From positions 5,580,001-5,644,000 of the forward strand of contig NZ_CP051680.1 in assembly GCF_012849095.1 (NCBI RefSeq): a stretch of DNA of 64,000 nucleotides, in the 5' to 3' direction. The notes below the pieces were generated by a model, which did not search any database, was not told the DNA's origin, and saw only the letters and a program-made list of their open reading frames with translations. Positions 1 through 64,000 of the stretch are shown piece after piece. Numbering within the stretch: position 1 is the stretch's first letter; every line of letters starts with the position of its first letter. Position numbers and translations under genes: made by a program. Source of the stretch: Cohnella herbarum (GTDB taxonomy: Bacteria; Bacillota; Bacilli; Paenibacillales; Paenibacillaceae).

Positions 1-4
1 CCGG

Positions 5-121
5 TTTGGTGGCAACGGCGGAGGGGTTCCACGCGTACCCATCCCGAACACGACCGTTAAGACCTCCAGCGCCAATGGTACTTGGACCGCAGGGTCCTGG
101 GAGAGTAGGACGTCGCCAAGC
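5..121 (+). rRNA. rrf: 5S ribosomal RNA
   Basis: Matches the Bacillus-type 5S pattern: TTTGGTGGC at the 5' end, the CCGAACAC loop in the middle, GAGAGTAGGACG near the 3' end and GCCAAGC closing the terminal helix with the 5' end. It lies upstream of tRNA-Ile, tRNA-Ala and 23S, and no second 5S follows the 23S. The gene order is therefore 5S-tRNA-tRNA-23S rather than the usual 23S-5S. The 16S gene, presumably upstream, is outside the window. Confidence 0.93.
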
Positions 122-190
122 CGGGCTTTTCTTATCCTTGTCTAAAGGGTTGGAGAAGCGAGAAGGCCCAGCAGCATCGGGCGCAAATAT

Positions 191-267
<77 letters not shown>

Positions 268-292
268 TCTTTCTTAAATGAATACTTCCCAT

Positions 293-368
293 GGGGACTT
301 AGCTCAGCTGGGAGAGCACCTGCCTTGCACGCAGGGGGTCAGCGGTTCGATCCCGCTAGTCTCCACCA
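293..368 (+). tRNA. tRNA-Ala (TGC anticodon)
   Basis: 76-nt cloverleaf with acceptor arms GGGGACT and AGTCTCC (one G-T pair), anticodon loop containing TTGCA (TGC), T-arm GGTTCGATCC and encoded CCA. Second spacer tRNA, 25 nt after tRNA-Ile and upstream of the 23S processing stem. Confidence 0.97.
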
Positions 369-461
369 TGAGACTTTCCAATGCACATTAGCAACACGTT
401 GTTTCACAACGTTGACTGCCCGATGCGCAGCGAGACGATCTTATGATCGCTCGACTTGTAC

Positions 462-529
462 CTTGAAAACTGGATAGCGAAGTAAAGCGCGAATTAGAAG
501 AAGTTTAGTATCATCTCTGCCTTACTAGT
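462..529 (+). other. 5' half of the 23S precursor processing stem
   Basis: Four blocks here are perfectly complementary, in reverse order, to blocks downstream of the 23S: CTTGAAAACTGGAT (462-475) with 3645-3658, GCGAAGTAAAGCG (477-489) with 3632-3644, AGAAGAAG (496-503) with 3621-3628, and TTACTAGT (522-529) with 3597-3604. Such flanking stems loop out the 23S and are cut by RNase III-type enzymes. The cut sites themselves are not visible from sequence. Confidence 0.85.
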
Positions 530-548
530 GTCAACAATTGTATGCGGA

Positions 549-648
549 GGGATATCGATTCTGTTCGACTCATGCACGAGTGTTACGGTCGCCGTCTTTG
601 ACGGAGCCTAGTAACGAACGCGCATCGGAGAAACAGAATCGATATCCC
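549..648 (+). repeat. Long perfect hairpin just upstream of mature 23S
   Basis: A 17-nt arm at 549-565 (starts GGGATATCGATT) is the exact reverse complement of 632-648. The 66-nt loop holds further short inverted pairs (GTTAC/GTAAC, CCGTC/GACGG). The element lies inside the large processing stem and ends 8 nt before the predicted 23S 5' end. It resembles an inserted RNase III substrate in the precursor, by analogy with 23S intervening sequences; its function is inferred. Confidence 0.8.
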
Positions 649-656
649 GGAGCATT

Positions 657-3584
<2,928 letters not shown>

Positions 3585-3596
3585 TAAACGAATGAT

Positions 3597-3713
3597 ACTA
3601 GTAATACAAATGTTACTCACCTTCTTCTGACCGCTTTACTTCGCATCCAGTTTTCAAGGCGCAAGCCCATGAGACGAAGTTTTCTTCAACAAGGAGATGA
3701 CATCGTCTTTTTT
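3597..3713 (+). terminator. 3' half of the rRNA processing stem and probable operon end
   Basis: 3597-3658 holds the complements of the upstream processing blocks (see 462-529). AGACGA (3672-3677) can then pair with TCGTCT (3703-3708) in front of a run of six T. The loop is long (25 nt), so the terminator part is uncertain, but no 5S or other gene follows. Confidence 0.45.
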
Positions 3714-3751
3714 GCGTTTTTATTTTACGCAAGTCGAACGTTGAGCTGCAA

Positions 3752-4166
3752 CGAATAACATTATCTCATACTGCTATTCGTTCCTAAAGTTACCCGGAGA
3801 GCCGCATAACGTTATGCCATAACGCTATCTCTCCTCGGAAGAAGAAAAAGGATCGATTTCAAAGAAATAACGTTACGCTATATCGCTATTTGACCCCGAA
3901 GACACCCGGAGAACCGAAATAACGTTATGTCATAGCGTTATTTCACCACTTAAGAGGAAACACACCAACCCCAACAAATAACGGAACGCCGTTCCGCTAT
4001 TCACCTCCAACTCACCTAGAAAGCTGCAATAAAGGAACGGGATTCCGCTATCCCGGTCGTACATGGGGAAAATGGCGCAATCCCAAAGAAATAACGGAAT
4101 AACCTGCCGCTATTAGTCCGGGACTCACCCCGAGAGCCGCAACAGCGGATTCTAGTTCCGCTATTG
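3752..4166. repeat. Array of eight small palindromes with alternating 51/~61 bp spacing
   Basis: Eight imperfect palindromes of 26-29 bp start at about 3752, 3803, 3865, 3916, 3976, 4027, 4089 and 4140. Their core reads ATAACG...CGCTATT. Spacing alternates 51, 62, 51, 60, 51, 62, 51, so the higher-order unit is a pair of about 112 bp. The short gaps often end in CCGGAGAGCCG-like sequence. Mismatched positions read A:C on the + strand but G:U on the - strand transcript, which suggests the structured RNA, if any, is read from the - strand. The stretch 3714-4366 holds no gene. Confidence 0.85.
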
Positions 4167-4366
4167 CGCGCCACAAAGGCAAGCTCTATATTGTTAGGCA
4201 ATCCCTTCGCACCGAATGATCTGATGACCCTAAAGTTTGGCGCCACATATACCCATTGTTCAGCTATCTATAGAAATTTTCCCCTGTTCTCCCATAAACT
4301 CAGTTGCCGCATATTCGCTCCCGATGCAAACAATACCGATACCTATTACTCGGGAGGTATCCATTC

Positions 4367-5602
4367 ATGACAATTTTGCGAAGTTTAGGCAAGCAAATTT
4401 GGACGACCGCCTTAATCGCATCTTTGGTGCTCGCGATAAACGGATGTACGGATGCGGACCACTTGAAATCGAACGATAAGCGCATCGAAAATAAGATAAT
4501 CCCCAAATCCTCCGACAAAATCGAACCTCGTGCTCTATCCGACAAGGATTATCGTTCCTTAAGCCAAGCGGACGACAGTCGTCCGGCTTCGGTGATGAGC
4601 ATCCAAAAACCGGTACGCGCGATCTATGTGACTTCCTACGTGGCCAACGGAAGCCGAATGGGCCAGTTGATCGACCTAGTCAATCAGACGGAGTTGAACG
4701 CGATGGTACTGGATATTAACAGCGGGATCTCCCTCTCCTCCCCCGTGCTTACCGGGAAGAAAAAATCCTATGTTATGCCGGTGCTGTCGAACAAGAAGTC
4801 GGCGCTGCGTTTTCGCGAAGTCGTCAAGCAATTAAAAAAACAAAATATCTATCTCATCGCAAGAATCGTTACGTTCAAGAATCCAACTTTGGTTTACGCA
4901 AAACCCGAATGGGCGCTGAAAAAGAAAAACGGTAAAGTCTGGACGGACCGCAATGGAACGCCGTGGATCGATCCCTATCGTGAGGAGGCTTGGGAGTATC
5001 CGCTCGCCTTGGCGGAGATGGCGGCAAAGATCGGGTTCGATGAAATTCAATACGATTATGTGAGGTTCCCGGAAAACGGTTCGAAAGTCGATCGCGAAGT
5101 TGCGTACGCTAATAAGTCAGGTTGGACGAAAAGCGAGGCGATTCACAAGTTCCTGCACCGAGCGAATCTGAGAGCCCATAAGCATGGCGTGAAAGTCTCC
5201 GCGGACGTGTTCGGTATGGTTGGTTCCTCGGATGACGATATGGGAATCGGTCAGAAATGGGACTCGATCGTGACGGAGGTTGATGTCATCTCTCCGATGA
5301 TCTATCCGTCGCACTATTCGGAGGGAATGTGGGGAGTCAATCATCCGGATCTGCGGCCTGGAGCCATTGTTGCCCGAGCTCTGAAAGATACAGTAAAGCA
5401 TAATCAGAAATTGAACGAGCAAGGAATCGCGACCGCGAAGGTTCGTCCTTGGCTGCAAGGCTTCACGGCAGGTTGGGTACATCCTCATCAGAAATACGGG
5501 GAAGCTCAAATTCGCGAGCAAATAGTAGCCGCGCGCAAGGCCGGATTTAACTCCTACATGATTTGGAATTCGGCAAACCGCTACCCCAAATTTACTACCT
5601 GA
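4367..5602 (+). CDS. Lipoprotein, putative glycoside hydrolase (DUF4015 type)
   Basis: 411 residues. The start is ATG 4367, placed 9 nt after CGGGAGGT; a further-upstream in-frame ATG has no ribosome site. A hydrophobic N-terminus ends in LAINGC, a lipobox with Cys27, so it is probably a membrane-anchored exported protein. From about residue 82 to the end the protein looks like a TIM-barrel glycosidase-like domain of the DUF4015 family: VRAIYVTSYV at its start, the DEIQYDYVRFP block in the middle and SYMIWNSANRYP at the C-terminus. Family members are predicted polysaccharide or cell-wall glycosidases, but their substrate is unknown. It stands alone between the palindrome array and guaB. Confidence 0.85.
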   Translation: MTILRSLGKQIWTTALIASLVLAINGCTDADHLKSNDKRIENKIIPKSSDKIEPRALSDKDYRSLSQADDSRPASVMSIQKPVRAIYVTSYVANGSRMGQLIDLVNQTELNAMVLDINSGISLSSPVLTGKKKSYVMPVLSNKKSALRFREVVKQLKKQNIYLIARIVTFKNPTLVYAKPEWALKKKNGKVWTDRNGTPWIDPYREEAWEYPLALAEMAAKIGFDEIQYDYVRFPENGSKVDREVAYANKSGWTKSEAIHKFLHRANLRAHKHGVKVSADVFGMVGSSDDDMGIGQKWDSIVTEVDVISPMIYPSHYSEGMWGVNHPDLRPGAIVARALKDTVKHNQKLNEQGIATAKVRPWLQGFTAGWVHPHQKYGEAQIREQIVAARKAGFNSYMIWNSANRYPKFTT

Positions 5603-5664
5603 GATGGATAGTATTGGATTGAAGAATGCTTATGTGATGCGGTTTCCGACGCTTTCGAATGTGC

Positions 5665-5693
5665 TTGACAGCCTATGATGCCTCTGCTAAGAT
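5665..5693 (+). promoter_or_regulatory. Sigma-A promoter of guaB
   Basis: TTGACA (5665-5670), a 17-nt spacer and TAAGAT (5688-5693), about 60 nt upstream of the guaB start. No riboswitch-like structure is evident in the short leader. Confidence 0.75.
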
Positions 5694-5747
5694 TGACGAT
5701 AATCAATCGGAGACAATAGCTGGTGAAGCAACCGGCAAAGGGGGTAA

Positions 5748-7211
<1,464 letters not shown>

Positions 7212-7239
7212 ATCCTGCTTGGGTTAAACTTATAGAGGA

Positions 7240-7276
7240 GCCGAGGGACAGGAATTTCATCTGACCTCGGCTTTTT
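7240..7276 (+). terminator. Terminator of guaB
   Basis: GCCGAGG (7240-7246) pairs with CCTCGGC (7265-7271), with ACAG/CTGA pairing inside, followed by five T. Confidence 0.88.
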
Positions 7277-7337
7277 CCTTTGTATGTCGTATGTTACAAT
7301 AAGACGGAAGTATTTTATCGGAAAAGGGGAGAATGTG

Positions 7338-8678
7338 TTGAATCGTCATCATCTATTGCTATTACCTAAATCATTCTTTACGAAGCGGTTCGTCGCCGTC
7401 CTCGTTCTCGTTAGTTTTCTGTTCCTGTTCGGTCTGTCTTCTATCGCTTCCGCGGCGGATGAGGTTCCAGGAGCTCCCCAATTGGATGCTAAATCTGCGG
7501 TTCTAATGGATGCGGAAAGCGGGCAAGTCTTGTACCAACTCAATGGAGACGATGCTAAGCCGCCTGCCAGCATGTCGAAAATGATGACGGAATATCTGGT
7601 TTCCAAAGCCGTCAAACAAGGCAAGCTATCTTGGGATGAAACCGTGAGCATTTCTGAGACTGCCGCTAGCCAAAAAGGTAGCCGTATATTCCTTGCCCAA
7701 GGCGATAAACATACGATTAAAGAACTCTACATTGCAATGGCGGTCGGTTCCGCGAACGATGCGACGGCTCAATTGGCCGTATCCGTAGCCGGAAGCGAAG
7801 AAAATTTTGCGAAGCTCATGAACGAAACCGCAGTAGAGTTGGGAATGAAGAACTCTCATTTTATTAACTCGACGGGTCTTGATCGCGCGGATATGCCGGA
7901 AAAATTCCGTCCTTCCTCCATCGAAGGGGAAACGATGATGTCCGCCAAGGACTCGGCTATTCTGGCTTACCACATTCTGAAAGAAGAGCCTGAATTTCTG
8001 GAAACGGCGAAGATCCCGTCTTACAAGTTCCGCGAGCGCGACAAAACGCCGATCACGAACTGGAACTGGATGCTGGAAAGCAACGTCAACGTGCCTAACT
8101 TCAAGAAATTCGCTTATAAAGGCGTCGACGGTTTGAAAACCGGTCATACTTCTAACGCGGGCAACTGCTTTACGGGTACCGCTTTGCAGAACGGCACTCG
8201 GCTTATTGCCGTCGTAATGGGTGTTCCGGGCGGCACGAATGACGGTAAACGCTTCTTGGAAACGGCGAAGCTGTTCGACTACGGTTTCAAAAGTTTCGAG
8301 AAGAAAACGATTCTGGAAGCGAAATCCGTCGTGCCTGAGTACGAGACCTTGAAAGTCAAGAAGGGCAAGTCGAAGAAGCTGCCGGTCGTAACGGCAACGG
8401 ATATTACAGTGTTGATTCCTAAAGGACAAGCGGTTGTACCGGTCGTTCAGGAAGTGAAGAGTACGCAGGATCCTCTTGTAGCTCCGATCAAGCTTGGCGA
8501 TAAAGTGGGAACCGTTACTTACAAGTATAAGGACCCGTCTACGCAGGAAGATATACAAGTTTCGATCGATCTCATCGCTTCGGAGGAAGTAAATAAGGCT
8601 AGTTGGTGGAGATTAATGTTCCGCGCAATCGGTGATTTCTTCTCCGGCCTGTTCCAAGGGATCGTAGATCTTTTCTAA
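7338..8678 (+). CDS. dacA: D-alanyl-D-alanine carboxypeptidase (PBP5 type)
   Basis: 446 residues from TTG 7338, which lies 6 nt after GGGGAG; GTG 7335 is too close and the upstream ATG 7284 has no ribosome site. It trims the terminal D-Ala from peptidoglycan stem peptides outside the membrane. A signal peptide ends near ASAADE. Penicillin-binding motifs are in order: SMSK (residues 78-81, catalytic Ser), SAN and KTGHT. A C-terminal PBP5 domain follows, then an amphipathic anchor helix ending in SGLFQGIVDLF. The place between guaB and pdxS is conserved with Bacillus. Confidence 0.96.
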   Translation: MNRHHLLLLPKSFFTKRFVAVLVLVSFLFLFGLSSIASAADEVPGAPQLDAKSAVLMDAESGQVLYQLNGDDAKPPASMSKMMTEYLVSKAVKQGKLSWDETVSISETAASQKGSRIFLAQGDKHTIKELYIAMAVGSANDATAQLAVSVAGSEENFAKLMNETAVELGMKNSHFINSTGLDRADMPEKFRPSSIEGETMMSAKDSAILAYHILKEEPEFLETAKIPSYKFRERDKTPITNWNWMLESNVNVPNFKKFAYKGVDGLKTGHTSNAGNCFTGTALQNGTRLIAVVMGVPGGTNDGKRFLETAKLFDYGFKSFEKKTILEAKSVVPEYETLKVKKGKSKKLPVVTATDITVLIPKGQAVVPVVQEVKSTQDPLVAPIKLGDKVGTVTYKYKDPSTQEDIQVSIDLIASEEVNKASWWRLMFRAIGDFFSGLFQGIVDLF

Positions 8679-8754
8679 AACCGACTGAAATGGTTGTCTA
8701 TTGTACAATCTTCATGTAAAATTTATTTTTAGAATCTGCGGGAGGCATAAAATA

Positions 8755-9636
8755 ATGGAAACAGGAACTTCGAGAGTTAAACGCGGCATGGCCGAAATGC
8801 AAAAAGGCGGCGTCATCATGGACGTTATGAGCGCCGAGCAAGCTAAAATCGCGGAAGCTGCGGGCGCTACGGCAGTTATGGCGTTGGAAAGAGTACCATC
8901 CGATATCCGTGCAGCAGGCGGAGTGGCCCGTATGGCTAATCCTGAACTCGTAGAAGACGTTATGAAGGTCGTCAGTATTCCCGTAATGGCTAAAGCTCGG
9001 ATCGGCCACTATGTGGAAGCCAAAGTATTGGAGTCCCTGGGCGTCGATTATATCGACGAGAGCGAAGTGCTCACTCCGGCGGACGAAGTGTATCACATCG
9101 ACAAATCGTTGTTTACGATTCCGTTCGTATGCGGCGCGAAAGACTTGGGCGAGGCACTTCGTCGGATTCAAGAAGGAGCTTCGATGCTTCGCACGAAAGG
9201 CGAGCCGGGAACGGGCAATATCGTCGAAGCGGTACGTCATATGCGCATCATTACTGGTCAAGTGCGTAGAATTCAAAACTTGTCCAAAGACGAGCTGTTT
9301 CATGAAGCTAAAGTACTCGGCGTTAACTATGACCTATTGCTTAACGTTCATACTTCCGGACGTCTTCCGGTCGTTAACTTCGCGGCAGGCGGCGTTGCGA
9401 CTCCATCCGATGCCGCGTTGATGATGCATCTGGGCGCGGACGGCGTATTCGTAGGATCCGGTATTTTCAAATCCGATAACCCTGAGAAGTTCGCTCGCGC
9501 AATCGTCGAAGCGACGACTCATTACGAGGATTACGCGTTGATCGCTCGCGTTTCCAAGGATCTGGGCGAGGCGATGAAGGGGATCGACATCTCCAAATTG
9601 CACTCCTCCGAACGGATGCAAGATCGCGGACTTTAA
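8755..9636 (+). CDS. pdxS: Pyridoxal 5'-phosphate synthase subunit PdxS
   Basis: 293 residues; ATG 8755 follows GGGAGG at normal distance. PdxS condenses ribose 5-phosphate, glyceraldehyde 3-phosphate and ammonia into PLP in the DXP-independent route. The (beta/alpha)8 protein forms a dodecamer that binds PdxT. Family landmarks are [37 protein letters not shown] and [16 protein letters not shown]. The next gene is pdxT, but 157 nt with two hairpins separate them. Confidence 0.98.
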
Positions 9637-9644
9637 ACGAGATC

Positions 9645-9756
9645 CGAGTCTAAGCGCATTCGTTTAGCTCGACCGATCGATATAGATTGCCGGTCACATG
9701 CGTTTAACCATCGAGCGGCTTCCATTCGGCATAGCATTATGCCGAAGGAAGCCGCT
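9645..9756 (+). other. Two hairpins between pdxS and pdxT
   Basis: Hairpin 1 is at 9645-9671: CGAG/CTCG closes CTAAGCG/CGTTTAG around a CATT loop. Hairpin 2 is at 9714-9756: AGCGGCTTCC-A-TTCGGCATA pairs with its complement around a GCAT loop, 19 pairs with one bulged A. Neither is followed by a T run, so they look like RNA processing or stabilising elements rather than factor-independent terminators. This is inferred. Confidence 0.7.
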
Positions 9757-9793
9757 TGAGATTTATACTCGTACGGGGAAGAAGGAACTAAGG

Positions 9794-10384
9794 ATGAACA
9801 TCGGAGTATTGGCGCTGCAAGGGGCGGTCGCCGAACATATTCGTAGCATAGAGCTTGCCGGAGGCAAAGGTATTGCCGTTAAGAAGATTGAGCAATTAAA
9901 GGAAATCGACGGACTCGTCATTCCTGGCGGCGAGAGCACGACCATCGGCAAACTGATGCGCAAATACGGCTTTATCGACGCGATCCGGGAATACGCGGAT
10001 CAAGGCAATCCCGTGTTCGGAACATGCGCGGGATTAATCGTGTTAGCCGAGCGCTTGGAAGGCGATGAAGAACCGCATTTGCGATTAATGGATATGACCG
10101 TGGCCCGGAATGCGTTCGGCCGTCAACGGGAGAGCTTCGAGACGGATCTGGACGTAAAGGGGATCGATACTCCGCTAAGGGCGGTGTTCATTCGCGCGCC
10201 GTTAATCAAAGAAGTCGGCGATCGGGTAGAAGTATTGTCGGAATATCAGGGGGAGATCGTAACGGCAAGACAAGGCAACTTGTTGGCGTCCTCATATCAT
10301 CCCGAGTTGACCGATGACTACAGACTGCACGAGTTGTTCATTCGTATGGCCCAAGAAAGGGGACAAACCCATGTTGGACGTTAA
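9794..10384 (+). CDS. pdxT: Pyridoxal 5'-phosphate synthase glutaminase subunit PdxT
   Basis: 196 residues from ATG 9794 (GAAGGAACTAAGG upstream). It hydrolyses glutamine and passes ammonia to PdxS. It is a class I glutamine amidotransferase: the N-terminus IGVLALQG and the GGESTT oxyanion motif are present, Cys78 in GTCAGL is the nucleophile, and SYHPEL near the C-terminus gives His and Glu. The gene ends inside the first codons of serS (14-nt overlap), so the two are translationally linked. Confidence 0.97.
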
Positions 10385-11657
10385 ACTGCTCCGCAATGAT
10401 TATGATAAGGTCGCGCAAGCCCTTAGCCATCGTAATGCTTCATTAGACCTGATCGCGGCTTTTCCTCAGCTTGACGTTAGCCGCCGCGAGAAACTCACGG
10501 AGAGCGAGCAGCTTAAGAACCGTCGTAACGTCGTATCCCAGGACGTTGCGAAGCTTAAGAAGAGCGGCGAGAACGCAGACGAGCTGATCGCGGAGATGCG
10601 GAACGTGAACGACCGGATTAAGTTGCTGGACGATGAAGTACGCGAGATCGAAGCCGAAATGGATACATTGCTGCTGTCTATCCCTAACGTTCCTCATGAG
10701 AGCGTTCCTATCGGCGCTTCTGAAGAAGATAATATTGTTCTACGCAGCATAGGGGAACCGACGAAATTCGATTACGATGCGAAACCCCACTGGGAATTAG
10801 GCACGGAGCTCGGCATTCTGGATTTCGAAGCGGCCGCCAAAGTTACCGGCTCTCGTTTTGTATTTTACAAAGGGTTAGGCGCGCGCCTTGAGCGGGCTCT
10901 AATCAATCTTATGATGGATCTGCATTCCGACCAGCATGGGTATGAAGAAATTCTGCCTCCGTATATCGTTAATCGCGATAGCTTGATCGGTACGTCGCAG
11001 CTCCCGAAATTCGCGGAGGATCTGTTCAAGATCGAAGGAACGGATTATTTCCTCATTCCAACGGCCGAAGTTCCGGTAACGAACTTTCACCGAGAAGAAA
11101 TTCTGCCTTCCGACGCGCTTCCTAAAGCTTTTGTAGCGTTCAGCGGCTGTTTCCGCTCCGAGGCCGGTGCTTCCGGTAGAGATACGCGGGGATTGATTCG
11201 GCAGCATCAATTCAACAAAGTAGAACTCGTTCAACTGGTTGCGCCGGATAAATCTTACGAAGTACTGGAGCAACTGACTGGCCACGCGGAGCGCGTGCTG
11301 CAATTGCTTGAATTGCCTTACCGGGTACTTGCGTTATGTACGGGAGATATGGGTTTTGCTTCCGCGAAAACCTATGACTTGGAAGTATGGCTTCCGAGCG
11401 CGGGGACGTATCGCGAGATTTCCTCTTGCACGAATTTCGAGGATTTCCAAGCGCGCAGAGCGGGCATTCGCTATCGTCCAGAGAACGGCGCGAAGCCGGA
11501 ATTCGTGCACACGCTTAATGGCTCGGGCTTGGCGCTCGGTCGTACGGTTGCCGCCATCATTGAGAACTACCAGCAAGCGGACGGTACGGTTAAAGTTCCG
11601 GATGCGTTAAAACCATACATGGGCGGACTCGAATATATTGCTCCGCGCAGGGGTTGA
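10371..11657 (+). CDS. serS: Serine-tRNA ligase
   Basis: 428 residues; ATG 10371 with AAAGGGG upstream, starting 14 nt before the end of pdxT. It charges tRNA-Ser. An N-terminal coiled-coil arm spans roughly residues 30-100 and reaches the long variable arm of the tRNA. The class II motifs are visible: FRSEAG with [13 protein letters not shown] (motif 2) and [10 protein letters not shown] (motif 3). No T-box leader lies in front of it, unlike in B. subtilis; expression seems tied to pdxT. A serine tRNA gene follows 76 nt downstream. Confidence 0.98.
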
Positions 11658-11733
11658 AGTCAACCTGTCGAATGTGATATGATAACTGGGCAGTATCGGT
11701 CGAACCTTCACGGGTGAGTCGTCTGCCAGTCGT

Positions 11734-11822
11734 GGAGAGGTACCGAAGCGGTCATAACGGGGCGGTCTTGAAAACCGTTAGGGTGCAAGCCCACGTGGGT
11801 TCGAATCCCACCCTCTCCGCCA
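11734..11822 (+). tRNA. tRNA-Ser (TGA anticodon)
   Basis: 89-nt class II tRNA: acceptor arms GGAGAGG and CCTCTCC, anticodon loop TCTTGAAAA (TGA), a long variable arm, T-arm GGTTCGAATCC, discriminator G and encoded CCA. Its last 21 nt are repeated three more times downstream (see the 191-bp tandem repeat). Confidence 0.96.
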
Positions 11823-12497
11823 TACGCGAAAAACAAGTCCGATTCCTGTGAAGGAATCGGTTTTTTGCGTGTGGCGGTGGGATGAGAACGGGCCGTTAAG
11901 CGAACATGCCCTAAGGCATGTTCGTAGGCCCCGGCGTGATAGTCGCAATAAGCGTAAAGGTGCTAACTAGCACCAGGAACGCAGCGACGGAGCGAATCCC
12001 ACCCTCTCTGCCATACGCGAAAAACAAGTCCGATTCCTGTGAAGGAATCGGTTTTTTGCGTGTGGCGGTGGGATGAGAACGGGCCGTTAAGCGAACATGC
12101 CCTAAGGCATGTTCGTAGGCCCCGGCGTGATAGTCGCAATAAGCGTAAAGGTGCTAACTAGCACCAGGAACGCAGCGACGGAGCGAATCCCACCCTCTCT
12201 GCCATACGCGAAAAACAAGTCCGATTCCTGTGAAGGAATCGGTTTTTTGCGTGTGGCGGTGGGATGAGAACGGGCCGTTAAGCGAACATGCCCTAAGGCA
12301 TGTTCGTAGGCCCCGGCGTGATAGTCGCAATAAGCGTAAGGTGCTAACTAGCACCAGGAACGCAGCGACGGAGCGAATCCCACCCTCTCCGCCATACGCG
12401 AAAAACAAGTCCGATTCCTGTGAAGGAATCGGTTTTTTGCGCAGTCGCAAATCTGTAGCCGTGTTTTCAAGGCTACGTGAGACGGAGCGAATCCCTC
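11802..12497 (+). repeat. 191-bp tandem repeats built on the tRNA-Ser 3' end
   Basis: Near-identical units start at 11821, 12012, 12203 and 12393 (periods 191, 191, 190; the third lacks one A). Each period carries the tRNA-Ser 3' end (CGAATCCCACCCTCTC + YGCCA), a terminator (first copy CCGATTCC 11839-11846, GGAATCGG 11853-11860, then T6), an inverted and shortened copy of the tRNA end (TGGCGGTGGGAT), a GAACATGCC/GGCATGTTC hairpin and a nested GTCGC...GGTGCT/AGCACC...GCGAC stem. The fourth copy is cut after the terminator; a diverged tail continues to about 12497 with a different stem (GTAGCC/GGCTAC). Apparent reading frames here come from the repeats. Confidence 0.93.
11839..11866 (+). terminator. 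Terminator after tRNA-Ser
   Basis: CCGATTCC, loop TGTGAA, GGAATCGG, then six T. Flanking ACGC-GAAAAA and TTTTTTGCGT extend the stem, so it can work on both strands. The same hairpin recurs in each tandem unit (about 12030, 12221 and 12411). Confidence 0.9.
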
Positions 12498-12547
12498 GCA
12501 TAAGAAAACGCCAATGGGTCAACCTAACGAAGGTGGAGGTGATCACG

Positions 12548-12895
12548 ATGGCAAATAAAGACGAATGGACCGTGCCGCAGGACGATCTAGCCGAAGCTTG
12601 GCAACAGGTGCTGCCTGAACGATTGAACGACGGCGATCAAGCCGAGGTCATCGCTAACGGAACGGATCCTCGTTCGCTTCAAGTTACGATCAAGACGGCG
12701 GGACACCAGAAGCTGGAATTCGATTTCGCCGTTCAGTACGTAGACAGCCGGGAAATCGATATTCAACTGACGGACGTAGAGAAAGACGGGCAGTCGGTCG
12801 ACGAACGAACCGATATTATGCAGGATTTGATTCAGGATTATCGTCGTCACCTGCACGAAACGGCGCAAGCCTTGCATCATTTTACGCATTCGTAG
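12548..12895 (+). CDS. Small hypothetical protein
   Basis: 115 residues; ATG 12548 follows GGAGGTGATC at ideal distance. The open frame extends upstream only through repeat DNA. Acidic and soluble with no signal or membrane segment. The middle (residues about 40-90) has alternating hydrophobic residues suggesting beta strands, and the C-terminal third is likely helical with a His-rich end (HETAQALHHF). I do not recognise the family. It is followed 15 nt later by another small gene and then by sspP, so it may belong to a sporulation-related operon; that is context only. Confidence 0.75.
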   Translation: MANKDEWTVPQDDLAEAWQQVLPERLNDGDQAEVIANGTDPRSLQVTIKTAGHQKLEFDFAVQYVDSREIDIQLTDVEKDGQSVDERTDIMQDLIQDYRRHLHETAQALHHFTHS

Positions 12896-12910
12896 AAGGA
12901 GGTAATGAAG

Positions 12911-13087
12911 TTGTCCGATTCCAACGGCTTTGCGGATAAAAATCTTAGCAATGCGGTGGAGGATTTGGCCGAGAATCCGGTAAATTCCCACCAAGCCCAG
13001 CAAAATCAGCAGGACAAGAACGATCGCCGCCATCAGGATGCGTTAAATCATGACAAGCCGACGGATCTGAAGCATTTCAAATCGTAA
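12911..13087 (+). CDS. Small hydrophilic protein
   Basis: 58 residues. The in-frame ATG 12905 is only 1 nt after GGAGGT, so TTG 12911 (7-nt spacing) is the better start. The protein is rich in Asn, Asp, Gln, His and Lys, has almost no hydrophobic core (NQQDKNDRRHQDALNHD) and is probably disordered. It sits between a small hypothetical gene and sspP on the same strand. The composition resembles small spore-associated proteins, but no family motif is seen. Confidence 0.65.
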   Translation: MSDSNGFADKNLSNAVEDLAENPVNSHQAQQNQQDKNDRRHQDALNHDKPTDLKHFKS

Positions 13088-13102
13088 GGGGGCTTTCACG
13101 GG

Positions 13103-13252
13103 ATGAGCAAGCCTAAGACGCAGCCGGTTCCGCAACCGGAAGAACATAGCTCGCGCCATTCGACGGTTGACCAACAGCCCGTTGAACCGCTGTCGGGCTC
13201 GAAGAAGGTCAAGAACCGGAACCATACCAGACACAACAACGCAGAAGGATAA
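13103..13252 (+). CDS. sspP: Small acid-soluble spore protein P
   Basis: 49 residues, ATG 13103 with AAGGGGG upstream. The C-terminal half carries the SspP signature EPLSGSKKVKNRNHTRHN. SspP is a minor protein of the mature spore core made late in the forespore. It would normally be expressed from a forespore promoter, which I could not identify here. A terminator follows directly. Confidence 0.88.
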   Translation: MSKPKTQPVPQPEEHSSRHSTVDQQPVEPLSGSKKVKNRNHTRHNNAEG

Positions 13253-13258
13253 ACGGGT

Positions 13259-13285
13259 CCCGGCCAAGCCGGGGCTCTTTCTTTT
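13259..13285 (+). terminator. Terminator of the sspP operon
   Basis: CCCGGC (13259-13264), loop CAA, GCCGGG (13268-13273), followed by GCTCTTTCTTTT. Confidence 0.75.
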
Positions 13286-13310
13286 GGCGTCTAGCCGAAG
13301 GCATCGTTGG

Positions 13311-13339
13311 TTTACCCCAAGTATCTACATTGGTATAAT
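13311..13339 (+). promoter_or_regulatory. Promoter of the YitT-family gene
   Basis: TTTACC (13311-13316), 17-nt spacer, TATAAT (13334-13339); the start codon lies 30 nt further on. Confidence 0.75.
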
Positions 13340-13369
13340 GAAAGAATACTCATAAAGGAGGACTTGTTC

Positions 13370-14275
13370 ATGACCGATGCAAAAACCTTAGCGCCGCCCG
13401 GCCAGCCTACACCGATCCGCCATCACAAGCAAACCCCTTTCGAAATTGCACGGCGGATCATTTTAATCACCATCGGGGCCATTCTAGTCGGTGTCGCCCT
13501 GGAAATCTTCCTCGTCAACAATTCCATCATCGATGGAGGAGTTACAGGTATCTCCATTATGTCCTCATACTTATCGGGATTGCCCATCGGTATTTTCCTA
13601 TTTGTCCTCAACCTTCCCTTTCTCATTCTAGGTTATCGTACGATCGGTAAGACTTTTGCTTTATCTACCCTGCTTGGCGTAATCGTATTGTCGATATCCA
13701 CTACGTTACTACACCCCGTGAAGCCGTTCACGGATGATATTTTTCTAGCGGCCGTATTCGGAGGAATTTTCTTGGGAGCCGGAACGGGTATCGTTATTCG
13801 CGCGGGAGGTTCATTGGATGGAACGGAGATCGTAGCGATCATCCTAAACCGGAAATCTCCCTTTTCCGTCGGTCAAATGGTTATGTTCATTAACTTCTTC
13901 ATCCTTAGCAGCGCGGGTTTCGTATACTCTTGGGATCGCGCGATGTTTTCCATGATTGCTTATTATATTGCTTTTAAGGTCATTGATCTTACGATCGAAG
14001 GTTTCGATGAATCGAAATCCTGTTGGATTATTAGCGATCATCACAAGGAAATCGGAGAGGCCATTACAGCGCGGTTAGGACGCGGAGTTACGTTGCTTCA
14101 TGGCGAAGGCGGTTATACCGGGGATCAGAAAAAAGTGATTTTCTGCGTAATTACTCGTTTGGAAGAAGCGAAGCTGAAAACAATCGTGAATGAGCTTGAT
14201 CCTGGAGCATTCTTGGCGGTAGGCAATATTCATGACGTCAAAGGTGGAAGATTCAAGAAGAAAGACATTCATTAA
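13370..14275 (+). CDS. YitT family membrane protein (DUF161/DUF2179)
   Basis: 301 residues; ATG 13370 with AAAGGAGG upstream. About five to six membrane helices fill residues 25-200, with the family motif NNSIIDGGVTGISIM after the first helix and RAGGSLDGTEIVA in the middle. The C-terminal soluble DUF2179 domain (about 215-295) contains GRGVTLLHGEGGYTG. The family is widespread in Firmicutes; its substrate or role is not established. It has its own promoter and is followed by a lipoprotein gene. Confidence 0.9.
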   Translation: MTDAKTLAPPGQPTPIRHHKQTPFEIARRIILITIGAILVGVALEIFLVNNSIIDGGVTGISIMSSYLSGLPIGIFLFVLNLPFLILGYRTIGKTFALSTLLGVIVLSISTTLLHPVKPFTDDIFLAAVFGGIFLGAGTGIVIRAGGSLDGTEIVAIILNRKSPFSVGQMVMFINFFILSSAGFVYSWDRAMFSMIAYYIAFKVIDLTIEGFDESKSCWIISDHHKEIGEAITARLGRGVTLLHGEGGYTGDQKKVIFCVITRLEEAKLKTIVNELDPGAFLAVGNIHDVKGGRFKKKDIH

Positions 14276-14410
14276 CAGTAAATACGGGTATTTACGGAAT
14301 TTAACAAAAATTTAACACCGAAAGTCTTTTCGCATACGCGAAATTGAGATACAATGGAATTTGCTTGATTTTTAGTTTCATTTTGAAAATTCGGAAGGGG
14401 TTATTGCATC

Positions 14411-15535
14411 TTGTTTAAGAGAAAATTAGGTTTCGCCATTCTAGCTGTTATGTTGACGTTTGTACTCGTGCTAAGCGGTTGTACGAAGGACAAATCGCCT
14501 AAAGACGCGCTCCAATCGTCCATGTCGAAATCATCGGATATCAAATCCTACAATTTTAAGGGTAGCATGAAGTTCGAGGACTTCAACTTCCCGGATGAAA
14601 CCATGAGCGCAAGCGAGGCGGCTGCCGTAATCAATATGCTGAAAAGCGCGGAGCTGTCATGGACGGGTGGATACCGCCTGGATCCGATGCTTGCGGAAGT
14701 TAACCTTCAGCTCGCTCTGAAGGGCGATCTGGCCATTACCTTTAACGTTCCTATCGTGATGACGCAGAAGAAAGTTTGGATCAAGATTCCTAACATCCCG
14801 ATGTTGCCGATTCCTGAAGACGTGATCGGTAAATTCGTCGAGCTGGATCTGGAGCAACTTGCCAAAGACGCCGGCCAACCGCTTCCAAACCTGGATGTCG
14901 CCAAATCGCAAAAGTTCTCCAACGATATCATGGGTATTGTATTTAAACACGTTGAAGAAGATCAGTACCTGAAAGAGATTAAAGTAAAAGACGCCGGATT
15001 GCCCGCGGACGTCGACGTGAATCAGGTCGTTCAATTCCATATGGACCAAACGCAACTCGAGCCGTTCTTGAATACGATCATCGAGAAAATCGCGCCCGAG
15101 ATCATCGAGCTGCTCTCGAGCAATCAGGAATACCGCGATATGATGCAATTGAAACAGGAAGACCTGGACGAAGCCAAGAAAGCTCTTGCCGATGTTAAAC
15201 AAGGCGATCTGGCCGATGGTCTTGCGGAAATGAAGAAAGAGCTTAAATCGCTCGATATTACTTCGAACATCGGAATCGACAAGAAGGAGTATCCGGTCTA
15301 TACGGATGCTACGATCAAGGCTTCGATCGAATCCGAAGAATTGACGGGAAGCCTGGGCATCAAGGTTGTTTCCCAGACGACCGGAATTAACGAAGAAGTG
15401 AAGTTCGAGGTTGGCGAGCCGAAAGCCGAAGACATCATTACGATGGAACAACTGCAAGAGCAAATGGGCGGATTGTTCGGCGATATGGGCGGAATGGATC
15501 CCGAGTCGTTGGAAGGAACGGATTCAGGCCTGTAA
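14411..15535 (+). CDS. Hypothetical lipoprotein
   Basis: 374 residues from TTG 14411, preceded by GAAGGGG. Signal peptide with lipobox VLSGC (Cys24), so anchored outside the membrane. The rest looks like a large beta-rich domain with repeated amphipathic strands, similar in layout to LppX/LprG-like lipoproteins, and a Met/Gly-rich tail (MGGLFGDMGGMD). I cannot name a function. A strong hairpin follows. Confidence 0.8.
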   Translation: MFKRKLGFAILAVMLTFVLVLSGCTKDKSPKDALQSSMSKSSDIKSYNFKGSMKFEDFNFPDETMSASEAAAVINMLKSAELSWTGGYRLDPMLAEVNLQLALKGDLAITFNVPIVMTQKKVWIKIPNIPMLPIPEDVIGKFVELDLEQLAKDAGQPLPNLDVAKSQKFSNDIMGIVFKHVEEDQYLKEIKVKDAGLPADVDVNQVVQFHMDQTQLEPFLNTIIEKIAPEIIELLSSNQEYRDMMQLKQEDLDEAKKALADVKQGDLADGLAEMKKELKSLDITSNIGIDKKEYPVYTDATIKASIESEELTGSLGIKVVSQTTGINEEVKFEVGEPKAEDIITMEQLQEQMGGLFGDMGGMDPESLEGTDSGL

Positions 15536-15560
15536 GGCTAGCGAATAAAGGATTAAGAAG

Positions 15561-15600
15561 AGAAGCGGGGCAGAGATAAAATCTGCCTCGCTTCTTCTTG
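15561..15600. terminator. Terminator between convergent genes
   Basis: GAAGCGGGGCAGA pairs with TCTGCCTCGCTTC (one mismatch in the stem), followed by TTCTTGCTT. It separates the lipoprotein gene from the kinase-like gene on the other strand. Confidence 0.8.
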
Positions 15601-15634
15601 CTTCCCGCTAAGCACCGCAAGCGCCCACGTCTTC

Positions 15635-16324
15635 TTACTTGCGATCTCCTAAGAAAAGCGAGCTTACCCGTTTGGAGAAGTCTTCTATGCTGAAGGTGGT
15701 CGAATCGATGCGATTATACCAGTTCGATACGGTTTCCAGAATCCATGCGGGAACTCGGGAACCGGCAATCAGTGGATAAAAGCGTTTATACGACCAGACC
15801 AAGTGCTCCCAACGATGATCGTTCCCTTCTTTGCCGTATTCCGAAACATCGAGCACCTTGGCCCGTCCCTCTTGCAGGAGAATATTTTTGAGATGAATAT
15901 CCCTTGGGTTCAGGTTGCGCTCTCGGACGAACTCGCGAGCGGCTTCTACGTCTTGGATCGCTTGCTCCGGAACGCGAACGCCTTGCAGAAGACAATCGTA
16001 CAGGGTGATGCCTTGTTCGTAACTTAATACCAGATAATTAGATCCGGATCCGTAACAGCGAGCGAAGTAGGGGGAGCCTTCCAACCGTTCGTAAATTTCC
16101 GCCTCGGTCCTCTTTTTCTCCAATGCCTTGTCCGAATAAACTTTATAAGCGAAATCAGGCGTACCGGAGTAATAGAAGACGGCGGCATCCGTTCCGATGC
16201 CGATACAACGTAAACCTTCGGCGCCTCCGTTGACGGATACGGGTTTGTTCTGATCATAGCCAATGACCTCGATATGACTCAAGGCGTGTTCCGATTGTTT
16301 CCAATCCAACATCATGGGTACCAA
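15635..16324 (-). CDS. Protein kinase-like protein (RIO/YrzF type)
   Basis: 229 residues, TTG start behind GGAAGG; a second possible start is ATG 16315. A small protein-kinase fold: a glycine-rich loop region near GIGTDAAVF, AYKVYS with the likely ATP-binding Lys, and a catalytic loop NPRDIHLKNILL (HRD-like, with Asp and Asn). The metal-binding DFG is replaced by DVS in KVLDVSEYG. The family is annotated as Ser/Thr kinase in Bacillus (YrzF-like); substrates are unknown. Confidence 0.8.
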   Translation of the reverse strand: MVPMMLDWKQSEHALSHIEVIGYDQNKPVSVNGGAEGLRCIGIGTDAAVFYYSGTPDFAYKVYSDKALEKKRTEAEIYERLEGSPYFARCYGSGSNYLVLSYEQGITLYDCLLQGVRVPEQAIQDVEAAREFVRERNLNPRDIHLKNILLQEGRAKVLDVSEYGKEGNDHRWEHLVWSYKRFYPLIAGSRVPAWILETVSNWYNRIDSTTFSIEDFSKRVSSLFLGDRK

Positions 16325-16413
16325 CTTTCCTTCCGCTGCAGACGTTATCCTTTTCTACAAGAGTTCCACAATTCCCTCTATTTGAAACGCTTGAGGCGGG
16401 ATACAATTGATAT

Positions 16414-16428
16414 TGAGAATGATTATCG
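16414..16428 (+). promoter_or_regulatory. Fur box upstream of the AraC-type regulator
   Basis: TGAGAAT-G-ATTATCG, a 7-1-7 inverted repeat close to the Gram-positive Fur consensus TGATAAT-N-ATTATCA, 44 nt before the start codon. Iron repression is the likely consequence. Confidence 0.75.
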
Positions 16429-16471
16429 GTATACTTGGAGCAAAATAAAATTAATGGTTGTGTATAGATAA

Positions 16472-18124
16472 ATGGAGCACGAGCGATTGGATAATGGCAA
16501 CAGGGACATAGGGATACATGAATATCTGTTTAGATTTCGCTCTATCGAAACCGTGAATCAAGTTCAAGTTAACCATAGTCCATTTCATCAGCAACTCGTT
16601 TTCTCTTACGTGCTTGTCGTTACGGCAGCGGGAGAAGCGCGGATGATGATAGATTCCGATCATTACGAGATGAGACGCGGGTCCGTTTGCTTGATTAAGC
16701 CTGAGCATACGCTTGGCTCCGAAGCTCTTAGCGAGGACGTTACGTTGTACCTGATCAGGTTCGATGTTTATGGTTCAGGTGAAGAGGGCAATGACTTATT
16801 GAAAGATGTAAAGAGCTTCGATCTGCCTCAAGCCGCAAGGGAACTGATGATATCGCCTCCGGACAAGCTTGTGGCGTTATGCGAGGAACTCTATCGAACC
16901 AGTCGTAGCGAAGATGAGCTTTCGCGCTTCAAATGTCAGATCGATTTTCAGAGCTTGTTATACTTTATTCAATTGAACAGCCGGATAAGACAGGTTAGCA
17001 CGGACTCGGCATTGGAGCAGGTCAAGAAATACGTGGAGGAACAATACACGGAGCCTCTGACGGTTCATCAATTGGCGCATATGGCAGAGTTGAGTTCCAA
17101 TTACTTCGTTGATCTATTCAAGAAGAGATTCGGGCGAAGCGTAATGGACTATGTTGCCGAGCTCCGCCTGCAAGAGGCCAAGCGTCTGTTGTCTCTAAGG
17201 GAGTGGAAGCTCCGGGACATTGCCAATCGCGTGGGTTATGGAGACGAGTTTTATTTTAGCCGTAAATTCAAGAAGCAGTATGGCATATCCCCTAAAACCT
17301 ATATGAAGAGCCGTACCCGTAAGCTTATCGCTTACGAACCAGCCGTTCTTGGATACTTGATTCCGCTTCGGTTTCTACCGTACGCCGCGCCCCTTCATCC
17401 GAAATGGACGGAGTACTATTACCGAAATTATCGTAATGAAATTCCGACTCATACGCACGTAACTAATTTTCATCAGGTTTGGGAGTCGAATCTACAGCTT
17501 CTTAAGCCTCTATTAGCCGATATCGTAATCGCTTCGGATGAAATACGGGAAGAGGAGAAGCGATTATTGGCAACGATAGCCCCTCGTATTTGCTATTTAT
17601 CTTCCACGCTTACTTGGCGCGAACAGCTTCGATATTTGGGAGATCAGCTTGGCGAGAAGTGGAAGGCAGAGAAGTGGTTGGAAGAGTACGATCATAAAGT
17701 AAGCTCTTGCAGGGAGCAGATTCAGATTAGCCAAGCGATTACCGGCAAACGGTTCATCTCTCTTCGAATGGCCGAGGATCGGCTCTATTTGTATTGTAAT
17801 CGAGGCATGAGTCATGTGCTGAATGAGGATTTAGGGCTCCTCTCCGCGCATCGCGATGAAGTAACCCTATATGACGAGAATACTACGCTTGAAGAGCTAG
17901 CGCGGATTCGAACGGATATGATCTTTCTTCTCGTCCGTCAAGACAGCGAAACGCTTGATTCGTGGAAGAAGCTTCAGAACGATCCGGCATGGATGCGGAT
18001 AGACGCTGTGAAGCGTAATCGGCTCTACATTCTTACATCGGATCCGTGGAGAGAATATTCGGCGCATGCGCAGCTTCGTATGTTAGAGCAAGCAACGCAG
18101 TTGCTATCAGAAGATCGTCCATGA
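16472..18124 (+). CDS. AraC-family regulator fused to a periplasmic-binding domain (Btr-like)
   Basis: 550 residues. Three parts: an N-terminal cupin-like region (about 1-170), two AraC helix-turn-helix motifs (about 180-280; LTVHQLAHMAELSSNYF and LRDIANRVGYGDEFYFSRKFKKQYG), and a C-terminal ferrisiderophore-binding-protein domain (about 290-548). This is the layout of B. subtilis Btr, which senses the iron-bacillibactin complex in the cytosol and activates the feu genes. It lies directly upstream of a Feu-like operon and behind a Fur box. The ribosome site at ATG 16472 is weak, so the exact start is uncertain. Confidence 0.9.
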   Translation: MEHERLDNGNRDIGIHEYLFRFRSIETVNQVQVNHSPFHQQLVFSYVLVVTAAGEARMMIDSDHYEMRRGSVCLIKPEHTLGSEALSEDVTLYLIRFDVYGSGEEGNDLLKDVKSFDLPQAARELMISPPDKLVALCEELYRTSRSEDELSRFKCQIDFQSLLYFIQLNSRIRQVSTDSALEQVKKYVEEQYTEPLTVHQLAHMAELSSNYFVDLFKKRFGRSVMDYVAELRLQEAKRLLSLREWKLRDIANRVGYGDEFYFSRKFKKQYGISPKTYMKSRTRKLIAYEPAVLGYLIPLRFLPYAAPLHPKWTEYYYRNYRNEIPTHTHVTNFHQVWESNLQLLKPLLADIVIASDEIREEEKRLLATIAPRICYLSSTLTWREQLRYLGDQLGEKWKAEKWLEEYDHKVSSCREQIQISQAITGKRFISLRMAEDRLYLYCNRGMSHVLNEDLGLLSAHRDEVTLYDENTTLEELARIRTDMIFLLVRQDSETLDSWKKLQNDPAWMRIDAVKRNRLYILTSDPWREYSAHAQLRMLEQATQLLSEDRP

Positions 18125-18168
18125 ATGTTCAGTATTTTGTTCATGTACAAAAGATCACTCTCTTCTTT

Positions 18169-18197
18169 ATTATGATAATGATAATCGTTATCATAAT
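18169..18197 (+). promoter_or_regulatory. Fur box of the siderophore uptake operon
   Basis: ATTATGATAA (18169-18178) and TTATCATAAT (18188-18197) are exact inverted arms around TGATAATCG, and the whole contains overlapping 7-1-7 Fur motifs. It sits 30 nt before the binding-protein start. Confidence 0.9.
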
Positions 18198-18227
18198 GGG
18201 AAGTGGCGAGAGGGGTCTTAGAGCAAG

Positions 18228-19253
18228 ATGAGGAAGACAAAGACAGTTTGGTTAGCGGGCCTAATGGCCATTGTTCTAGTCGTCATAACGGCATGCGGAG
18301 GATCGAAAGATAACGGACAGTCCAATAGCGGCGCTTCCGCAACCGTAGCGCCTTCCGAAACGGCAAGTGAATCTCCAAGCGCAGAAGCTGCCGAGACGAC
18401 CGAGAATGCGGGAGAGCGCGTTATAGAATATCTTGGCGAGTCTTATACGGTACCGGCTAACGTAGAACGCATCGTCATCACGGGTGCCGTAGAAGCGATG
18501 GAAGATTCGGTCGTTCTCGATGTACACCCTGTCGGTGCGATCTCGTTCGGCGGCGAATTTCCGGAACGGTTCGTTAAGATCGTGGATCAAGCGGAATCGA
18601 TCGGCGAGAAGAGAGAGCCGAATTTCGAAGCGATATTAAAGCTGAAGCCGGACGTCATACTGGGCACGACCAAGTTCGGTGAAGAGATCGTCGAGCAACT
18701 GAAGAAAATCGCGCCATTCATCGCGGTATCCCACATCGCGGCGAATTGGGAAGCGAATCTGCAACTGCTAGGCGAGCTTTCCGGCAAGAGCGAGCAAGCC
18801 GCGGCCGCAATTGCGCAATACCGCAAGGATGCCGATGAAGCTGAGCTTGAGTTTGCTACGCACCTTGCCGACCAGAAGGTGTTGGCGATTCGCATACGCG
18901 AAGGCGAACTGAACATTTATCCGAAAGCGGTATTCGTGAATCCGATTCTGTATACGGATCTTGGATTAAACGTTCCGGCCGAAGTCGAAGCGGCAACCGC
19001 GCAAGAGGTCATCTCGAACGAACAATTAGCCGTGATTAATCCGGATTATCTATTCATTCAATTTTCCAACGAAGAGAACGCGGATACGTTAACGGCTTTG
19101 GATGAATTCCTTGCTAACCCGATCGTGAAGAAGGTATCCGCGGTTAAGAATGACCGGGTATTCGTCAATGTCATCGATCCGTTGTCGGAGGGCGGCCCGG
19201 CATTGAGCCGTATCGAGTTCCTGAAAGTCGCGCAAGATCTGCTTTCCAAATAA
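18228..19253 (+). CDS. Ferrisiderophore-binding lipoprotein (FeuA-like)
   Basis: 341 residues. Lipobox VITACG (Cys24), then a low-complexity Ser/Ala/Glu linker to about residue 65, then a class III periplasmic-binding (FecB) domain: YTVPANVERIVI, the PDVILGT block, and PDYLFIQFS. It should capture a ferric siderophore on the outer face of the membrane and pass it to the two following permeases. Together with the Btr-like regulator and the esterase this matches the feu locus of B. subtilis. Its stop codon overlaps the next start (TAATG). Confidence 0.93.
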   Translation: MRKTKTVWLAGLMAIVLVVITACGGSKDNGQSNSGASATVAPSETASESPSAEAAETTENAGERVIEYLGESYTVPANVERIVITGAVEAMEDSVVLDVHPVGAISFGGEFPERFVKIVDQAESIGEKREPNFEAILKLKPDVILGTTKFGEEIVEQLKKIAPFIAVSHIAANWEANLQLLGELSGKSEQAAAAIAQYRKDADEAELEFATHLADQKVLAIRIREGELNIYPKAVFVNPILYTDLGLNVPAEVEAATAQEVISNEQLAVINPDYLFIQFSNEENADTLTALDEFLANPIVKKVSAVKNDRVFVNVIDPLSEGGPALSRIEFLKVAQDLLSK

Positions 19254-20263
19254 TGCGCGCATTCGATGGGAAAAGATCCGTAGGAATATTCGGACTTGGC
19301 ATCTTGCTTATTGCTATAACGGCTATAGTATCGATTATGAACGGTACTAAAACGATAAGTTACGGATCAGTATGGGATGCATTTTTCTATTATGATTCGG
19401 ATAATTTGGATCACGTGATCATTCGAACATCGAGAATTCCGAGGGTTATAGGAGCGCTTTTCATTGGGGCGTTCCTAGCCGTATCAGGCGCGTTAATGCA
19501 GGGGATGACAAGAAACTATCTTGCATCCCCTTCAATTATGGGCGTGACCGATGGCTCGGTCTTCGTCATCACGCTGTGCATGGTATTCCTGCCGGGGCTT
19601 TCTTCGATGTCGCTGATCATGTATTCCCTCCTTGGCTCGGCCGTTGGAGCTTGTCTCGTATTCGGGCTAGCCAGACTGCTGCCGGGAGGGTTCTCGCCGA
19701 TTACGCTAGCCATTCTTGGGACGATAATCGGCACCTTCTTAGGCGGAGTTTCCGCGGCGCTTTCTACCTATTTTCAAGTGTCGCAAAATATCAGCTTCTG
19801 GTTCAATGCGAGGTTGTATCAGATGGATCCGGCGGTGATCAAGCTGTCCGTCCCGTTTGCCATCGTAGGGTTAGCAATCGCTATGATCGTATCCCGCGGC
19901 GTAACAGCTTTATCGCTAGGCGACGATATGGCCAGAGGGCTGGGCATGAACATCTTATGGATTAAAGGGTTAACGATGCTGAGCGTCGTCATACTAACGG
20001 GAATATCCGTTGCCATCGCCGGGAAAATCGCGTTCGTAGGCTTAATCGTTCCGCATATCACGCGATATCTGGTAGGTCAAGATTATAAACGGATCGTTCC
20101 CTTCGCCGCGCTTATCGGAGGGTTGTTCCTAGCTTGGTGCGACCTGATCAGCCGGTTCCTGAATCATCCGTTCGAGACGCCGATCGGCGTCGTGACGGCG
20201 CTGTTCGGGGTCCCTTTCTTCCTCTATCTCGTCAAGACGAGAGGAGGCGGGAAAGTTGACTGA
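19253..20263 (+). CDS. Siderophore ABC transporter permease (FecCD family, FeuB-like)
   Basis: 336 residues, about nine to ten membrane helices. Family motifs: SRIPRVIGALFIGAFLAVSGALMQGMTRNYLASP near the N-terminus, and GKIAFVGLIVPHITR, the coupling region for the ATPase, near residue 260. It forms a heterodimer with the next permease. The start overlaps the stop of the binding protein and the 3' end overlaps the next gene by 8 nt. No ATPase gene is present in this locus. Confidence 0.94.
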   Translation: MRAFDGKRSVGIFGLGILLIAITAIVSIMNGTKTISYGSVWDAFFYYDSDNLDHVIIRTSRIPRVIGALFIGAFLAVSGALMQGMTRNYLASPSIMGVTDGSVFVITLCMVFLPGLSSMSLIMYSLLGSAVGACLVFGLARLLPGGFSPITLAILGTIIGTFLGGVSAALSTYFQVSQNISFWFNARLYQMDPAVIKLSVPFAIVGLAIAMIVSRGVTALSLGDDMARGLGMNILWIKGLTMLSVVILTGISVAIAGKIAFVGLIVPHITRYLVGQDYKRIVPFAALIGGLFLAWCDLISRFLNHPFETPIGVVTALFGVPFFLYLVKTRGGGKVD

Positions 20264-21290
20264 TTCAACGTATGCCAAGAGATTCTGGACGGTCATGCTC
20301 TTAACCTGTGCGATTGCGATCATAGCGATGTATGTGAGCTTAACGAATGGAACGTTCGATATTTCCGCGATGGATGTTATTCGCACGCTGTTTCGAGTGG
20401 ATTCGATCAGGGAACACGATCTTGTCATTTTCGAGTTTCGGTTACCTCGCATTCTAATCGGCGCAATCGTCGGATTCGGGCTAGGGATTGCGGGAGCCGC
20501 TCTTCAAGGCATTACGAGAAACGCGCTTGCGGATCCGGGCATTCTCGGCATTCATGCGGCAGCGGGCACTTCCGTCGTACTGTTTATGTTTCTGTTTAAC
20601 GGCGCGATCAAGGGCGCAGGCTGGTTATCGATTATAGCGATGCCTATGTTCGGTTGGATCGGCGGCATTGTTGCAGTCGTTCTGCTGTATGTGTTGGCGA
20701 GACACAACGGAGAATTCGATCCGAAGCGGCTCATCCTGGTCGGAATCGCGTTAGCTTCGGGATTCGGCTCGCTTACGCTGTATGTCTCTCTTAAGATGGA
20801 TCCTACGGATTTCGAGATGGCTACCGTATGGCTATCGGGAAGCATCTATAGCGCGAATTGGAAGTATGTCGTCTCCGCGTTGCCGTGGATCGTGATTCTG
20901 ACGCCGATCATTTATAGAAAGTCGGTTATTCTTGATTTGTTTCAACTCAATGAACTTAGCGTCAAAGGAATCGGAGTGCAGACGGGCAGAGAGCGTCAAA
21001 TCCTGCTATTCTGTTGCGTCGGACTCGTGAGCGCTTGCGTTTCCGTATCCGGCAGCATCGGTTTTGTCGGTCTAATCGCGCCTCATATCGCGAAGAGGCT
21101 CATTGGAATCCGTTATCGATATATCGTTCCCGCCTGCGGCATGATCGGAATGGTTATGGTCGTCGTCGGCGACTTTATCGGCAAGACGGTATTCGCGCCT
21201 GCCGAGCTTCCGGTCGGAATCGTCATTTCGATCATTGGCGTGCCTTACTTTGTGTATTTGCTGTACCGCGCGAGCAGAAAGGGGCATTAA
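20256..21290 (+). CDS. Siderophore ABC transporter permease (FecCD family, FeuC-like)
   Basis: 344 residues, TTG start with AGAGGAGG in the end of the preceding gene. Same FecCD fold: LPRILIGAIVGFGLGIAGAALQGITRNALADPGILG and GSIGFVGLIAPHIAKRLIG. It pairs with the preceding permease. The operon lacks its own ATPase, as in the B. subtilis feu operon, where a shared ATPase encoded elsewhere powers the transporter. Confidence 0.94.
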   Translation: MTDSTYAKRFWTVMLLTCAIAIIAMYVSLTNGTFDISAMDVIRTLFRVDSIREHDLVIFEFRLPRILIGAIVGFGLGIAGAALQGITRNALADPGILGIHAAAGTSVVLFMFLFNGAIKGAGWLSIIAMPMFGWIGGIVAVVLLYVLARHNGEFDPKRLILVGIALASGFGSLTLYVSLKMDPTDFEMATVWLSGSIYSANWKYVVSALPWIVILTPIIYRKSVILDLFQLNELSVKGIGVQTGRERQILLFCCVGLVSACVSVSGSIGFVGLIAPHIAKRLIGIRYRYIVPACGMIGMVMVVVGDFIGKTVFAPAELPVGIVISIIGVPYFVYLLYRASRKGH

Positions 21291-21291
21291 T

Positions 21292-22035
21292 ATGTATCAA
21301 ACAATGAAGAGGGAATCGGTCGCGGGCTACGAGATGACGATCCTTGTTCCTCCATCCTACGAACAAACTGATAAACGTTATCCGGTCGTTTACGTTCACG
21401 ATCATGGCGATGTTATTATGCAGAGCTTAAATTATATCGAGCATCTGTTCAGGTCGAACCAATTGGATGAATTGATCTTCGTAGCCATCGAGCCCCATGA
21501 CCGGCGCCATGATTACACGCCTTGGCGGGCCAAGGGGATCATGCCCGATTCGCCGGATTTCGAAGGCAAAGGACTTCGGTACTTAACGGATATCGTTGAG
21601 CGCATCAAACCGTACGTCGATCAAACCTTCGCGACGTTGCCGGAGGCCGAGCATACCGGCATTGCGGGCTGTTCGTTCGGCGGCTTGATTTCGATCTATG
21701 CGATGTATCATTACGGGCATGTGTTCGGGAAATATGCTTTGCTGTCGACCTCTTTCTGGTACGAGGGGTTCATCGATTATATGGGTAAGCAGAGGATCGG
21801 GTCGAACCCGCAAATCTATCTATATGTAGGCGCATTGGAAGGGTTCTATAAGACCAACATTCAACAAGGAATGGTCGAGAAGACGAGGAAGGCGCATGCT
21901 CTTTTGTCGGAAACCGGCGCGAAGCAGGAACGGATAAGATTCGAGATGGACGCTAAGGGAACGCATGACGATTTGTTTTTTGCGCCGCGAATGATTGAAG
22001 CCCTTCTATGGCTGTTTGCGGGGCAAAGGGCGTAA
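21292..22035 (+). CDS. Siderophore esterase, alpha/beta hydrolase (BesA/YbbA-like)
   Basis: 247 residues; ATG 21292 follows AAAGGGG, 1 nt after the permease stop. Esterase-D type alpha/beta hydrolase: nucleophile elbow GCSFGGL (Ser about residue 126), a PVVYVHDHGD strand near the N-terminus, and KGTHDDLFF supplying the likely catalytic His. By position it corresponds to BesA, which opens the trilactone of ferric bacillibactin to release iron. The actual siderophore is not determined. Confidence 0.88.
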   Translation: MYQTMKRESVAGYEMTILVPPSYEQTDKRYPVVYVHDHGDVIMQSLNYIEHLFRSNQLDELIFVAIEPHDRRHDYTPWRAKGIMPDSPDFEGKGLRYLTDIVERIKPYVDQTFATLPEAEHTGIAGCSFGGLISIYAMYHYGHVFGKYALLSTSFWYEGFIDYMGKQRIGSNPQIYLYVGALEGFYKTNIQQGMVEKTRKAHALLSETGAKQERIRFEMDAKGTHDDLFFAPRMIEALLWLFAGQRA

Positions 22036-22052
22036 TCCTATAGAACGCAATG

Positions 22053-22080
22053 AACCTCCTGATAACAGGGGGTTTATTTG
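22053..22080 (+). terminator. Terminator of the siderophore operon
   Basis: AACCTCCTG (22053-22061), loop ATAA, CAGGGGGTT (22066-22074), then TATTTG. Confidence 0.78.
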
Positions 22081-22206
22081 TCGTTGTGGAGCCTATTCTA
22101 TCGTTTACAAAGCTGCGAAAACACAAACACGAACGTTCTCCTAATTATTAATATAAACATTCGTATTTGAGAGCATATTTTAAGAAAAAAAGCAAAAAAT
22201 AAGGAC

Positions 22207-22235
22207 TTACATTTCATATTTTTGTGTGGTAATAT
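22207..22235 (+). promoter_or_regulatory. Promoter of the amino-sugar operon
   Basis: TTACAT (22207-22212), 17-nt spacer, TAATAT (22230-22235), immediately followed by a palindromic operator. Confidence 0.65.
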
Positions 22236-22238
22236 GGA

Positions 22239-22258
22239 CATGTTGATATATCAACATG
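22239..22258 (+). promoter_or_regulatory. Palindromic operator, probable GntR autoregulation site
   Basis: CATGTTGATATATCAACATG, a perfect 20-bp palindrome 3 nt after the -10 box and 22 nt before the gntR start. A repressor bound here would block transcription start. The binder is inferred to be the downstream GntR protein. Confidence 0.75.
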
Positions 22259-22280
22259 ACTAATCGGGAGGTGGCAAAAG

Positions 22281-23018
22281 TTGTCGAAGATCAATCATTC
22301 CAGTTATATGCCTTTGTATGCGCAAATCATCGACTATTTAACGGAAATGATTGATTCGGGTCGTTATAAGACGGGGGAGCAGATTCCTTCCGAGATGATT
22401 CTGGCCAAAGATCTCGGGGTCAGTCGAATAACGGTTACGAATGCCATTCAACGAATGGTGCAGGAAGGTACTCTATATCGGATTCAAGGCAAAGGAACGT
22501 TCGTAGCCGAGAAGAAGAGCGTAGAGCATCGATTAACGACTTTAATCAGCTTCACGGAAGATATGGTCAGCCGAGGGTATAAAACCCGCACCGAACTGGT
22601 CAGCATCGAACTTGTCGTTCCTAGCGAGAAAATCATGCAGAACCTTGAACTTTCCGAGGGGGATCAGACTTGGAAAATCAAAAGAATTCGTTATGCGGAC
22701 GAGGAACCGATGGCTATTCAGAACGCATATTTGCCGGAGAAGATTTTTCCCGACCTAGATAAAAAGGGATTGGGCAACAATTCCCTGTACGATCTGCTAC
22801 GAGACGGTTACAAGGTCGAAATGTCCGAGGCGGAGGAGCATTATCGGGTTATGGTGCTTCGCAAGGAGGAAGAGGCCCGAATGCTGAACGTTACTCCGGA
22901 ATTTCCGGCCCTGTTCAGCGTAAGGGTGTCAACCTTGAAGAACAAACAGAAGTTCGAGTACACCGAGTCGATTCTTCGCGGGGACAGGTACGTGCTCTCG
23001 GTAAAACTAAGTATTTGA
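22281..23018 (+). CDS. GntR-family regulator (HutC/NagR type)
   Basis: 245 residues, TTG start after GGGAGGTGG. N-terminal winged helix (residues about 8-75: PLYAQIIDYL, ILAKDLGVSRITVTNAIQRMVQEGTLYRIQGKGTFVA) and a C-terminal UTRA ligand domain. NagR/YvoA relatives sense amino-sugar phosphates and repress GlcNAc genes, which fits the downstream nagA and ROK kinase. A perfect palindrome overlaps its start region. Confidence 0.92.
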   Translation: MSKINHSSYMPLYAQIIDYLTEMIDSGRYKTGEQIPSEMILAKDLGVSRITVTNAIQRMVQEGTLYRIQGKGTFVAEKKSVEHRLTTLISFTEDMVSRGYKTRTELVSIELVVPSEKIMQNLELSEGDQTWKIKRIRYADEEPMAIQNAYLPEKIFPDLDKKGLGNNSLYDLLRDGYKVEMSEAEEHYRVMVLRKEEEARMLNVTPEFPALFSVRVSTLKNKQKFEYTESILRGDRYVLSVKLSI

Positions 23019-23055
23019 GTTTACAAGGTCTGCAAGATCTGCAAGCTTTGCAAAC
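23019..23055 (+). other. Imperfect 37-bp palindrome in the gntR-SIS gap
   Basis: GTTTACAAGGTCTGCA and TGCAAGCTTTGCAAAC form 16-nt arms (four mismatches) around AGATC, directly after the gntR stop. Short TCTGCAAG/TTGCAA repeats are visible. No T run follows, so an operator or RNA hairpin is as likely as a terminator. Confidence 0.5.
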
Positions 23056-23101
23056 AACAACGAGATTATCAGAAAAAACCAACATCAGGAGGAATACAAT
23101 C

Positions 23102-23863
23102 ATGTCATCTTTAACTTACTTCAACGAAATTCAAAGCTTGCTCGGACGTTTGGACGGACAACAGGAAAACATAAAAAAAGCCGCCGAGAAATGCGCTGAA
23201 GCGATTAAGAGCGGAAACTGGGTACGGATGTTCGGAAGCGGCCACTCCGTCATTCCGACGATGGATTGTTTCCCTCGTTACGGCGGATATGTGGGTTGGT
23301 ATCCGATTATGGATCCTCGTCTAATGTGGACGACGGTCAGCGGATTCGGCGGTGCCGAGGAACTGATCTGGCTCGAGCGTCAAGAAGGCTACGCGGACAT
23401 GTTCCTTCGTCATAACCAATGGAACGCCCAAGACGTATGCATCGTGTTCTCGCATGGCGGTCAGAACGCGGCTCCGGTCGAAGTTGCGCAAGCGGCTAAA
23501 CGCGACGGACTCTTCGTTATCGCGGTAACGAGCATGGAAAATCACAACAACCGCGCGGCAACTCATTCCACGGGCCAGAAAATCGGAGACGTTGCCGATC
23601 TCGTTCTCGATAACTGCGTATCTCCCGAAGACGCCGTCGTTCCGATCGAAGGAGTTATCGGCAACGTAGGCGGAACTTCCACCGTGTCCGTTATTTTGCT
23701 TATCCAGTCGTTGGTTGCGGAAACGGCCGCGATCTTATCCAAACAAGGCTATTACGTTAAGCCGTTCGCGTCTCCGAACGTACAAGGCATTTCCAAAACG
23801 CACAATGACGAGGTCAATCTTGAATTCCGTGCCAGAGTCAAGGAAACGAATTCCAGAACGTAA
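23102..23863 (+). CDS. SIS-domain sugar isomerase-like protein (UPF0309 type)
   Basis: 253 residues; ATG 23102 after AGGAGG. One SIS (sugar isomerase) domain: the FGSGHS phosphosugar loop near residue 45, VFSHGGQNAAPVEVA and VIAVTSMENHN as the nucleotide-like strands. SIS proteins bind or isomerise phosphosugars. Since no nagB gene lies in this operon, this protein may handle an amino-sugar phosphate from the imported substrate; that role is inferred from context. It is followed by the binding protein of the importer. Confidence 0.85.
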   Translation: MSSLTYFNEIQSLLGRLDGQQENIKKAAEKCAEAIKSGNWVRMFGSGHSVIPTMDCFPRYGGYVGWYPIMDPRLMWTTVSGFGGAEELIWLERQEGYADMFLRHNQWNAQDVCIVFSHGGQNAAPVEVAQAAKRDGLFVIAVTSMENHNNRAATHSTGQKIGDVADLVLDNCVSPEDAVVPIEGVIGNVGGTSTVSVILLIQSLVAETAAILSKQGYYVKPFASPNVQGISKTHNDEVNLEFRARVKETNSRT

Positions 23864-23892
23864 TTCATAATCCGCGGAAGGGGGAAGCTTCA

Positions 23893-25239
23893 ATGAAGAA
23901 ATCATTATTATCGTTACTTGCTTTCGCTGTTGTTTTATCGGGTTGCTCATCCGCTTCGAATAACAATAACGCTTCGCCAACGAGTAGCCAGTCACCTTCA
24001 TCATCCTCTACTGCACCCGGAAAAACGACGACTCTTAAGATACTTACCCACTGGGATGCGGCTAATTCCCAAGCTTATTTAGACAAGGTCAAAGCCTATG
24101 AAGCCGTCAATCCGAACGTCAAGATCGAATTGCAAAACGTTCCTTTCGGAGAATTGCTCAAGAAGATCACCGTATCTAACATCTCCGGAGAAGGCGCGGA
24201 TATCTACCATATCTATAGCGCTTGGCTGCCCGAGTTGACGAACAGCAAATCCATCGCGCCTGCCGAGGGTACGTTCCTTGCCGATATTCAAGCGGGTTAT
24301 GGACAAAATATTCAAGATTCGGTTAGCAGCGGCGGAGCGATCTACGGCTATCCGACGGAATTGACGACTTATGCGTTGAACTACAACAAACGCCTGTTCG
24401 CCGAAGCTGGCATTACGGCTCCGCCGAAAACGTGGGACGAGCTGCTCGATTACGCGAAGCGATTAACGAAAATCGAGGGCGGACAAGTCGTGCAGCAAGG
24501 ATTCGGCGTCATTACGGGCTGGGATTCGGGAACGGTTCATCCGTTTCTAACGTTGCTTAATTCCAACGGCGGCAATTTCATTGCGGCCGATGGCAAATCA
24601 ACGGAACTAGACAACCCGCAAGCGTTGCAAACTTTCGAATTGTACAAGAAGCTGATCGACGACAAGTCGACGAACCGGGAAATGAGCCCTGCGAACGCAA
24701 GCACGACCGGCGCTTATATGAACAACTTCGAGCTTGAAAAAACGGCCATGATCATCATGGCGAACTGGTGGAAGAGCAGTCTTCAATCGACTATGGGAGA
24801 TAAGTATCAGAACGTAGGAACGGCTCCGATTCCTGTCGGTCCGTCGGGTACGGATTCGGTATCCGTATTCTACTCCTGGCTCTATTCCGTAAGCTCCCAC
24901 AGCAAAAACCAAGAAGAAGCTTGGAAGTTCCTGCAATGGGTAAACTCCCCGGCAGCGGAAGGCCAGTCCTCCATTCAAGGCGATTGGCTGCTTACCCAAG
25001 GCATTATTCCTAGCCGGACTAGCGATCAAGAGGCGCACAAAGCGGAGCTAGGGGACGATTTCATGAAGACGTACGTCGAGCTTCTGCAGAAAGCGAAACC
25101 TTTCCCGATCGTGAAAGGGGCATCCGAAATCACGACAGCGCTGCAAAAGAAAATCGAAGGCGTCGTATTCGGAGCCACAAGCCCGGCGGATGCGGCGAAA
25201 GGCGCCGTCTCGGAAATCAACGACATTCTGGGAAGATAA
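23893..25239 (+). CDS. Sugar ABC transporter, substrate-binding lipoprotein
   Basis: 448 residues; ATG 23893 behind GAAGGGGG. Lipobox VVLSGC (Cys18), a Ser/Asn-rich linker to about residue 45, then a family 1 extracellular solute-binding domain (LKILTHWDAANSQAYLDKV, WDELLDYAKRLT, a tryptophan-rich C-lobe). It should bind a sugar, probably GlcNAc or a chito- or muro-oligosaccharide, given nagA downstream. A strong hairpin separates it from the permease genes, a common way to make more binding protein than permease. Confidence 0.93.
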   Translation: MKKSLLSLLAFAVVLSGCSSASNNNNASPTSSQSPSSSSTAPGKTTTLKILTHWDAANSQAYLDKVKAYEAVNPNVKIELQNVPFGELLKKITVSNISGEGADIYHIYSAWLPELTNSKSIAPAEGTFLADIQAGYGQNIQDSVSSGGAIYGYPTELTTYALNYNKRLFAEAGITAPPKTWDELLDYAKRLTKIEGGQVVQQGFGVITGWDSGTVHPFLTLLNSNGGNFIAADGKSTELDNPQALQTFELYKKLIDDKSTNREMSPANASTTGAYMNNFELEKTAMIIMANWWKSSLQSTMGDKYQNVGTAPIPVGPSGTDSVSVFYSWLYSVSSHSKNQEEAWKFLQWVNSPAAEGQSSIQGDWLLTQGIIPSRTSDQEAHKAELGDDFMKTYVELLQKAKPFPIVKGASEITTALQKKIEGVVFGATSPADAAKGAVSEINDILGR

Positions 25240-25246
25240 GGTGACC

Positions 25247-25289
25247 CAAGCGTACGGATGGTACCCCATACATTCCGTACGCTTGATCT
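25247..25289 (+). terminator. Intra-operon hairpin after the binding-protein gene
   Basis: CAAGCGTACGGA (25247-25258) and TCCGTACGCTTG (25274-25285) are perfect 12-bp arms with a 15-nt loop, followed by ATCTTTT. Partial termination or 3'-end protection of the binding-protein message is likely. Confidence 0.75.
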
Positions 25290-25311
25290 TTTAATGCTCG
25301 GAGGGGATAAA

Positions 25312-26226
25312 GTGGAATTGACGATAGACAAACCTAGAAAGCCCCGGAAGAAGCTCAAGGAAACGAACGGAACGGCCGTGTTCCTGTTTCTCGGTCCGAC
25401 CTTGCTCTTCTTGGCCATTTTCTTTCTCTTCCCATTAATCGCAACGATCTATTTGAGCTTTCACCAATGGGACTTGCTCGGTCCTGCTCTAGACGCGCCG
25501 TTCTCGGGATGGGACAACTACAAGATTCTGATGAGCGACGGGCGGTTTCTTAAAGCTCTGACCAATACGTTTTTATTCGTTCTGGCCAATTTGATTTTTA
25601 TGCCGTTGCTAGCGCTCGGAATTGCTTATTTGTTGAACGAGGTCAAAGTCATGGCCTGGTTTTGGCGATTGCTCTTCTTCCTTCCCGTCATTACTTCGGC
25701 GGTGGCGATGTCGCTCGTATGGCAATATATTTTCGATCCGACGTACGGTCCGCTGAACGAACTGCTTAAAGCATTCGGACTGGCGCCTCAAGGCTGGATC
25801 ATGAGTACGAAGCTGTCGCTTATTTCGGTCGTCATCGTGTCCTTGTGGCAAGGAATCGGATACCACGCCATTATTTATTTGGCAGGCTTGCAAGGCATTT
25901 CCGAGGACTATTACGAGGCGGCGAAGATCGACGGAGCGGGTGCTTGGAGAAGATTCCTCTCCATCACGATTCCGCTGCTTAAGCCTACATCGGTTTTCGT
26001 ATTAGTCATGGTGGCGATTAACGCTTTCCAGGCTTTTACCCAATTTTACGTCATGACCAACGGCGGCCCGATGGATTCCAGCAACGTGCTTGGGCTGTAC
26101 ATTTACCAGACGGCATTCGACTTCTTGAACATGGGTAAAGCAGCTTCGATGTCCGTTATTATGTTCGTTCTCGTTATCGCATTCTCGTTCGTTCAATTCA
26201 AAATGATGCGGCAGCAGGAAGAATAG
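25312..26226 (+). CDS. Sugar ABC transporter permease 1 (MalF-like)
   Basis: 304 residues from GTG 25312, 5 nt after GGAGGGG. Six membrane helices; the EAA coupling motif reads YYEAAKIDGAGAWRRFLSITIPLLKP. It pairs with the following permease. No ATPase is encoded in the operon, so a shared MsmX-type ATPase from elsewhere is likely. Confidence 0.93.
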   Translation: MELTIDKPRKPRKKLKETNGTAVFLFLGPTLLFLAIFFLFPLIATIYLSFHQWDLLGPALDAPFSGWDNYKILMSDGRFLKALTNTFLFVLANLIFMPLLALGIAYLLNEVKVMAWFWRLLFFLPVITSAVAMSLVWQYIFDPTYGPLNELLKAFGLAPQGWIMSTKLSLISVVIVSLWQGIGYHAIIYLAGLQGISEDYYEAAKIDGAGAWRRFLSITIPLLKPTSVFVLVMVAINAFQAFTQFYVMTNGGPMDSSNVLGLYIYQTAFDFLNMGKAASMSVIMFVLVIAFSFVQFKMMRQQEE

Positions 26227-26237
26227 GAGGGAATCAC

Positions 26238-27065
26238 ATGAAACCGGCGCTTAAGCAAACCCTGATCTGTATTCCCTTAGCTATATTCGGCAGTTTTATG
26301 GCATTTCCGTTTATTTGGATGCTTCTATCCTCCATTAAATCGGCGGAGGAGATCATTACCGTACCGATCACATGGTTTCCCGGTCACCCTCAGTGGCACA
26401 ACTACAAAGATATTTGGTCGGTTATTCCGCTTGGGAACATGTACGTGAATAGCCTGATTGTAACCGTGCTCATTGTCATCGGGGTGCTTCTTACGAGCTC
26501 GATGGCGGGATTCGCTCTGGCGAAATACCGGTTTAAGGGCAGGGAAGTCGTGTTCATGCTTATCCTGTCTACGATGATGATTCCGTTCTTCGTTCTATTC
26601 ATTCCGCTATTTTTCATTATTAAAGAATTCGGGTGGATTAATTCCTACGCGGGTTTAATCGTGCCGAATATCGTGACGGCTTTCGGTATTTTCCTAATGC
26701 GGCAATTTACTTCCGGCATACCGGATGAGATGATACAGGCTGCCCGAATCGACGGGGCTTCAGAGTGGAGAGTGTATTGGAAAATGATTCTCCCTTTGCA
26801 GAAGCAGGCGCTTGCCGCTCTGGCCATTTTCTCGTTTGTCTACCAGTGGGACAGCTTCTTGTGGCCGCTAGTCGTCGTCAGCGATGAAGGAATGAATACT
26901 CTTCCGCTTGGAATCAACATGTTGCGGAACGCGTATAGCTCGCAAGCCAACATGAACATGATGATGACCGGATCGACGATTATCGTCGTACCTTCGCTGC
27001 TCGTGTTCGTCCTGCTGCAACGTTATTTCATCAAAGGAATTACGATGACGGGAATGAAGGGATAA
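26238..27065 (+). CDS. Sugar ABC transporter permease 2 (MalG-like)
   Basis: 275 residues; ATG 26238 after AGGAGGG. Six membrane helices, with the EAA motif IQAARIDGASEWRVYWKMILPLQKQ, and the conserved C-terminal QRYFIKGITMTGMKG of the MalG/LacG family. It sits between permease 1 and the sugar kinase, 2 nt before the latter. Confidence 0.94.
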   Translation: MKPALKQTLICIPLAIFGSFMAFPFIWMLLSSIKSAEEIITVPITWFPGHPQWHNYKDIWSVIPLGNMYVNSLIVTVLIVIGVLLTSSMAGFALAKYRFKGREVVFMLILSTMMIPFFVLFIPLFFIIKEFGWINSYAGLIVPNIVTAFGIFLMRQFTSGIPDEMIQAARIDGASEWRVYWKMILPLQKQALAALAIFSFVYQWDSFLWPLVVVSDEGMNTLPLGINMLRNAYSSQANMNMMMTGSTIIVVPSLLVFVLLQRYFIKGITMTGMKG

Positions 27066-27067
27066 TC

Positions 27068-27964
27068 ATGGAACTGTACAGATCGGGTATTGGGATCGAC
27101 ATCGGCGGAACGAAAATATTGGCCGCTCTCGCGACCGAGCAGGGCGACATCGTGGAAGAGATGAAACTCGATACGGCAAAAACGCGCAGCGGCTTGCTCA
27201 GCCAGTTGGATGACGTAGTCGGAAGATTTACGGATTTGGCTTTTAAGCGAGGAGTAGGTACTCCCCAGGGGATCGGAATCGGGTTTCCGGGGAAGGTATC
27301 GGAGCAAATCGTAAATTGGGTGCCCAATCTTCCCGAGTTAAACGGTTTGGATTTGGGGACGTATGCCAATGAAAGATGGGCAATCCCTGCGCGCTTGCAG
27401 AACGATGGACAATTGGCGCTTTACGGCGAACAGTGGCTGGGAGCGGCTCAAAGATGCCAGAACGTGCTTATGTTTACGCTTGGCACCGGGATCGGCGGCG
27501 GCATCATGGTGGATGGCAAAGTTCTGAGGGGCGTTCACGGAACGGCGGGTTCCATGGGCTGGCTTACGATGGATTTGAACGATGCGGGCGATCCGGAGCA
27601 AGGGTGGATGGAGAGAATGGTTTCCGGCACAGGGATTAACCGGCGCGCTTCCATGCTGTCCACGCCGCTGAGCAGTAGGGAATTGTTCGACAAAGCCGCT
27701 GCCGGAGACGCGGAAGCGATGGAGTTGGTTCATCAAATCGGATATTGCATCGGCGGAGCGGTTGGCAATCTGGCGAGCGTATTCGACCCGGAGGTGGTGT
27801 TGATCGGAGGCGGGGTTTCGTTGCAGTTGGATCGGATGATGCCTTCCATCCGCAACGCGATCAAACGCTTCGGATCTCCCTCGACTCGGGATGTCCCCAT
27901 TGCGGCAGCTAAGTTGCTAGAGAAAGCGGGCTTATTAGGTGCCGTAAGATTGGCCTTTCTATAA
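27068..27964 (+). CDS. ROK-family sugar kinase
   Basis: 298 residues; ATG 27068 just after the permease stop. ROK fold: the phosphate loop IGIDIGGTKILAALA at the N-terminus, GTGIGGGIMVDGKVLRG with the conserved HGTAGSMG in the middle, and DPEVVLIGGGVS near the C-terminus. The ROK CXCGXXGC zinc cluster is not visible, so it belongs to the zinc-free type. In this operon it probably phosphorylates GlcNAc or a related amino sugar before NagA acts. Confidence 0.88.
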   Translation: MELYRSGIGIDIGGTKILAALATEQGDIVEEMKLDTAKTRSGLLSQLDDVVGRFTDLAFKRGVGTPQGIGIGFPGKVSEQIVNWVPNLPELNGLDLGTYANERWAIPARLQNDGQLALYGEQWLGAAQRCQNVLMFTLGTGIGGGIMVDGKVLRGVHGTAGSMGWLTMDLNDAGDPEQGWMERMVSGTGINRRASMLSTPLSSRELFDKAAAGDAEAMELVHQIGYCIGGAVGNLASVFDPEVVLIGGGVSLQLDRMMPSIRNAIKRFGSPSTRDVPIAAAKLLEKAGLLGAVRLAFL

Positions 27965-28017
27965 CGATTGGCTTGGCTTTCAATGAAGAGTACGCTTCAC
28001 CGAAAGGAACGAACGAG

Positions 28018-29175
28018 ATGCAGAGCGAAGTGAAGGGATATTTCTTGACTCCGGATGGACAGGTGAAGAAGGGTATCGCGTCCATCTCGGAAGGGAAGAT
28101 CGTCCGCTGTGAATTCGATATCGATTCGAATCAGGCGGAGCGGGAAGACGAAGGCGTTATCGTTCCCGGATTTATCGACGTTCATGTCCATGGAGGCGGC
28201 GGGTCCGACGTAATGGACGCCACTCCCGAGGCTTTGGATAAAATATCGGCTACTCACGGGGCCAAAGGCACGACGGCCTGGTTAGCGACTACGGTTACGC
28301 AATCGACGATGAATACGGATCGCGCGATCGACGCGGTTGTGGCATATATGAAATCCGATCGTAACGGCAAAGCCGGCGCGCAAGTCGTCGGCATTCATTT
28401 AGAAGGTCCGTTCCTTAATCCTAAGCTTCGGGGGGCGCATCGCGAAGACTTCGTCTGTTTGCCGGACAAGGCTCAATTCATCCAATGGTGCGAACGAGCG
28501 GAAGGCACTATTAAGATGATTACGCTCGCTCCGGAATTGGAAGGGGCGGAAGAGTTGATTCGGGAAGCCGTGCGGCGAGGAATCGTCGTATCCGCCGGTC
28601 ATAGCGACGCCACTTGGGCGGATATGGAGAAAGCGACGGCTCTCGGAGTATCGCACGTTACGCATTTATTTAACGCGATGCGTCCGCTCCATCATCGAGA
28701 GCCTGGAATCATTGCTTATACGTTGCAGCATTCTGCCTTAACGGCGGATATTATCGTAGACGGGATTCACTTGCATCGGGGGATTGTGGATTTGGCATTG
28801 GCTAACAAAGGAGCCGATAAGCTGCTCTTGATTACCGATGCGATGCGAGCGGCTTGTATAGGCGACGGCGAATACGGAATCGATGGATTCCAAGTCACGG
28901 TTCGCAACGGAGAAGCAAGAATCCATGACGGCACGTTGGCGGGCAGCTTGTTGACCTTGGACGAAGCCTTCCGGCGCATGGTACAGTTGCATGACGTATC
29001 CATGGCGGATGCATCGCGAATGGCATCGACTAATCCGGCCAAGCTTCTGCAGCTAGAGGCGATACGAGGCTCGGTCGCCGAGGGGATGAAAGCGGACTTG
29101 GTTTGTTTGCGGAGAGACGGGGCGGTAAGTTGGACCATGGTTAACGGGCGATTCGTTTATCGTAGTCCCGAATGA
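28018..29175 (+). CDS. nagA: N-acetylglucosamine-6-phosphate deacetylase
   Basis: 385 residues from ATG 28018 (AAAGGAACG upstream); the earlier in-frame TTG has no ribosome site. It removes acetate from GlcNAc-6-phosphate to give glucosamine-6-phosphate. Amidohydrolase motifs appear in order: HVHGGGGSDVMD, HLEGPFLN (metal Glu), SAGHSDA and THLFNAM (metal His residues), DGIHLHRG and LITDAMRAA (catalytic Asp). It is the last gene of the amino-sugar operon, and no nagB follows. Confidence 0.96.
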   Translation: MQSEVKGYFLTPDGQVKKGIASISEGKIVRCEFDIDSNQAEREDEGVIVPGFIDVHVHGGGGSDVMDATPEALDKISATHGAKGTTAWLATTVTQSTMNTDRAIDAVVAYMKSDRNGKAGAQVVGIHLEGPFLNPKLRGAHREDFVCLPDKAQFIQWCERAEGTIKMITLAPELEGAEELIREAVRRGIVVSAGHSDATWADMEKATALGVSHVTHLFNAMRPLHHREPGIIAYTLQHSALTADIIVDGIHLHRGIVDLALANKGADKLLLITDAMRAACIGDGEYGIDGFQVTVRNGEARIHDGTLAGSLLTLDEAFRRMVQLHDVSMADASRMASTNPAKLLQLEAIRGSVAEGMKADLVCLRRDGAVSWTMVNGRFVYRSPE

Positions 29176-29287
29176 GTGTTGCGAATGGAAGCCATCCCTT
29201 GGGATTTTCGAGAAAACAACGTGATTTGGGGCTTTAGTCTGTTTTAAGGGCACCTGAGTGAAATGCACATATTAGGTATGCGTTAAA

Positions 29288-29323
29288 AATAACCGTGCTG
29301 ATGCACGGTTATTCGAGTTTTTA
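29288..29323. terminator. Terminator after nagA
   Basis: AATAACCGTG and CACGGTTATT form a perfect stem, with T runs on the + side (CGAGTTTTTA) and, on the other strand, ATTTTTAACG, so it can act in both directions. It closely resembles the terminator of the tRNA-Arg gene at 33.9 kb. Confidence 0.75.
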
Positions 29324-29400
29324 TTAATGGCGGCCCAAGGATTCATCCTTGTCTCGGGAATTCAGTCCCCCCGCAATCCCAGATGACGGCTGAAGCCGGT
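29324..29400 (-). pseudogene. Possible tRNA-Arg 3'-end remnant
   Basis: On the - strand GGGCCGCCATT, an A/T-rich spacer and an AACCGTGC...GCACGGTT hairpin match the 3' end and downstream terminator of tRNA-Arg (33964-34039) over about 55 nt. The preceding 70 nt no longer fold as a tRNA. Probably a decayed duplicate; alternatively only the terminator block was copied. The gene-free stretch 29176-29768 also holds the palindromes at 29451-29636. Confidence 0.4.
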
Positions 29401-29450
29401 TATGTCTGGCTGCATATGCTAATCAGCGCGCTATTTGTCTTCAAACTTCC

Positions 29451-29636
29451 ATCTAACGGAAGCAGCCGTCGCTATTTTGCCCATAAAGGGGCTTTTCAAA
29501 ATCTAACGGATATGAGCGCTCTTATTGTAGTGTTTTTTAGTGAAAACTTGCCATTTGGGCAGGAATAGAGGCGTTCAGCGCCGTTAGATGTTTAAAACAT
29601 GTGTTTTCGAGTAAATAGCGGTTGTGGCAGCCGTTA
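29451..29636. repeat. Second cluster of the TAACGG/CGCTATT palindromes
   Basis: Four units: 29451-29478 and 29501-29526 in one direction (TCTAACGG...CTATT), 29564-29589 and 29614-29636 inverted (AATAG...CCGTTA). Starts are 50, 63 and 50 bp apart, the same rule as at 3752-4166. The two pairs face each other, so the whole block is an inverted repeat. Confidence 0.78.
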
Positions 29637-29703
29637 AAAAACCCACTCACGAATCCAACCTCGCGAGAGCACTAAATTTAGCGTACATCGCTAAGATTTT
29701 CGC

Positions 29704-29752
29704 TTGTGCAGGGATACCTCGTTCCACTATAATAAGAACAAATGTTCTTATT
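29704..29752 (+). promoter_or_regulatory. Promoter with LexA (SOS) box
   Basis: TTGTGC (29704-29709), 18-nt spacer, TATAAT (29728-29733). Overlapping the -10 is the palindrome AATAAGAACA-AA-TGTTCTTATT (29731-29752), whose core GAAC-AAAT-GTTC fits the Bacillus LexA consensus GAAC-N4-GTTC. Repression by LexA and induction by DNA damage are expected. Confidence 0.75.
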
Positions 29753-29768
29753 TTTGGAGGGATTAAGG

Positions 29769-29990
29769 ATGAACAAGATTCCCGGATTAGACTTCGAAAA
29801 TTTTATCGGTCGGAAAGTCGATCTCATCTATGTCGATACTCGCGGTAAATTCTCTCAACGCCGCGTAGATCTTTATGCGATTCGTAACGGAAAGGCTCGC
29901 GTATTCGACTTCAATAAGCGCGGATTTCGAACGCTCGCCATTGAGCGAATCCTGGCGATCCAGGCGGTTAAACCCGTCGCAGTTGGGTAA
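29769..29990 (+). CDS. Small WYL-like protein under SOS control
   Basis: 73 residues; ATG 29769 after GGAGGGATTAAGG. The sequence KVDLIYVDTRGKFSQRRVDLY then FDFNKRGFRTLAIERILAI has the strand pattern of the WYL beta-barrel (an SH3/Sm-like fold that senses ligands or nucleic acid in DNA-damage regulators), without any DNA-binding domain. The family call is tentative. It is monocistronic behind a LexA box; the next gene is on the other strand. Confidence 0.75.
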   Translation: MNKIPGLDFENFIGRKVDLIYVDTRGKFSQRRVDLYAIRNGKARVFDFNKRGFRTLAIERILAIQAVKPVAVG

Positions 29991-30057
29991 GGGTTCGGAT
30001 GCCTCCGTTCGGACCGCTTCCTGGCTAACGTTAATCGAGCTAACCGCATTTTATCCA

Positions 30058-31854
30058 TCAAGCAGGCTGCTCGGCGGCCTTATCATTTGCTTCCTCCGGA
30101 GACGATTCCGCCCCTTGCCATAACAGTTGCATTTCTGCGCTGGTCGCAAGCAGCTCCGAGAGAGTCCCTTCAGCCTCTATCCGGCCATCCTTCAAGACGA
30201 TAATATGATCTGCGCGAGCAAGCGCCGCTCGGCGATGAGATACCGCGATACAGGTAATATCCCGTTCTTGGAATAGTCGCTCCCATAGCACTTTTTCCGT
30301 CTCGACATCGAGAGCGCTGGACAGATCGTCGAAGATGAACAAATCGGATTGCGTCAACAACATCCGCGCCGTTGCGGCGCGTTGAACCTGTCCGCCGGAC
30401 AACATCACGCCTCGAGGACCGACGAACGTCTCGAGTCCGTTTTCCAGCGTCTGAAGATCCTGTTCCATTACGGCCAACCGGATAACCCGGTCGAAATCGT
30501 CATCCGACGTGCTCTTACCCTGCGTAATGTTCTCGCGAAGCGAGTCGCTGAACAACCGGGGTACTTGCGGCGTGTAGGAAGTTCTTGGCGGCTTAAGAAA
30601 GTTGGCGGGATCCTCCACTAAGCGTCCGTTCCATTCAATCGTCCCGTCCGTCTTCGGGAGCAGTCCTAGAAGCGTTCGCACCAATGACGATTTGCCCGAG
30701 CCGATCCTTCCCGTGATGACCAGAAACTCGCCGCGTTCCAACCGGAAGCTGATGTCTCTTATTCCATTCTCGGACTTCGGATATTTGTACGCGAGCCCGC
30801 GTACTTCCAGGCTTCGCAGGCGGTCACCCTCGTTAGCGTCCGGTTCAGTGACATTGGGAGGATCGCCGTACAGATAAATCTTGCTGTGTTCCGCGACTCT
30901 GTCTTCCTCGCCGGGACGAAACAGAATCCTCATCCGATTGAGAGCGACCCGTAATCGCTTATGCTGGAAAACCATGTAGCCGAACAAGGAAATGCTGAAC
31001 GAGAAAGTAGTCAGGTAAGAGGTGAAGAGCGCGAAATCGCCGACGGTGAATCGGCCAGCCTTCATCTCAGATGCGCACATTAAGAGTATGACGCCCGTAC
31101 AGATGCTGAGCACATGCTGGTTCAGCGATTTCATCCACTGCTTGAACAGATTGTCGCGAAGCGCCGCCTTCCGCCGGTTTTCGTTCAGCGTCAGGAATCG
31201 GTTCAGCACATGTTCTTCCGCTTGCCCCAGCTTAACGGCTTGAGCGGCTCCGAACGTCTCGGCGATGAAGCCGGTAATGCGGCCGGTCGCTTCCCTGTTT
31301 AACTGGGAGTATTTTCTCGCGCGGTTACCGGACAAATTGTTTAGCAGAGTGACGACCATGAGCGGAAGAATGGCCACGCACGTGATTAGCCAGTTAATTC
31401 GGGCCATCACCACTACGCAGGTGACGGCATATATCACCCGACCCCAGAAGTCGACCCAAGACTCCACGTAATCGACCACCTCGTCCACGTCTTCCCGGAA
31501 GCGGGTCATGGCTTCGCCGGGGGACGCGGGCAAGTTGCGGCCGGGCCATCGCATAATTCCTTCCAGCAAATTATTGCGCAGAACGGCTTGCAGATGGTAG
31601 ATGTAGGTTACCCATTTGTAAAAGGCAACGTAGAACATGCCTACTCTCGTAAATCTGATAAGGCCGACAACAATAAGCGGAAACGCGAGCCATAGGAAAT
31701 CGTGGGATTGGCCCGTGGCTCGGTCGAAGAACCATTTCATGCCTAGTCCTATACCAACGGGTAAGGCATGAAAGATACCCCATAATAATCCGTTGATGAT
31801 ATATAGGGAGGGGTTGTATCGAAATAAGCGCCCCAAGAACCGGGTGACGGTCAT
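30058..31854 (-). CDS. Heterodimeric ABC exporter subunit 2 (BmrD/YheH-like position)
   Basis: 598 residues; the start ATGA overlaps the upstream subunit's stop. Six membrane helices (about 1-320) followed by an ATPase domain: Walker [10 protein letters not shown], signature LSGGQ, Walker [12 protein letters not shown]. The catalytic Glu after Walker B is Asp, so this subunit supplies the weak ATP site, typical of one half of a heterodimer. With its partner it likely exports drugs or peptides. Transcription comes from the leader promoter at 33.85 kb. Confidence 0.92.
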
Positions 31855-33596
31855 GCTAATTCCTCCTGTCGGTCGGTTTGCAGCAACCGAAAGTATTCCG
31901 ATGACGGGTTGTGCGCTAACGCTTCCCTCATCCCGAATTCTATCAAGCGTCCTTCGCGAAGGACCATAATCTTATCGACGTTGTCGAGCGTAGATATACG
32001 GTGAGCAATTATAATTCCGGTGCAGCGCTCCAGCAATTGATCCACGGCCGTCTGCAGGGTGGCCTCCGTCGCGGCATCGAGCCTCGAGGACGGTTCGTCA
32101 AGAATGACCAAACTCGGCTTGGTCAAGAAAACCCGCGTCAATGCGAACAATTGTGCTTCACCGGCGGAAAGGGACGCACCTCCGGCCGATAGATGGGTAT
32201 CCAGACCGTGCGGCATCGCGTCGATCCAAGGCCGAAGCCCGAGCCGTTCGGTCGTCTCGAAGACTTCTTCGTCAGACAGGTCGGGATTGAAAAGCGTCAA
32301 ATTATCTCTGAGCGTGCCGTCGAACAATTGAACGTCCTGGGTAACCATGCCCACCCTTCGGTAGAGCGCCTCCAGTCGCAATGAACGGATATCCACGCCT
32401 CCGACCCGAATAGCGCCATTATCAATGTTGTACAGTCGGAGCAGCAGACGGCTGATGCTGGATTTGCCGCTTCCTGTGCGCCCTACAACCCCGAGGCGCT
32501 CCCCGGGCTTGAGTTCAAAGCTGATGTCGTGCAGCACCCGTAGATCCTCGTTGTAGCTGAAGTTCACTTGTTCGAAACATACGGAGAGCGGGCCTTCAGG
32601 GAGTTCATCTTCATCTCCCTCTTTAATCTCGCTTTGCAAAGAGAGTAGCTCCCGGGAACGGAGCATGCCTGATTTCGCCTTCTGGAATTCCTGCATCTGG
32701 TTGCCGAGTTGTTCGATCGGATCGTTCAGCATTTGCGTGTATTGGAAGAAGAGGAATAGCGTGCCGAGCGTAATCTGGCCGTGCAAATATAGTCGAACGC
32801 TTATTAGAAGCACTGCCGTGACCGAGATCGTGAATAAGACGACCGTGACGTTCCACGGCGTGACGCGGAGCATCCATGCTTTGAGGCCGCTTCTGAAGAC
32901 GGATCGCATCGCCCGATGATAACGATTCATCAAGCGCGGAACGCCCCCGTTGGCTTGGACGTCTTCGATACCCGATATTCTTTCCTCGATTAGGCCGAAC
33001 AAGGAAGCGTTTGCTTGACGCTCCGCCTGGGAAGCCTTCACGCCTAAGTTGCGGATGGCGAACATGACTCCGACGGACAGGCAGGTGAACGCAGTCATGG
33101 TTGCGGCGATCGGTAAGCTGTAGATGAACATATACCCAAGAATACCCGTGAGTAGCACGAAGCTTCCTACGATCTGCACGATGAACATCCCGAAGAAATT
33201 CGACATGTGAGTGACGTCCCCGTCGATTCGTTCGATCATTTCGCCAGGCGTTTTCCTATTGTGGAATCTCATATCCAGCCGCAAAGTGTGCTTGAGCAGA
33301 CTGGCCCGAATCCGATTGGTCGAGCGCCAAGCCACGTCGTTCCCGAGATAGTCGAGCGATACCGTGAAGAGCTGGTTCAGAACGGCGACGCCGAGGTATA
33401 GACCCGCTAGCGCCAGCAGGCTGGAGATCGTTCCAGAGCCGGTCGCCTGATCGATAAAGCGCTGCACGATCTGCGGATTGATGAGTTGTAAAGCGATCGA
33501 AATCAGCAGGATGAACAACAAGAGGGTCAATCGCCACTTAACGGGGCGAAGATATTGGAGAAGCCAGGACATAGAGAGCGATTGTTTAGGCGGCAT
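31851..33596 (-). CDS. Heterodimeric ABC exporter subunit 1 (BmrC/YheI-like position)
   Basis: 581 residues; ATG 33596 after AAAGGGG (the open frame extends further up through the attenuator but without a start signal). Membrane domain (about 15-310) and ATPase domain with Walker [10 protein letters not shown], a degenerate signature LSAGE, and Walker [13 protein letters not shown] with the catalytic Glu. Its partner has the complementary defects, so together they form one full and one weak ATP site. Preceded by a 26-codon leader and an attenuator, as expected for an antibiotic-inducible exporter. Confidence 0.92.
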
Positions 33597-33671
33597 GGCG
33601 GGGCCCCTTTCTAAGTAAAAGCAACGCAGGCATGACCGTCGCGACCGTAAGGGCGGGAACCCTGGAGAAGG

Positions 33672-33705
33672 AAACAGAAAACCCCAGGCGTAACCGCCCG
33701 GGGTT
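33672..33705 (-). terminator. Attenuator in the ABC exporter leader
   Basis: On the - strand AACCCCGGGCG and CGCCTGGGGTT pair around GTTA, followed by TTTCTGTTT. It stands between the leader peptide stop and the first exporter gene, so it must be read through for exporter expression. Confidence 0.82.
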
Positions 33706-33724
33706 GAGGTATACATGAGGACAA

Positions 33725-33805
33725 TTAATGCATACGCACGACGGGATCAGCCGATCGATACAAGGCTATGAAGTTGGATTGTTGAGCGTTGATCTGGTTT
33801 TGCAT
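33725..33805 (-). CDS. 26-residue leader peptide of the ABC exporter
   Basis: ATG 33805 lies behind AAAGGGAGGT at a good distance. The peptide begins MQNQINAQQSNF and ends DPVVRMH. Stop TAA is at 33727-33725, 20 nt before the attenuator stem. The strong ribosome site, short length and position fit ribosome-mediated attenuation, in which a drug-stalled ribosome prevents the terminator from forming, as described for bmrB-bmrCD in B. subtilis. Peptide similarity to BmrB was not checked. Confidence 0.75.
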   Translation of the reverse strand: MQNQINAQQSNFIALYRSADPVVRMH

Positions 33806-33845
33806 CGGTGGCGACCTCCCTTTTCTTGATTAAATGAATACGAAG

Positions 33846-33875
33846 ACTATATCACGGGCCAACGAAAAGCGTCAA
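33846..33875 (-). promoter_or_regulatory. Promoter of the ABC exporter operon
   Basis: On the - strand TTGACG (33875-33870), 18-nt spacer, TATAGT (33851-33846), about 40 nt before the leader peptide start. Confidence 0.75.
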
Positions 33876-33918
33876 CCAATAAATGTTATCTGAAGAACAT
33901 TTTTACTAGAGCAAACCA

Positions 33919-33950
33919 TAAAAAAGAACCGCGCATCGGCACGGTTCTTC
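33919..33950 (-). terminator. Terminator of tRNA-Arg
   Basis: On the - strand AAGAACCG, a 10-nt loop, CGGTTCTT and a T run. Confidence 0.82.
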
Positions 33951-33963
33951 AACATTTTATAAA

Positions 33964-34039
33964 TGGCGGCCCCGAGAGGACTTGAACCTCCGACCTGCGG
34001 TTTAGGAAACCGTCGCTCTATCCGCTGAGCTACGGAGCC
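33964..34039 (-). tRNA. tRNA-Arg (CCT anticodon)
   Basis: 76 nt on the - strand: acceptor GGCTCCG/CGGGGCC, D-arm AGCTCAGCGGATAGAGC, anticodon loop TTCCTAA (CCT), T-arm GGTTCAAGTCC, discriminator G, encoded CCA. A terminator follows. Confidence 0.96.
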
Positions 34040-34190
34040 ACAGCAATAGTCATTATAACACGAATCCTCCTTAGAACCAAAACAAAATTGTGCCATTTTA
34101 TACAAAGCCGTGCACTCGAATACTAAAATATGAATCCCCACCGATGCCATGATCAAGCCGCGAAAATCGCGGCTTTTAGCTTGAACGATT

Positions 34191-35837
34191 TTATTGCAGC
34201 AACGAATCGATGACGAAAGCGATGCGCAAACGCAAGGAATCGCTCGGGTCGCGTAGATGCCGATTCGTCAGCTGCTCGCATTTATCCAAGCGGTAAATGA
34301 CGGTATTGCGATGGATATAGAGCTGTTTGGCCGTTTCGGCAATTTGACATTGATTGTCCAAATAGACCCGCAGCGTTTTCATTAGGTCCTCTTTTTCTTT
34401 ATCCTCTTTTTTCAACAACTCCTTAAAACTGTCCCGCCAAAATTCAATTAAATCTTCGTTGTTAATTAAGCGAAGCAAATCTACCGTTTCTTTGGCCCGA
34501 TAGGACTGAACAAACATCCGCATGTTTGCCAGAAAACCGGACTGTAAGGCATCGAATGCCTGAGAATAAGTCAATGGAATATCTATTAATTGCTCGACGG
34601 GCGTACCGACTCCAAAAGAAACCGGAATGGATAAACGCTGGTAAAGCTGCTCTTGCGCAGTGGAGATCCGTTTGAGCAACGCTTCCTCGCTCGATTCTGT
34701 TCGTTGTGAAGAAAAGAGCAGCACAATGAGATCATTCTTCGTGAACATTACAAAGGGAAGACCTAACTTGGTAAATTCGTACTTTAATTGAGCATACAAA
34801 TAATCTCGCTTAGCATAGATGTCTTCTGCAGAACGGTGCTCTATACGATAAGGAAAATGGTCCGTAGTCTGATCTTCTTTGGCCACAACGCAGATATAGG
34901 GGGATGAATTTAGAAGTCCGTAATTTTTCCCCCTATTGATAATTTCTTGATCCGATGCGACGCGGCCTTCGATCAAATCGGAGAAAAACTCATTCTTGTA
35001 CCGACGAGACCTCTCCTTGACAGCTTGCCTCTTCATCATTTCAAATCCGATGATGTTAGCAACTTGCTCGACGACGAGCCTCGGGAGCGGGATACTTTTC
35101 AACAAAGGATTCAATACGAGCAGACTTCCTTGATGGCGGTCCGTGTTGATGGGGTAAGCGATGATCTCAATTGGCCTCATTGGCGTAGGGTCTAGCAGAC
35201 AGAACTGTCTGACGACCGGATCCAGGTCCGGATGCTCCAGATAAAAACGAAGAATAGTCGGTATTATCATCTGATAGGGCGGGTGCCCAAAATGTACGGA
35301 ATAGGAAAGCGGTTCCGGTTTTCGATCCAGCAGAAGGACTGGGCATTCCAATAAGGTTGCAAGCGAATCGATAATCTCTGTAAGCCCCTTGCCATTCATC
35401 GCCATCCGAGAAAAGGACTGATGCATCTCTAAAGCAAACCGCAGCTCCTCTGTTTTCTTCTCGAGGACAAAGCTTAGGGATTGGCCCAACATCTCTCCGA
35501 GTGCCTGGTCAAGAGGCAGTTCAATAATCGGGAAGCTTAACCGATCGGCTAACTTCAATACATTAATAGGGATCTCGGAAAGAAATCTTTTTGTTTTAAT
35601 ACCCAGTCCTGCGCATCCATTGCCAGCCATAAGGCTAACGAGGGTCTCCAGAGCTTCCGGCTGGTCTTTCACGGCAAAAGCAGTCGTTAAGAGAAGTTCT
35701 TCCGGCTTTAGAAAATCGATAATATCTGGCGCATCCATCATATTCACTGAGGTCACGGTATTTGAGGAGCCCTTGTGGCCCGCAACCATTTTCGCTTCAT
35801 GAAAAACCGGAATTTGGAGCAAATCGTCTAATGTCAT
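34191..35837 (-). CDS. pucR: PucR-family transcriptional regulator
   Basis: 548 residues from ATG 35837 (GGGTGAT upstream). N-terminal PucR sensing domain (about 5-125: TLDDLLQIPVFHEAKMVAG, FLKPEELLLTTAFAV), a middle GGDEF-like region, and a C-terminal helix-turn-helix of the HTH_30 type (TLRVYLDNQCQIAETAKQLYIHRNTVIYRLDKCE). PucR controls purine breakdown genes in B. subtilis. It is transcribed away from the ureide operon and very likely regulates it from the shared intergenic region. Confidence 0.92.
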   Translation of the reverse strand: MTLDDLLQIPVFHEAKMVAGHKGSSNTVTSVNMMDAPDIIDFLKPEELLLTTAFAVKDQPEALETLVSLMAGNGCAGLGIKTKRFLSEIPINVLKLADRLSFPIIELPLDQALGEMLGQSLSFVLEKKTEELRFALEMHQSFSRMAMNGKGLTEIIDSLATLLECPVLLLDRKPEPLSYSVHFGHPPYQMIIPTILRFYLEHPDLDPVVRQFCLLDPTPMRPIEIIAYPINTDRHQGSLLVLNPLLKSIPLPRLVVEQVANIIGFEMMKRQAVKERSRRYKNEFFSDLIEGRVASDQEIINRGKNYGLLNSSPYICVVAKEDQTTDHFPYRIEHRSAEDIYAKRDYLYAQLKYEFTKLGLPFVMFTKNDLIVLLFSSQRTESSEEALLKRISTAQEQLYQRLSIPVSFGVGTPVEQLIDIPLTYSQAFDALQSGFLANMRMFVQSYRAKETVDLLRLINNEDLIEFWRDSFKELLKKEDKEKEDLMKTLRVYLDNQCQIAETAKQLYIHRNTVIYRLDKCEQLTNRHLRDPSDSLRLRIAFVIDSLLQ

Positions 35838-36023
35838 TGATATCACCCACGTTATATAATATGACACGGAAGATGCGAACAGCAGATCCGATTGTACACT
35901 CCGACTATGAAACCTGCCTTTTTTTGGTCATTATAACCGATGACAAACCGGAAGTTGATACTTATTATATAGTCAATGACATATTAATGATATCAAACTT
36001 AACACAATGAGGAGAGAAGAACA

Positions 36024-36866
36024 ATGAAGAAAATGGGATCTGTTGTAATACTTGCGATGTTGTTATTGTTGGTGTCCGCATGTGGGTCAAAGGAAGCGAC
36101 AAGTACGCCTGAAGCATCGACTGCCTCGCAGAGCGCTAAGGAAAGCACAGAAGCCAGCACGCAGGGCGGCACTGTAGACGAGATAAAAAAACGCGGCAAA
36201 TTGAATATTGGCACATCCGGTACGTTCAGACCGATGACCTTCATGGATGAGAAGGGAGAGCTTGTAGGCGTTGACATTGAAATTGGGCAGAAGATTGCAG
36301 AAAAACTCGGAGTAGAGCTTGAATGGTCAGTGGGCAATTTAGCCGGACTCATCCCTGCAATGCTTGCGGATAAATCAGACTTGGTGATGTTCAGTACGAC
36401 GATGAATCCGGATCGTCTGGAAGTCATCGATTTCTCTGAAGAATATACCTCTCTAGGGACGGTGGCAGTGGTGAAAGAAAGCAATACCACAGTGAAGGAT
36501 GTAACGGAGCTCGACGGGCTAATCATCGGTGTAATTGGCGGTTCGGGTGCACAATCAACTGCAGAGGGTATTGGCGGCTACAAGGAAATGAAACAATACC
36601 CGGGCCATGGCGAAGCAATCGCCGACTTGAAGTTAGGCCGGATCGACGTCTATGTAGCGGGAAGCATTGCAGCATACGATTTTATCAAACATGACACGGG
36701 CGGCGAGAAGCTGAAGGTTGTCGGACAGCACTATAACGAGTTGGATATCGGCGTAGGCATCCGCAAGAATGAACCTGAGCTGAAGGCTGTTGTAGACTCA
36801 GTCATTCAAGAGATGAAGCAGGACGGATCCCTGCAGCAATTGCTGGATAAATGGATTAGCAAGTGA
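36024..36866 (+). CDS. Family 3 (polar amino acid type) ABC binding lipoprotein
   Basis: 280 residues; ATG 36024 with GAGGAGAG upstream. Lipobox LLVSAC (Cys21), Ser/Thr linker, then a SBP_bac_3 domain: RGKLNIGTSGTFRPMTFMD, VGVDIEIGQKIAEKLGVELEW, and the AAVDSVIQEMKQDGSLQQLLDKW C-terminus type. The neighbours (PucR, UraD, allantoate hydrolase, PucG) suggest it binds a purine-derived ureide such as allantoin or allantoate instead of an amino acid; this is inferred. Confidence 0.9.
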   Translation: MKKMGSVVILAMLLLLVSACGSKEATSTPEASTASQSAKESTEASTQGGTVDEIKKRGKLNIGTSGTFRPMTFMDEKGELVGVDIEIGQKIAEKLGVELEWSVGNLAGLIPAMLADKSDLVMFSTTMNPDRLEVIDFSEEYTSLGTVAVVKESNTTVKDVTELDGLIIGVIGGSGAQSTAEGIGGYKEMKQYPGHGEAIADLKLGRIDVYVAGSIAAYDFIKHDTGGEKLKVVGQHYNELDIGVGIRKNEPELKAVVDSVIQEMKQDGSLQQLLDKWISK

Positions 36867-36896
36867 GCGACCTTTATTGAAAAGAGTGTGAGGAAT

Positions 36897-37541
36897 ATGA
36901 ACTGGGACATCATCTCCAATTATTGGCCGATTTATTTGAGCGGTGCAATTACGACCCTGAAAATATCGCTCTCAGTTATATTTTGTGCAACTGTACTGGG
37001 CTACTTCATTGCTCTTATGAGATTATCGAGTTCTCGATTGTTAAGAGGCGTAACTTTCACCTACGTTTGGGTTTTCCGTGGTGTGCCCATTATGCTTGTT
37101 CTGTTTTGGTTCTATTACGCAACGCCGTTCGGATTGGAATTATCCGCTTTTGCAGCAGCGCTCTGCGCATGTTCAATTGCTTCGGCAGCCTTCAAATCGG
37201 AAATTATCCGGGCAGGCTTAATGTCTGTAGATAAAGGACAATTGGAGGCTGCGGATTCGGTTGGAATGAATCCCTTGCAAAGAATGATCCGGATTACGAT
37301 TCCTCAAGCCGTTCGGTTAATTATCCCTCCCTATATTAATAACAGTGTCATTATTCTGAAGGAATCGGCTCAAGTATCGATCATCACAGTGCCTGACTTG
37401 ATGCTTGGCGCCCAACGGGCATACAATTCAACCTTTAGTGTTGCGGAAACATTAGGGGTTGCCGGAGTCCTCTACCTGACCATGACGAGCTGTATTATGC
37501 TGTTTCAAGCATTCATCGAGAAGAAATTGAGAATGAACTAA
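36897..37541 (+). CDS. Polar amino acid-type ABC permease
   Basis: 214 residues from ATG 36897 (GAGG just upstream); GTG 36888 is an alternative giving three more residues. Five membrane helices of the HisM/GlnP family, with the motif [16 protein letters not shown] and the coupling loop [32 protein letters not shown]. It is a single permease, so it should act as a homodimer. It stands between its binding protein and ATPase in the ureide operon. Confidence 0.92.
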
Positions 37542-37554
37542 GGAGGCTGAAACG

Positions 37555-38385
37555 ATGATCCGGATTCATAACTTGAACAAAAAGTTTAAGGAGAAGTCCG
37601 TACTGCGTAATATTGATCTCCACATCAAGGAAGGAGAGGTTGTCTCCATCATTGGCCCAAGCGGCGCTGGCAAAAGCACGTTGCTGCGGTGCATCAACAT
37701 GCTTGAGGTTCCAACGGAAGGTCAAATTTACGCTAATGACAGGCTTGTGCATTACAAGAATAATTCACAGGGGAAATTAACCTTTTTCTCGAAGATGAAG
37801 CTCACTTGGCTGCGAAAGCAGGTCGGAATGGTGTTCCAGCAATTTAATCTGTGGCCAAATAAGACGATACTGCAAAATATCATTGAAGGTCCGTGTATCG
37901 TAAATAAGGTGCCTCGTGAGCAGGCGGAAGCAAAAGCTAGGCAATTGCTTCAGAAAGTCGGCTTGGAGGATAAAATCAACGAATATCCGACCAGCTTGTC
38001 TGGCGGTCAGCAACAACGGGTGGCGATTGCCAGGGCGTTGGCCATGGAGCCCAAAATCATCTTATTCGACGAACCCACTTCAGCGCTCGACCCTGAATTG
38101 GTACATGAGGTCCTTGAAATTATGGTGAAGCTGGCGAGAGAAGGGATGACCATGGTCGTCGTTACGCATGAGATGAATTTTGCGCGCAATGTATCGACCC
38201 GCTTATTGTTTATGGAGGACGGCATGATCACGGGTGATGGAACGCCAGACGATTTGTTCGGCAATCCTTCGCCAAGAATGCTGAAGTTTATGCGCAACCT
38301 GGAGCAGTTCAATGTCGAGGAAAAAACGGAGTTGCAAGAAGATCGCACTTACGCCGCACATGCTGGCATCGCACATGGATTTTAA
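37555..38385 (+). CDS. ABC transporter ATPase (polar amino acid type)
   Basis: 276 residues; ATG 37555 after AAGGAGG. Complete ATPase: Walker [11 protein letters not shown]-loop [10 protein letters not shown], signature LSGGQQQR, Walker [14 protein letters not shown] and switch His in VTHEM. A stretch rich in Lys/Asn (about 62-85) between Walker A and the Q-loop is longer than usual for the family. It energises the preceding permease; the next gene is uraD, 19 nt after the stop. Confidence 0.94.
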
Positions 38386-38404
38386 CAGATAGAGGAGACA
38401 TTTC

Positions 38405-38920
38405 ATGAACACCTATACCCTCCATGAATTAAACCAAATGGGTCAGAATGAATTTGTTGAAGCGCTTGGATCGATCTTTGAATATTCCCCCTGGGTTGCA
38501 GAACGAGCATGGGCGGCTCAGCCATTCGTAAATAAAGCGAAATTGCACCAAAGCATGATCGCTGTCGTCGAGCAGATTTCTAATGATGAGAAAATAGCGC
38601 TGTTCAGGCAGCATCCCGACCTGGCTAGCCGGCTGCAGATGACTGAGTTTTCGGTGAAAGAGCAGCAGGGAGCAGGGTTGACCAGCTTGTCCCCTGAAGA
38701 GTATTCCGAATTCCGTGCTTGCAATGAGGCTTATGTGAACAAATTCGGATTTCCCTTCATCATAGCTGTCAAAGGGAAATCCAAAGAGATCATTCTGGAA
38801 GCAATGAGGAGTAGAGTCCATTGTGAGCCTGATCGGGAAATACAACAAGCTCTGCAAGAAATTGCGAACATTACCCGCTTTCGGATTGAGGACAAAATAC
38901 TCGATCATGAAGAAGTCTAG
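38405..38920 (+). CDS. uraD: OHCU decarboxylase
   Basis: 171 residues; ATG 38405 after AGAGGAG. Decarboxylates 2-oxo-4-hydroxy-4-carboxy-5-ureidoimidazoline to (S)-allantoin, the last step of urate oxidation. Family marks: LNQMGQNEFVEALGSIFEYSPWVAERAW at the N-terminus, FRQHPDLA containing the catalytic His, and FGFPFIIAVKGKSKEIILEAMRSR. In B. subtilis this domain is fused to or next to uricase (PucL); here it stands alone and no uricase gene is in the window. Confidence 0.92.
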   Translation: MNTYTLHELNQMGQNEFVEALGSIFEYSPWVAERAWAAQPFVNKAKLHQSMIAVVEQISNDEKIALFRQHPDLASRLQMTEFSVKEQQGAGLTSLSPEEYSEFRACNEAYVNKFGFPFIIAVKGKSKEIILEAMRSRVHCEPDREIQQALQEIANITRFRIEDKILDHEEV

Positions 38921-39057
38921 AGCCGCATGGGAACGAGGTTATCGTTATGCCGCTTTTCTGATAGGAGGTGGTTAAGCATTAGGGCTGGATGGATGACGAT
39001 GAATCACGTTATTTAAGGGGTTCCGCATCTGAGTACCGAAGCAAAGAGGAGTTGACA

Positions 39058-40350
39058 ATGATGGAGCAGATGTTGCTGACTGACAGCGTTCGGCGGGAAA
39101 GATTGCTGAACGAATTCCAGATGGACATAAGCAATCTGCTGGACTGGTTGGCTACTTATACGATAGAGAAACAACCGGGAATAACCCGACTGCTTTACTC
39201 CAAGGAATGGTTCAACGCCCAGAAAGCATTGGAAGCTCGAATGGAAGAGAGGGGATTAACACCATCATTTGATGAAGTTGGCAACTTATTTGGAACTATC
39301 CAAGGGGGTCATTCGGATTTGCCTTCCATACTTGTAGGATCTCATATCGATACGGTAGCGCAAGGGGGAAAGTATGATGGCGCATATGGCATCGTTGCTG
39401 GACTCATAGCTGTAGATTATTTGCAACGCACATACGGCCAACCGAAGTGTACCCTTGAAGTTGTATCGTTATGCGAGGAAGAGGGAAGCCGATTTCCTAT
39501 TGCCTATTGGGGTTCGGGAAGCATTGCAGGAGAGCGTAATTTCCAGCAAATCAAAAGTTTGAGAGACAGAGAGGGCATCTTATTCGTAGACGCCATGCAT
39601 GACTGTGGTTTCGGGGAATGCAGTGCGCGTGAAGCGGTACGCAAAGATATCGGCACTTTCGTGGAACTGCATATTGAGCAGGGCGGCGTATTGGAAGAAG
39701 AAGGGCTGTCGATCGGTATTGTTGAAGCAATTGCGGGTCAGATCAGGTTAAAATTCGAAATCATTGGCGAACCGAACCATGCTGGCACGACCCCCATGTA
39801 CATGAGGCGCGATGCGCTTGAAGGGGCTAGCGCGATGATTCGTTGGCTCCGTGATGCTGCGGTTCAGAAAGGACCGCCTCTTGTAGCGACAGTCGGAAGT
39901 CTGGATGTTAGTCCGAATGTTTCGAACGTTGTGCCAGGCCAGGCGATATTTACCGTCGATATACGCCATTCTGATGAGGTAGCGCTAGAGCAATTTCGCA
40001 GTGAAGTGATTACTCAATTCACATCGATTGCTGCTCAAAGAGGATTAGGCATTCAATATGTGGACTGGTTCAACGAGAAACCCGTTCCAATGGACGAAAA
40101 TTTGAATCGGCAACTGGTCCAAATTTGCGATGAAATGGATATCAAATATCGACAAATGGTAAGCGGGGCCGGGCATGATGCTCAGATGTTCAAACTGGTG
40201 TGCCCAACAGCGCTAGTGTTTGTACCAAGCCAAGGAGGCATTTCACATTCGCCGGAGGAATATTCGGACGCGAGGGAATTGGCGGTTGGCGTACTTTTAC
40301 TGGTCCAATTATTGTATAAATTAGGTTATGCTGAGGTGGAGAAAACATGA
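39058..40350 (+). CDS. Allantoate amidohydrolase / M20 hydantoinase-carbamoylase family
   Basis: 430 residues from ATG 39058, 6 nt after AGAGGAG; an upstream in-frame ATG (38989) is 20 nt from its nearest ribosome site. M20 peptidase-fold metalloenzyme: GSHIDTVAQGGKYDGAYG (metal His and Asp), CEEEGSRFP (Glu pair), HIEQGGVLEE, and GAGHDAQMF with the C-terminal His. The family cleaves allantoate, ureidoglycolate or N-carbamoyl amino acids. Context next to pucG favours allantoate (AllC/PucF role). The stop overlaps the pucG start. Confidence 0.9.
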   Translation: MMEQMLLTDSVRRERLLNEFQMDISNLLDWLATYTIEKQPGITRLLYSKEWFNAQKALEARMEERGLTPSFDEVGNLFGTIQGGHSDLPSILVGSHIDTVAQGGKYDGAYGIVAGLIAVDYLQRTYGQPKCTLEVVSLCEEEGSRFPIAYWGSGSIAGERNFQQIKSLRDREGILFVDAMHDCGFGECSAREAVRKDIGTFVELHIEQGGVLEEEGLSIGIVEAIAGQIRLKFEIIGEPNHAGTTPMYMRRDALEGASAMIRWLRDAAVQKGPPLVATVGSLDVSPNVSNVVPGQAIFTVDIRHSDEVALEQFRSEVITQFTSIAAQRGLGIQYVDWFNEKPVPMDENLNRQLVQICDEMDIKYRQMVSGAGHDAQMFKLVCPTALVFVPSQGGISHSPEEYSDARELAVGVLLLVQLLYKLGYAEVEKT

Positions 40351-41600
40351 ATTTCAGGGACTTGTCGCCGTCGCCTCGAACCCTTATGACTCCTGGGCCA
40401 GTCGAAGTCGATCCGCGAGTGCTGCGGGCAATGTCCACCCCGATACTTGGACAATTTGACCCGGAATTCACGGACTTGATGAACGAGACGATGACGATGT
40501 TAAGAGAGATATTCATGACGAAGAACCAATGGGCCTATACGGTCGACGGTACTTCTCGCTCGGGTTTAGAAGCGGTGCTCGTCAGTCTGATCGAATCGGG
40601 GGATAAAGTACTCGTTCCTCTATACGGACGATTCGGTCATTTACTCGTTGAAATTGTTAGACGATGCGGAGCCGAGGTTGTCACTCTTGAGAAGGACTGG
40701 GGAACAGTGTTCGCCGTTGAAGAGATTGCCGCCGCCATAAGGCAGCATCGGCCTCAGCTTGTGGCCATTGTCCATGGCGAAACCTCGACCGGATGTATGC
40801 AGCCTCTTGATGGCATCGGATTGGCCTGCCGCGAGATCGATGCGCTGCTTGTTGTCGACGTGGTAGCCACAATCGGCGGAGTGGAAGTAGCAACGGACAA
40901 ATGGCTAATGGATGCCGTGATCGGCGGCACTCAAAAATGTCTGTCCGTTCCTGCAGGTCTTTCGTTGGTATCCTATAATGAACGTGTTGAATCGAAACTG
41001 CTGAAGCGAAAGCGCATTGAGCAAGGGTTGCTAAGTGATAGTTCCGCTGTAAGCTCATCTTTCCATGATCTGCTCGGAAGTCCGATCAGGAGCAATTATC
41101 TCGATCTATGCCAACTGCAGGATTATTGGGGTCCGGCGAGGCTAAACCATCATACCGAGGCTACGTCTATGCTTTATGCCCTTCGTGAGGGACTTCGCCT
41201 AGTGCTGCAAGAAGGGTTACAGGATCGTTTCGAAAGACACAAGCGGCATGAAGCGGCACTTATGAATGGCATTGCAGCAATGGGTTTGACCTTGTACGGT
41301 GATCCTTCATGCAAGATGCCGGTAGTTACGTGCGTCAATATACCGGATGGTGTCAATGGAGAATCCGTGAGGGCTGTCCTGCTTAGCGAGTTTGGGATAG
41401 AAATTGCCAGCTCCTTCGGTCCGTTGAAGGGGCGCATATGGAGAATCGGTACGATGGGGTATAGCTGCAGCAAACGAAATGTGCTGCTTACACTTGGCGC
41501 CCTCGAAGCAGTACTCACCCTGCACGGCGTTAAAGTGGATGCAGGCGCCGCAGTGCAGGCGGCAATGAATACCTACAATAAAGAAGCACTGTGGTCCTAG
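40347..41600 (+). CDS. pucG: (S)-ureidoglycine-glyoxylate aminotransferase
   Basis: 417 residues; the ATGA overlap with the preceding gene shows coupling. PLP-dependent class V aminotransferase: TPGPVEVDPRVLRAMSTPILGQFDPEF at the N-terminus, ETSTGCMQPLDGI, and GGTQKCLSVPAGLSL with the PLP-binding Lys. It transaminates ureidoglycine (from allantoate) with glyoxylate to give glycine and oxalurate. Alanine-glyoxylate aminotransferase is the alternative, made less likely by the neighbours. Confidence 0.93.
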   Translation: MNFRDLSPSPRTLMTPGPVEVDPRVLRAMSTPILGQFDPEFTDLMNETMTMLREIFMTKNQWAYTVDGTSRSGLEAVLVSLIESGDKVLVPLYGRFGHLLVEIVRRCGAEVVTLEKDWGTVFAVEEIAAAIRQHRPQLVAIVHGETSTGCMQPLDGIGLACREIDALLVVDVVATIGGVEVATDKWLMDAVIGGTQKCLSVPAGLSLVSYNERVESKLLKRKRIEQGLLSDSSAVSSSFHDLLGSPIRSNYLDLCQLQDYWGPARLNHHTEATSMLYALREGLRLVLQEGLQDRFERHKRHEAALMNGIAAMGLTLYGDPSCKMPVVTCVNIPDGVNGESVRAVLLSEFGIEIASSFGPLKGRIWRIGTMGYSCSKRNVLLTLGALEAVLTLHGVKVDAGAAVQAAMNTYNKEALWS

Positions 41601-41746
41601 TGGGGGCTACGGTGCTTTTCGTTTTATCCGAATTGGAGCAAACAATAGAACTCCGGCAAACATTATGGTAACATCAAAGTGAAATTTTCGACGGATCAGA
41701 AAGTATAGCCGGTTTACTTGGAAGGAAGAGGGGGTGGGCGTTAGCA

Positions 41747-42754
41747 ATGGCGACTAACATACGAGACGTGGCCAAGGCGGCCGGCGTATCGGTGGCGACG
41801 GTATCCAAAGTATTGAACGGATACACGACCGTCAACGAGAATACCAAAGAAAGAGTGCTGCAATTCGTGAAGGAAATGCAATTTCGTCCGAATTCCGCGG
41901 CACGTTCGTTGGTAGGGCGACGCTCGATGACGATCGGGATTTTCCTGACGACGGGGCTGGCTCACCCGTTCTTCACGCAGATCCTTGCCGGAATGGAGCA
42001 AGCGTTGAAATCCAAGGGTTATGATCTTATCTACTTAGCTCAGCTATCATGGAATAGGGAATATAGTTTCGTTCGTCACTGCCAGAGCCGTAATGTCGAA
42101 GGAGTCGTCGTATTCGGCTTCCAGCACGAGGATATGAATTTCGATGAACTTGTCGAGTCGGACATTCCCACGTTGTTCATCGATCTGGATGTTCATGAAG
42201 GGCGCGCCGGGTATATCAGCTCGGATAATCAAGCGGGCACGCAACAAGCGGTAAGCTATTTGGCCGGGTTAAACCACCGCCGGATATCGTTCTTATCCGG
42301 GAATAAGGATTCTTACGTGAGCCGTCACCGGCAGAAAGGTTACCGCGCCGGACTAACGGCTGCCGGTCTTCCCTACCGCGAGGAATACGTAGCGGAAGGC
42401 GATTTCACGCGAGAGACGGGATATGTCGCGATGGGTAAGCTCCTTGCGTTAACCGAGCGGCCGACGGCGGTCGTCTGTTGCTCGGATATGAGCGCGGTCG
42501 GCGCGATGGAAGCCATTCATGACGCAGGGTTGTCCGTCCCGGAGGATATCTCGGTCATCGGTTTCGATGATATTGAAATCGCGAGATATGTCAGTCCTGC
42601 CCTGACGACGGTACGTCAGGATATGATTACGATCGGCAGACGATCGATCGAGCTTCTGGACGACCTCATTCTGGACAAGAAGCTCCCGCCTCCGGAAGCG
42701 ATCGTGCCGACGGAGCTTATCGTTCGCGGATCGTGCGGCCCGGCTAACGGATAA
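41747..42754 (+). CDS. LacI-family transcriptional regulator
   Basis: 335 residues; ATG 41747 with GGGGGTGG upstream. N-terminal LacI helix-turn-helix ([26 protein letters not shown]) and hinge, then a periplasmic-binding-type sugar domain ending with the typical [16 protein letters not shown]. Monocistronic. No sugar genes adjoin it, so its targets are elsewhere or it acts as a global regulator; the effector is unknown. Confidence 0.92.
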
Positions 42755-42777
42755 CGGTTAATGTTTGATGAAAAGAG

Positions 42778-42820
42778 AAAACCCGCACAACCGCCAATGT
42801 GGCATGGTCGTGCGGGTTTT
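42778..42820. terminator. Bidirectional terminator
   Basis: AAAACCCGCACAACC pairs with GGTCGTGCGGGTTTT (one mismatch). It serves the LacI gene on + and the FtsX permease gene on -. Confidence 0.88.
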
Positions 42821-42832
42821 GTAGCTACTGGG

Positions 42833-45364
42833 TCACGCTTCTTCCCGTAATTCCTCGAGAAGGTTCGCTTTCTCCATACGTCTTAGCGGACTTTGAACGG
42901 AGAGTAATCCTACGATCAGCGCGGCACCGCAAGCGATTAAGGAAGCTCCCCAAGGGAATTCGAAGGGGAAGCCTTGAACGGTGTTCAACTGCTTGTAGAG
43001 AATATAACTGAAGCCTACCCCCAACAAGATTCCCCAAAAACTTCCGATGACTCCGAACCACATGCCTTCGGCGGACGCCATTCGTCGAATCTGCCCCATG
43101 GTCATGCCTACGGCTTGCAGCAGCCCGATCTCCTTGCGTCTGAGCAGCAAGTTCGTCTGGACAGTGTTAATAATATTCAAGCTTCCGATTACCCCCACTA
43201 TGATCAAGAAGCCGTAGACGAAGATTTGCATCTGCAAGTTGAAGTTACGCGTATCCTTCTGAGACTCGGCATAGTCTACCAAGTTGATTCCGGGTTTGTC
43301 TCGCACGATCTCTTGAAGCTTCGACCGGACGGGTTCCACATCGGCGCCGTCCTTTAGAGCCACTTCCAGTCCGATTCTCGACGTATCGTATTCGGATGGA
43401 GGATATATCGCCGGTGCGGCTTTAAGCAAATTAGCGAAACCGGATTCTGAAGCAATGACCGTTAACGAGCTTCCCTGGTAAGCGGAATCGAATGGAACTT
43501 GAGTCAGGATCCCCGCCACCGTTACTTCCCGTACCAGCTTTTCCTGCGATCCATTTTCATTATTCAGCCAAAGAGTCAGCTTATCTCCGACCTTGTAGTG
43601 GGTTAGCGGCATCAAAACCCTCTTATTGTCGTTGTCATAGGGTTTAATGGTTTGAACCAGCAGAACGCCGTCGCTTCCGGCTGGTTGACCTTCGAGGTCT
43701 GCCGTTCCCGCTTGCACGTATTTTGCCGCTTCTTCTAGCCTTTGCTCATCGTAAAGGAATACGCGAGTCGAAATGGAGTTCATTGATGCCCCGTTCCATT
43801 TTGTTTGTTCAGGTGCTATAGGCGTTTTCTTGCTAACGTCCGAGTTGAAATCCTCGGCCGATACCAAGGTTCTAGCGGCGAGACTCGAATACTTTCCATA
43901 GACGTCATCTACTCCCGGCAATAGGCCGATCTCCCTTATCATATCGTCAGAGAATAGATCGCCCGTGGGAGCCGTAGAGATTCGGTTAAGCTGGAACGCC
44001 ATACGGTCATCCTCGTTCGTGGTGGTCGTCATGTTAAGCGATTGCTGGGTAAAATAATGGAATACGATAAACAGCGTGATACTAATGACGATAGAGAAGG
44101 TCGTAATTCGGAATTTGGTCCGATTGCGCCTAATATTATTGGAGGCCATCTGCCCTTCGATCCCCAGCAGGTTCAGAAGGGACGGAATTCGCATCCGTCG
44201 GTAGGATTCCCGAACGATGCTTCCGGCGCCTTTGGCCGCTTCGACCGGAGATACGCTCGATGCTTTGCGTGCCGGCAGCCAGGCGGCCAAATAGACGGCG
44301 ACGAATCCGACGACGAAGCTTCCTCCCATGATCCACCAATGGAACGTTAATTCGAAATTTTCCATCATCATAACCTTAAGTCCGCCTTGGTCCATGAGCC
44401 ACAGAACGAACCATAATCCGCACCATCCCACCAGCAAGCCTAAGGGGACGCCAATGGCCGACAGAACCGTCGCTTCGCGAAACACCAGATTACGAATTTG
44501 TCCGGGCGTCGCACCTAAAGTGCGCAACAGACCGAACTGCCGGATTCTCTCCAATACGGCGATGTGAAAAGCGTTATAAATGACGGCTACGGTGGAGAGT
44601 ACGACGAGTGCGATCAAAGTTCCGAAAATAATTTGTAGAGCCCGATTAAGGCCTTTGTCCGCGGATTCTCCCAGCAGCGCCAATAGCTGACCGTTAGTAA
44701 ATAGGCTCGGATTAAGTTTGGTAAAAGCATCGACCTGTCCGTTAATATCTACGCCCGGCTTCAAAGTGAGAACGAGCATCGTGTCGGAATCGACGGTTAT
44801 TCCCTTGACGTCAGCGAAAGTGTAAGCCTTCGATTGCCCGTCGATCTGACTCTGCTTCTCATTGTTCAGAACGCCCACGATTCGGTAGGAACGAGGTTTC
44901 CCGTCCGGTCCGTTTAATTGGGTCGAGCCGTTCAGCTTAGGCGCGCCGGGTAGTCGCTCTAGGAGCCACTGTTCGACGAGTAGCTCGTCTTCCGATAAGG
45001 GCAACCGACCTTCATGGAGGTGAATCGGCAGTAATTCAAAGCCGGTTGCGTTGATGCTTCCGACGTTAACGGAATAGATGCCCTGAAGGGTGGTTTTGTG
45101 ACCGGCCCTGTAGACGCCTAGTCGGTCAACAAGCACGTGCTTGTTGAGTGTCTCGTACAATTCGGGAGTCGGACTGTTATAGCCGAAGTAGAAAGAGCCA
45201 TCGTTATATTCGGTATCTTTGATCAAGTTGTCCTTTAGAGCCTGTCCCATCGTCCCGAGAGCGCTAATCAGCGCCACCGATAAAATGATGCCTACGATCG
45301 TCAGAATCGATTTTCTTCGTTGCTGCTTCAGATAGCGCCCGGCCATGGCGCCATAGCTTCTCAT
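42833..45364 (-). CDS. ABC transporter permease with two FtsX domains
   Basis: 843 residues; the start ATGA overlaps the ATPase stop. One N-terminal membrane helix, a large extracellular region (about 40-270), a FtsX membrane block (about 270-400), then a second helix, extracellular region and a second FtsX block (about 700-830; GLLQAVGMTMGQIRRMASAEGMWFG). This is the MacB/LolCE-like family in which the pair does mechanical work outside the membrane rather than classic transport. With the adjacent sensor kinase and regulator it probably responds to cell-envelope stress or antimicrobial peptides. Confidence 0.9.
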   Translation of the reverse strand: MRSYGAMAGRYLKQQRRKSILTIVGIILSVALISALGTMGQALKDNLIKDTEYNDGSFYFGYNSPTPELYETLNKHVLVDRLGVYRAGHKTTLQGIYSVNVGSINATGFELLPIHLHEGRLPLSEDELLVEQWLLERLPGAPKLNGSTQLNGPDGKPRSYRIVGVLNNEKQSQIDGQSKAYTFADVKGITVDSDTMLVLTLKPGVDINGQVDAFTKLNPSLFTNGQLLALLGESADKGLNRALQIIFGTLIALVVLSTVAVIYNAFHIAVLERIRQFGLLRTLGATPGQIRNLVFREATVLSAIGVPLGLLVGWCGLWFVLWLMDQGGLKVMMMENFELTFHWWIMGGSFVVGFVAVYLAAWLPARKASSVSPVEAAKGAGSIVRESYRRMRIPSLLNLLGIEGQMASNNIRRNRTKFRITTFSIVISITLFIVFHYFTQQSLNMTTTTNEDDRMAFQLNRISTAPTGDLFSDDMIREIGLLPGVDDVYGKYSSLAARTLVSAEDFNSDVSKKTPIAPEQTKWNGASMNSISTRVFLYDEQRLEEAAKYVQAGTADLEGQPAGSDGVLLVQTIKPYDNDNKRVLMPLTHYKVGDKLTLWLNNENGSQEKLVREVTVAGILTQVPFDSAYQGSSLTVIASESGFANLLKAAPAIYPPSEYDTSRIGLEVALKDGADVEPVRSKLQEIVRDKPGINLVDYAESQKDTRNFNLQMQIFVYGFLIIVGVIGSLNIINTVQTNLLLRRKEIGLLQAVGMTMGQIRRMASAEGMWFGVIGSFWGILLGVGFSYILYKQLNTVQGFPFEFPWGASLIACGAALIVGLLSVQSPLRRMEKANLLEELREEA

Positions 45365-46053
45365 ACGCCCCTCCGTTGGCTGCTCGTATCGCTGACGAGC
45401 CGACCGTCTTGCAAACTGAGGACGCGATCCGCTTCCGCCGCTACGTTCATGTCGTGCGTAATGACGACGACCGTCTGATGATACTGATTCACCGCGAGTT
45501 TCAGTAGCTCCAGAACTTCCCTGCCGTTCGCGCTGTCCAAGTTACCCGTAGGTTCATCGGCAAGCACGATGGCAGGGCGGTAAGCAAGCGCGCGTCCGAT
45601 TGCCACTCTCTGCTGCTGACCGCCGGACAGCTCGGAAGGCAGATGTTTCCGTCGATCGTGCAGACCAAGCGTCTGGATGAGATCGTTAATATAAGCTTTG
45701 TCCGGCTGCCGGTGGTCGAGCAGGAGCGGCAATTGAATATTTTCTTCGACGTTGAGGACGGGAATGAGATTATACGATTGAAAAATAAACCCGATTTTCC
45801 TGCGGCGGAATACGGCGCGCTCCTTCTCCTTCAGTCCGTACAGATTATCTCCGTCGATATGGACATAACCTCCGCTTGGTTTATCGAGTCCGCCCAACAT
45901 ATGAAGCAGGGTGCTTTTGCCGGAGCCGCTTGCCCCGACGACCGCGACGAATTCTCCCTGTTGAATGGAGAAAGAGACTTCGTGGAGCGCGTTTACCTGT
46001 GTCGTTCCTTTACCGTAAGATTTGCTTAATCCGTCGACTTCAATGACGTTCAT
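45361..46053 (-). CDS. ABC transporter ATPase (MacB/LolD type)
   Basis: 230 residues; ATG 46053 after GAAGGGATG. Walker A GASGSGKST, Q-loop FIFQSYNLIPVLNVEENI, signature LSGGQQQR, Walker B IVLADEPTGNLDS and switch His in VVITHDMNVA. The FQSYNL and GNLD features are characteristic of the MacB/LolD group. Coupled to the FtsX permease. Confidence 0.95.
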   Translation of the reverse strand: MNVIEVDGLSKSYGKGTTQVNALHEVSFSIQQGEFVAVVGASGSGKSTLLHMLGGLDKPSGGYVHIDGDNLYGLKEKERAVFRRRKIGFIFQSYNLIPVLNVEENIQLPLLLDHRQPDKAYINDLIQTLGLHDRRKHLPSELSGGQQQRVAIGRALAYRPAIVLADEPTGNLDSANGREVLELLKLAVNQYHQTVVVITHDMNVAAEADRVLSLQDGRLVSDTSSQRRGV

Positions 46054-46177
46054 ATGAGATTCATCCCTTCGAATATGGGTTTCGTTTTGTCAGAGGCCGA
46101 AGCGATTCGGTTAGACTCTGCGTGCGGCAACGAACCCAGTATATCGCGGCAACCTTACAGGACTTAGGATCGTAGGC

Positions 46178-47491
46178 TTACAGTTCCGTAAGCTTCAAGG
46201 GTTTATCCGGCAATGGATGAAGGGGCAACGACAAGTAGAAGATCGTACCTCCGGCGGGATTCGGGGCAGCGGATAACAGACCTCCGTGTTTCTCGACGAT
46301 CGATTTCGCCAGCGGCAATCCGAGTCCGACTCCGCTGCCTTCCGAAGAGCTTCGGTAAAATTTCCGGAAAATATGCGGTAAGTGCCGCGGCTCTATGCCG
46401 CGCCCTTGATCCTTCACGTGCATTCGCACGAACGCCGGAGTGATCTCCCAACCGATCGCGACGGTGCTGCCGGAAGGACTGTGCTCCACGGCGTTCTTGA
46501 TCAGATTCGCTATAGCCTCCATTAGCCAATGGGAATCATGGGGAAGAACGAAGCCGACGTCGGACTTCTCCACGGTTATCGACACTCCCTTATTTTCCGC
46601 GTATCCGGCAATCGACTGTACCGCGCGGTTTACGGTTTCCGCAAGGCGATCGTTTCTTAGGTTCAATTCGAGCGCATCTGCTTCTAAGCGGGCGAGCTTA
46701 AGCAAGGAAAGAGTGAGCCATTCCATACGATCCAATTCCTGTTTGCACGTTCTTAAGAACTCGGCGGAATGAACGGCATCGACCTGACCTTCCTGCAATA
46801 AATCGATGTAGATCATTAAGGAAGTTAGCGGCGTTTTCAACTGGTGGGAAATATCCGCAATCGTATCCTTCAGGAACGATTTGTCGCGATGAAGCTGTTC
46901 GATCGTTTCGCGAAGCCGGATCGTGAGCTCTTGCGCTCCATTGGCAAGCAGTCCGATGTCCCCCTCGTCGTAGATCCGGTAAACCATGGGGCGGTTATGC
47001 TTAACGGTATCTTCTAACGAGATGGCTAAACTCCTGATCTCGCCGAATTGCCTGTGATATTCCCGGAACAACAGCACGGCAAGGTAGATTATGGACGCAA
47101 CGGTCGCGCCGAAGAGAACCCAGAACGTCCTCGACTGGTAATGACCGACGATCGGAAGCCAAGAGGTCTCTAACGCTGCGGCCTTCAATCCGCTATTCTC
47201 CAAGAGCTTCCGGCCTGCGGCTACGGATTCCGGGGAAGGGGATTCGACCCCGGCTAACTGACGGATCCAAATCTCGGCCAGCTCCGGACTTACTTCGGAT
47301 AGGTTTCCAAGCATCGCAGCTTCTCTATCCAGCCAATCTTGCTTGAGCTTAACTGTGGAATAGTGACTGTAGAGCGCGATGAATATAACGGCGAATAGAA
47401 AGAAAACGGCTAGGATGACGGACAGATGACGCACGGATGGATTTCGCCACAACCGCGCTAGTCCTAATCTGTTCCCCTCTAACCGTTCCAT
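46178..47491 (-). CDS. Two-component sensor histidine kinase
   Basis: 437 residues; ATG 47491 behind GAGGAG, overlapping the end of the response regulator by 13 nt. Two membrane helices (about 20-42 and 120-142) flank a short extracellular loop of about 75 residues. Then come a HAMP-like linker, a HisKA domain with ADISHQLKTPLTSL (phosphorylated His), and a HATPase domain with NLIKNAVEHS, DQGRGIEPRHLPHIFRKFYR and GVGLGLPLAKSIVEKHGG. Expected to sense the signal that induces the neighbouring ABC genes. Confidence 0.95.
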   Translation of the reverse strand: MERLEGNRLGLARLWRNPSVRHLSVILAVFFLFAVIFIALYSHYSTVKLKQDWLDREAAMLGNLSEVSPELAEIWIRQLAGVESPSPESVAAGRKLLENSGLKAAALETSWLPIVGHYQSRTFWVLFGATVASIIYLAVLLFREYHRQFGEIRSLAISLEDTVKHNRPMVYRIYDEGDIGLLANGAQELTIRLRETIEQLHRDKSFLKDTIADISHQLKTPLTSLMIYIDLLQEGQVDAVHSAEFLRTCKQELDRMEWLTLSLLKLARLEADALELNLRNDRLAETVNRAVQSIAGYAENKGVSITVEKSDVGFVLPHDSHWLMEAIANLIKNAVEHSPSGSTVAIGWEITPAFVRMHVKDQGRGIEPRHLPHIFRKFYRSSSEGSGVGLGLPLAKSIVEKHGGLLSAAPNPAGGTIFYLSLPLHPLPDKPLKLTEL

Positions 47492-48168
47492 CGATATCCG
47501 GCTCCTCTTACGGTAAGAATATATTGCGGATTTTGCGGATCCTCCTCGATCTTCTCCCTTAGCCTACGGACATTGACGGCAACCGTATTGTCATCCAGCA
47601 CCTCTGCCCCGTCTGGCCATACTTGCAGTATGATTTGGTCTTTGGACAAGACGGAGCGGGGATGATTCATGAACAGGGAGAGCAATCTAAATTCAGTGAT
47701 GCTTAAAGGGATTTCGCGACCGCTCTTCTCTAAGCGCATTTCCTCGATATTTAAGCCAAGTTCTCCCGATATGAGATTCGTTTTGTCCTCTGTCCGGCTA
47801 ATGGGATTGCGGCGTCGGAGCACGGCATGAACCCTGGAGAGGAACTCCCTCAGTCGAAAAGGTTTCGTAATGTAATCGTCGCCGCCGAGGTCGAGCCCGC
47901 GGACAATGTCGAATTCTTGGTCGCTCGCCGTCAAGAAAATAATCGGGGTGTCGCGATGCTCCCGAATTTCCGCGCAGAAGTCGAATCCGTTCCCGTCGGG
48001 AAGCTGCACATCCAGCAGAATAAGGTGGATTTCGTTGTCTTGGAGCGCTTCTCTCGCTGCTTGCAGATGTTGAGCGCCAACGACTTGGAAGCCTTCCTGT
48101 TGGAGCGTAAACTGAATTCCCCTGTGTAGGGAATCGTCATCTTCGACCAATAGAATTCGCGTATTCAA
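47479..48168 (-). CDS. OmpR-family response regulator
   Basis: 229 residues from TTG 48168, about 10 nt after GGGAGGT; the GTG at 48180 overlaps the ribosome site itself. Receiver domain: ILLVEDDDS with acidic pocket, LILLDVQLPDGNGFD with the phosphorylated Asp, and IFLTAS and DYITKPF with the conserved Thr/Ser and Lys. The C-terminal winged helix (about 130-229) ends with YILTVRGAGYRWNG. First gene of the regulator-kinase-ATPase-permease set on the - strand. Confidence 0.95.
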   Translation of the reverse strand: MNTRILLVEDDDSLHRGIQFTLQQEGFQVVGAQHLQAAREALQDNEIHLILLDVQLPDGNGFDFCAEIREHRDTPIIFLTASDQEFDIVRGLDLGGDDYITKPFRLREFLSRVHAVLRRRNPISRTEDKTNLISGELGLNIEEMRLEKSGREIPLSITEFRLLSLFMNHPRSVLSKDQIILQVWPDGAEVLDDNTVAVNVRRLREKIEEDPQNPQYILTVRGAGYRWNG

Positions 48169-48390
48169 GGAAATAAGCACCTCCCGTTCATTAATAATTG
48201 AATTTTAGGGCCATTTAACTAGGCACATAGTCCTTATTTTGTCGGAAAATAATTTGAAAAATTAGGAACAAGCTCGACACATTTCTACATAAATATGGAT
48301 AAAATTGTCCTATAATGAGAATAGTTCGATTATCCTATCGTTGTATGACAAAGTGTGACGAAATCATTTTCGTAAGAAAGGAGCGGTCAG

Positions 48391-48669
48391 ATGACTCACT
48401 TGGAGACTACCCAATTAATAAGGCGCCTCCAGTTGCTTCAACGTCGTCTGTGTGAAATGGCTAACGACTTAGGCAATCTGACCGATCCCGAAATCGTAGC
48501 GGTCAGTGAGGAAGCGGATCGTCTCATCATTCAGTTGCAACGTCTGCGCAAGGAGGAAGCGGAGTACCGAAAGACGGTTCATCGAAGCAACGTAACCGTC
48601 TTAGCGGGCTCGCAGCCTACGGAAGAAGTCAGTGAGCAGGGAAGAACATTCCTTGTGAAGCACTCCTGA
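48391..48669 (+). CDS. Spo0E-like aspartyl-phosphate phosphatase
   Basis: 92 residues; ATG 48391 after AAAGGAG. Two helices with the Spo0E-family signature region LTDPEIVAVSEEADRLIIQLQRL (SxxxD). Such proteins dephosphorylate Spo0A~P and hold back sporulation. The core ends near residue 60; the remaining 30 or so residues are extra compared with usual 50-65-residue members. The last 69 nt overlap the 3' end of tadA on the opposite strand. Confidence 0.78.
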   Translation: MTHLETTQLIRRLQLLQRRLCEMANDLGNLTDPEIVAVSEEADRLIIQLQRLRKEEAEYRKTVHRSNVTVLAGSQPTEEVSEQGRTFLVKHS

Positions 48670-49065
48670 CGTCCAAGGAGCTACGTGGTTGAATCTTGAG
48701 TCTTGAAGTAAATCCATTAATGTGCCGACACAGCCTGCTTTGGGATCGGATGCACCGTAAACTACGCGCTCGACGCGTGACTGCAAAATAGCACCCGCGC
48801 ACATCGGGCAGGGTTCTAGCGTTACGTATAAGGTACAGCCTAACAATCTCCACGCTTGCAGAGCTTCGCTAGCGTGCTTGATCGCGATCAGTTCGGCGTG
48901 AGCCGTAGGATCGCGATCTTTCTCTCGTAAATTATAGCCGGCCCCAACGATCGTACCGTCGCGAACGATGACGGCGCCGATTGGAACCTCTCCTAACGAT
49001 TCGGCGATGCGGGCTTGGTAAATGGCCTCTTGCATCCACCTTTCGTCTTCTTCAATTGACATCAT
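48601..49065 (-). CDS. tadA: tRNA adenosine(34) deaminase
   Basis: 154 residues; ATG 49065 after AAGGAG. Converts A34 to inosine in tRNA-Arg(ACG). Zinc deaminase motifs: HAEL (His, catalytic Glu) and LEPCPMCAGA (two Cys), plus GAVIVRDGTIVGAGYN. Normal length. In Bacillus it neighbours dnaX near the origin. Its 3' end overlaps the Spo0E-like gene by 69 nt. Confidence 0.96.
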   Translation of the reverse strand: MMSIEEDERWMQEAIYQARIAESLGEVPIGAVIVRDGTIVGAGYNLREKDRDPTAHAELIAIKHASEALQAWRLLGCTLYVTLEPCPMCAGAILQSRVERVVYGASDPKAGCVGTLMDLLQDSRFNHVAPWTSGVLHKECSSLLTDFFRRLRAR

Positions 49066-49107
49066 TTCTACTCCTTACCAGCGAACGTATATTCGTTGTT
49101 AACATGC

Positions 49108-49157
49108 TGTGCATGATTTTGTGGATAACTCGGGGGTTGTCCACAGAGTTATGCACA
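49108..49157. promoter_or_regulatory. Symmetrical cluster of four DnaA-box-like sites
   Basis: TGTGCATGA (49108), TGTGGATAA (49120), TTGTCCACA (49137) and TTATGCACA (49149). The second is an exact DnaA box (complement of TTATCCACA); the others differ by one or two bases. The first two point one way and the last two the other, with starts 12, 17 and 12 bp apart, making a 50-bp imperfect palindrome between tadA and the next gene. Regulatory or DnaA-titrating role inferred. Confidence 0.72.
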
Positions 49158-49287
49158 TTTTTTGTTTTGTCGTGGGTACAACTTAATTTAATTGTATCAG
49201 GTTGGTAAATAAGGTCAAACGGAGTGAACTCTTGAATAGAGTAGAGAGATGGGGTGGGACAAACTGGGAGCCAAAGGGGATATTTAA

Positions 49288-50076
49288 ATGGAAAAGGTCG
49301 AATCGGTATTTCGCAAGCATCCGGAGTTGGAACCGACGGGTAAGCTCTCGCTGTTGGGAAAAGCAAGTTGCTCGGCGGAGATGATGGACGCTTACCTGAG
49401 AAGACGTAGTCTGAATGCTCCTCCGATTGCCGATATGTACTTGAGATTAGGAGAGCGGTACGGGATTAGGGGCGATGCCGCCTTCTGTCAGATGATATCC
49501 GATACGAGGGGGTGGACCTTGGAAATCTCGGGCCCATCGTGGTTTCCTCGTACGCTAGCTCAATGGTCGGAGGAGACTTCGGTAGAAGCGCATATGCAAA
49601 TTCTGTATTCGTTTGCCACGGAATATCCGCTACCAATGGAAGAGAATGCGGTTCAACGTCAGATTACGCTGATAGGCCAATCCGGCTGGCGGGGGAGGGT
49701 TCATTGCTGGGAGGATCTGAACGGCAAATGGTCGGACCCGGGCAATCATCGTTACGGTCAGGGTATCTCTGCGGTATGGCGAAGCATGCTGGAGTGGACG
49801 CGAAGAGGAGACGTTGACCGAGATCGGGAGCGGGATCAACCGCAGAGACAGATAAGGCTGCGTTCGGGCACGCTCAAAGAGAGGACGATAGGAAGCGTAG
49901 ATTGGTCTTCCTTCAGCAGCGAGCAAATGAGATGGCTTCAGGAGCAGAGGTTGTTACCGACGCCTGCGCCTCATCCCGATCGAAAGGTCACTTGGGCCGA
50001 GCTTGCCGCATTGCTCCAGCATTGGGAAAAGCGGTCGTCTACTGCTACAATAGAAGAAGAAAAAGTATCCTCATAG
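49288..50076 (+). CDS. Glucosaminidase-like protein
   Basis: 262 residues; ATG 49288 after AAAGGGG. Residues about 20-140 resemble the N-acetylglucosaminidase (flagellar FlgJ/LytG type) fold: SLLGKASCSAEMMDAYLRRRSLN, then YGIRGDAAFCQMISDTRGW, where related enzymes have EGVRGDVAFAQ..ETGY. The usual catalytic Glu in E-T-G is replaced by Asp (SDT). No signal peptide is seen, which is odd for a wall hydrolase. The C-terminal 80 residues are charged and unlike known domains. Function uncertain. Confidence 0.65.
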   Translation: MEKVESVFRKHPELEPTGKLSLLGKASCSAEMMDAYLRRRSLNAPPIADMYLRLGERYGIRGDAAFCQMISDTRGWTLEISGPSWFPRTLAQWSEETSVEAHMQILYSFATEYPLPMEENAVQRQITLIGQSGWRGRVHCWEDLNGKWSDPGNHRYGQGISAVWRSMLEWTRRGDVDRDRERDQPQRQIRLRSGTLKERTIGSVDWSSFSSEQMRWLQEQRLLPTPAPHPDRKVTWAELAALLQHWEKRSSTATIEEEKVSS

Positions 50077-50091
50077 AAAGAGGGATGAACA

Positions 50092-50754
50092 ATGGCGTCC
50101 CCATCCAAAACCGCGATCGTAGCGGGTTCGACAGGACTTATAGGTTCTCATATCCTTAGCCAGTTGCTTGCGGATGCGAGATACGGGAAGGTAATTGCCC
50201 TTTCCAGGAAAGCTCTTCCGATTAGCCATCCCAAGCTGCAGATCGTAGCGGTTACCCTTGATTCGTTATCGGATGTTGCTCCGACCTTAATAGCGGATGA
50301 CTGGTTCTGCGCGCTTGGTACGACCATTAGGCAAGCGGGGTCGCAAGAAGCTTTCCGTAAGGTGGATTACGATTATCCGTTGGCGCTTGGGAAGCAGGCT
50401 GCGGCTTCGGGTGCCGAGCAGTTCTTGCTTGTATCGGCTATCGGCGCTTCCTCGGCTTCTTCGATCTTCTATAGCCGGGTTAAAGGAGAGGTCGAACGAG
50501 ACCTATGCCAGCTAGGACTTCCCAAGCTGCATGTCTTCCGTCCGTCGTTGCTTCTGGGAGAAAGAACGGAGCATCGGAGAGTCGAGAAATTATGGGGCGT
50601 GTTGATGAAAGGGTTGAATCCCCTGCTACTCGGTCGTTTTCGGAAGTATAGGGCCATACAAGCGGCTGACGTTGCGACTGCGATGATTCGGGCGGCCAAT
50701 CGTCCTGGAAAACCTGGAGTACACCTCTACGAAGGAAAACAAATGTTCGAATAA
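50092..50754 (+). CDS. NAD(P)-binding oxidoreductase (HTATIP2-like)
   Basis: 220 residues; ATG 50092. Short-chain dehydrogenase-like Rossmann protein: KTAIVAGSTGLIGSHILSQLL dinucleotide loop, FCALGTTIRQAGSQEAFRKVDYDY, LVSAIGASSASSIFYSRVKGEVE (Ser and Tyr-x-x-x-Lys-like region) and VFRPSLLLGER. Similar to the TIP30/HTATIP2 group of predicted NADPH-binding proteins. It converges with the LytTR gene on the other strand with only 5 nt between them. Confidence 0.85.
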   Translation: MASPSKTAIVAGSTGLIGSHILSQLLADARYGKVIALSRKALPISHPKLQIVAVTLDSLSDVAPTLIADDWFCALGTTIRQAGSQEAFRKVDYDYPLALGKQAAASGAEQFLLVSAIGASSASSIFYSRVKGEVERDLCQLGLPKLHVFRPSLLLGERTEHRRVEKLWGVLMKGLNPLLLGRFRKYRAIQAADVATAMIRAANRPGKPGVHLYEGKQMFE

Positions 50755-50759
50755 TTGAT

Positions 50760-51137
50760 TTATAATTGAACATTCATTTGTTTAAGTCGTTGCCTCAACT
50801 CCGAAATGTAGGTTTCTGCGATATAGCAGCGCTTCGTCATGTCTTTCGGCTGTTCGTGGAAGTATAAGATTCCCCACTCCCAATCTATTCTTTTAATTTT
50901 ATGCAAATTAACGATATAAGCTTTGTCCATTCTCTCGAAGTGATTACAAGAAGTGCGCAGCAAAGCAATCAGTACTTTCATTCCATTCCATGGAAGAAGG
51001 TATGTAGAGGTGAGCGTATGCCCCACTATTTTTTTCTTCACAAGCTCGAAATAGCAAAATTCATCGATGTTTACCGAAATCAGTTGCCTGTTATGTTCAT
51101 CATCATATGTAACGTTGATCGTGCCGTTCCAAGTCAT
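50760..51137 (-). CDS. Stand-alone LytTR-domain protein 2
   Basis: 125 residues from ATG 51137, 8 nt after GGGG (ATG 51143 is too close). The whole protein is one LytTR-like DNA-binding domain: ISVNIDEFCYFE near the N-terminus, HFERMDKAYIVNLHKIKRIDWEW in the middle. No receiver domain. It is a paralogue of the next gene upstream (51258-51635), with the same N-terminal W-(N/D)-G-T start and the same CYIAE/CYIAR strand. Probable output regulator of the agr-type locus. Confidence 0.82.
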   Translation of the reverse strand: MTWNGTINVTYDDEHNRQLISVNIDEFCYFELVKKKIVGHTLTSTYLLPWNGMKVLIALLRTSCNHFERMDKAYIVNLHKIKRIDWEWGILYFHEQPKDMTKRCYIAETYISELRQRLKQMNVQL

Positions 51138-51257
51138 AGGCATAACCCCATAGTGTGAAATGGTTAGTCACAAATGATTCTGCCATTAAGGAAGATCTGG
51201 CGAATGAATCACTTTCCGGATGAAGAATAGAAGAGACGTTGCAATCGCGCAACGTCA

Positions 51258-51635
51258 CTAGCTGGATAGCTGGCTGATCCGGCGTTTCACTTCGCCGAGC
51301 TTGAGCCTAGCGATGTAACAATACTTTGATTTGTAATCAGGTGCATCGATGAAGTAGGCTTTGCACCATTCTGTATCGATCTTCCTGACTTTGGTCAAGT
51401 TAACGAGGAAAATACGATCCGTTCTGTAAAATTGCGGAGCCGTAGTTTGCAGCGCCTGCATCAGACGATCTAAGGTATCCCATCCGGCGTAATACTCTTG
51501 CTCTAACGTATGGGCCTTGATCTGGCTTTGGCTCTGATCGACGCAGAAGTACAGGATTTCGTCCGCGTTAATGGAAATAAATCCTGCACTCCCGTCCGCC
51601 TTCTCAGTCAAACTAAACGTACCGTCCCAGTTCAT
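51258..51635 (-). CDS. Stand-alone LytTR-domain protein 1
   Basis: 125 residues; ATG 51635, 9 nt after the agrD stop, with GGAG inside the end of agrD. A single LytTR-like domain: FISINADEILYF and QFYRTDRIFLVNLTKVRKIDTEW. It lacks the receiver domain of AgrA. The operon position directly after agrD suggests it takes part in, or responds to, peptide signalling; how the signal reaches it is unknown since no kinase is encoded nearby. Confidence 0.85.
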   Translation of the reverse strand: MNWDGTFSLTEKADGSAGFISINADEILYFCVDQSQSQIKAHTLEQEYYAGWDTLDRLMQALQTTAPQFYRTDRIFLVNLTKVRKIDTEWCKAYFIDAPDYKSKYCYIARLKLGEVKRRISQLSS

Positions 51636-51644
51636 TGCTTAATC

Positions 51645-51773
51645 TCAGCTCCGCTTTAACAGTTCTTGAGGGACTTTTGGTTGGTGGGCCCAAATAAAAC
51701 AAGCGGTCAATACAAAAACGGATGCAAGTGCAGCTAACAATGTCGTTACTAAATGAAGTGATTTTTTTCTCAA
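51645..51773 (-). CDS. agrD: Cyclic autoinducer peptide precursor (AgrD-like)
   Basis: 42 residues. TTG 51773 lies 6 nt after AGGAGGTG and overlaps the agrB stop (TTGA). Typical AgrD layout: basic N-terminus MRKKSL, hydrophobic amphipathic leader, then Cys25 followed by FIWA, then a charged tail HQPKVPQELLKRS. It aligns position for position with the S. aureus AgrD core (C + four residues, then DEPEVPEEL), predicting a five-residue thiolactone C-F-I-W-A; the N-terminal extension of the mature peptide is unknown. Processed by AgrB. Confidence 0.88.
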   Translation of the reverse strand: MRKKSLHLVTTLLAALASVFVLTACFIWAHQPKVPQELLKRS

Positions 51774-52294
51774 GTTTTTTCACCTCCTATTCTGATCAAA
51801 GATAGGACTTGAAGTAAAAATGATATAGCTATTATGTCTGACTGGATGAAAAAGTTGGAAGCAATCAGGATGGCAGAGACAACCTTCAATAAAGGGTAGT
51901 ATCGTCTGGGAATCCTTGATTGATTTTCAATGTTACTCGGAGCATATAGTAAAGCCAGTAGAAGGCAGAAAATTGTTAATCCGATGTTGAGAGTTGTAGA
52001 TAAATTAATATATGGAATGAGATTGGCGGTTATGGAAGTGATTAACATGCAGGCCATGCTAGAATTGAGGTGGTAACCTCCAGAAATCGCCCTTAATGCG
52101 GCGAAGGAGATCAAAGCCAAAGCTGTACCTGCAATATGATTCAATACGAAGGAAAGAGACAAGGCGAGAATAATCGTGCCGATCACATTAATGACCGCTG
52201 CGATTGAAAATTTTAGTACCTCTAAACTTGCGGGGTGCTCTGGGTTTGCTTCTTTTAGTTTAGTTGCAAGTTTGAGAGAGAGCGGCTCAATCAT
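51770..52294 (-). CDS. agrB: Accessory gene regulator protein B (AgrB)
   Basis: 174 residues; ATG 52294 overlaps the stop of the upstream sensor-like gene (ATGA). Membrane endopeptidase that cuts AgrD and forms the thiolactone. Family motif RAISGGYHLNSSMACML holds the catalytic His and, eight residues on, the Cys. The N-terminus MIEPLSLKLATKLKEANPEHPASLEVLKF is typical, followed by four to six membrane helices. An open frame extends further up but only through the sensor gene. Confidence 0.92.
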   Translation of the reverse strand: MIEPLSLKLATKLKEANPEHPASLEVLKFSIAAVINVIGTIILALSLSFVLNHIAGTALALISFAALRAISGGYHLNSSMACMLITSITANLIPYINLSTTLNIGLTIFCLLLALLYAPSNIENQSRIPRRYYPLLKVVSAILIASNFFIQSDIIAISFLLQVLSLIRIGGEKT

Positions 52295-52923
52295 AGTTCG
52301 GTACGCTCCTTCCGGATGGTCAAATACATTAAAAAGGAAAACAAGAGAGTTTCGACTATGATCCCGTAAAAAAGATCTTTTTGGAGAAATAAGAAGGCGA
52401 ATGCCCCATACGTTATGAACATGACGACTAACATCAAAGCATTGTCGCCTTTCCAACGGAATCTGTCGAAAGAAAACGTGAATCCGTATCCTTTTCTGTA
52501 GAAGTAAACACTTATTCCAAATAAAATGAGCGCAGTTGCTACTTGTAGAATATAAGCATCAAGATGATAGTTCTCGACGGATTCAAGAGTGATGAACCCA
52601 AGAGAGATGAGAGACAGCATTAGCGTAGTTTGAATGATAAAAAATATGATAATAGTCGTGCCGGATACGATGATTGCCCAAATCGGAGGCACCTTTAAGA
52701 CGGAGAATCCGAAATAGGAGTAGAATATCATTGTGAATATTGGGAAGTATGATGCCAAATCTAATTCTACTCGTGATGCATAGGATACAATAGAGAAGAG
52801 TACACAGGAAAGTATGATTTCCTTGAGATAAGGTTTATAACCAAATCGGAAAAAACAGAGCATAAGTACGCAGTATGACATAGCTTCAATCGTAGAAAAG
52901 ACCACATACCATATGAAATCCAT
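52291..52923 (-). CDS. AgrC-like membrane sensor without a kinase domain
   Basis: 210 residues from ATG 52923 after GGGAGA. Six to seven hydrophobic helices fill almost the entire chain, ending in the short charged tail TIRKERTEL. This is the layout of the sensor part of AgrC, but translation stops where the dimerisation and ATP-binding domains should begin, and the stop overlaps the agrB start, so it is not a recent truncation within an operon. First gene of the agr-type operon. A peptide receptor or a transporter helper are both possible. Confidence 0.78.
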   Translation of the reverse strand: MDFIWYVVFSTIEAMSYCVLMLCFFRFGYKPYLKEIILSCVLFSIVSYASRVELDLASYFPIFTMIFYSYFGFSVLKVPPIWAIIVSGTTIIIFFIIQTTLMLSLISLGFITLESVENYHLDAYILQVATALILFGISVYFYRKGYGFTFSFDRFRWKGDNALMLVVMFITYGAFAFLFLQKDLFYGIIVETLLFSFLMYLTIRKERTEL

Positions 52924-53044
52924 TGAGATTCTCCCAATCAAAGGTGTAATCGTAAATCACATGTGTTACGGTATTGGAGAGTGGTATTGAACTACAATAT
53001 GCGACATTTAAAAGCAGGATTCGCGAGGAAGATGTTGAACTTAC

Positions 53045-53060
53045 AGTAATAATAATTACT
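53045..53060. promoter_or_regulatory. Palindrome upstream of the agr-type operon
   Basis: AGTAAT-AATA-ATTACT, preceded by TTAC and followed about 10 nt later by ACCGTTTAT. The TTACAGTAA and ACCGTTTAT pieces resemble the short direct repeats bound by LytTR proteins. Candidate control site for the divergent genes; weak evidence. Confidence 0.3.
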
Positions 53061-53161
53061 AATTCACCGTTTATTTGAAAATACCTGCTGATTTCGGACG
53101 GTTTCTCTAAATTATTCCAATCGTTTAACGTTATTAGTAACTTACCGGAAGGGTAATCCCT

Positions 53162-53422
53162 ATGAAAAAAGCAATTGCCTCAAGGAACCGGTATTTGCTA
53201 GACAAGATCATGGTCAAATATATCTGTTTAAGCTGCGGAATAGCGGATGAATTCCCTCTAGGCGTAGTCCGCGATTTTGATCATATGGGCGGGAAGGCCT
53301 CTTCTCCGCCTATCTTCTGCTGCCAACAATGCGGAGGAGATTTGTACCCGGAAAATTATAAAGGGGTCAACGGAGTCGAGTACAAAATATCGAATTTATG
53401 CGCGAGTCCAACAGAAGACTAG
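53162..53422 (+). CDS. Small zinc-ribbon-like protein
   Basis: 86 residues; ATG 53162 with GGAAGGG upstream. Two Cys pairs, CLSC (about residues 21-24) and CCQQCGG (about 54-60), suggest one zinc site. The rest is mixed polar. I do not recognise a family. It is divergent from the agr-type operon and ends before a bidirectional terminator. Confidence 0.68.
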   Translation: MKKAIASRNRYLLDKIMVKYICLSCGIADEFPLGVVRDFDHMGGKASSPPIFCCQQCGGDLYPENYKGVNGVEYKISNLCASPTED

Positions 53423-53427
53423 TAGAA

Positions 53428-53463
53428 AAAGACACATCCAATTCAGTCTTGGATGTGTCTTTC
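53428..53463. terminator. Bidirectional terminator
   Basis: AAAGACACATCCAA and TTGGATGTGTCTTT, perfect 14-bp arms with a 7-nt loop, T runs on both strands. Shared with the end of motB. Confidence 0.9.
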
Positions 53464-53476
53464 GTCAAATAGGACT

Positions 53477-54304
53477 CTATTTTTTACCCTCATTGGCAAT
53501 CGCGGAAAGAGTAATATCATTGCTGCTATCCGCCGGCTCTAAATAATTACGCAGGATCGATACTTCTACCCGACGATTCGTTGCGCGGCCCTTATCCGTA
53601 TCGTTGCTCTCGAGAGGACGGAATTCGCCGTATCCGATCGCGCTGAAGCGCTTCGGATCGAATGCGGAATTCTCGAGCAGGATTTTCATGAAATTGATTG
53701 CCCGTTTGGAGCTGAGCTCCCAGTTGGAAGGAAACTCGTTGGTGTTAATCGGTTGGTTGTCCGTATGTCCGGTAACCAAGATTTCGTAGTCCGGATATTG
53801 CTGCAGCATCTGTCCGATGGCCGAAGCAAGCTTCTGGGATTCGGCTTTCACATTCGCGCTTCCCGAAGGGAACAACGCATTATCCCGGATCGTAATGAGG
53901 AGCTGGGATTGGTTCAACTGCGTCTCGAGCTGAGAGGAAAGTCCGTTCTTCTGAATATATTTATTGAAGTCCTTCTGAAGCTGCTCAAGATTTTGTTGCT
54001 CTTGTTGTTTAAGTTCTTCTCTGGACTTGTCTTTTCTTCCATCGTTGGCGCGAGGAAGGTCTTGATTGGTATCGCGCTTGTGTTGATCGTCTTGAGTAAT
54101 CGCGCCGTTATCCAGAATGCCAAGCCCGGAGCTGAAAGCCGTCTTGAAGGCGCGACTCATTTCCTCGAATTTGGACGTGTTGGCCGCGCTTGCCGCATAT
54201 AATACGATAAACAGGGCCAACAGCAACGTCATGAGATCGGAATAAGGAAGAAGCCATGATTCGTCCGCATGTTCCTCATGCGGCTCATGCCGTTTTCTGC
54301 TCAC
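53477..54304 (-). CDS. motB: Flagellar motor stator protein MotB
   Basis: 275 residues, GTG start after GGAGG, overlapping motA by 20 nt. One membrane helix near the N-terminus with the proton-carrying Asp in LPYSDLMTLLLALFIVLYA, a Lys/Gln-rich plug and linker (about 75-130), and a C-terminal OmpA-like peptidoglycan-binding domain (VTGHTDNQPIN, NWELSSKRAINFM, GYGEFRP, NRRVEVSIL). Anchors the stator to the wall. No other flagellar genes are in the window. Confidence 0.96.
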   Translation of the reverse strand: MSRKRHEPHEEHADESWLLPYSDLMTLLLALFIVLYAASAANTSKFEEMSRAFKTAFSSGLGILDNGAITQDDQHKRDTNQDLPRANDGRKDKSREELKQQEQQNLEQLQKDFNKYIQKNGLSSQLETQLNQSQLLITIRDNALFPSGSANVKAESQKLASAIGQMLQQYPDYEILVTGHTDNQPINTNEFPSNWELSSKRAINFMKILLENSAFDPKRFSAIGYGEFRPLESNDTDKGRATNRRVEVSILRNYLEPADSSNDITLSAIANEGKK

Positions 54305-55091
54305 GTTGCGTTTCCTCCTTCTCGGCGAACGCTAACCGCTCTGTCGGGGTCAGGAACACAAGAAGTTTCTGTTGAATGGCAATCGTCGATACCCCGGATT
54401 GAATCGAAAGCAACCCTTCGACCATCATAAGCTTAAGATCGATTTCTCGCTTGGAGAGGCGCTTTAATTTGTTGGAAATCGGATGCCATAGAACGTAACC
54501 CGTGAAGATACCTAGAAGCGTCGCGATAAATGCGGCTGCTACGGCATGGGCAAGCTTTTCCATTTCCGACAGGTTACCCAGAGCGGCGATAAGTCCGATA
54601 ACGGCTCCGAGAACCCCCAACGTCGGTGCGTACATCCCCGCTTGGGAGAAGATTTGCGCGCCGCCGCGGTGACGTTCCTCGGTTGCCGAAATATCCTCGA
54701 GCAGAACGTCGCGAACGAAGTCTTGATCGTTACCGTCGATAATCATCCGCATACCGGTTTTGAGGAACGTATCCTCGATTTCGTCCACGCGGGCTTCGAG
54801 AGCAAGCAAACCTTCACGGCGGGTAATGGTTGCCCATTCCATGAACATGCCGATGAGCTGCTGGCGCGGAAGAAGCTTAGGTTCTGCGAAGATGAGTTTG
54901 AATAACTTAGGTACTTTGGCTAGGTCCGACATGGGAAAAGCCATGAATACGGAAGCGGCGGTTCCGACGAGAATGATGACGTAAGCAGCCGGATTGTTCA
55001 CTAGACTAATAAGTGGGGCTTTCTTCAAGTACATACCGAAGACAAGCGCAACAAACCCTAAAACTAAACCAATAATCGTTGAATTTTTCAT
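54285..55091 (-). CDS. motA: Flagellar motor stator protein MotA
   Basis: 268 residues from ATG 55091 behind GGGGTG; a more upstream in-frame start has no site. Four membrane helices, the cytoplasmic loop with charged residues contacting FliG (around RREGLLALEARVDEIEDTF), and PTLGVLGAVIGLIAALGNL in helix 3 with a conserved Pro. With MotB it forms the ion channel that drives flagellar rotation. Confidence 0.96.
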   Translation of the reverse strand: MKNSTIIGLVLGFVALVFGMYLKKAPLISLVNNPAAYVIILVGTAASVFMAFPMSDLAKVPKLFKLIFAEPKLLPRQQLIGMFMEWATITRREGLLALEARVDEIEDTFLKTGMRMIIDGNDQDFVRDVLLEDISATEERHRGGAQIFSQAGMYAPTLGVLGAVIGLIAALGNLSEMEKLAHAVAAAFIATLLGIFTGYVLWHPISNKLKRLSKREIDLKLMMVEGLLSIQSGVSTIAIQQKLLVFLTPTERLAFAEKEETQREQKTA

Positions 55092-55310
55092 CGTACACCC
55101 CGGCATATGGAAGAATGATATGTACGCGACAGGAGATTACCCTCACAACCGACACGATAATAGGTTTATCGACAGAACGTAGCCAAAGCTTTAGAGGATA
55201 TCGGTGTTTTTCGTAAATTCATTGGTGTAGAATCGTGTAATAAGCATGTGCTGCGGTAAAAGACAGGGATATCCGAGAGAGAGAGTAGCCATCAAAGGAG
55301 GCGAAAGGAA

Positions 55311-55604
55311 ATGGGCAAACACCCGCTGCTATCGGAGAAAGAGCTGGAGGAAGGCCTATCCGGACTTACGGGCTGGAAGGTCGAGGAGGAAGGCAAGTGG
55401 ATTGCGCGTAAACGATTGTTCCCCTCCTTCATGGAGGCAATCGCGTTCGTGAATCAAGTAGCGGCGATCGCGGAAGACAGGAATCATCATCCGTTCATCG
55501 GAATCGACTACAGGCGAGTGACGATTCGGCTAACGACGTGGCATTCCGGCGGACTAACGGCGCTTGATATCGAATCCGCGAAGGACTACGATCGGCTGCC
55601 GTAA
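55311..55604 (+). CDS. 4a-hydroxytetrahydrobiopterin dehydratase (PCD)
   Basis: 97 residues; ATG 55311 after AAAGGAA. Pterin-4a-carbinolamine dehydratase family: LTGWKVEE, F..FMEAIAFVNQVAAIAEDRNHHP with the catalytic E-x-x-x-H-H-P motif, and VTIRLTTWHSGGLTALDIESA. It recycles pterin cofactors after aromatic amino acid hydroxylation; in bacteria without a hydroxylase it may have another pterin role. Single gene. Confidence 0.92.
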   Translation: MGKHPLLSEKELEEGLSGLTGWKVEEEGKWIARKRLFPSFMEAIAFVNQVAAIAEDRNHHPFIGIDYRRVTIRLTTWHSGGLTALDIESAKDYDRLP

Positions 55605-55624
55605 GTCAAACGTCGATATCGTTG

Positions 55625-55675
55625 AAAAAAGCCGCGAAGCTGTCCCGGCGATGTGCCCGGGAGTCGCTTCGCGGC
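55625..55675 (-). terminator. Terminator of the DUF378 gene
   Basis: GCCGCGAAGC and GCTTCGCGGC (perfect 10-bp arms) with an inner CCCGG/CCGGG stem; the T run (TTTTTTC) is on the - strand. Confidence 0.88.
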
Positions 55676-55692
55676 CATTGTGATATTCAAGG

Positions 55693-55896
55693 CTAGTCGT
55701 CTCTGGAAACTTTGGGAAAGAGCGCAAGCGCGTATAGCGCGGCGATTCCCACGACGGTATACACGATCCGTGAGCCTACCTCATCCGCACCTCCGAAAAT
55801 TTCGCTGACGACGTCGTACTCGAACAAGCCGACGGAAAGCCAGTTCAATCCACCTAGGATTACGAGAATCAGACTGATGACGTTTAGCGCCTTCAT
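55693..55896 (-). CDS. DUF378 membrane protein
   Basis: 67 residues; ATG 55896 with GGAGGC upstream. Two membrane helices with the DUF378 pattern ISLILVILGGLNWLSVGLF and RIVYTVVGIAALYAL. A small conserved bacterial membrane protein of unknown role. Monocistronic with a strong terminator. Confidence 0.9.
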   Translation of the reverse strand: MKALNVISLILVILGGLNWLSVGLFEYDVVSEIFGGADEVGSRIVYTVVGIAALYALALFPKVSRDD

Positions 55897-56101
55897 TCAG
55901 TTACAGCCTCCTTAATGGGGTTGTGACACCCTTTTCTGGAGATTCAGCAATGTATGCCATTCGCTATCCATTACTGAATCTTCTCCGACATAAACGTTCC
56001 CTCGCCATCCTTAGGACGGCGCTAGCCGTTTATGCTTGGTGAAACTGCCTGACGGGAGCATGCGGATTCTTGGTTGTTCACTATAGTTGTATGAATGGGT
56101 T

Positions 56102-56590
56102 TTAACGGTTATGCCATACCATGCATAACACGTTAACGGTTCCGTGCGAAGCTCTGCGTTCGTATTCGTCCGTGATGGTAAAGCCGGCTTTCTCATAAAC
56201 TCTTATGGCTCGTTTATTCCACCGCTCGACCTCGAGATCGATCTCGGCGTCGGGTTGCCGGCGTTGCGCCTCTTTTACGACCATCGCGGCCAGAATCGTA
56301 CCCCACCCCCGATCGCAACAATCCGGGCGCAAGCCCATCCCGATCCGCAACGTCCGATCCATGGGGAACAATTGTACATAGCCGACCAGTTGCCCGTTGT
56401 GCGCTGTTCTAACAGCCAAGTATTGCTCCTCCCGAATCCGGGGATCTCCGAACTCAAGGCCGTCCTTCGCCATCGATTCCCAATTCGGCCATCGGAACAA
56501 TTCGTAAGGAGAGGGATAACGCCATTCGCAGATCGTTTGGCCATCTTGCTCGGTTAAGGGCTCTAATCGTAAGAGGATATCCGTAGGAAT
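56102..56590 (-). CDS. GNAT-family acetyltransferase, probable ATT start
   Basis: 162 residues if started at ATT 56590, which lies 7 nt after AAAGGAG. From there the frame stays open and encodes a typical GNAT N-terminus, LLRLEPLTEQDGQTICEWR then YPSPYELFRWPNW. The first standard start codon (TTG 56500) would remove this part and has no ribosome site. The acetyl-CoA loop is RPDCCDRGWGTILAAMV and the C-terminus reads WNKRAIRVYEKAGF. Substrate unknown. Confidence 0.72.
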   Translation of the reverse strand: MPTDILLRLEPLTEQDGQTICEWRYPSPYELFRWPNWESMAKDGLEFGDPRIREEQYLAVRTAHNGQLVGYVQLFPMDRTLRIGMGLRPDCCDRGWGTILAAMVVKEAQRRQPDAEIDLEVERWNKRAIRVYEKAGFTITDEYERRASHGTVNVLCMVWHNR

Positions 56591-56823
56591 GGGATCACTC
56601 CTTTCCGTGTCATAAATCGTTAATGCTTCTATTATAATAGTTGGGAAGAAAACGAGATATCTTTTGCGCGGCTTAGTTTGTTCTATAGCACAGAGGGGGA
56701 GGTCGAATAGAAGGAAAAGATGTTGTATTTTGTAAAAAAATGAATTGAAAATATTGGATATTACATATAGAATGAGAGTGCTTTAACAACCAACCAATAT
56801 GAGACGAAAAGGTGGAAAAGACA

Positions 56824-57468
56824 TTGCCGACAAGCGCGGAGATTCGGGCCAGGGCGAGAGCGAGCCTCGCGGGTAACTGGACAAGTGCGGTTCTTCACTT
56901 TTTACTGTATTACGTAGTTATTTGGGCATTAGGCCTACTAGCGTATATCCCGATTATCGGTTGGATCGCGATCATACTGGTAACGGGTGCATTGACTTAC
57001 GGGCTCTTCAGCTTCTATTTGACGATGTCGCGTAATCAAGCGCCGTCAACCGGGGAATTGTTCAGCGGTTTCGAAAAGTTTGTTCCTACTTTTATCCTCT
57101 ACATTGTAATGTGTATTTTCATCTTTTTATGGTCATTGCTGCTTATCGTCCCAGGGATTATTGCCGCAATCCGTTATTCTCAAGCCTATTACATCTTGAG
57201 AGACAACCCGAATATAGGCGCGCTTGAGGCGATTCAAAGAAGCAAAGAGTTGATGGAAGGTAACAAAGGCAGATATTTCGTTCTGTATCTTTCCTTTATT
57301 GGTTGGTATATTCTGGGTATCATCTCGTGCGGAATCGGTCTCTTATGGGTCGCTCCTTACTTTTATACGGCGCTGGGTCATTTCCACGATGATCTGAGGG
57401 GCAGGTATATGTCTTACTCGTCGCCACCTCCCCCGCCTAGCCCATATGGAGGCCAACAGTTTAATTAA
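56824..57468 (+). CDS. DUF975 family membrane protein
   Basis: 214 residues from TTG 56824, 9 nt after AAAAGGTGG; the GTG at 56812 lies within that ribosome site. The resulting N-terminus PTSAEIRARARASLAGNW is the usual start of the family. Five to six membrane helices follow, with SKELMEGNKGRYFVLYLSFIGW in the second half and a Pro-rich tail (PPPPPSPYGG). Function unknown. Confidence 0.88.
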   Translation: MPTSAEIRARARASLAGNWTSAVLHFLLYYVVIWALGLLAYIPIIGWIAIILVTGALTYGLFSFYLTMSRNQAPSTGELFSGFEKFVPTFILYIVMCIFIFLWSLLLIVPGIIAAIRYSQAYYILRDNPNIGALEAIQRSKELMEGNKGRYFVLYLSFIGWYILGIISCGIGLLWVAPYFYTALGHFHDDLRGRYMSYSSPPPPPSPYGGQQFN

Positions 57469-57509
57469 GTTTGAATGGATGACAAGCAAAAACAATAGTT
57501 CGAGATAAG

Positions 57510-57534
57510 CCGGGCCCTTAGGGGTCCGGTTTTA
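57510..57534 (+). terminator. Terminator after the DUF975 gene
   Basis: CCGGGCCC (57510-57517), short loop, GGGTCCGG (to 57529), then TTTTA. Confidence 0.75.
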
Positions 57535-57655
57535 TACATGTCGGGCGAGAACGCTCGAGACAATTGCGTCTCCATTGAAAGACGTGGAGCCGTTTGACTT
57601 GTGTCATGGTATGATAAGAGGGTTGAAATTAAGTGTCGTAAAGGGAGTAAATGAA

Positions 57656-58849
57656 ATGGCTCGGTTAGTCTTCTTAGGTTGTATTGCATATTTGGTCGTC
57701 GGAATCGGGCAATTGGTCGTCGGAACGATCATGGAGCCGATGGTTGAGGCATACGGAATTAAATACGGGGACGGCGGGCAATTGGTCATGAACCAATTTC
57801 TCGGAGGAATGGTCGGCATTATGCTGTCGCCCTGGTTGATGGGACGAATCGGGAAGAAGGCTTTGCTGCTTACGGCGCTAGCTTTGATGACCGCGGCTCA
57901 GGTGGTTTATTCCTTTCAGCCTTCTTGGGATGTCATGTTGGCGATTGGGCCGGTGGCAGGCTTCGGCTTCGGGACGACGGAAGCCGTCGTGGGATCCTTC
58001 ATCATCGGATCGGCAATGGGCAACGCTAACGTGGCGATGAGCCGGGTGGAAATTTTCTTCGGAGTCGGCGCATTGCTCATGCCGTTCGCTGGCGCGGCCT
58101 TAATCGCTTTCGGGCATTGGGATTCGGCTTTTCTGGTTGTCGGCGGAATGGCTGCGGTGTCGTTATTGATGTGGGCGCTGTATTGGCCGAAAATACTGGA
58201 TCGTCCTATAGAGAACGCATCGCATGTTGAAGGCGGTTTAATGAAGATGCCGAACCGCGGGAAGGCGATCGCCGTTCTGGCGGCATGCTCTGTTTTCTTT
58301 GCCGTTTATGTCGGGCTCGAGATGAGTTTTATTCATTATTTGCCTTCGTTGCTCGTCATTAACAATGGACTGTCGGATTCGACGGCATCTCTATCGCTGA
58401 GCTTATTCTGGGGCGCGATGGCGCTGGGGCGAGTCGTATCGGGACAAGCGGCGGATCGTTGGGGCGGTGCCGCGTATATGCTGTTCACTTGCATCGCGGC
58501 GGCGGTTGTCTTCGTTCTGATGGGCGGTCTGGAAAATACGTGGGCGACGTTCATACTGACTTTCTTGGCGGGACTTGCGATGTCCGGAATGTTCGCGATT
58601 GCGCTAGTATTCACCAACCGTGCCGTTCCCGGCATGACGGAGCGGACGACGAGCTTGTTAATGGCGTTCGGAGGCATCGGCGGCGCGTTGATGCCGAAGC
58701 TGACGGGTTGGTTTCTGGACGAGAACGGCGCGGATTCGACTCGCTGGTTATTCGCCGGATTCGCGATTCTGATGCTCGCCGTTATCGTATGGGCATTGTT
58801 GTCGGCGAAATCGTTGGAGCGCGCTCGTTCCTTGGAGTTGCGGGTATAA
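57656..58849 (+). CDS. MFS transporter
   Basis: 397 residues from ATG 57656 (AAAGGGAG upstream). Twelve predicted membrane helices in two halves; the A-like motif after helix 2 reads GRIGKKALLL and the second half has GRVVSGQAADRWGG. It belongs to the FucP/YfkF-like sugar or drug family; the substrate cannot be inferred. It stands alone before a sulfurtransferase gene. Confidence 0.9.
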   Translation: MARLVFLGCIAYLVVGIGQLVVGTIMEPMVEAYGIKYGDGGQLVMNQFLGGMVGIMLSPWLMGRIGKKALLLTALALMTAAQVVYSFQPSWDVMLAIGPVAGFGFGTTEAVVGSFIIGSAMGNANVAMSRVEIFFGVGALLMPFAGAALIAFGHWDSAFLVVGGMAAVSLLMWALYWPKILDRPIENASHVEGGLMKMPNRGKAIAVLAACSVFFAVYVGLEMSFIHYLPSLLVINNGLSDSTASLSLSLFWGAMALGRVVSGQAADRWGGAAYMLFTCIAAAVVFVLMGGLENTWATFILTFLAGLAMSGMFAIALVFTNRAVPGMTERTTSLLMAFGGIGGALMPKLTGWFLDENGADSTRWLFAGFAILMLAVIVWALLSAKSLERARSLELRV

Positions 58850-58901
58850 AGTTGTAAACCTAGGATGCTAAATTTACCAATATAAAGGTGGTTAAACGAA
58901 T

Positions 58902-59762
58902 ATGAAGCATATCGTTCCGGTAAAGTGGTTATTGGCTCGTCTATACGAGTCCGACGTCGTTATCGTGGATTGCCGATTCCAACTGGGGAAGCCGGAGTCC
59001 GGCAGAGAAGCTTATGAGGAAAGCCACATTCCAGGCGCCGTTTATTTGGATCTGGAGAAGGATCTTTCCGCACCGGTCGGCGAACATGGCGGTCGTCATC
59101 CCTTGCCGGATGCGGCGGAGTTGACAGTTAAACTAGGGAAAGTCGGTATCAGCAACGACACTCGCGTTGTCGCTTACGACGATCAAGGCGGAGCGATGGC
59201 GTCGCGGTTATGGTGGCTGTTGAAATATCTTGGCCACGAGAACGTTTTTGTCATGGATGGCGGCTTCACGGCATGGAAGAATGCCGGATGCCCGGTGTCG
59301 GCCGAGCAGAAGGTTCTTATACCTGCTCGTTTTGTGGCGACCGTACAGCATAATCTGCTGGTGGAGGTCGACGAAGTTCGCGAATCGCTCGGCACGGGAC
59401 GTTACGTGCTGGTCGATTCGCGCGAAGCCCCGCGCTATCGCGGCGAGGCGGAGCCAATCGATCGGGTGGCCGGGCATATCCCGGGCGCGAGGAATTTGTT
59501 CTGGGCCGAGGGCCGGCAGGCCGACGGCACGTGGAAGTCCGCGGAGGAGCAGCGCGAGCGGTTCGCGGACGCGGGGTTGTCGCAGGACGACGAGATCGTC
59601 GTATACTGCGGCTCGGGGGTGACCGCGACTCCCAACGTGTTGGCGTTGGGGGAAGCGGGGTTTACCCGCGTGAAGTTGTACGCGGGGAGCTGGAGCGATT
59701 GGATTAGCTGGCAAGATAACCCCATAGCGGTCGGAGACGAAGAAGCACGGAATGACGGATAA
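58902..59762 (+). CDS. Sulfurtransferase with two rhodanese domains
   Basis: 286 residues; ATG 58902. N-terminal inactive rhodanese domain (about 5-130: VVIVDCRF, HIPGAVYLDLEKDLS, VVAYDDQGGAMASRLWWLL) and C-terminal active domain (about 155-280: VLVDSREAPRYRGE, HIPGARN, IVVYCGSGVTA with the catalytic Cys). The loop CGSGVTA fits mercaptopyruvate/thiosulfate sulfurtransferases (SseA-like). The last 300 bases are clearly more GC-rich than the island that follows. Confidence 0.93.
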   Translation: MKHIVPVKWLLARLYESDVVIVDCRFQLGKPESGREAYEESHIPGAVYLDLEKDLSAPVGEHGGRHPLPDAAELTVKLGKVGISNDTRVVAYDDQGGAMASRLWWLLKYLGHENVFVMDGGFTAWKNAGCPVSAEQKVLIPARFVATVQHNLLVEVDEVRESLGTGRYVLVDSREAPRYRGEAEPIDRVAGHIPGARNLFWAEGRQADGTWKSAEEQRERFADAGLSQDDEIVVYCGSGVTATPNVLALGEAGFTRVKLYAGSWSDWISWQDNPIAVGDEEARNDG

Positions 59763-60124
59763 TAGTATTCCTAGAGCAAATACAGAGCATGGCGGACTAA
59801 TCGCTGTCGCTCTGTATTTTTTATAGTCAAAGTCAACATGGAGTCAACCATAGTTTTCTAAAGATTCTTAATGCATATAATAAATAAGTTTATTATATTT
59901 TTCCAAATTTCTTTAAGAAGAGGCTCCAATGGTGAGTAGTATCGTTCCATCTGAACTAATCAACAAGTATTAGACTCTTTAATTCTAGTCAACTGAGAAT
60001 CAACATAAGACAGTGGGTTATCTCTAGCTAAGTGCGCCATATTAATAACTTCTATACTTCTGCAAAAAATTCCAATATGTGATAATATTCAAGCTAAGTC
60101 GTTACAAAAAATAGGAGAGCTATT
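59763..60124 (+). other. Gene-free boundary with terminator and AT shift
   Basis: AATACAGAGC (59779-59788) and GCTCTGTATT (59809-59818) form the sulfurtransferase terminator, with a T run. Beyond it base composition turns AT-rich, marking the left edge of the defence island. Short repeats of the type AGTCAACAT/GAGTCAACCA/AGTCAACTGA occur but no clear attachment site or integrase is seen. Confidence 0.6.
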
Positions 60125-61340
60125 ATGATACACTACTATAATCCAATTAGAGAAATGAATGAAATTAGAAATCAACTTTCGTTTCCCAAGAGAATAGGAT
60201 TCCTTTTTGGGGCTGGCAGTTCAATGGCACTTGGGCTTCCAGGCATTTGGAGCCTAACTGAATTGGCAATCTCAAAGTTAACGGAAGAACAAAGACAACA
60301 GGTAAATCTTATTGAGGATGAACTAATTAGTGAAGGCAATAGGAAACCTACAATAGAGCACATTTTGAACAAAATCAGATTAATTAGACAAATAACAAAG
60401 GAACTGGATTCAAAATCATATGTTGAAATTAAAGGTTCCGATGCTAAAAGGCTTGATCTAGAAGTGTGTAATAATATATATCATGTTTTGAATGAAAAAG
60501 AAAACTCAGTTGTAGGCTCTGAGGATAGCAAATTACAATCTATAGAAAGATTCTTCGCTTGGCTTAATTCAAGGAGTAGAGATTACGGGAAAGAAATATT
60601 TACTTTGAATTACGATATGATATTTGAACGTTGTCTTGAGAATTTACAGCTCCCATATTTTGATGGATTTGTTGGTGCGTATGAGCCGTTTTTTTTGTCC
60701 AGAAAGTGTTGAAAAAGTGGGGGTTAGAGAAAGTTTGCCCTTATCGTGGATTAGAGTTTGGAAACTTCACGGATCATTAGGTTGGTTTTGGAAAAAAGGT
60801 CCGTCGACAACAAGTGGAAAGGTTATTCGACTTGGGGCTCAATCTAAGAAAGATAATTTAGATGAACTGGTTATTTATCCATCAAGAGAGAAATATGAGT
60901 CCTCTAGAAAACAGCCATTCATAACATATTTTGACAGATTAAAAAGTTACTTAAGAGATGGAGAAGGTATCTTTATTATTAGCGGTTATTCATTCGGAGA
61001 CGAGCATGTGAATGATGTCATTTTTGATGGGCTGCGACAAAACAATAGGCTTCATGTCATTGCTTTTATGTATGATAATCCAGAATTGATTGCCCTGGAA
61101 CAGGATTTAAAACAGTTTTTAAACATATCAATATTGTCACCTAATCATGCGATTATTGGCGGCAAGTTGGGAGACTGGAAGATAGATCCGCAAGTAAAAG
61201 AAGACAAGAAGCACGAGATTGTAAACTTCTGGGATTTGGATAACGATGAATTAAAGATTGGAAATTTCTTAAACTTTATTGACTTTATTACTGATTATAA
61301 AAAAGTACCTTCAAAGGTAGAGGTAACAGATGAAGACTGA
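60125..61340 (+). pseudogene. SIR2-family defence protein, frameshifted at a T8 tract
   Basis: ATG 60125 after AGGAGAG. The first frame stops at 60712 and the second continues to 61340. Removing one T from 60689-60696 joins them into one protein of about 404 residues. NAD-binding SIR2 motifs span both parts: FGAGSSMALGLPG (about 30-42), FTLNYDMIFERC, then across the shift KLHGSLGW (catalytic His) and ISGYSFGDEHVNDV. Such proteins destroy NAD+ on phage infection together with HerA. The break may be a sequencing error, a real mutation, or phase variation or slippage at the homopolymer. It overlaps herA by 11 nt. Confidence 0.82.
60689..60696 (+). repeat. T8 homopolymer at the SIR2 frame break
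   Basis: Eight T in GAGCCG-T8-GTCC. With eight T the frame ends 13-16 nt later; with seven it reads EPFFCPESVEKVG and continues through the rest of the SIR2 domain. Confidence 0.85.
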
Positions 61341-63126
61341 CGTTACATATCTAGGCACTGTAATAAATGTAGATAGTACCTCTATTGAAGTAGAAGTGTC
61401 TGAAGATATTCCATCTTCTGCACCAATAATAAATGGAAGACTGTATAGGATTGGACAAATAGGTACACTCGTAAAAATACCAGTAGGTAACATTAAACTC
61501 TATGGGATAGTTGCATCTGTGAGTAATTTGCCAAATCAACTAAATAACATTGATGGGGCAGTTCCGGATAAGGGTTCTCGATATTTACAAGTTCAACTTG
61601 TTGGGGAGCAGATTGGTGAGTCGAAATTTGAAAGGGGGATCGGTTCTTTTCCAACGATAAATGACGAAGTTCATTTGGTTACAGAAGACGATCTAAAGCA
61701 GATTTATGGGGACCAAGCTAAGGGCTTGATAGAAATAGGGAAGCATTCTTCTAGTGAGAATCTTTCTGTCTATTTAGATTTAAATAATTTTGTCTTGAGG
61801 CACGGTGCTGTTCTGGGTTCAACAGGTAGTGGTAAATCAAACACTGTTGCTCATATTATTAATGAAATTTTGTGCTCATTTGATGGGTCAAGGATAGTTT
61901 TAATAGACATTCATGGTGAATATTCCACTGCTTTTTCAAATAAATGTAAAGTGTATAAAATAAACGATACAGTCAATCCATTACATGTGCCATATTGGAC
62001 ATTAAATTTCGACGAACTATCGTTTTTTTTGGTTGGGAGACCTAACGGACAAGAACGTCCCGAAGATAAAAGATTACGGGAGGAAATACTTAAACATAAA
62101 AAAGAAAGCGCGGATAAGCTAAAATCAGGAAATGTTAAAACGGATTTCATCACCGCTGACTCACCTATACCATTTGATATTAAAAAAATGTGGCATGATT
62201 TTAACCGAGAAGTCTATGGTACTTTCTCAAAGGCAGGAGCAATAGAACAAAATAGAGATACTGAAGAGCTAGAAAATGAAGGCGATTTTAAAAATCTAAT
62301 TCCTGCGAAGTTTAAGCCTTATTCTGTGAGTAGTGCGGCCCCATATAAATCAAAGAATGAAACTATGTATTCTTATGAGCAAAAAATTCATTCAAGATTA
62401 AAAGATTCTAGATATAAATTTATGTTTAATCCTGACGAATACAATGATATAGATTCGAGTAAAGATTTGGATTCATTAATTCGTAACTGGATAGAACACG
62501 ATGAGAGGCTATCCATACTAGATTTAAGTGGAGTGCCTTTTGAGTTAATTGATATTACAGTTGGAATTGTTACTAGATTAATATATGACAGCATGTACTG
62601 GGGAAAAAACGAAAGTTATACAGGGCGAAACAGACCACTTCTTATGGTTTTTGAAGAGGCACATTCATATCTTCCTCGAAATGAGGGGAATAGTCATATT
62701 TATGGCTATGCAAGAAAAGCGGTTGAAAAAATATTTAAAGAGGGTAGAAAATTTGGGTTAGGAGCGTTAGTTGTAACACAGAGACCATCAGAAATATCAG
62801 AGACAATACTTGCGCAAGTTGGCACTTTTATAGCACTAAGACTAACAAATAGCTCAGACAAATCTACTGTAAAATCAGCAGCACCAAACAATATGACAAG
62901 TTTAATTGATTTATTATCTTCATTAAGGAGAGGAGAAGCAATTATTGTAGGAGAGTCGATTGAAATCCCATCTCGTGTTCGTATTAAAGAATACACACCA
63001 AGACCGAGTAGCAATGATCCCGATTTATGTAATAAGTGGGGGCAGTCTTTCGCATCGAATGAAAATAATTATAAAGAAGTTATTACAGCAATGAGGGAAC
63101 AAAAACATATTATAAAGGGGAGTTAA
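61330..63126 (+). CDS. HerA-type ATPase of the SIR2-HerA defence system
   Basis: 598 residues; ATG 61330 lies within the SIR2 3' end. N-terminal HAS-barrel-like part (about 1-110), then a HerA/FtsK-like motor: Walker A GSTGSGKSNT (about 166-175), Walker B LLMVFEEAHSYLPR, sensor region GALVVTQRPSEIS and arginine finger region RLTNSSDKSTVKSA. HerA hexamers pair with SIR2 or nuclease effectors in anti-phage defence. The gene is AT-rich compared with the rest of the window, which suggests horizontal transfer. Confidence 0.93.
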   Translation: MKTDVTYLGTVINVDSTSIEVEVSEDIPSSAPIINGRLYRIGQIGTLVKIPVGNIKLYGIVASVSNLPNQLNNIDGAVPDKGSRYLQVQLVGEQIGESKFERGIGSFPTINDEVHLVTEDDLKQIYGDQAKGLIEIGKHSSSENLSVYLDLNNFVLRHGAVLGSTGSGKSNTVAHIINEILCSFDGSRIVLIDIHGEYSTAFSNKCKVYKINDTVNPLHVPYWTLNFDELSFFLVGRPNGQERPEDKRLREEILKHKKESADKLKSGNVKTDFITADSPIPFDIKKMWHDFNREVYGTFSKAGAIEQNRDTEELENEGDFKNLIPAKFKPYSVSSAAPYKSKNETMYSYEQKIHSRLKDSRYKFMFNPDEYNDIDSSKDLDSLIRNWIEHDERLSILDLSGVPFELIDITVGIVTRLIYDSMYWGKNESYTGRNRPLLMVFEEAHSYLPRNEGNSHIYGYARKAVEKIFKEGRKFGLGALVVTQRPSEISETILAQVGTFIALRLTNSSDKSTVKSAAPNNMTSLIDLLSSLRRGEAIIVGESIEIPSRVRIKEYTPRPSSNDPDLCNKWGQSFASNENNYKEVITAMREQKHIIKGS

Positions 63127-63128
63127 AA

Positions 63129-63344
63129 ATGGAGAGAGAGCCAGTAAATTCAAGTATGATTGTATCAATTGGCTATGATTACAATTCCGCAATTCTTGAA
63201 ATTGAGTTTAAGAGTAATCATCAGGTCTGGAACTACTATGATGTACCATCCTATGTATATGAACAAATTATTAGTTCTGAATCGTGTGGCAAGTACTTTT
63301 TGGCAAATGTTCGAGGTGGATATAGAGAGGGGAGAGTTGCTTAG
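63129..63344 (+). CDS. KTSC-domain protein
   Basis: 71 residues; ATG 63129, 2 nt after the herA stop, with GGGGAG upstream. Fits the KTSC domain: SSMIVSIGYDYNSAILEIEFKS, YYDVPSYVYEQII, SCGKYFLANVRGGYREGR. This domain is often found with RNA- or DNA-handling and phage-related proteins; its role is not known. Immediate coupling to herA makes it a candidate accessory gene of the defence system. Confidence 0.82.
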   Translation: MEREPVNSSMIVSIGYDYNSAILEIEFKSNHQVWNYYDVPSYVYEQIISSESCGKYFLANVRGGYREGRVA

Positions 63345-63398
63345 TTTAATTGTAGCATTACAGCTTAAGTCAAATAGGTATTTAGAGGTGGGCTAAAT

Positions 63399-63629
63399 AT
63401 GAAAGTTTTAGCGGATGGTTCTTTATCAGCAGAAAACTGGTTGGATATACACGAAGAGTTATTTAGTTTTTTGCAATATTCCGGAAATGATAGGTATCGT
63501 TCCTGTTTTGCATACCGTGGGGTAGATGTTTCAAAATTTCATTTAGAGACTAGTCTAATGCGAATACAAAACACAAGTATGGAGTTCGCGGTTAATATAA
63601 CAACAAAAATGTATCTAATAACACCATAA
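63399..63629 (+). pseudogene. Truncated FRG-domain protein
   Basis: 76 residues; ATG 63399 after GAGGTGGG. The sequence NWLDIHEELFSFLQ then CFAYRGVDVSKFHLETSLMRI matches the start of the FRG domain (named for its Phe-Arg-Gly motif, here YRG). Full proteins are about 250 residues; here the frame leaves the domain after about residue 55 and stops, and no continuation is found in the next 60 nt. Probably a 3'-truncated remnant at the right edge of the island. Confidence 0.65.
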
Positions 63630-63695
63630 AATTATTGTAAAACGATAAATATATGTTAAGATGAAACTAATTCATTATAAGTGAGGGGCTTTCTT

Positions 63696-64000
63696 ATGAA
63701 ACGAGGTACAACATTCTTTTTGAAGGTAGTTATTTTGCTGCTTGGAATTGCGGTTCTTGCTTTGTGCGTCTTTTTGGTGCCTGAGATCGCGAATTACGCA
63801 GTGGAATTGTATCCGGATAGGGCGTATTTGAAATCTCTTATATACATCGAGTTGTATGCATCGGCAATTCCTTTTTACATTGCTCTGTATCAAGCGCTTC
63901 AACTTCTAAGCTACATCGACAAGAACAAAGCGTTCTCGGAATTATCCGTTCGGGCTCTAAAGAACATCAAAAAATGCGCGATCGCAATCAGCGGTTTGTA
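63696..64000 (+). CDS. DUF2975 membrane protein (partial, runs off the window)
   Basis: ATG 63696 after GAGGGGC; open to the window end (101 codons visible). N-terminal helix FLKVVILLLGIAVLALCVFLVPEI, a second helix at SAIPFYIALYQALQLL, then SYIDKNKAFSELSVRALKNIKK, the hallmark of DUF2975. Family members are usually followed by a small helix-turn-helix gene (YozG-like), which would lie outside. Base composition returns to that of the core genome, so it marks the right side of the defence island. Confidence 0.85.
   Translation, partial: MKRGTTFFLKVVILLLGIAVLALCVFLVPEIANYAVELYPDRAYLKSLIYIELYASAIPFYIALYQALQLLSYIDKNKAFSELSVRALKNIKKCAIAISGL

Follow-up and report, generated by a model that had tools for sequence, protein, structure and literature searches.

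How does an agr-type quorum-sensing locus pass on its signal when the modules for phosphotransfer are missing from both its sensor and its regulator? In agr systems, AgrB trims and cyclises the precursor AgrD, and in the classic form AgrC is a histidine kinase, while AgrA joins a receiver to a LytTR DNA-binding domain. A first-pass annotation of DNA from Cohnella herbarum (NZ_CP051680.1; the window, i.e., the whole stretch analysed, measures 64,000 nt) described an agr-type locus of five genes on the - strand, in the order sensor-agrB-agrD-LytTR-LytTR, with a sensor that lacks a kinase and regulators that lack a receiver, and it proposed that the signal might pass by direct contact or through an unlinked kinase, or that the peptide might be a toxin or a signal that needs no phosphorylation. 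All five genes were confirmed by translation and by Pfam and NCBIfam searches, and Pfam and profile matches agree with the description of an agr-type locus without kinase and receiver. Its features are the following:

52291..52923, - strand: kinase-less sensor, AgrC-type input domain, 210 aa; ATG start; seven helices; profile matches AgrC-like proteins of 406-450 aa
51770..52294, - strand: agrB, peptide-processing membrane protease, 174 aa; Pfam AgrB 5.4e-19
51645..51773, - strand: agrD, signal-peptide precursor, 42 aa; TTG start behind AGGAGGTG; TIGR04223 7.1e-11
51687..51701, - strand: Cys-Phe-Ile-Trp-Ala, predicted ring peptide within agrD (putative thiolactone); Cys at -7 before the P..P.EL box
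51258..51635, - strand: LytTR1, stand-alone LytTR DNA-binding protein without receiver, 125 aa; Pfam LytTR 1.7e-9
51235..51256, - strand: terminator-like hairpin in the gap between LytTR1 and LytTR2; 9 pairs; stretch at -13.9 kcal/mol, z -2.5
50760..51143, - strand: LytTR2, second stand-alone LytTR protein, 127 aa; Pfam LytTR 2.2e-8; 35% identity to LytTR1

The cassette and its sensor

The start of agrB overlaps the stop of the sensor gene (ATGA) and the start of agrD overlaps the stop of agrB (TTGA); both overlaps, noted earlier, are real. The intact operon that had been proposed is, however, safe only from the sensor through LytTR1, because LytTR2 is not tightly coupled to it but lies 114 nt away, with the terminator-like hairpin within the gap. 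A search for the studied cassette's own promoter identified none. The agrD product scored 42 bits in TIGR04223 (cut-off 19), and bacterial AgrD proteins keep the usual box and ring position: among 104 AgrD ORFs, position -7 before the box holds Cys in 47 and Ser in 33, Cys stands at -8 in 7, another 7 differ, and in 10 the box was not found. On the regulator side, a profile of six LytTR-only proteins from the same genome matched 3bs1, the LytTR domain of AgrA, at 3.7e-7.

The order sensor-agrB-agrD-LytTR was found at all four AgrB loci of the host genome, i.e., at the studied cassette and at three further ones, a repetition which argues that the arrangement is not due to chance. Pfam detected a receiver in none of the genome's seven LytTR matches, so that no AgrA (receiver plus LytTR) is among them, and a search of the genome with the sensor profile returned the four cassettes only and no full-length kinase bearing this sensor. 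A full-length AgrC with the same sensor beside an AgrA, the case that would speak against the first-pass annotation, was thus sought in this genome and not found.

AlphaFold2 modelled the sensor as a complete seven-helix domain (pLDDT 93.6, pTM 0.88; helices at residues 2-24, 30-53, 57-76, 80-107, 121-143, 159-181, and 184-209), for which charge and hydropathy predict an N-out/C-in topology. The protein ends after helix 7 and has no HATPase match in Pfam, nor did any Pfam or NCBIfam family exceed chance. Longer relatives were more informative: over their N-terminal ~210 residues, eight AgrC-like proteins from other Bacilli (406-450 aa) matched the profiles of kinase-less sensors at 1e-19 to 8e-12, and four of these proteins (L172, L173, L175, and L176) are encoded in colinear agrC-B-D-A operons whose AgrA is a receiver-LytTR protein by Pfam. 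As judged from these profile matches, the sensor is an AgrC-type input domain. Its C-terminal end falls at the point where the AgrC-like relatives run on into a kinase-like region, which bears out the earlier remark that it stops where an AgrC kinase would start, but as a complete seven-helix domain it is not a cut-off piece.

The kinase-like regions themselves are degenerate at the site that matters for phosphotransfer. The catalytic His of the RHD[FY] motif is absent in all eight AgrC-like proteins, which suggests that coupling may have become independent of phosphotransfer before the kinase was lost; the GLGL motif was likewise found in none of the eight (the frame of L179 ends early). The relative L180, whose kinase box is conserved, also matches the sensor profile weakly (1.8e-6), which counts against a direct contact of the sensor with LytTR. 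A kinase-fused form of the sensor occurs in Chengkuizengella and two relatives, and a LytTR gene was found next to none of these fusions.

Distribution in relatives and viruses

We looked for the same gene order at 120 AgrB places, a count which two loci enter twice, L105 through its split AgrB frame and L107 through its two AgrB genes, and which covers part of the matches listed. The sample was non-random, with 29 loci that came automatically with the best AgrB matches and 80 further stretches taken from the listed matches, same genus and family first. A kinase-less sensor with LytTR occurred at 96 of these places, a kinase-less sensor without LytTR at 16, a kinase-fused sensor without LytTR at 3, and neither at 5. 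The kinase-less sensor with LytTR is thus the commonest arrangement among the AgrB places examined in the order and not an oddity of one locus, something that the first-pass annotation could not see. The sensor profile was present in 82 of 100 genomes, the host's own included; in the class and phylum samples, at most seven candidates per genome were scored, so the counts there are lower bounds. Rows for alignments A5 and A6 were selected by k-mer dissimilarity and length.

Some places fit a direct contact less well. Kinase-less sensors with no LytTR nearby (16 of 112) count against it, with the reservation that short stretches, some reaching less than 1.5 kb beyond AgrB, could conceal a more distant LytTR gene. 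One of the loci with no LytTR found nearby, L116, carries the AgrB closest to the studied one in the tree set (50% identity). Three genomes hold sensor genes in tandem arrays, three to six per array, with no extra LytTR genes, which a picture of one sensor to one regulator does not predict.

The cassette is also carried by four annotated phages, and it moves as a unit. In 25 IMG/VR contigs with the sensor, LytTR lies behind agrB in 24, and the 25th ends before that point. Among the sources found, the kinase-less form is first noted in the accessible text of Hargreaves et al. 2014 (PMC3901668), which reports AgrB, AgrD, and AgrC-like membrane proteins without a HATPase domain in the Brevibacillus phages Davies, Emery, and Abouo. 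Kinase-less AgrC-like proteins are common to that account and ours, whereas the LytTR gene behind agrD, a mechanism, and the bacterial cassettes are all absent from its accessible portions. As far as their available passages go, PMC4909266 and PMC4168068 list phage AgrB genes and do not discuss signalling, and PMC4209062 and PMC10301443 add nothing further on the system; beyond PMC3901668, the open-access texts available gave no account of a kinase-less agr system with LytTR.

Co-variation, ancestry, and promoters

The set for the co-variation test comprised 94 loci whose sensor, AgrB, and LytTR passed the length filters, or 88 after removal of 6 near-duplicates. Across these 88 loci, sensor and LytTR co-varied with r = 0.78 (tree) and 0.83 (alignment scores), and with AgrB held fixed the partial correlation was 0.62 and 0.67, respectively; the AgrB-LytTR correlation given the sensor was only 0.14 and 0.03. 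The sensor-LytTR pair thus shows tighter co-variation than the AgrB-LytTR pair. With the third partner fixed, the sensor tracked LytTR somewhat more than AgrB (0.67 versus 0.55). The margin of sensor-LytTR over sensor-AgrB is only slight, with bootstrap ranges of 0.005 to 0.108 for alignment scores and -0.007 to 0.121 for trees. Within the sensor, the first cytoplasmic loop followed LytTR and not AgrB (0.49 versus 0.02), the large cytoplasmic loop 5 had no preference for LytTR (0.49 versus 0.45), and the outer loops leaned somewhat toward AgrB (partials 0.48 versus 0.42 for LytTR), an inside/outside contrast that is suggestive only, as 7 of 100 random column splits gave one equally large.

For the origin of the kinase-less form, we drew on a provisional AgrB tree, a quick version short of a completed careful search, whose branches are long and whose root is arbitrary. 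Seven pseudokinase loci were included and formed one group; the eighth (L174), in which agrB is split over two frames, was left out. Three kinase-fused sensors fell at two places amid kinase-less ones, and phage rows fell at three.

Upstream of 114 sensor genes, we scanned 9-bp windows at every spacing from 11 to 44 for direct repeats of the type known from LytTR regulatory systems (LRS; 9-bp repeats, 12-bp spacing), found no excess at a period of 20-22 bp, and rejected this signature for the cassette promoters. Word enrichment returned promoter-like blocks with an extended -10 that differed between cassette groups. One 27-base block (≤3 mismatches) occurred at four sites spread over 4 of 36 genomes, always a cassette's own promoter, and its reversed control occurred nowhere; the block led to no further target genes in these 36 genomes.

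How the signal may reach LytTR

A sensor without a kinase and a regulator without a receiver point to a receptor that acts on LytTR directly, and the recurrence of the same four-gene set in many relatives and their viruses likewise suggests direct control of the DNA-binding protein by the membrane sensor. Among the closest parallels are the LRS HdrRM and BrsRM, which, in the accessible text of PMC6193735, pair a LytTR protein with a membrane inhibitor and use no kinase. LRS and cassette have in common that a LytTR-only regulator is encoded in the same operon as a polytopic membrane partner lacking a kinase. They differ in that the LRS regulator gene lies upstream of its membrane partner, whereas the cassette puts the membrane protein first and LytTR last, and in that the cassette has an AgrC-type sensor, makes its own peptide signal, and does not display the LRS direct repeats. 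Four of five S. mutans LRS have a DUF3021 or DUF2154 membrane protein (same source); neither domain matched the sensor in Pfam at E up to 1. With agr itself (AgrBDCA of Staphylococcus, Listeria, and Clostridium), the cassette shares AgrB, the AgrD cyclic-peptide motif, the AgrC-type sensor domain, the LytTR output, and a four-gene operon, but not the histidine kinase domain in the sensor or the receiver in the regulator.

We therefore consider it probable that the locus performs phosphorylation-free agr quorum sensing, in which a receptor would act on LytTR directly in an LRS-like manner; of the three routes initially proposed, direct contact is the best, with the unlinked kinase weakened and the toxin less likely. 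Going by its sequence features and by agr, AgrB would trim and cyclise AgrD into a ring peptide of five residues, which would be released from the cell. The seven-helix protein, homologous to AgrC-type sensors, would be the peptide receptor, and its cytoplasmic face would most likely hold LytTR inactive at the membrane until peptide binds. Freed LytTR could then switch on its own operon and further genes, as in streptococcal LRS, and LytTR2 probably has a part in forming the paired LytTR domains required at sites of this kind.

It is unlikely that an unlinked or divergent histidine kinase carries the signal instead, with the sensor as co-receptor and LytTR modified or controlled in some other way. 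An orphan kinase of the SpoOB type does lie divergently ahead of 15 of 120 cassettes, one of them in the host genome (L014), and that genome has 20 HATPase_c_5 matches. Yet no match to the SpoOB-type family lies within 3.5 kb of the studied cassette, L012, or L013, or within the viral stretches read, and the LytTR-only proteins have no phospho-acceptor domain; the lack of receivers in all seven LytTR proteins and a sensor profile that finds four cassettes only weaken this option further. Many immunity proteins are small membrane proteins, and the additional sensor copies in the tandem arrays and in phages Davies and Emery would suit a bacteriocin-like peptide with the seven-helix protein as its immunity protein and LytTR regulating production. 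We hold this to be distinctly unlikely given the sensor's homology to AgrC-type domains, its kinase fusions (Chengkuizengella and two relatives), and bacterial AgrD proteins that retain the usual box and ring position.

The overlap of sensor gene and agrB in 95 of 107 cases and the lean of the outer loops toward AgrB could also mean that the sensor is an AgrB accessory in maturation or export and LytTR an independent autoregulator, but the sensor-kinase fusions and the somewhat closer tracking of LytTR make this very improbable. Competition for operators has a precedent in BlpS of Streptococcus gallolyticus, a LytTR-only protein within a peptide quorum-sensing locus, as here, that opposes a full receiver-LytTR response regulator (accessible text of PMC8545106), and a receiver-LytTR gene adjoins the cassette in L186 and L197; the host genome, where no such full two-component system was found and none of the seven LytTR proteins found has a receiver, leaves this reading scarcely credible. 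A decayed agr locus on its way out, with two domains fewer than classic agr, we rejected as contradicted by open frames, start-stop overlaps, four copies in one genome, wide conservation, and mobility.

If the sensor acts directly on LytTR, this quorum-sensing receptor without a phosphorelay would amount to a well-studied two-component system stripped at both ends, and its four genes would be a compact module in which to study the gating of LytTR by a membrane receptor, a question that concerns LRS generally. It would also explain many agr loci of Paenibacillales and would indicate that temperate phages have a second form of peptide communication. More tentatively, and with less confidence than an even case would deserve, we propose a separate signalling class: a peptide-gated seven-helix receptor in direct contact with LytTR, with zero phosphorylation, that is related to AgrC-type proteins via a pseudokinase stage, is common in Paenibacillales and a second family of Bacilli (probably Brevibacillus-like), and on temperate phages could inform the choice between lysis and lysogeny, like arbitrium.

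In databases, 7 of 16 sensor proteins are named, all 7 as "hypothetical" or "uncharacterized." The doubled LytTR gene is a peculiarity of the studied locus, and single-chain LytTR-LytTR parallels exist elsewhere.

The operon and its repeats in the genome

The minus strand carries, in this order, genes for a membrane protein (the sensor), AgrB, AgrD and two LytTR proteins:

52923..52291, - strand, membrane protein (sensor), 210 aa (translated frame)
52294..51770, - strand, agrB (Pfam/NCBIfam)
51773..51645, - strand, agrD, TTG start preceded by a strong ribosome-binding site (Pfam/NCBIfam)
51635..51258, - strand, LytTR1, LytTR domain (Pfam/NCBIfam)
51143..50760, - strand, LytTR2, LytTR domain (Pfam/NCBIfam)

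As the first-pass annotation had claimed, the sensor lacks a kinase and the LytTR proteins lack a receiver, i.e., both phosphotransfer modules are absent at this locus. No Pfam or NCBIfam family matched the membrane protein above chance; a profile built from six of the genome's LytTR-only proteins (LytTR1 and LytTR2 included) matched the AgrA LytTR structure 3bs1 at 3.7e-7. AlphaFold2 modeled the sensor as seven helices (pLDDT 93.6, pTM 0.88), the last ending in a predicted cytoplasmic tail at the point where its pseudokinase relatives (see below) continue, and no informative match was obtained among the solved and viral structures compared. Because LytTR1 is followed by a 114-nt gap with a hairpin inside it, LytTR2 may be transcribed less than, or separately from, LytTR1. 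Upstream on the same strand lie motA and motB (53477-55106; Pfam MotA_ExbB 4.3e-30, MotB_plug 1.4e-20), as positional neighbors only.

The sensor-agrB-agrD-LytTR cassette was found at all four AgrB loci of the genome (the window, L012, L013, and L014), where the window's sensor shares 26-28% identity with each of the other three and the AgrD ring residue is Cys in three cases and Ser in one. Five of the seven LytTR matches in the genome fall inside these cassettes, the sixth (L016) follows an ABC-transporter ATPase domain, and the seventh (L015) stands alone. Pfam detected a receiver in none of the seven, and hence no AgrA-type response regulator was found in the genome. We also sought a full-length AgrC with the same sensor beside an AgrA, the arrangement that the first-pass annotation had set against its own reading, and the sensor profile matched only the four cassettes. 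Divergent from the L014 cassette is an orphan SpoOB-type histidine kinase gene (L014:4312-5661) with no adjoining response regulator, followed by what we take to be a chitinase gene; relatives lie before some other cassettes, a divergent gene matching this kinase preceding 15 of the 120 surveyed.

Kinship and spread of the sensor

The kinase-less sensor profile matched the N-terminal ~210 residues in each of eight AgrC-like proteins (L172-L179; 406-450 aa; 1e-19 to 8e-12) from other families of Bacilli. Four of these loci (L172, L173, L175, and L176) show the order agrC-agrB-agrD-agrA, with a receiver-LytTR regulator of 240-245 aa (Pfam), while the stretches covering the other four showed no LytTR gene. 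Accordingly, the window operon is colinear with classic agr, in the same gene order but shortened at each end. When the eight proteins were aligned with true kinases, the RHDF/RHDY-box histidine proved absent from all of them and the GLGL motif was seen in none (the L179 frame ends early), and Pfam detected no HATPase domain in L172, L173, or L178, the three it was run on; by these signs the eight look like pseudokinases. A separate kinase-like gene lies upstream in L174, L178, and L179. L180, with an intact-looking kinase box, matched the profile weakly (1.8e-6).

Fusion of the sensor to a kinase-like region was observed in Chengkuizengella marina (L017; HATPase_c by Pfam) and its relatives L025 and L125. 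Upstream of the L017 fusion is a receiver-GerE-like regulator (GerE below cut-off), and L125 has a comparable frame. These three stretches yielded no LytTR gene; thus, in the survey loci, a sensor fused to a kinase was never seen together with a free-standing LytTR.

AgrB was present in 86 and the sensor (profile search) in 82 of 100 genomes, own genome counted. The cassette order, which the first-pass annotation had proposed to look for elsewhere, indeed recurred: among 120 AgrB places taken from related genomes, 96 had a kinase-less sensor with LytTR; LytTR was not seen beside 16 kinase-less and 3 kinase-fused sensors, and the remaining 5 places had neither sensor nor LytTR. No receiver was detected in survey LytTR proteins of >150 aa, of which the L097 protein is a tandem LytTR. 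In L041 (2225-3445), LytTR is fused to GGDEF and to an EAL domain of which only the beginning lies in the stretch, a possible cyclic-di-GMP output. The sensor was matched in at least 46 of 398 genomes class-wide (E <= 0.001) and at least 4 of 398 phylum-wide (E <= 1e-10; all of the window's own family), these counts being lower bounds because few candidates were scored per genome.

Kinase-less sensor genes form tandem arrays of three to six in L222 (9347-14000), L224, L225, and L226, adjoining a cassette or standing apart, with matching LytTR genes absent; sensor matches reached 19 in one genome (G071) and 12 in another (G063). Eavesdropping, decoy, or immunity are possible roles. In L186 and L197, a receiver-LytTR gene follows the cassette (L186 also has a kinase-like gene), and competition akin to that of BlpS, a LytTR-only protein of Streptococcus gallolyticus, could operate there.

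Co-variation and a putative mode of action

Across 88 loci, pairwise distances correlated most strongly between sensor and LytTR (0.78 by tree, 0.83 by alignment scores), followed by sensor and AgrB (0.72, 0.78) and AgrB and LytTR (0.63, 0.66), a ranking unchanged with equalized column numbers; operon co-inheritance feeds all the correlations given here, and the contrasts between them are what can speak to contact. The partial correlation remained at 0.62 (tree) or 0.67 (alignment scores) for sensor-LytTR given AgrB and at 0.48 or 0.55 for sensor-AgrB given LytTR, and dropped to 0.14 or 0.03 for AgrB-LytTR given the sensor. Hence, the sensor is the hub of the three partners. Within it, the first cytoplasmic loop (25-37) tracked LytTR (partial 0.49; AgrB 0.02), outer loops 2 and 4 leaned to AgrB, and cytoplasmic loop 5 to neither. 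The inside-minus-outside difference was 0.26 (bootstrap range 0.13-0.40); since a difference as large arose in 7 of 100 trials that divided these loop columns at random, this contrast is suggestive only.

A precedent exists in the LytTR Regulatory Systems (LRS), in which, according to PMC6193735, a LytTR protein is held by a kinase-less membrane partner. The data establish the parts and their conservation, the absence of the two phosphotransfer modules, the kinship of the sensor, and its co-variation with LytTR; on the favored reading, the sensor would also bind the peptide and would control LytTR directly, probably as an inhibitor, and the operon would regulate itself. Within groups of related cassettes, the cassette promoter contains a conserved block that varies from group to group, and one such block occurred only at cassette promoters in the 36 genomes searched, which fits, and does not prove, autoregulation by a group-specific regulator. 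The order of its genes, the family of its membrane protein, and its promoter repeats set the operon apart from LRS and argue against full membership; it is agr by its parts and probably LRS-like in its working.

Phage and viral cassettes

Hargreaves et al. 2014 (PMC3901668) reported AgrC-like proteins without a HATPase domain in three Brevibacillus phages, and Voichek et al. 2020 (PMC7425212) mention an agr-like cassette in Paenibacillus polymyxa. The open-access literature searched yielded no account of the LytTR-containing four-gene system.

In Brevibacillus phages Abouo, Davies, and Emery and in Paenibacillus phage Harrison, one or two sensors are accompanied by agrB, a short gene resembling agrD, and a LytTR gene whose annotation reads hypothetical or peptidase; integrase or regulator genes lie nearby. 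Pfam scored LytTR above cut-off in two of the four phages and below it in two, and our own LytTR profile matched all four (7e-19 to 3e-14); our AgrD profile recognized three of the agrD-like genes, the exception being Harrison's. Searching IMG/VR with the sensor gave 25 contigs (one being Abouo itself and some others near copies); LytTR lies behind agrB in 24 of them, the last contig stopping too early, and agrD was recognized in 11. For 5 of 26 viral loci, the sequence retrieved included a relative of the Abouo or Harrison integrase, the only types searched.

The AgrD-like peptides of L138, L139, L140, L192-L199, L204, L205, and L216 lack the Cys that bacterial peptides carry at the ring position, and a Lys often lies close to it (as in AKVTIG or FKFTIG); the phage ring chemistry may therefore be different or absent. 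In 11 of the 25 contigs, the LytTR gene encodes a protein of 236-252 aa whose halves both resemble LytTR, weakly in several cases and below significance for one second half. This doubled form, shared by the bacterial L097, is a counterpart of the LytTR gene pair in the window and would be consistent with a need for two LytTR domains on one site.
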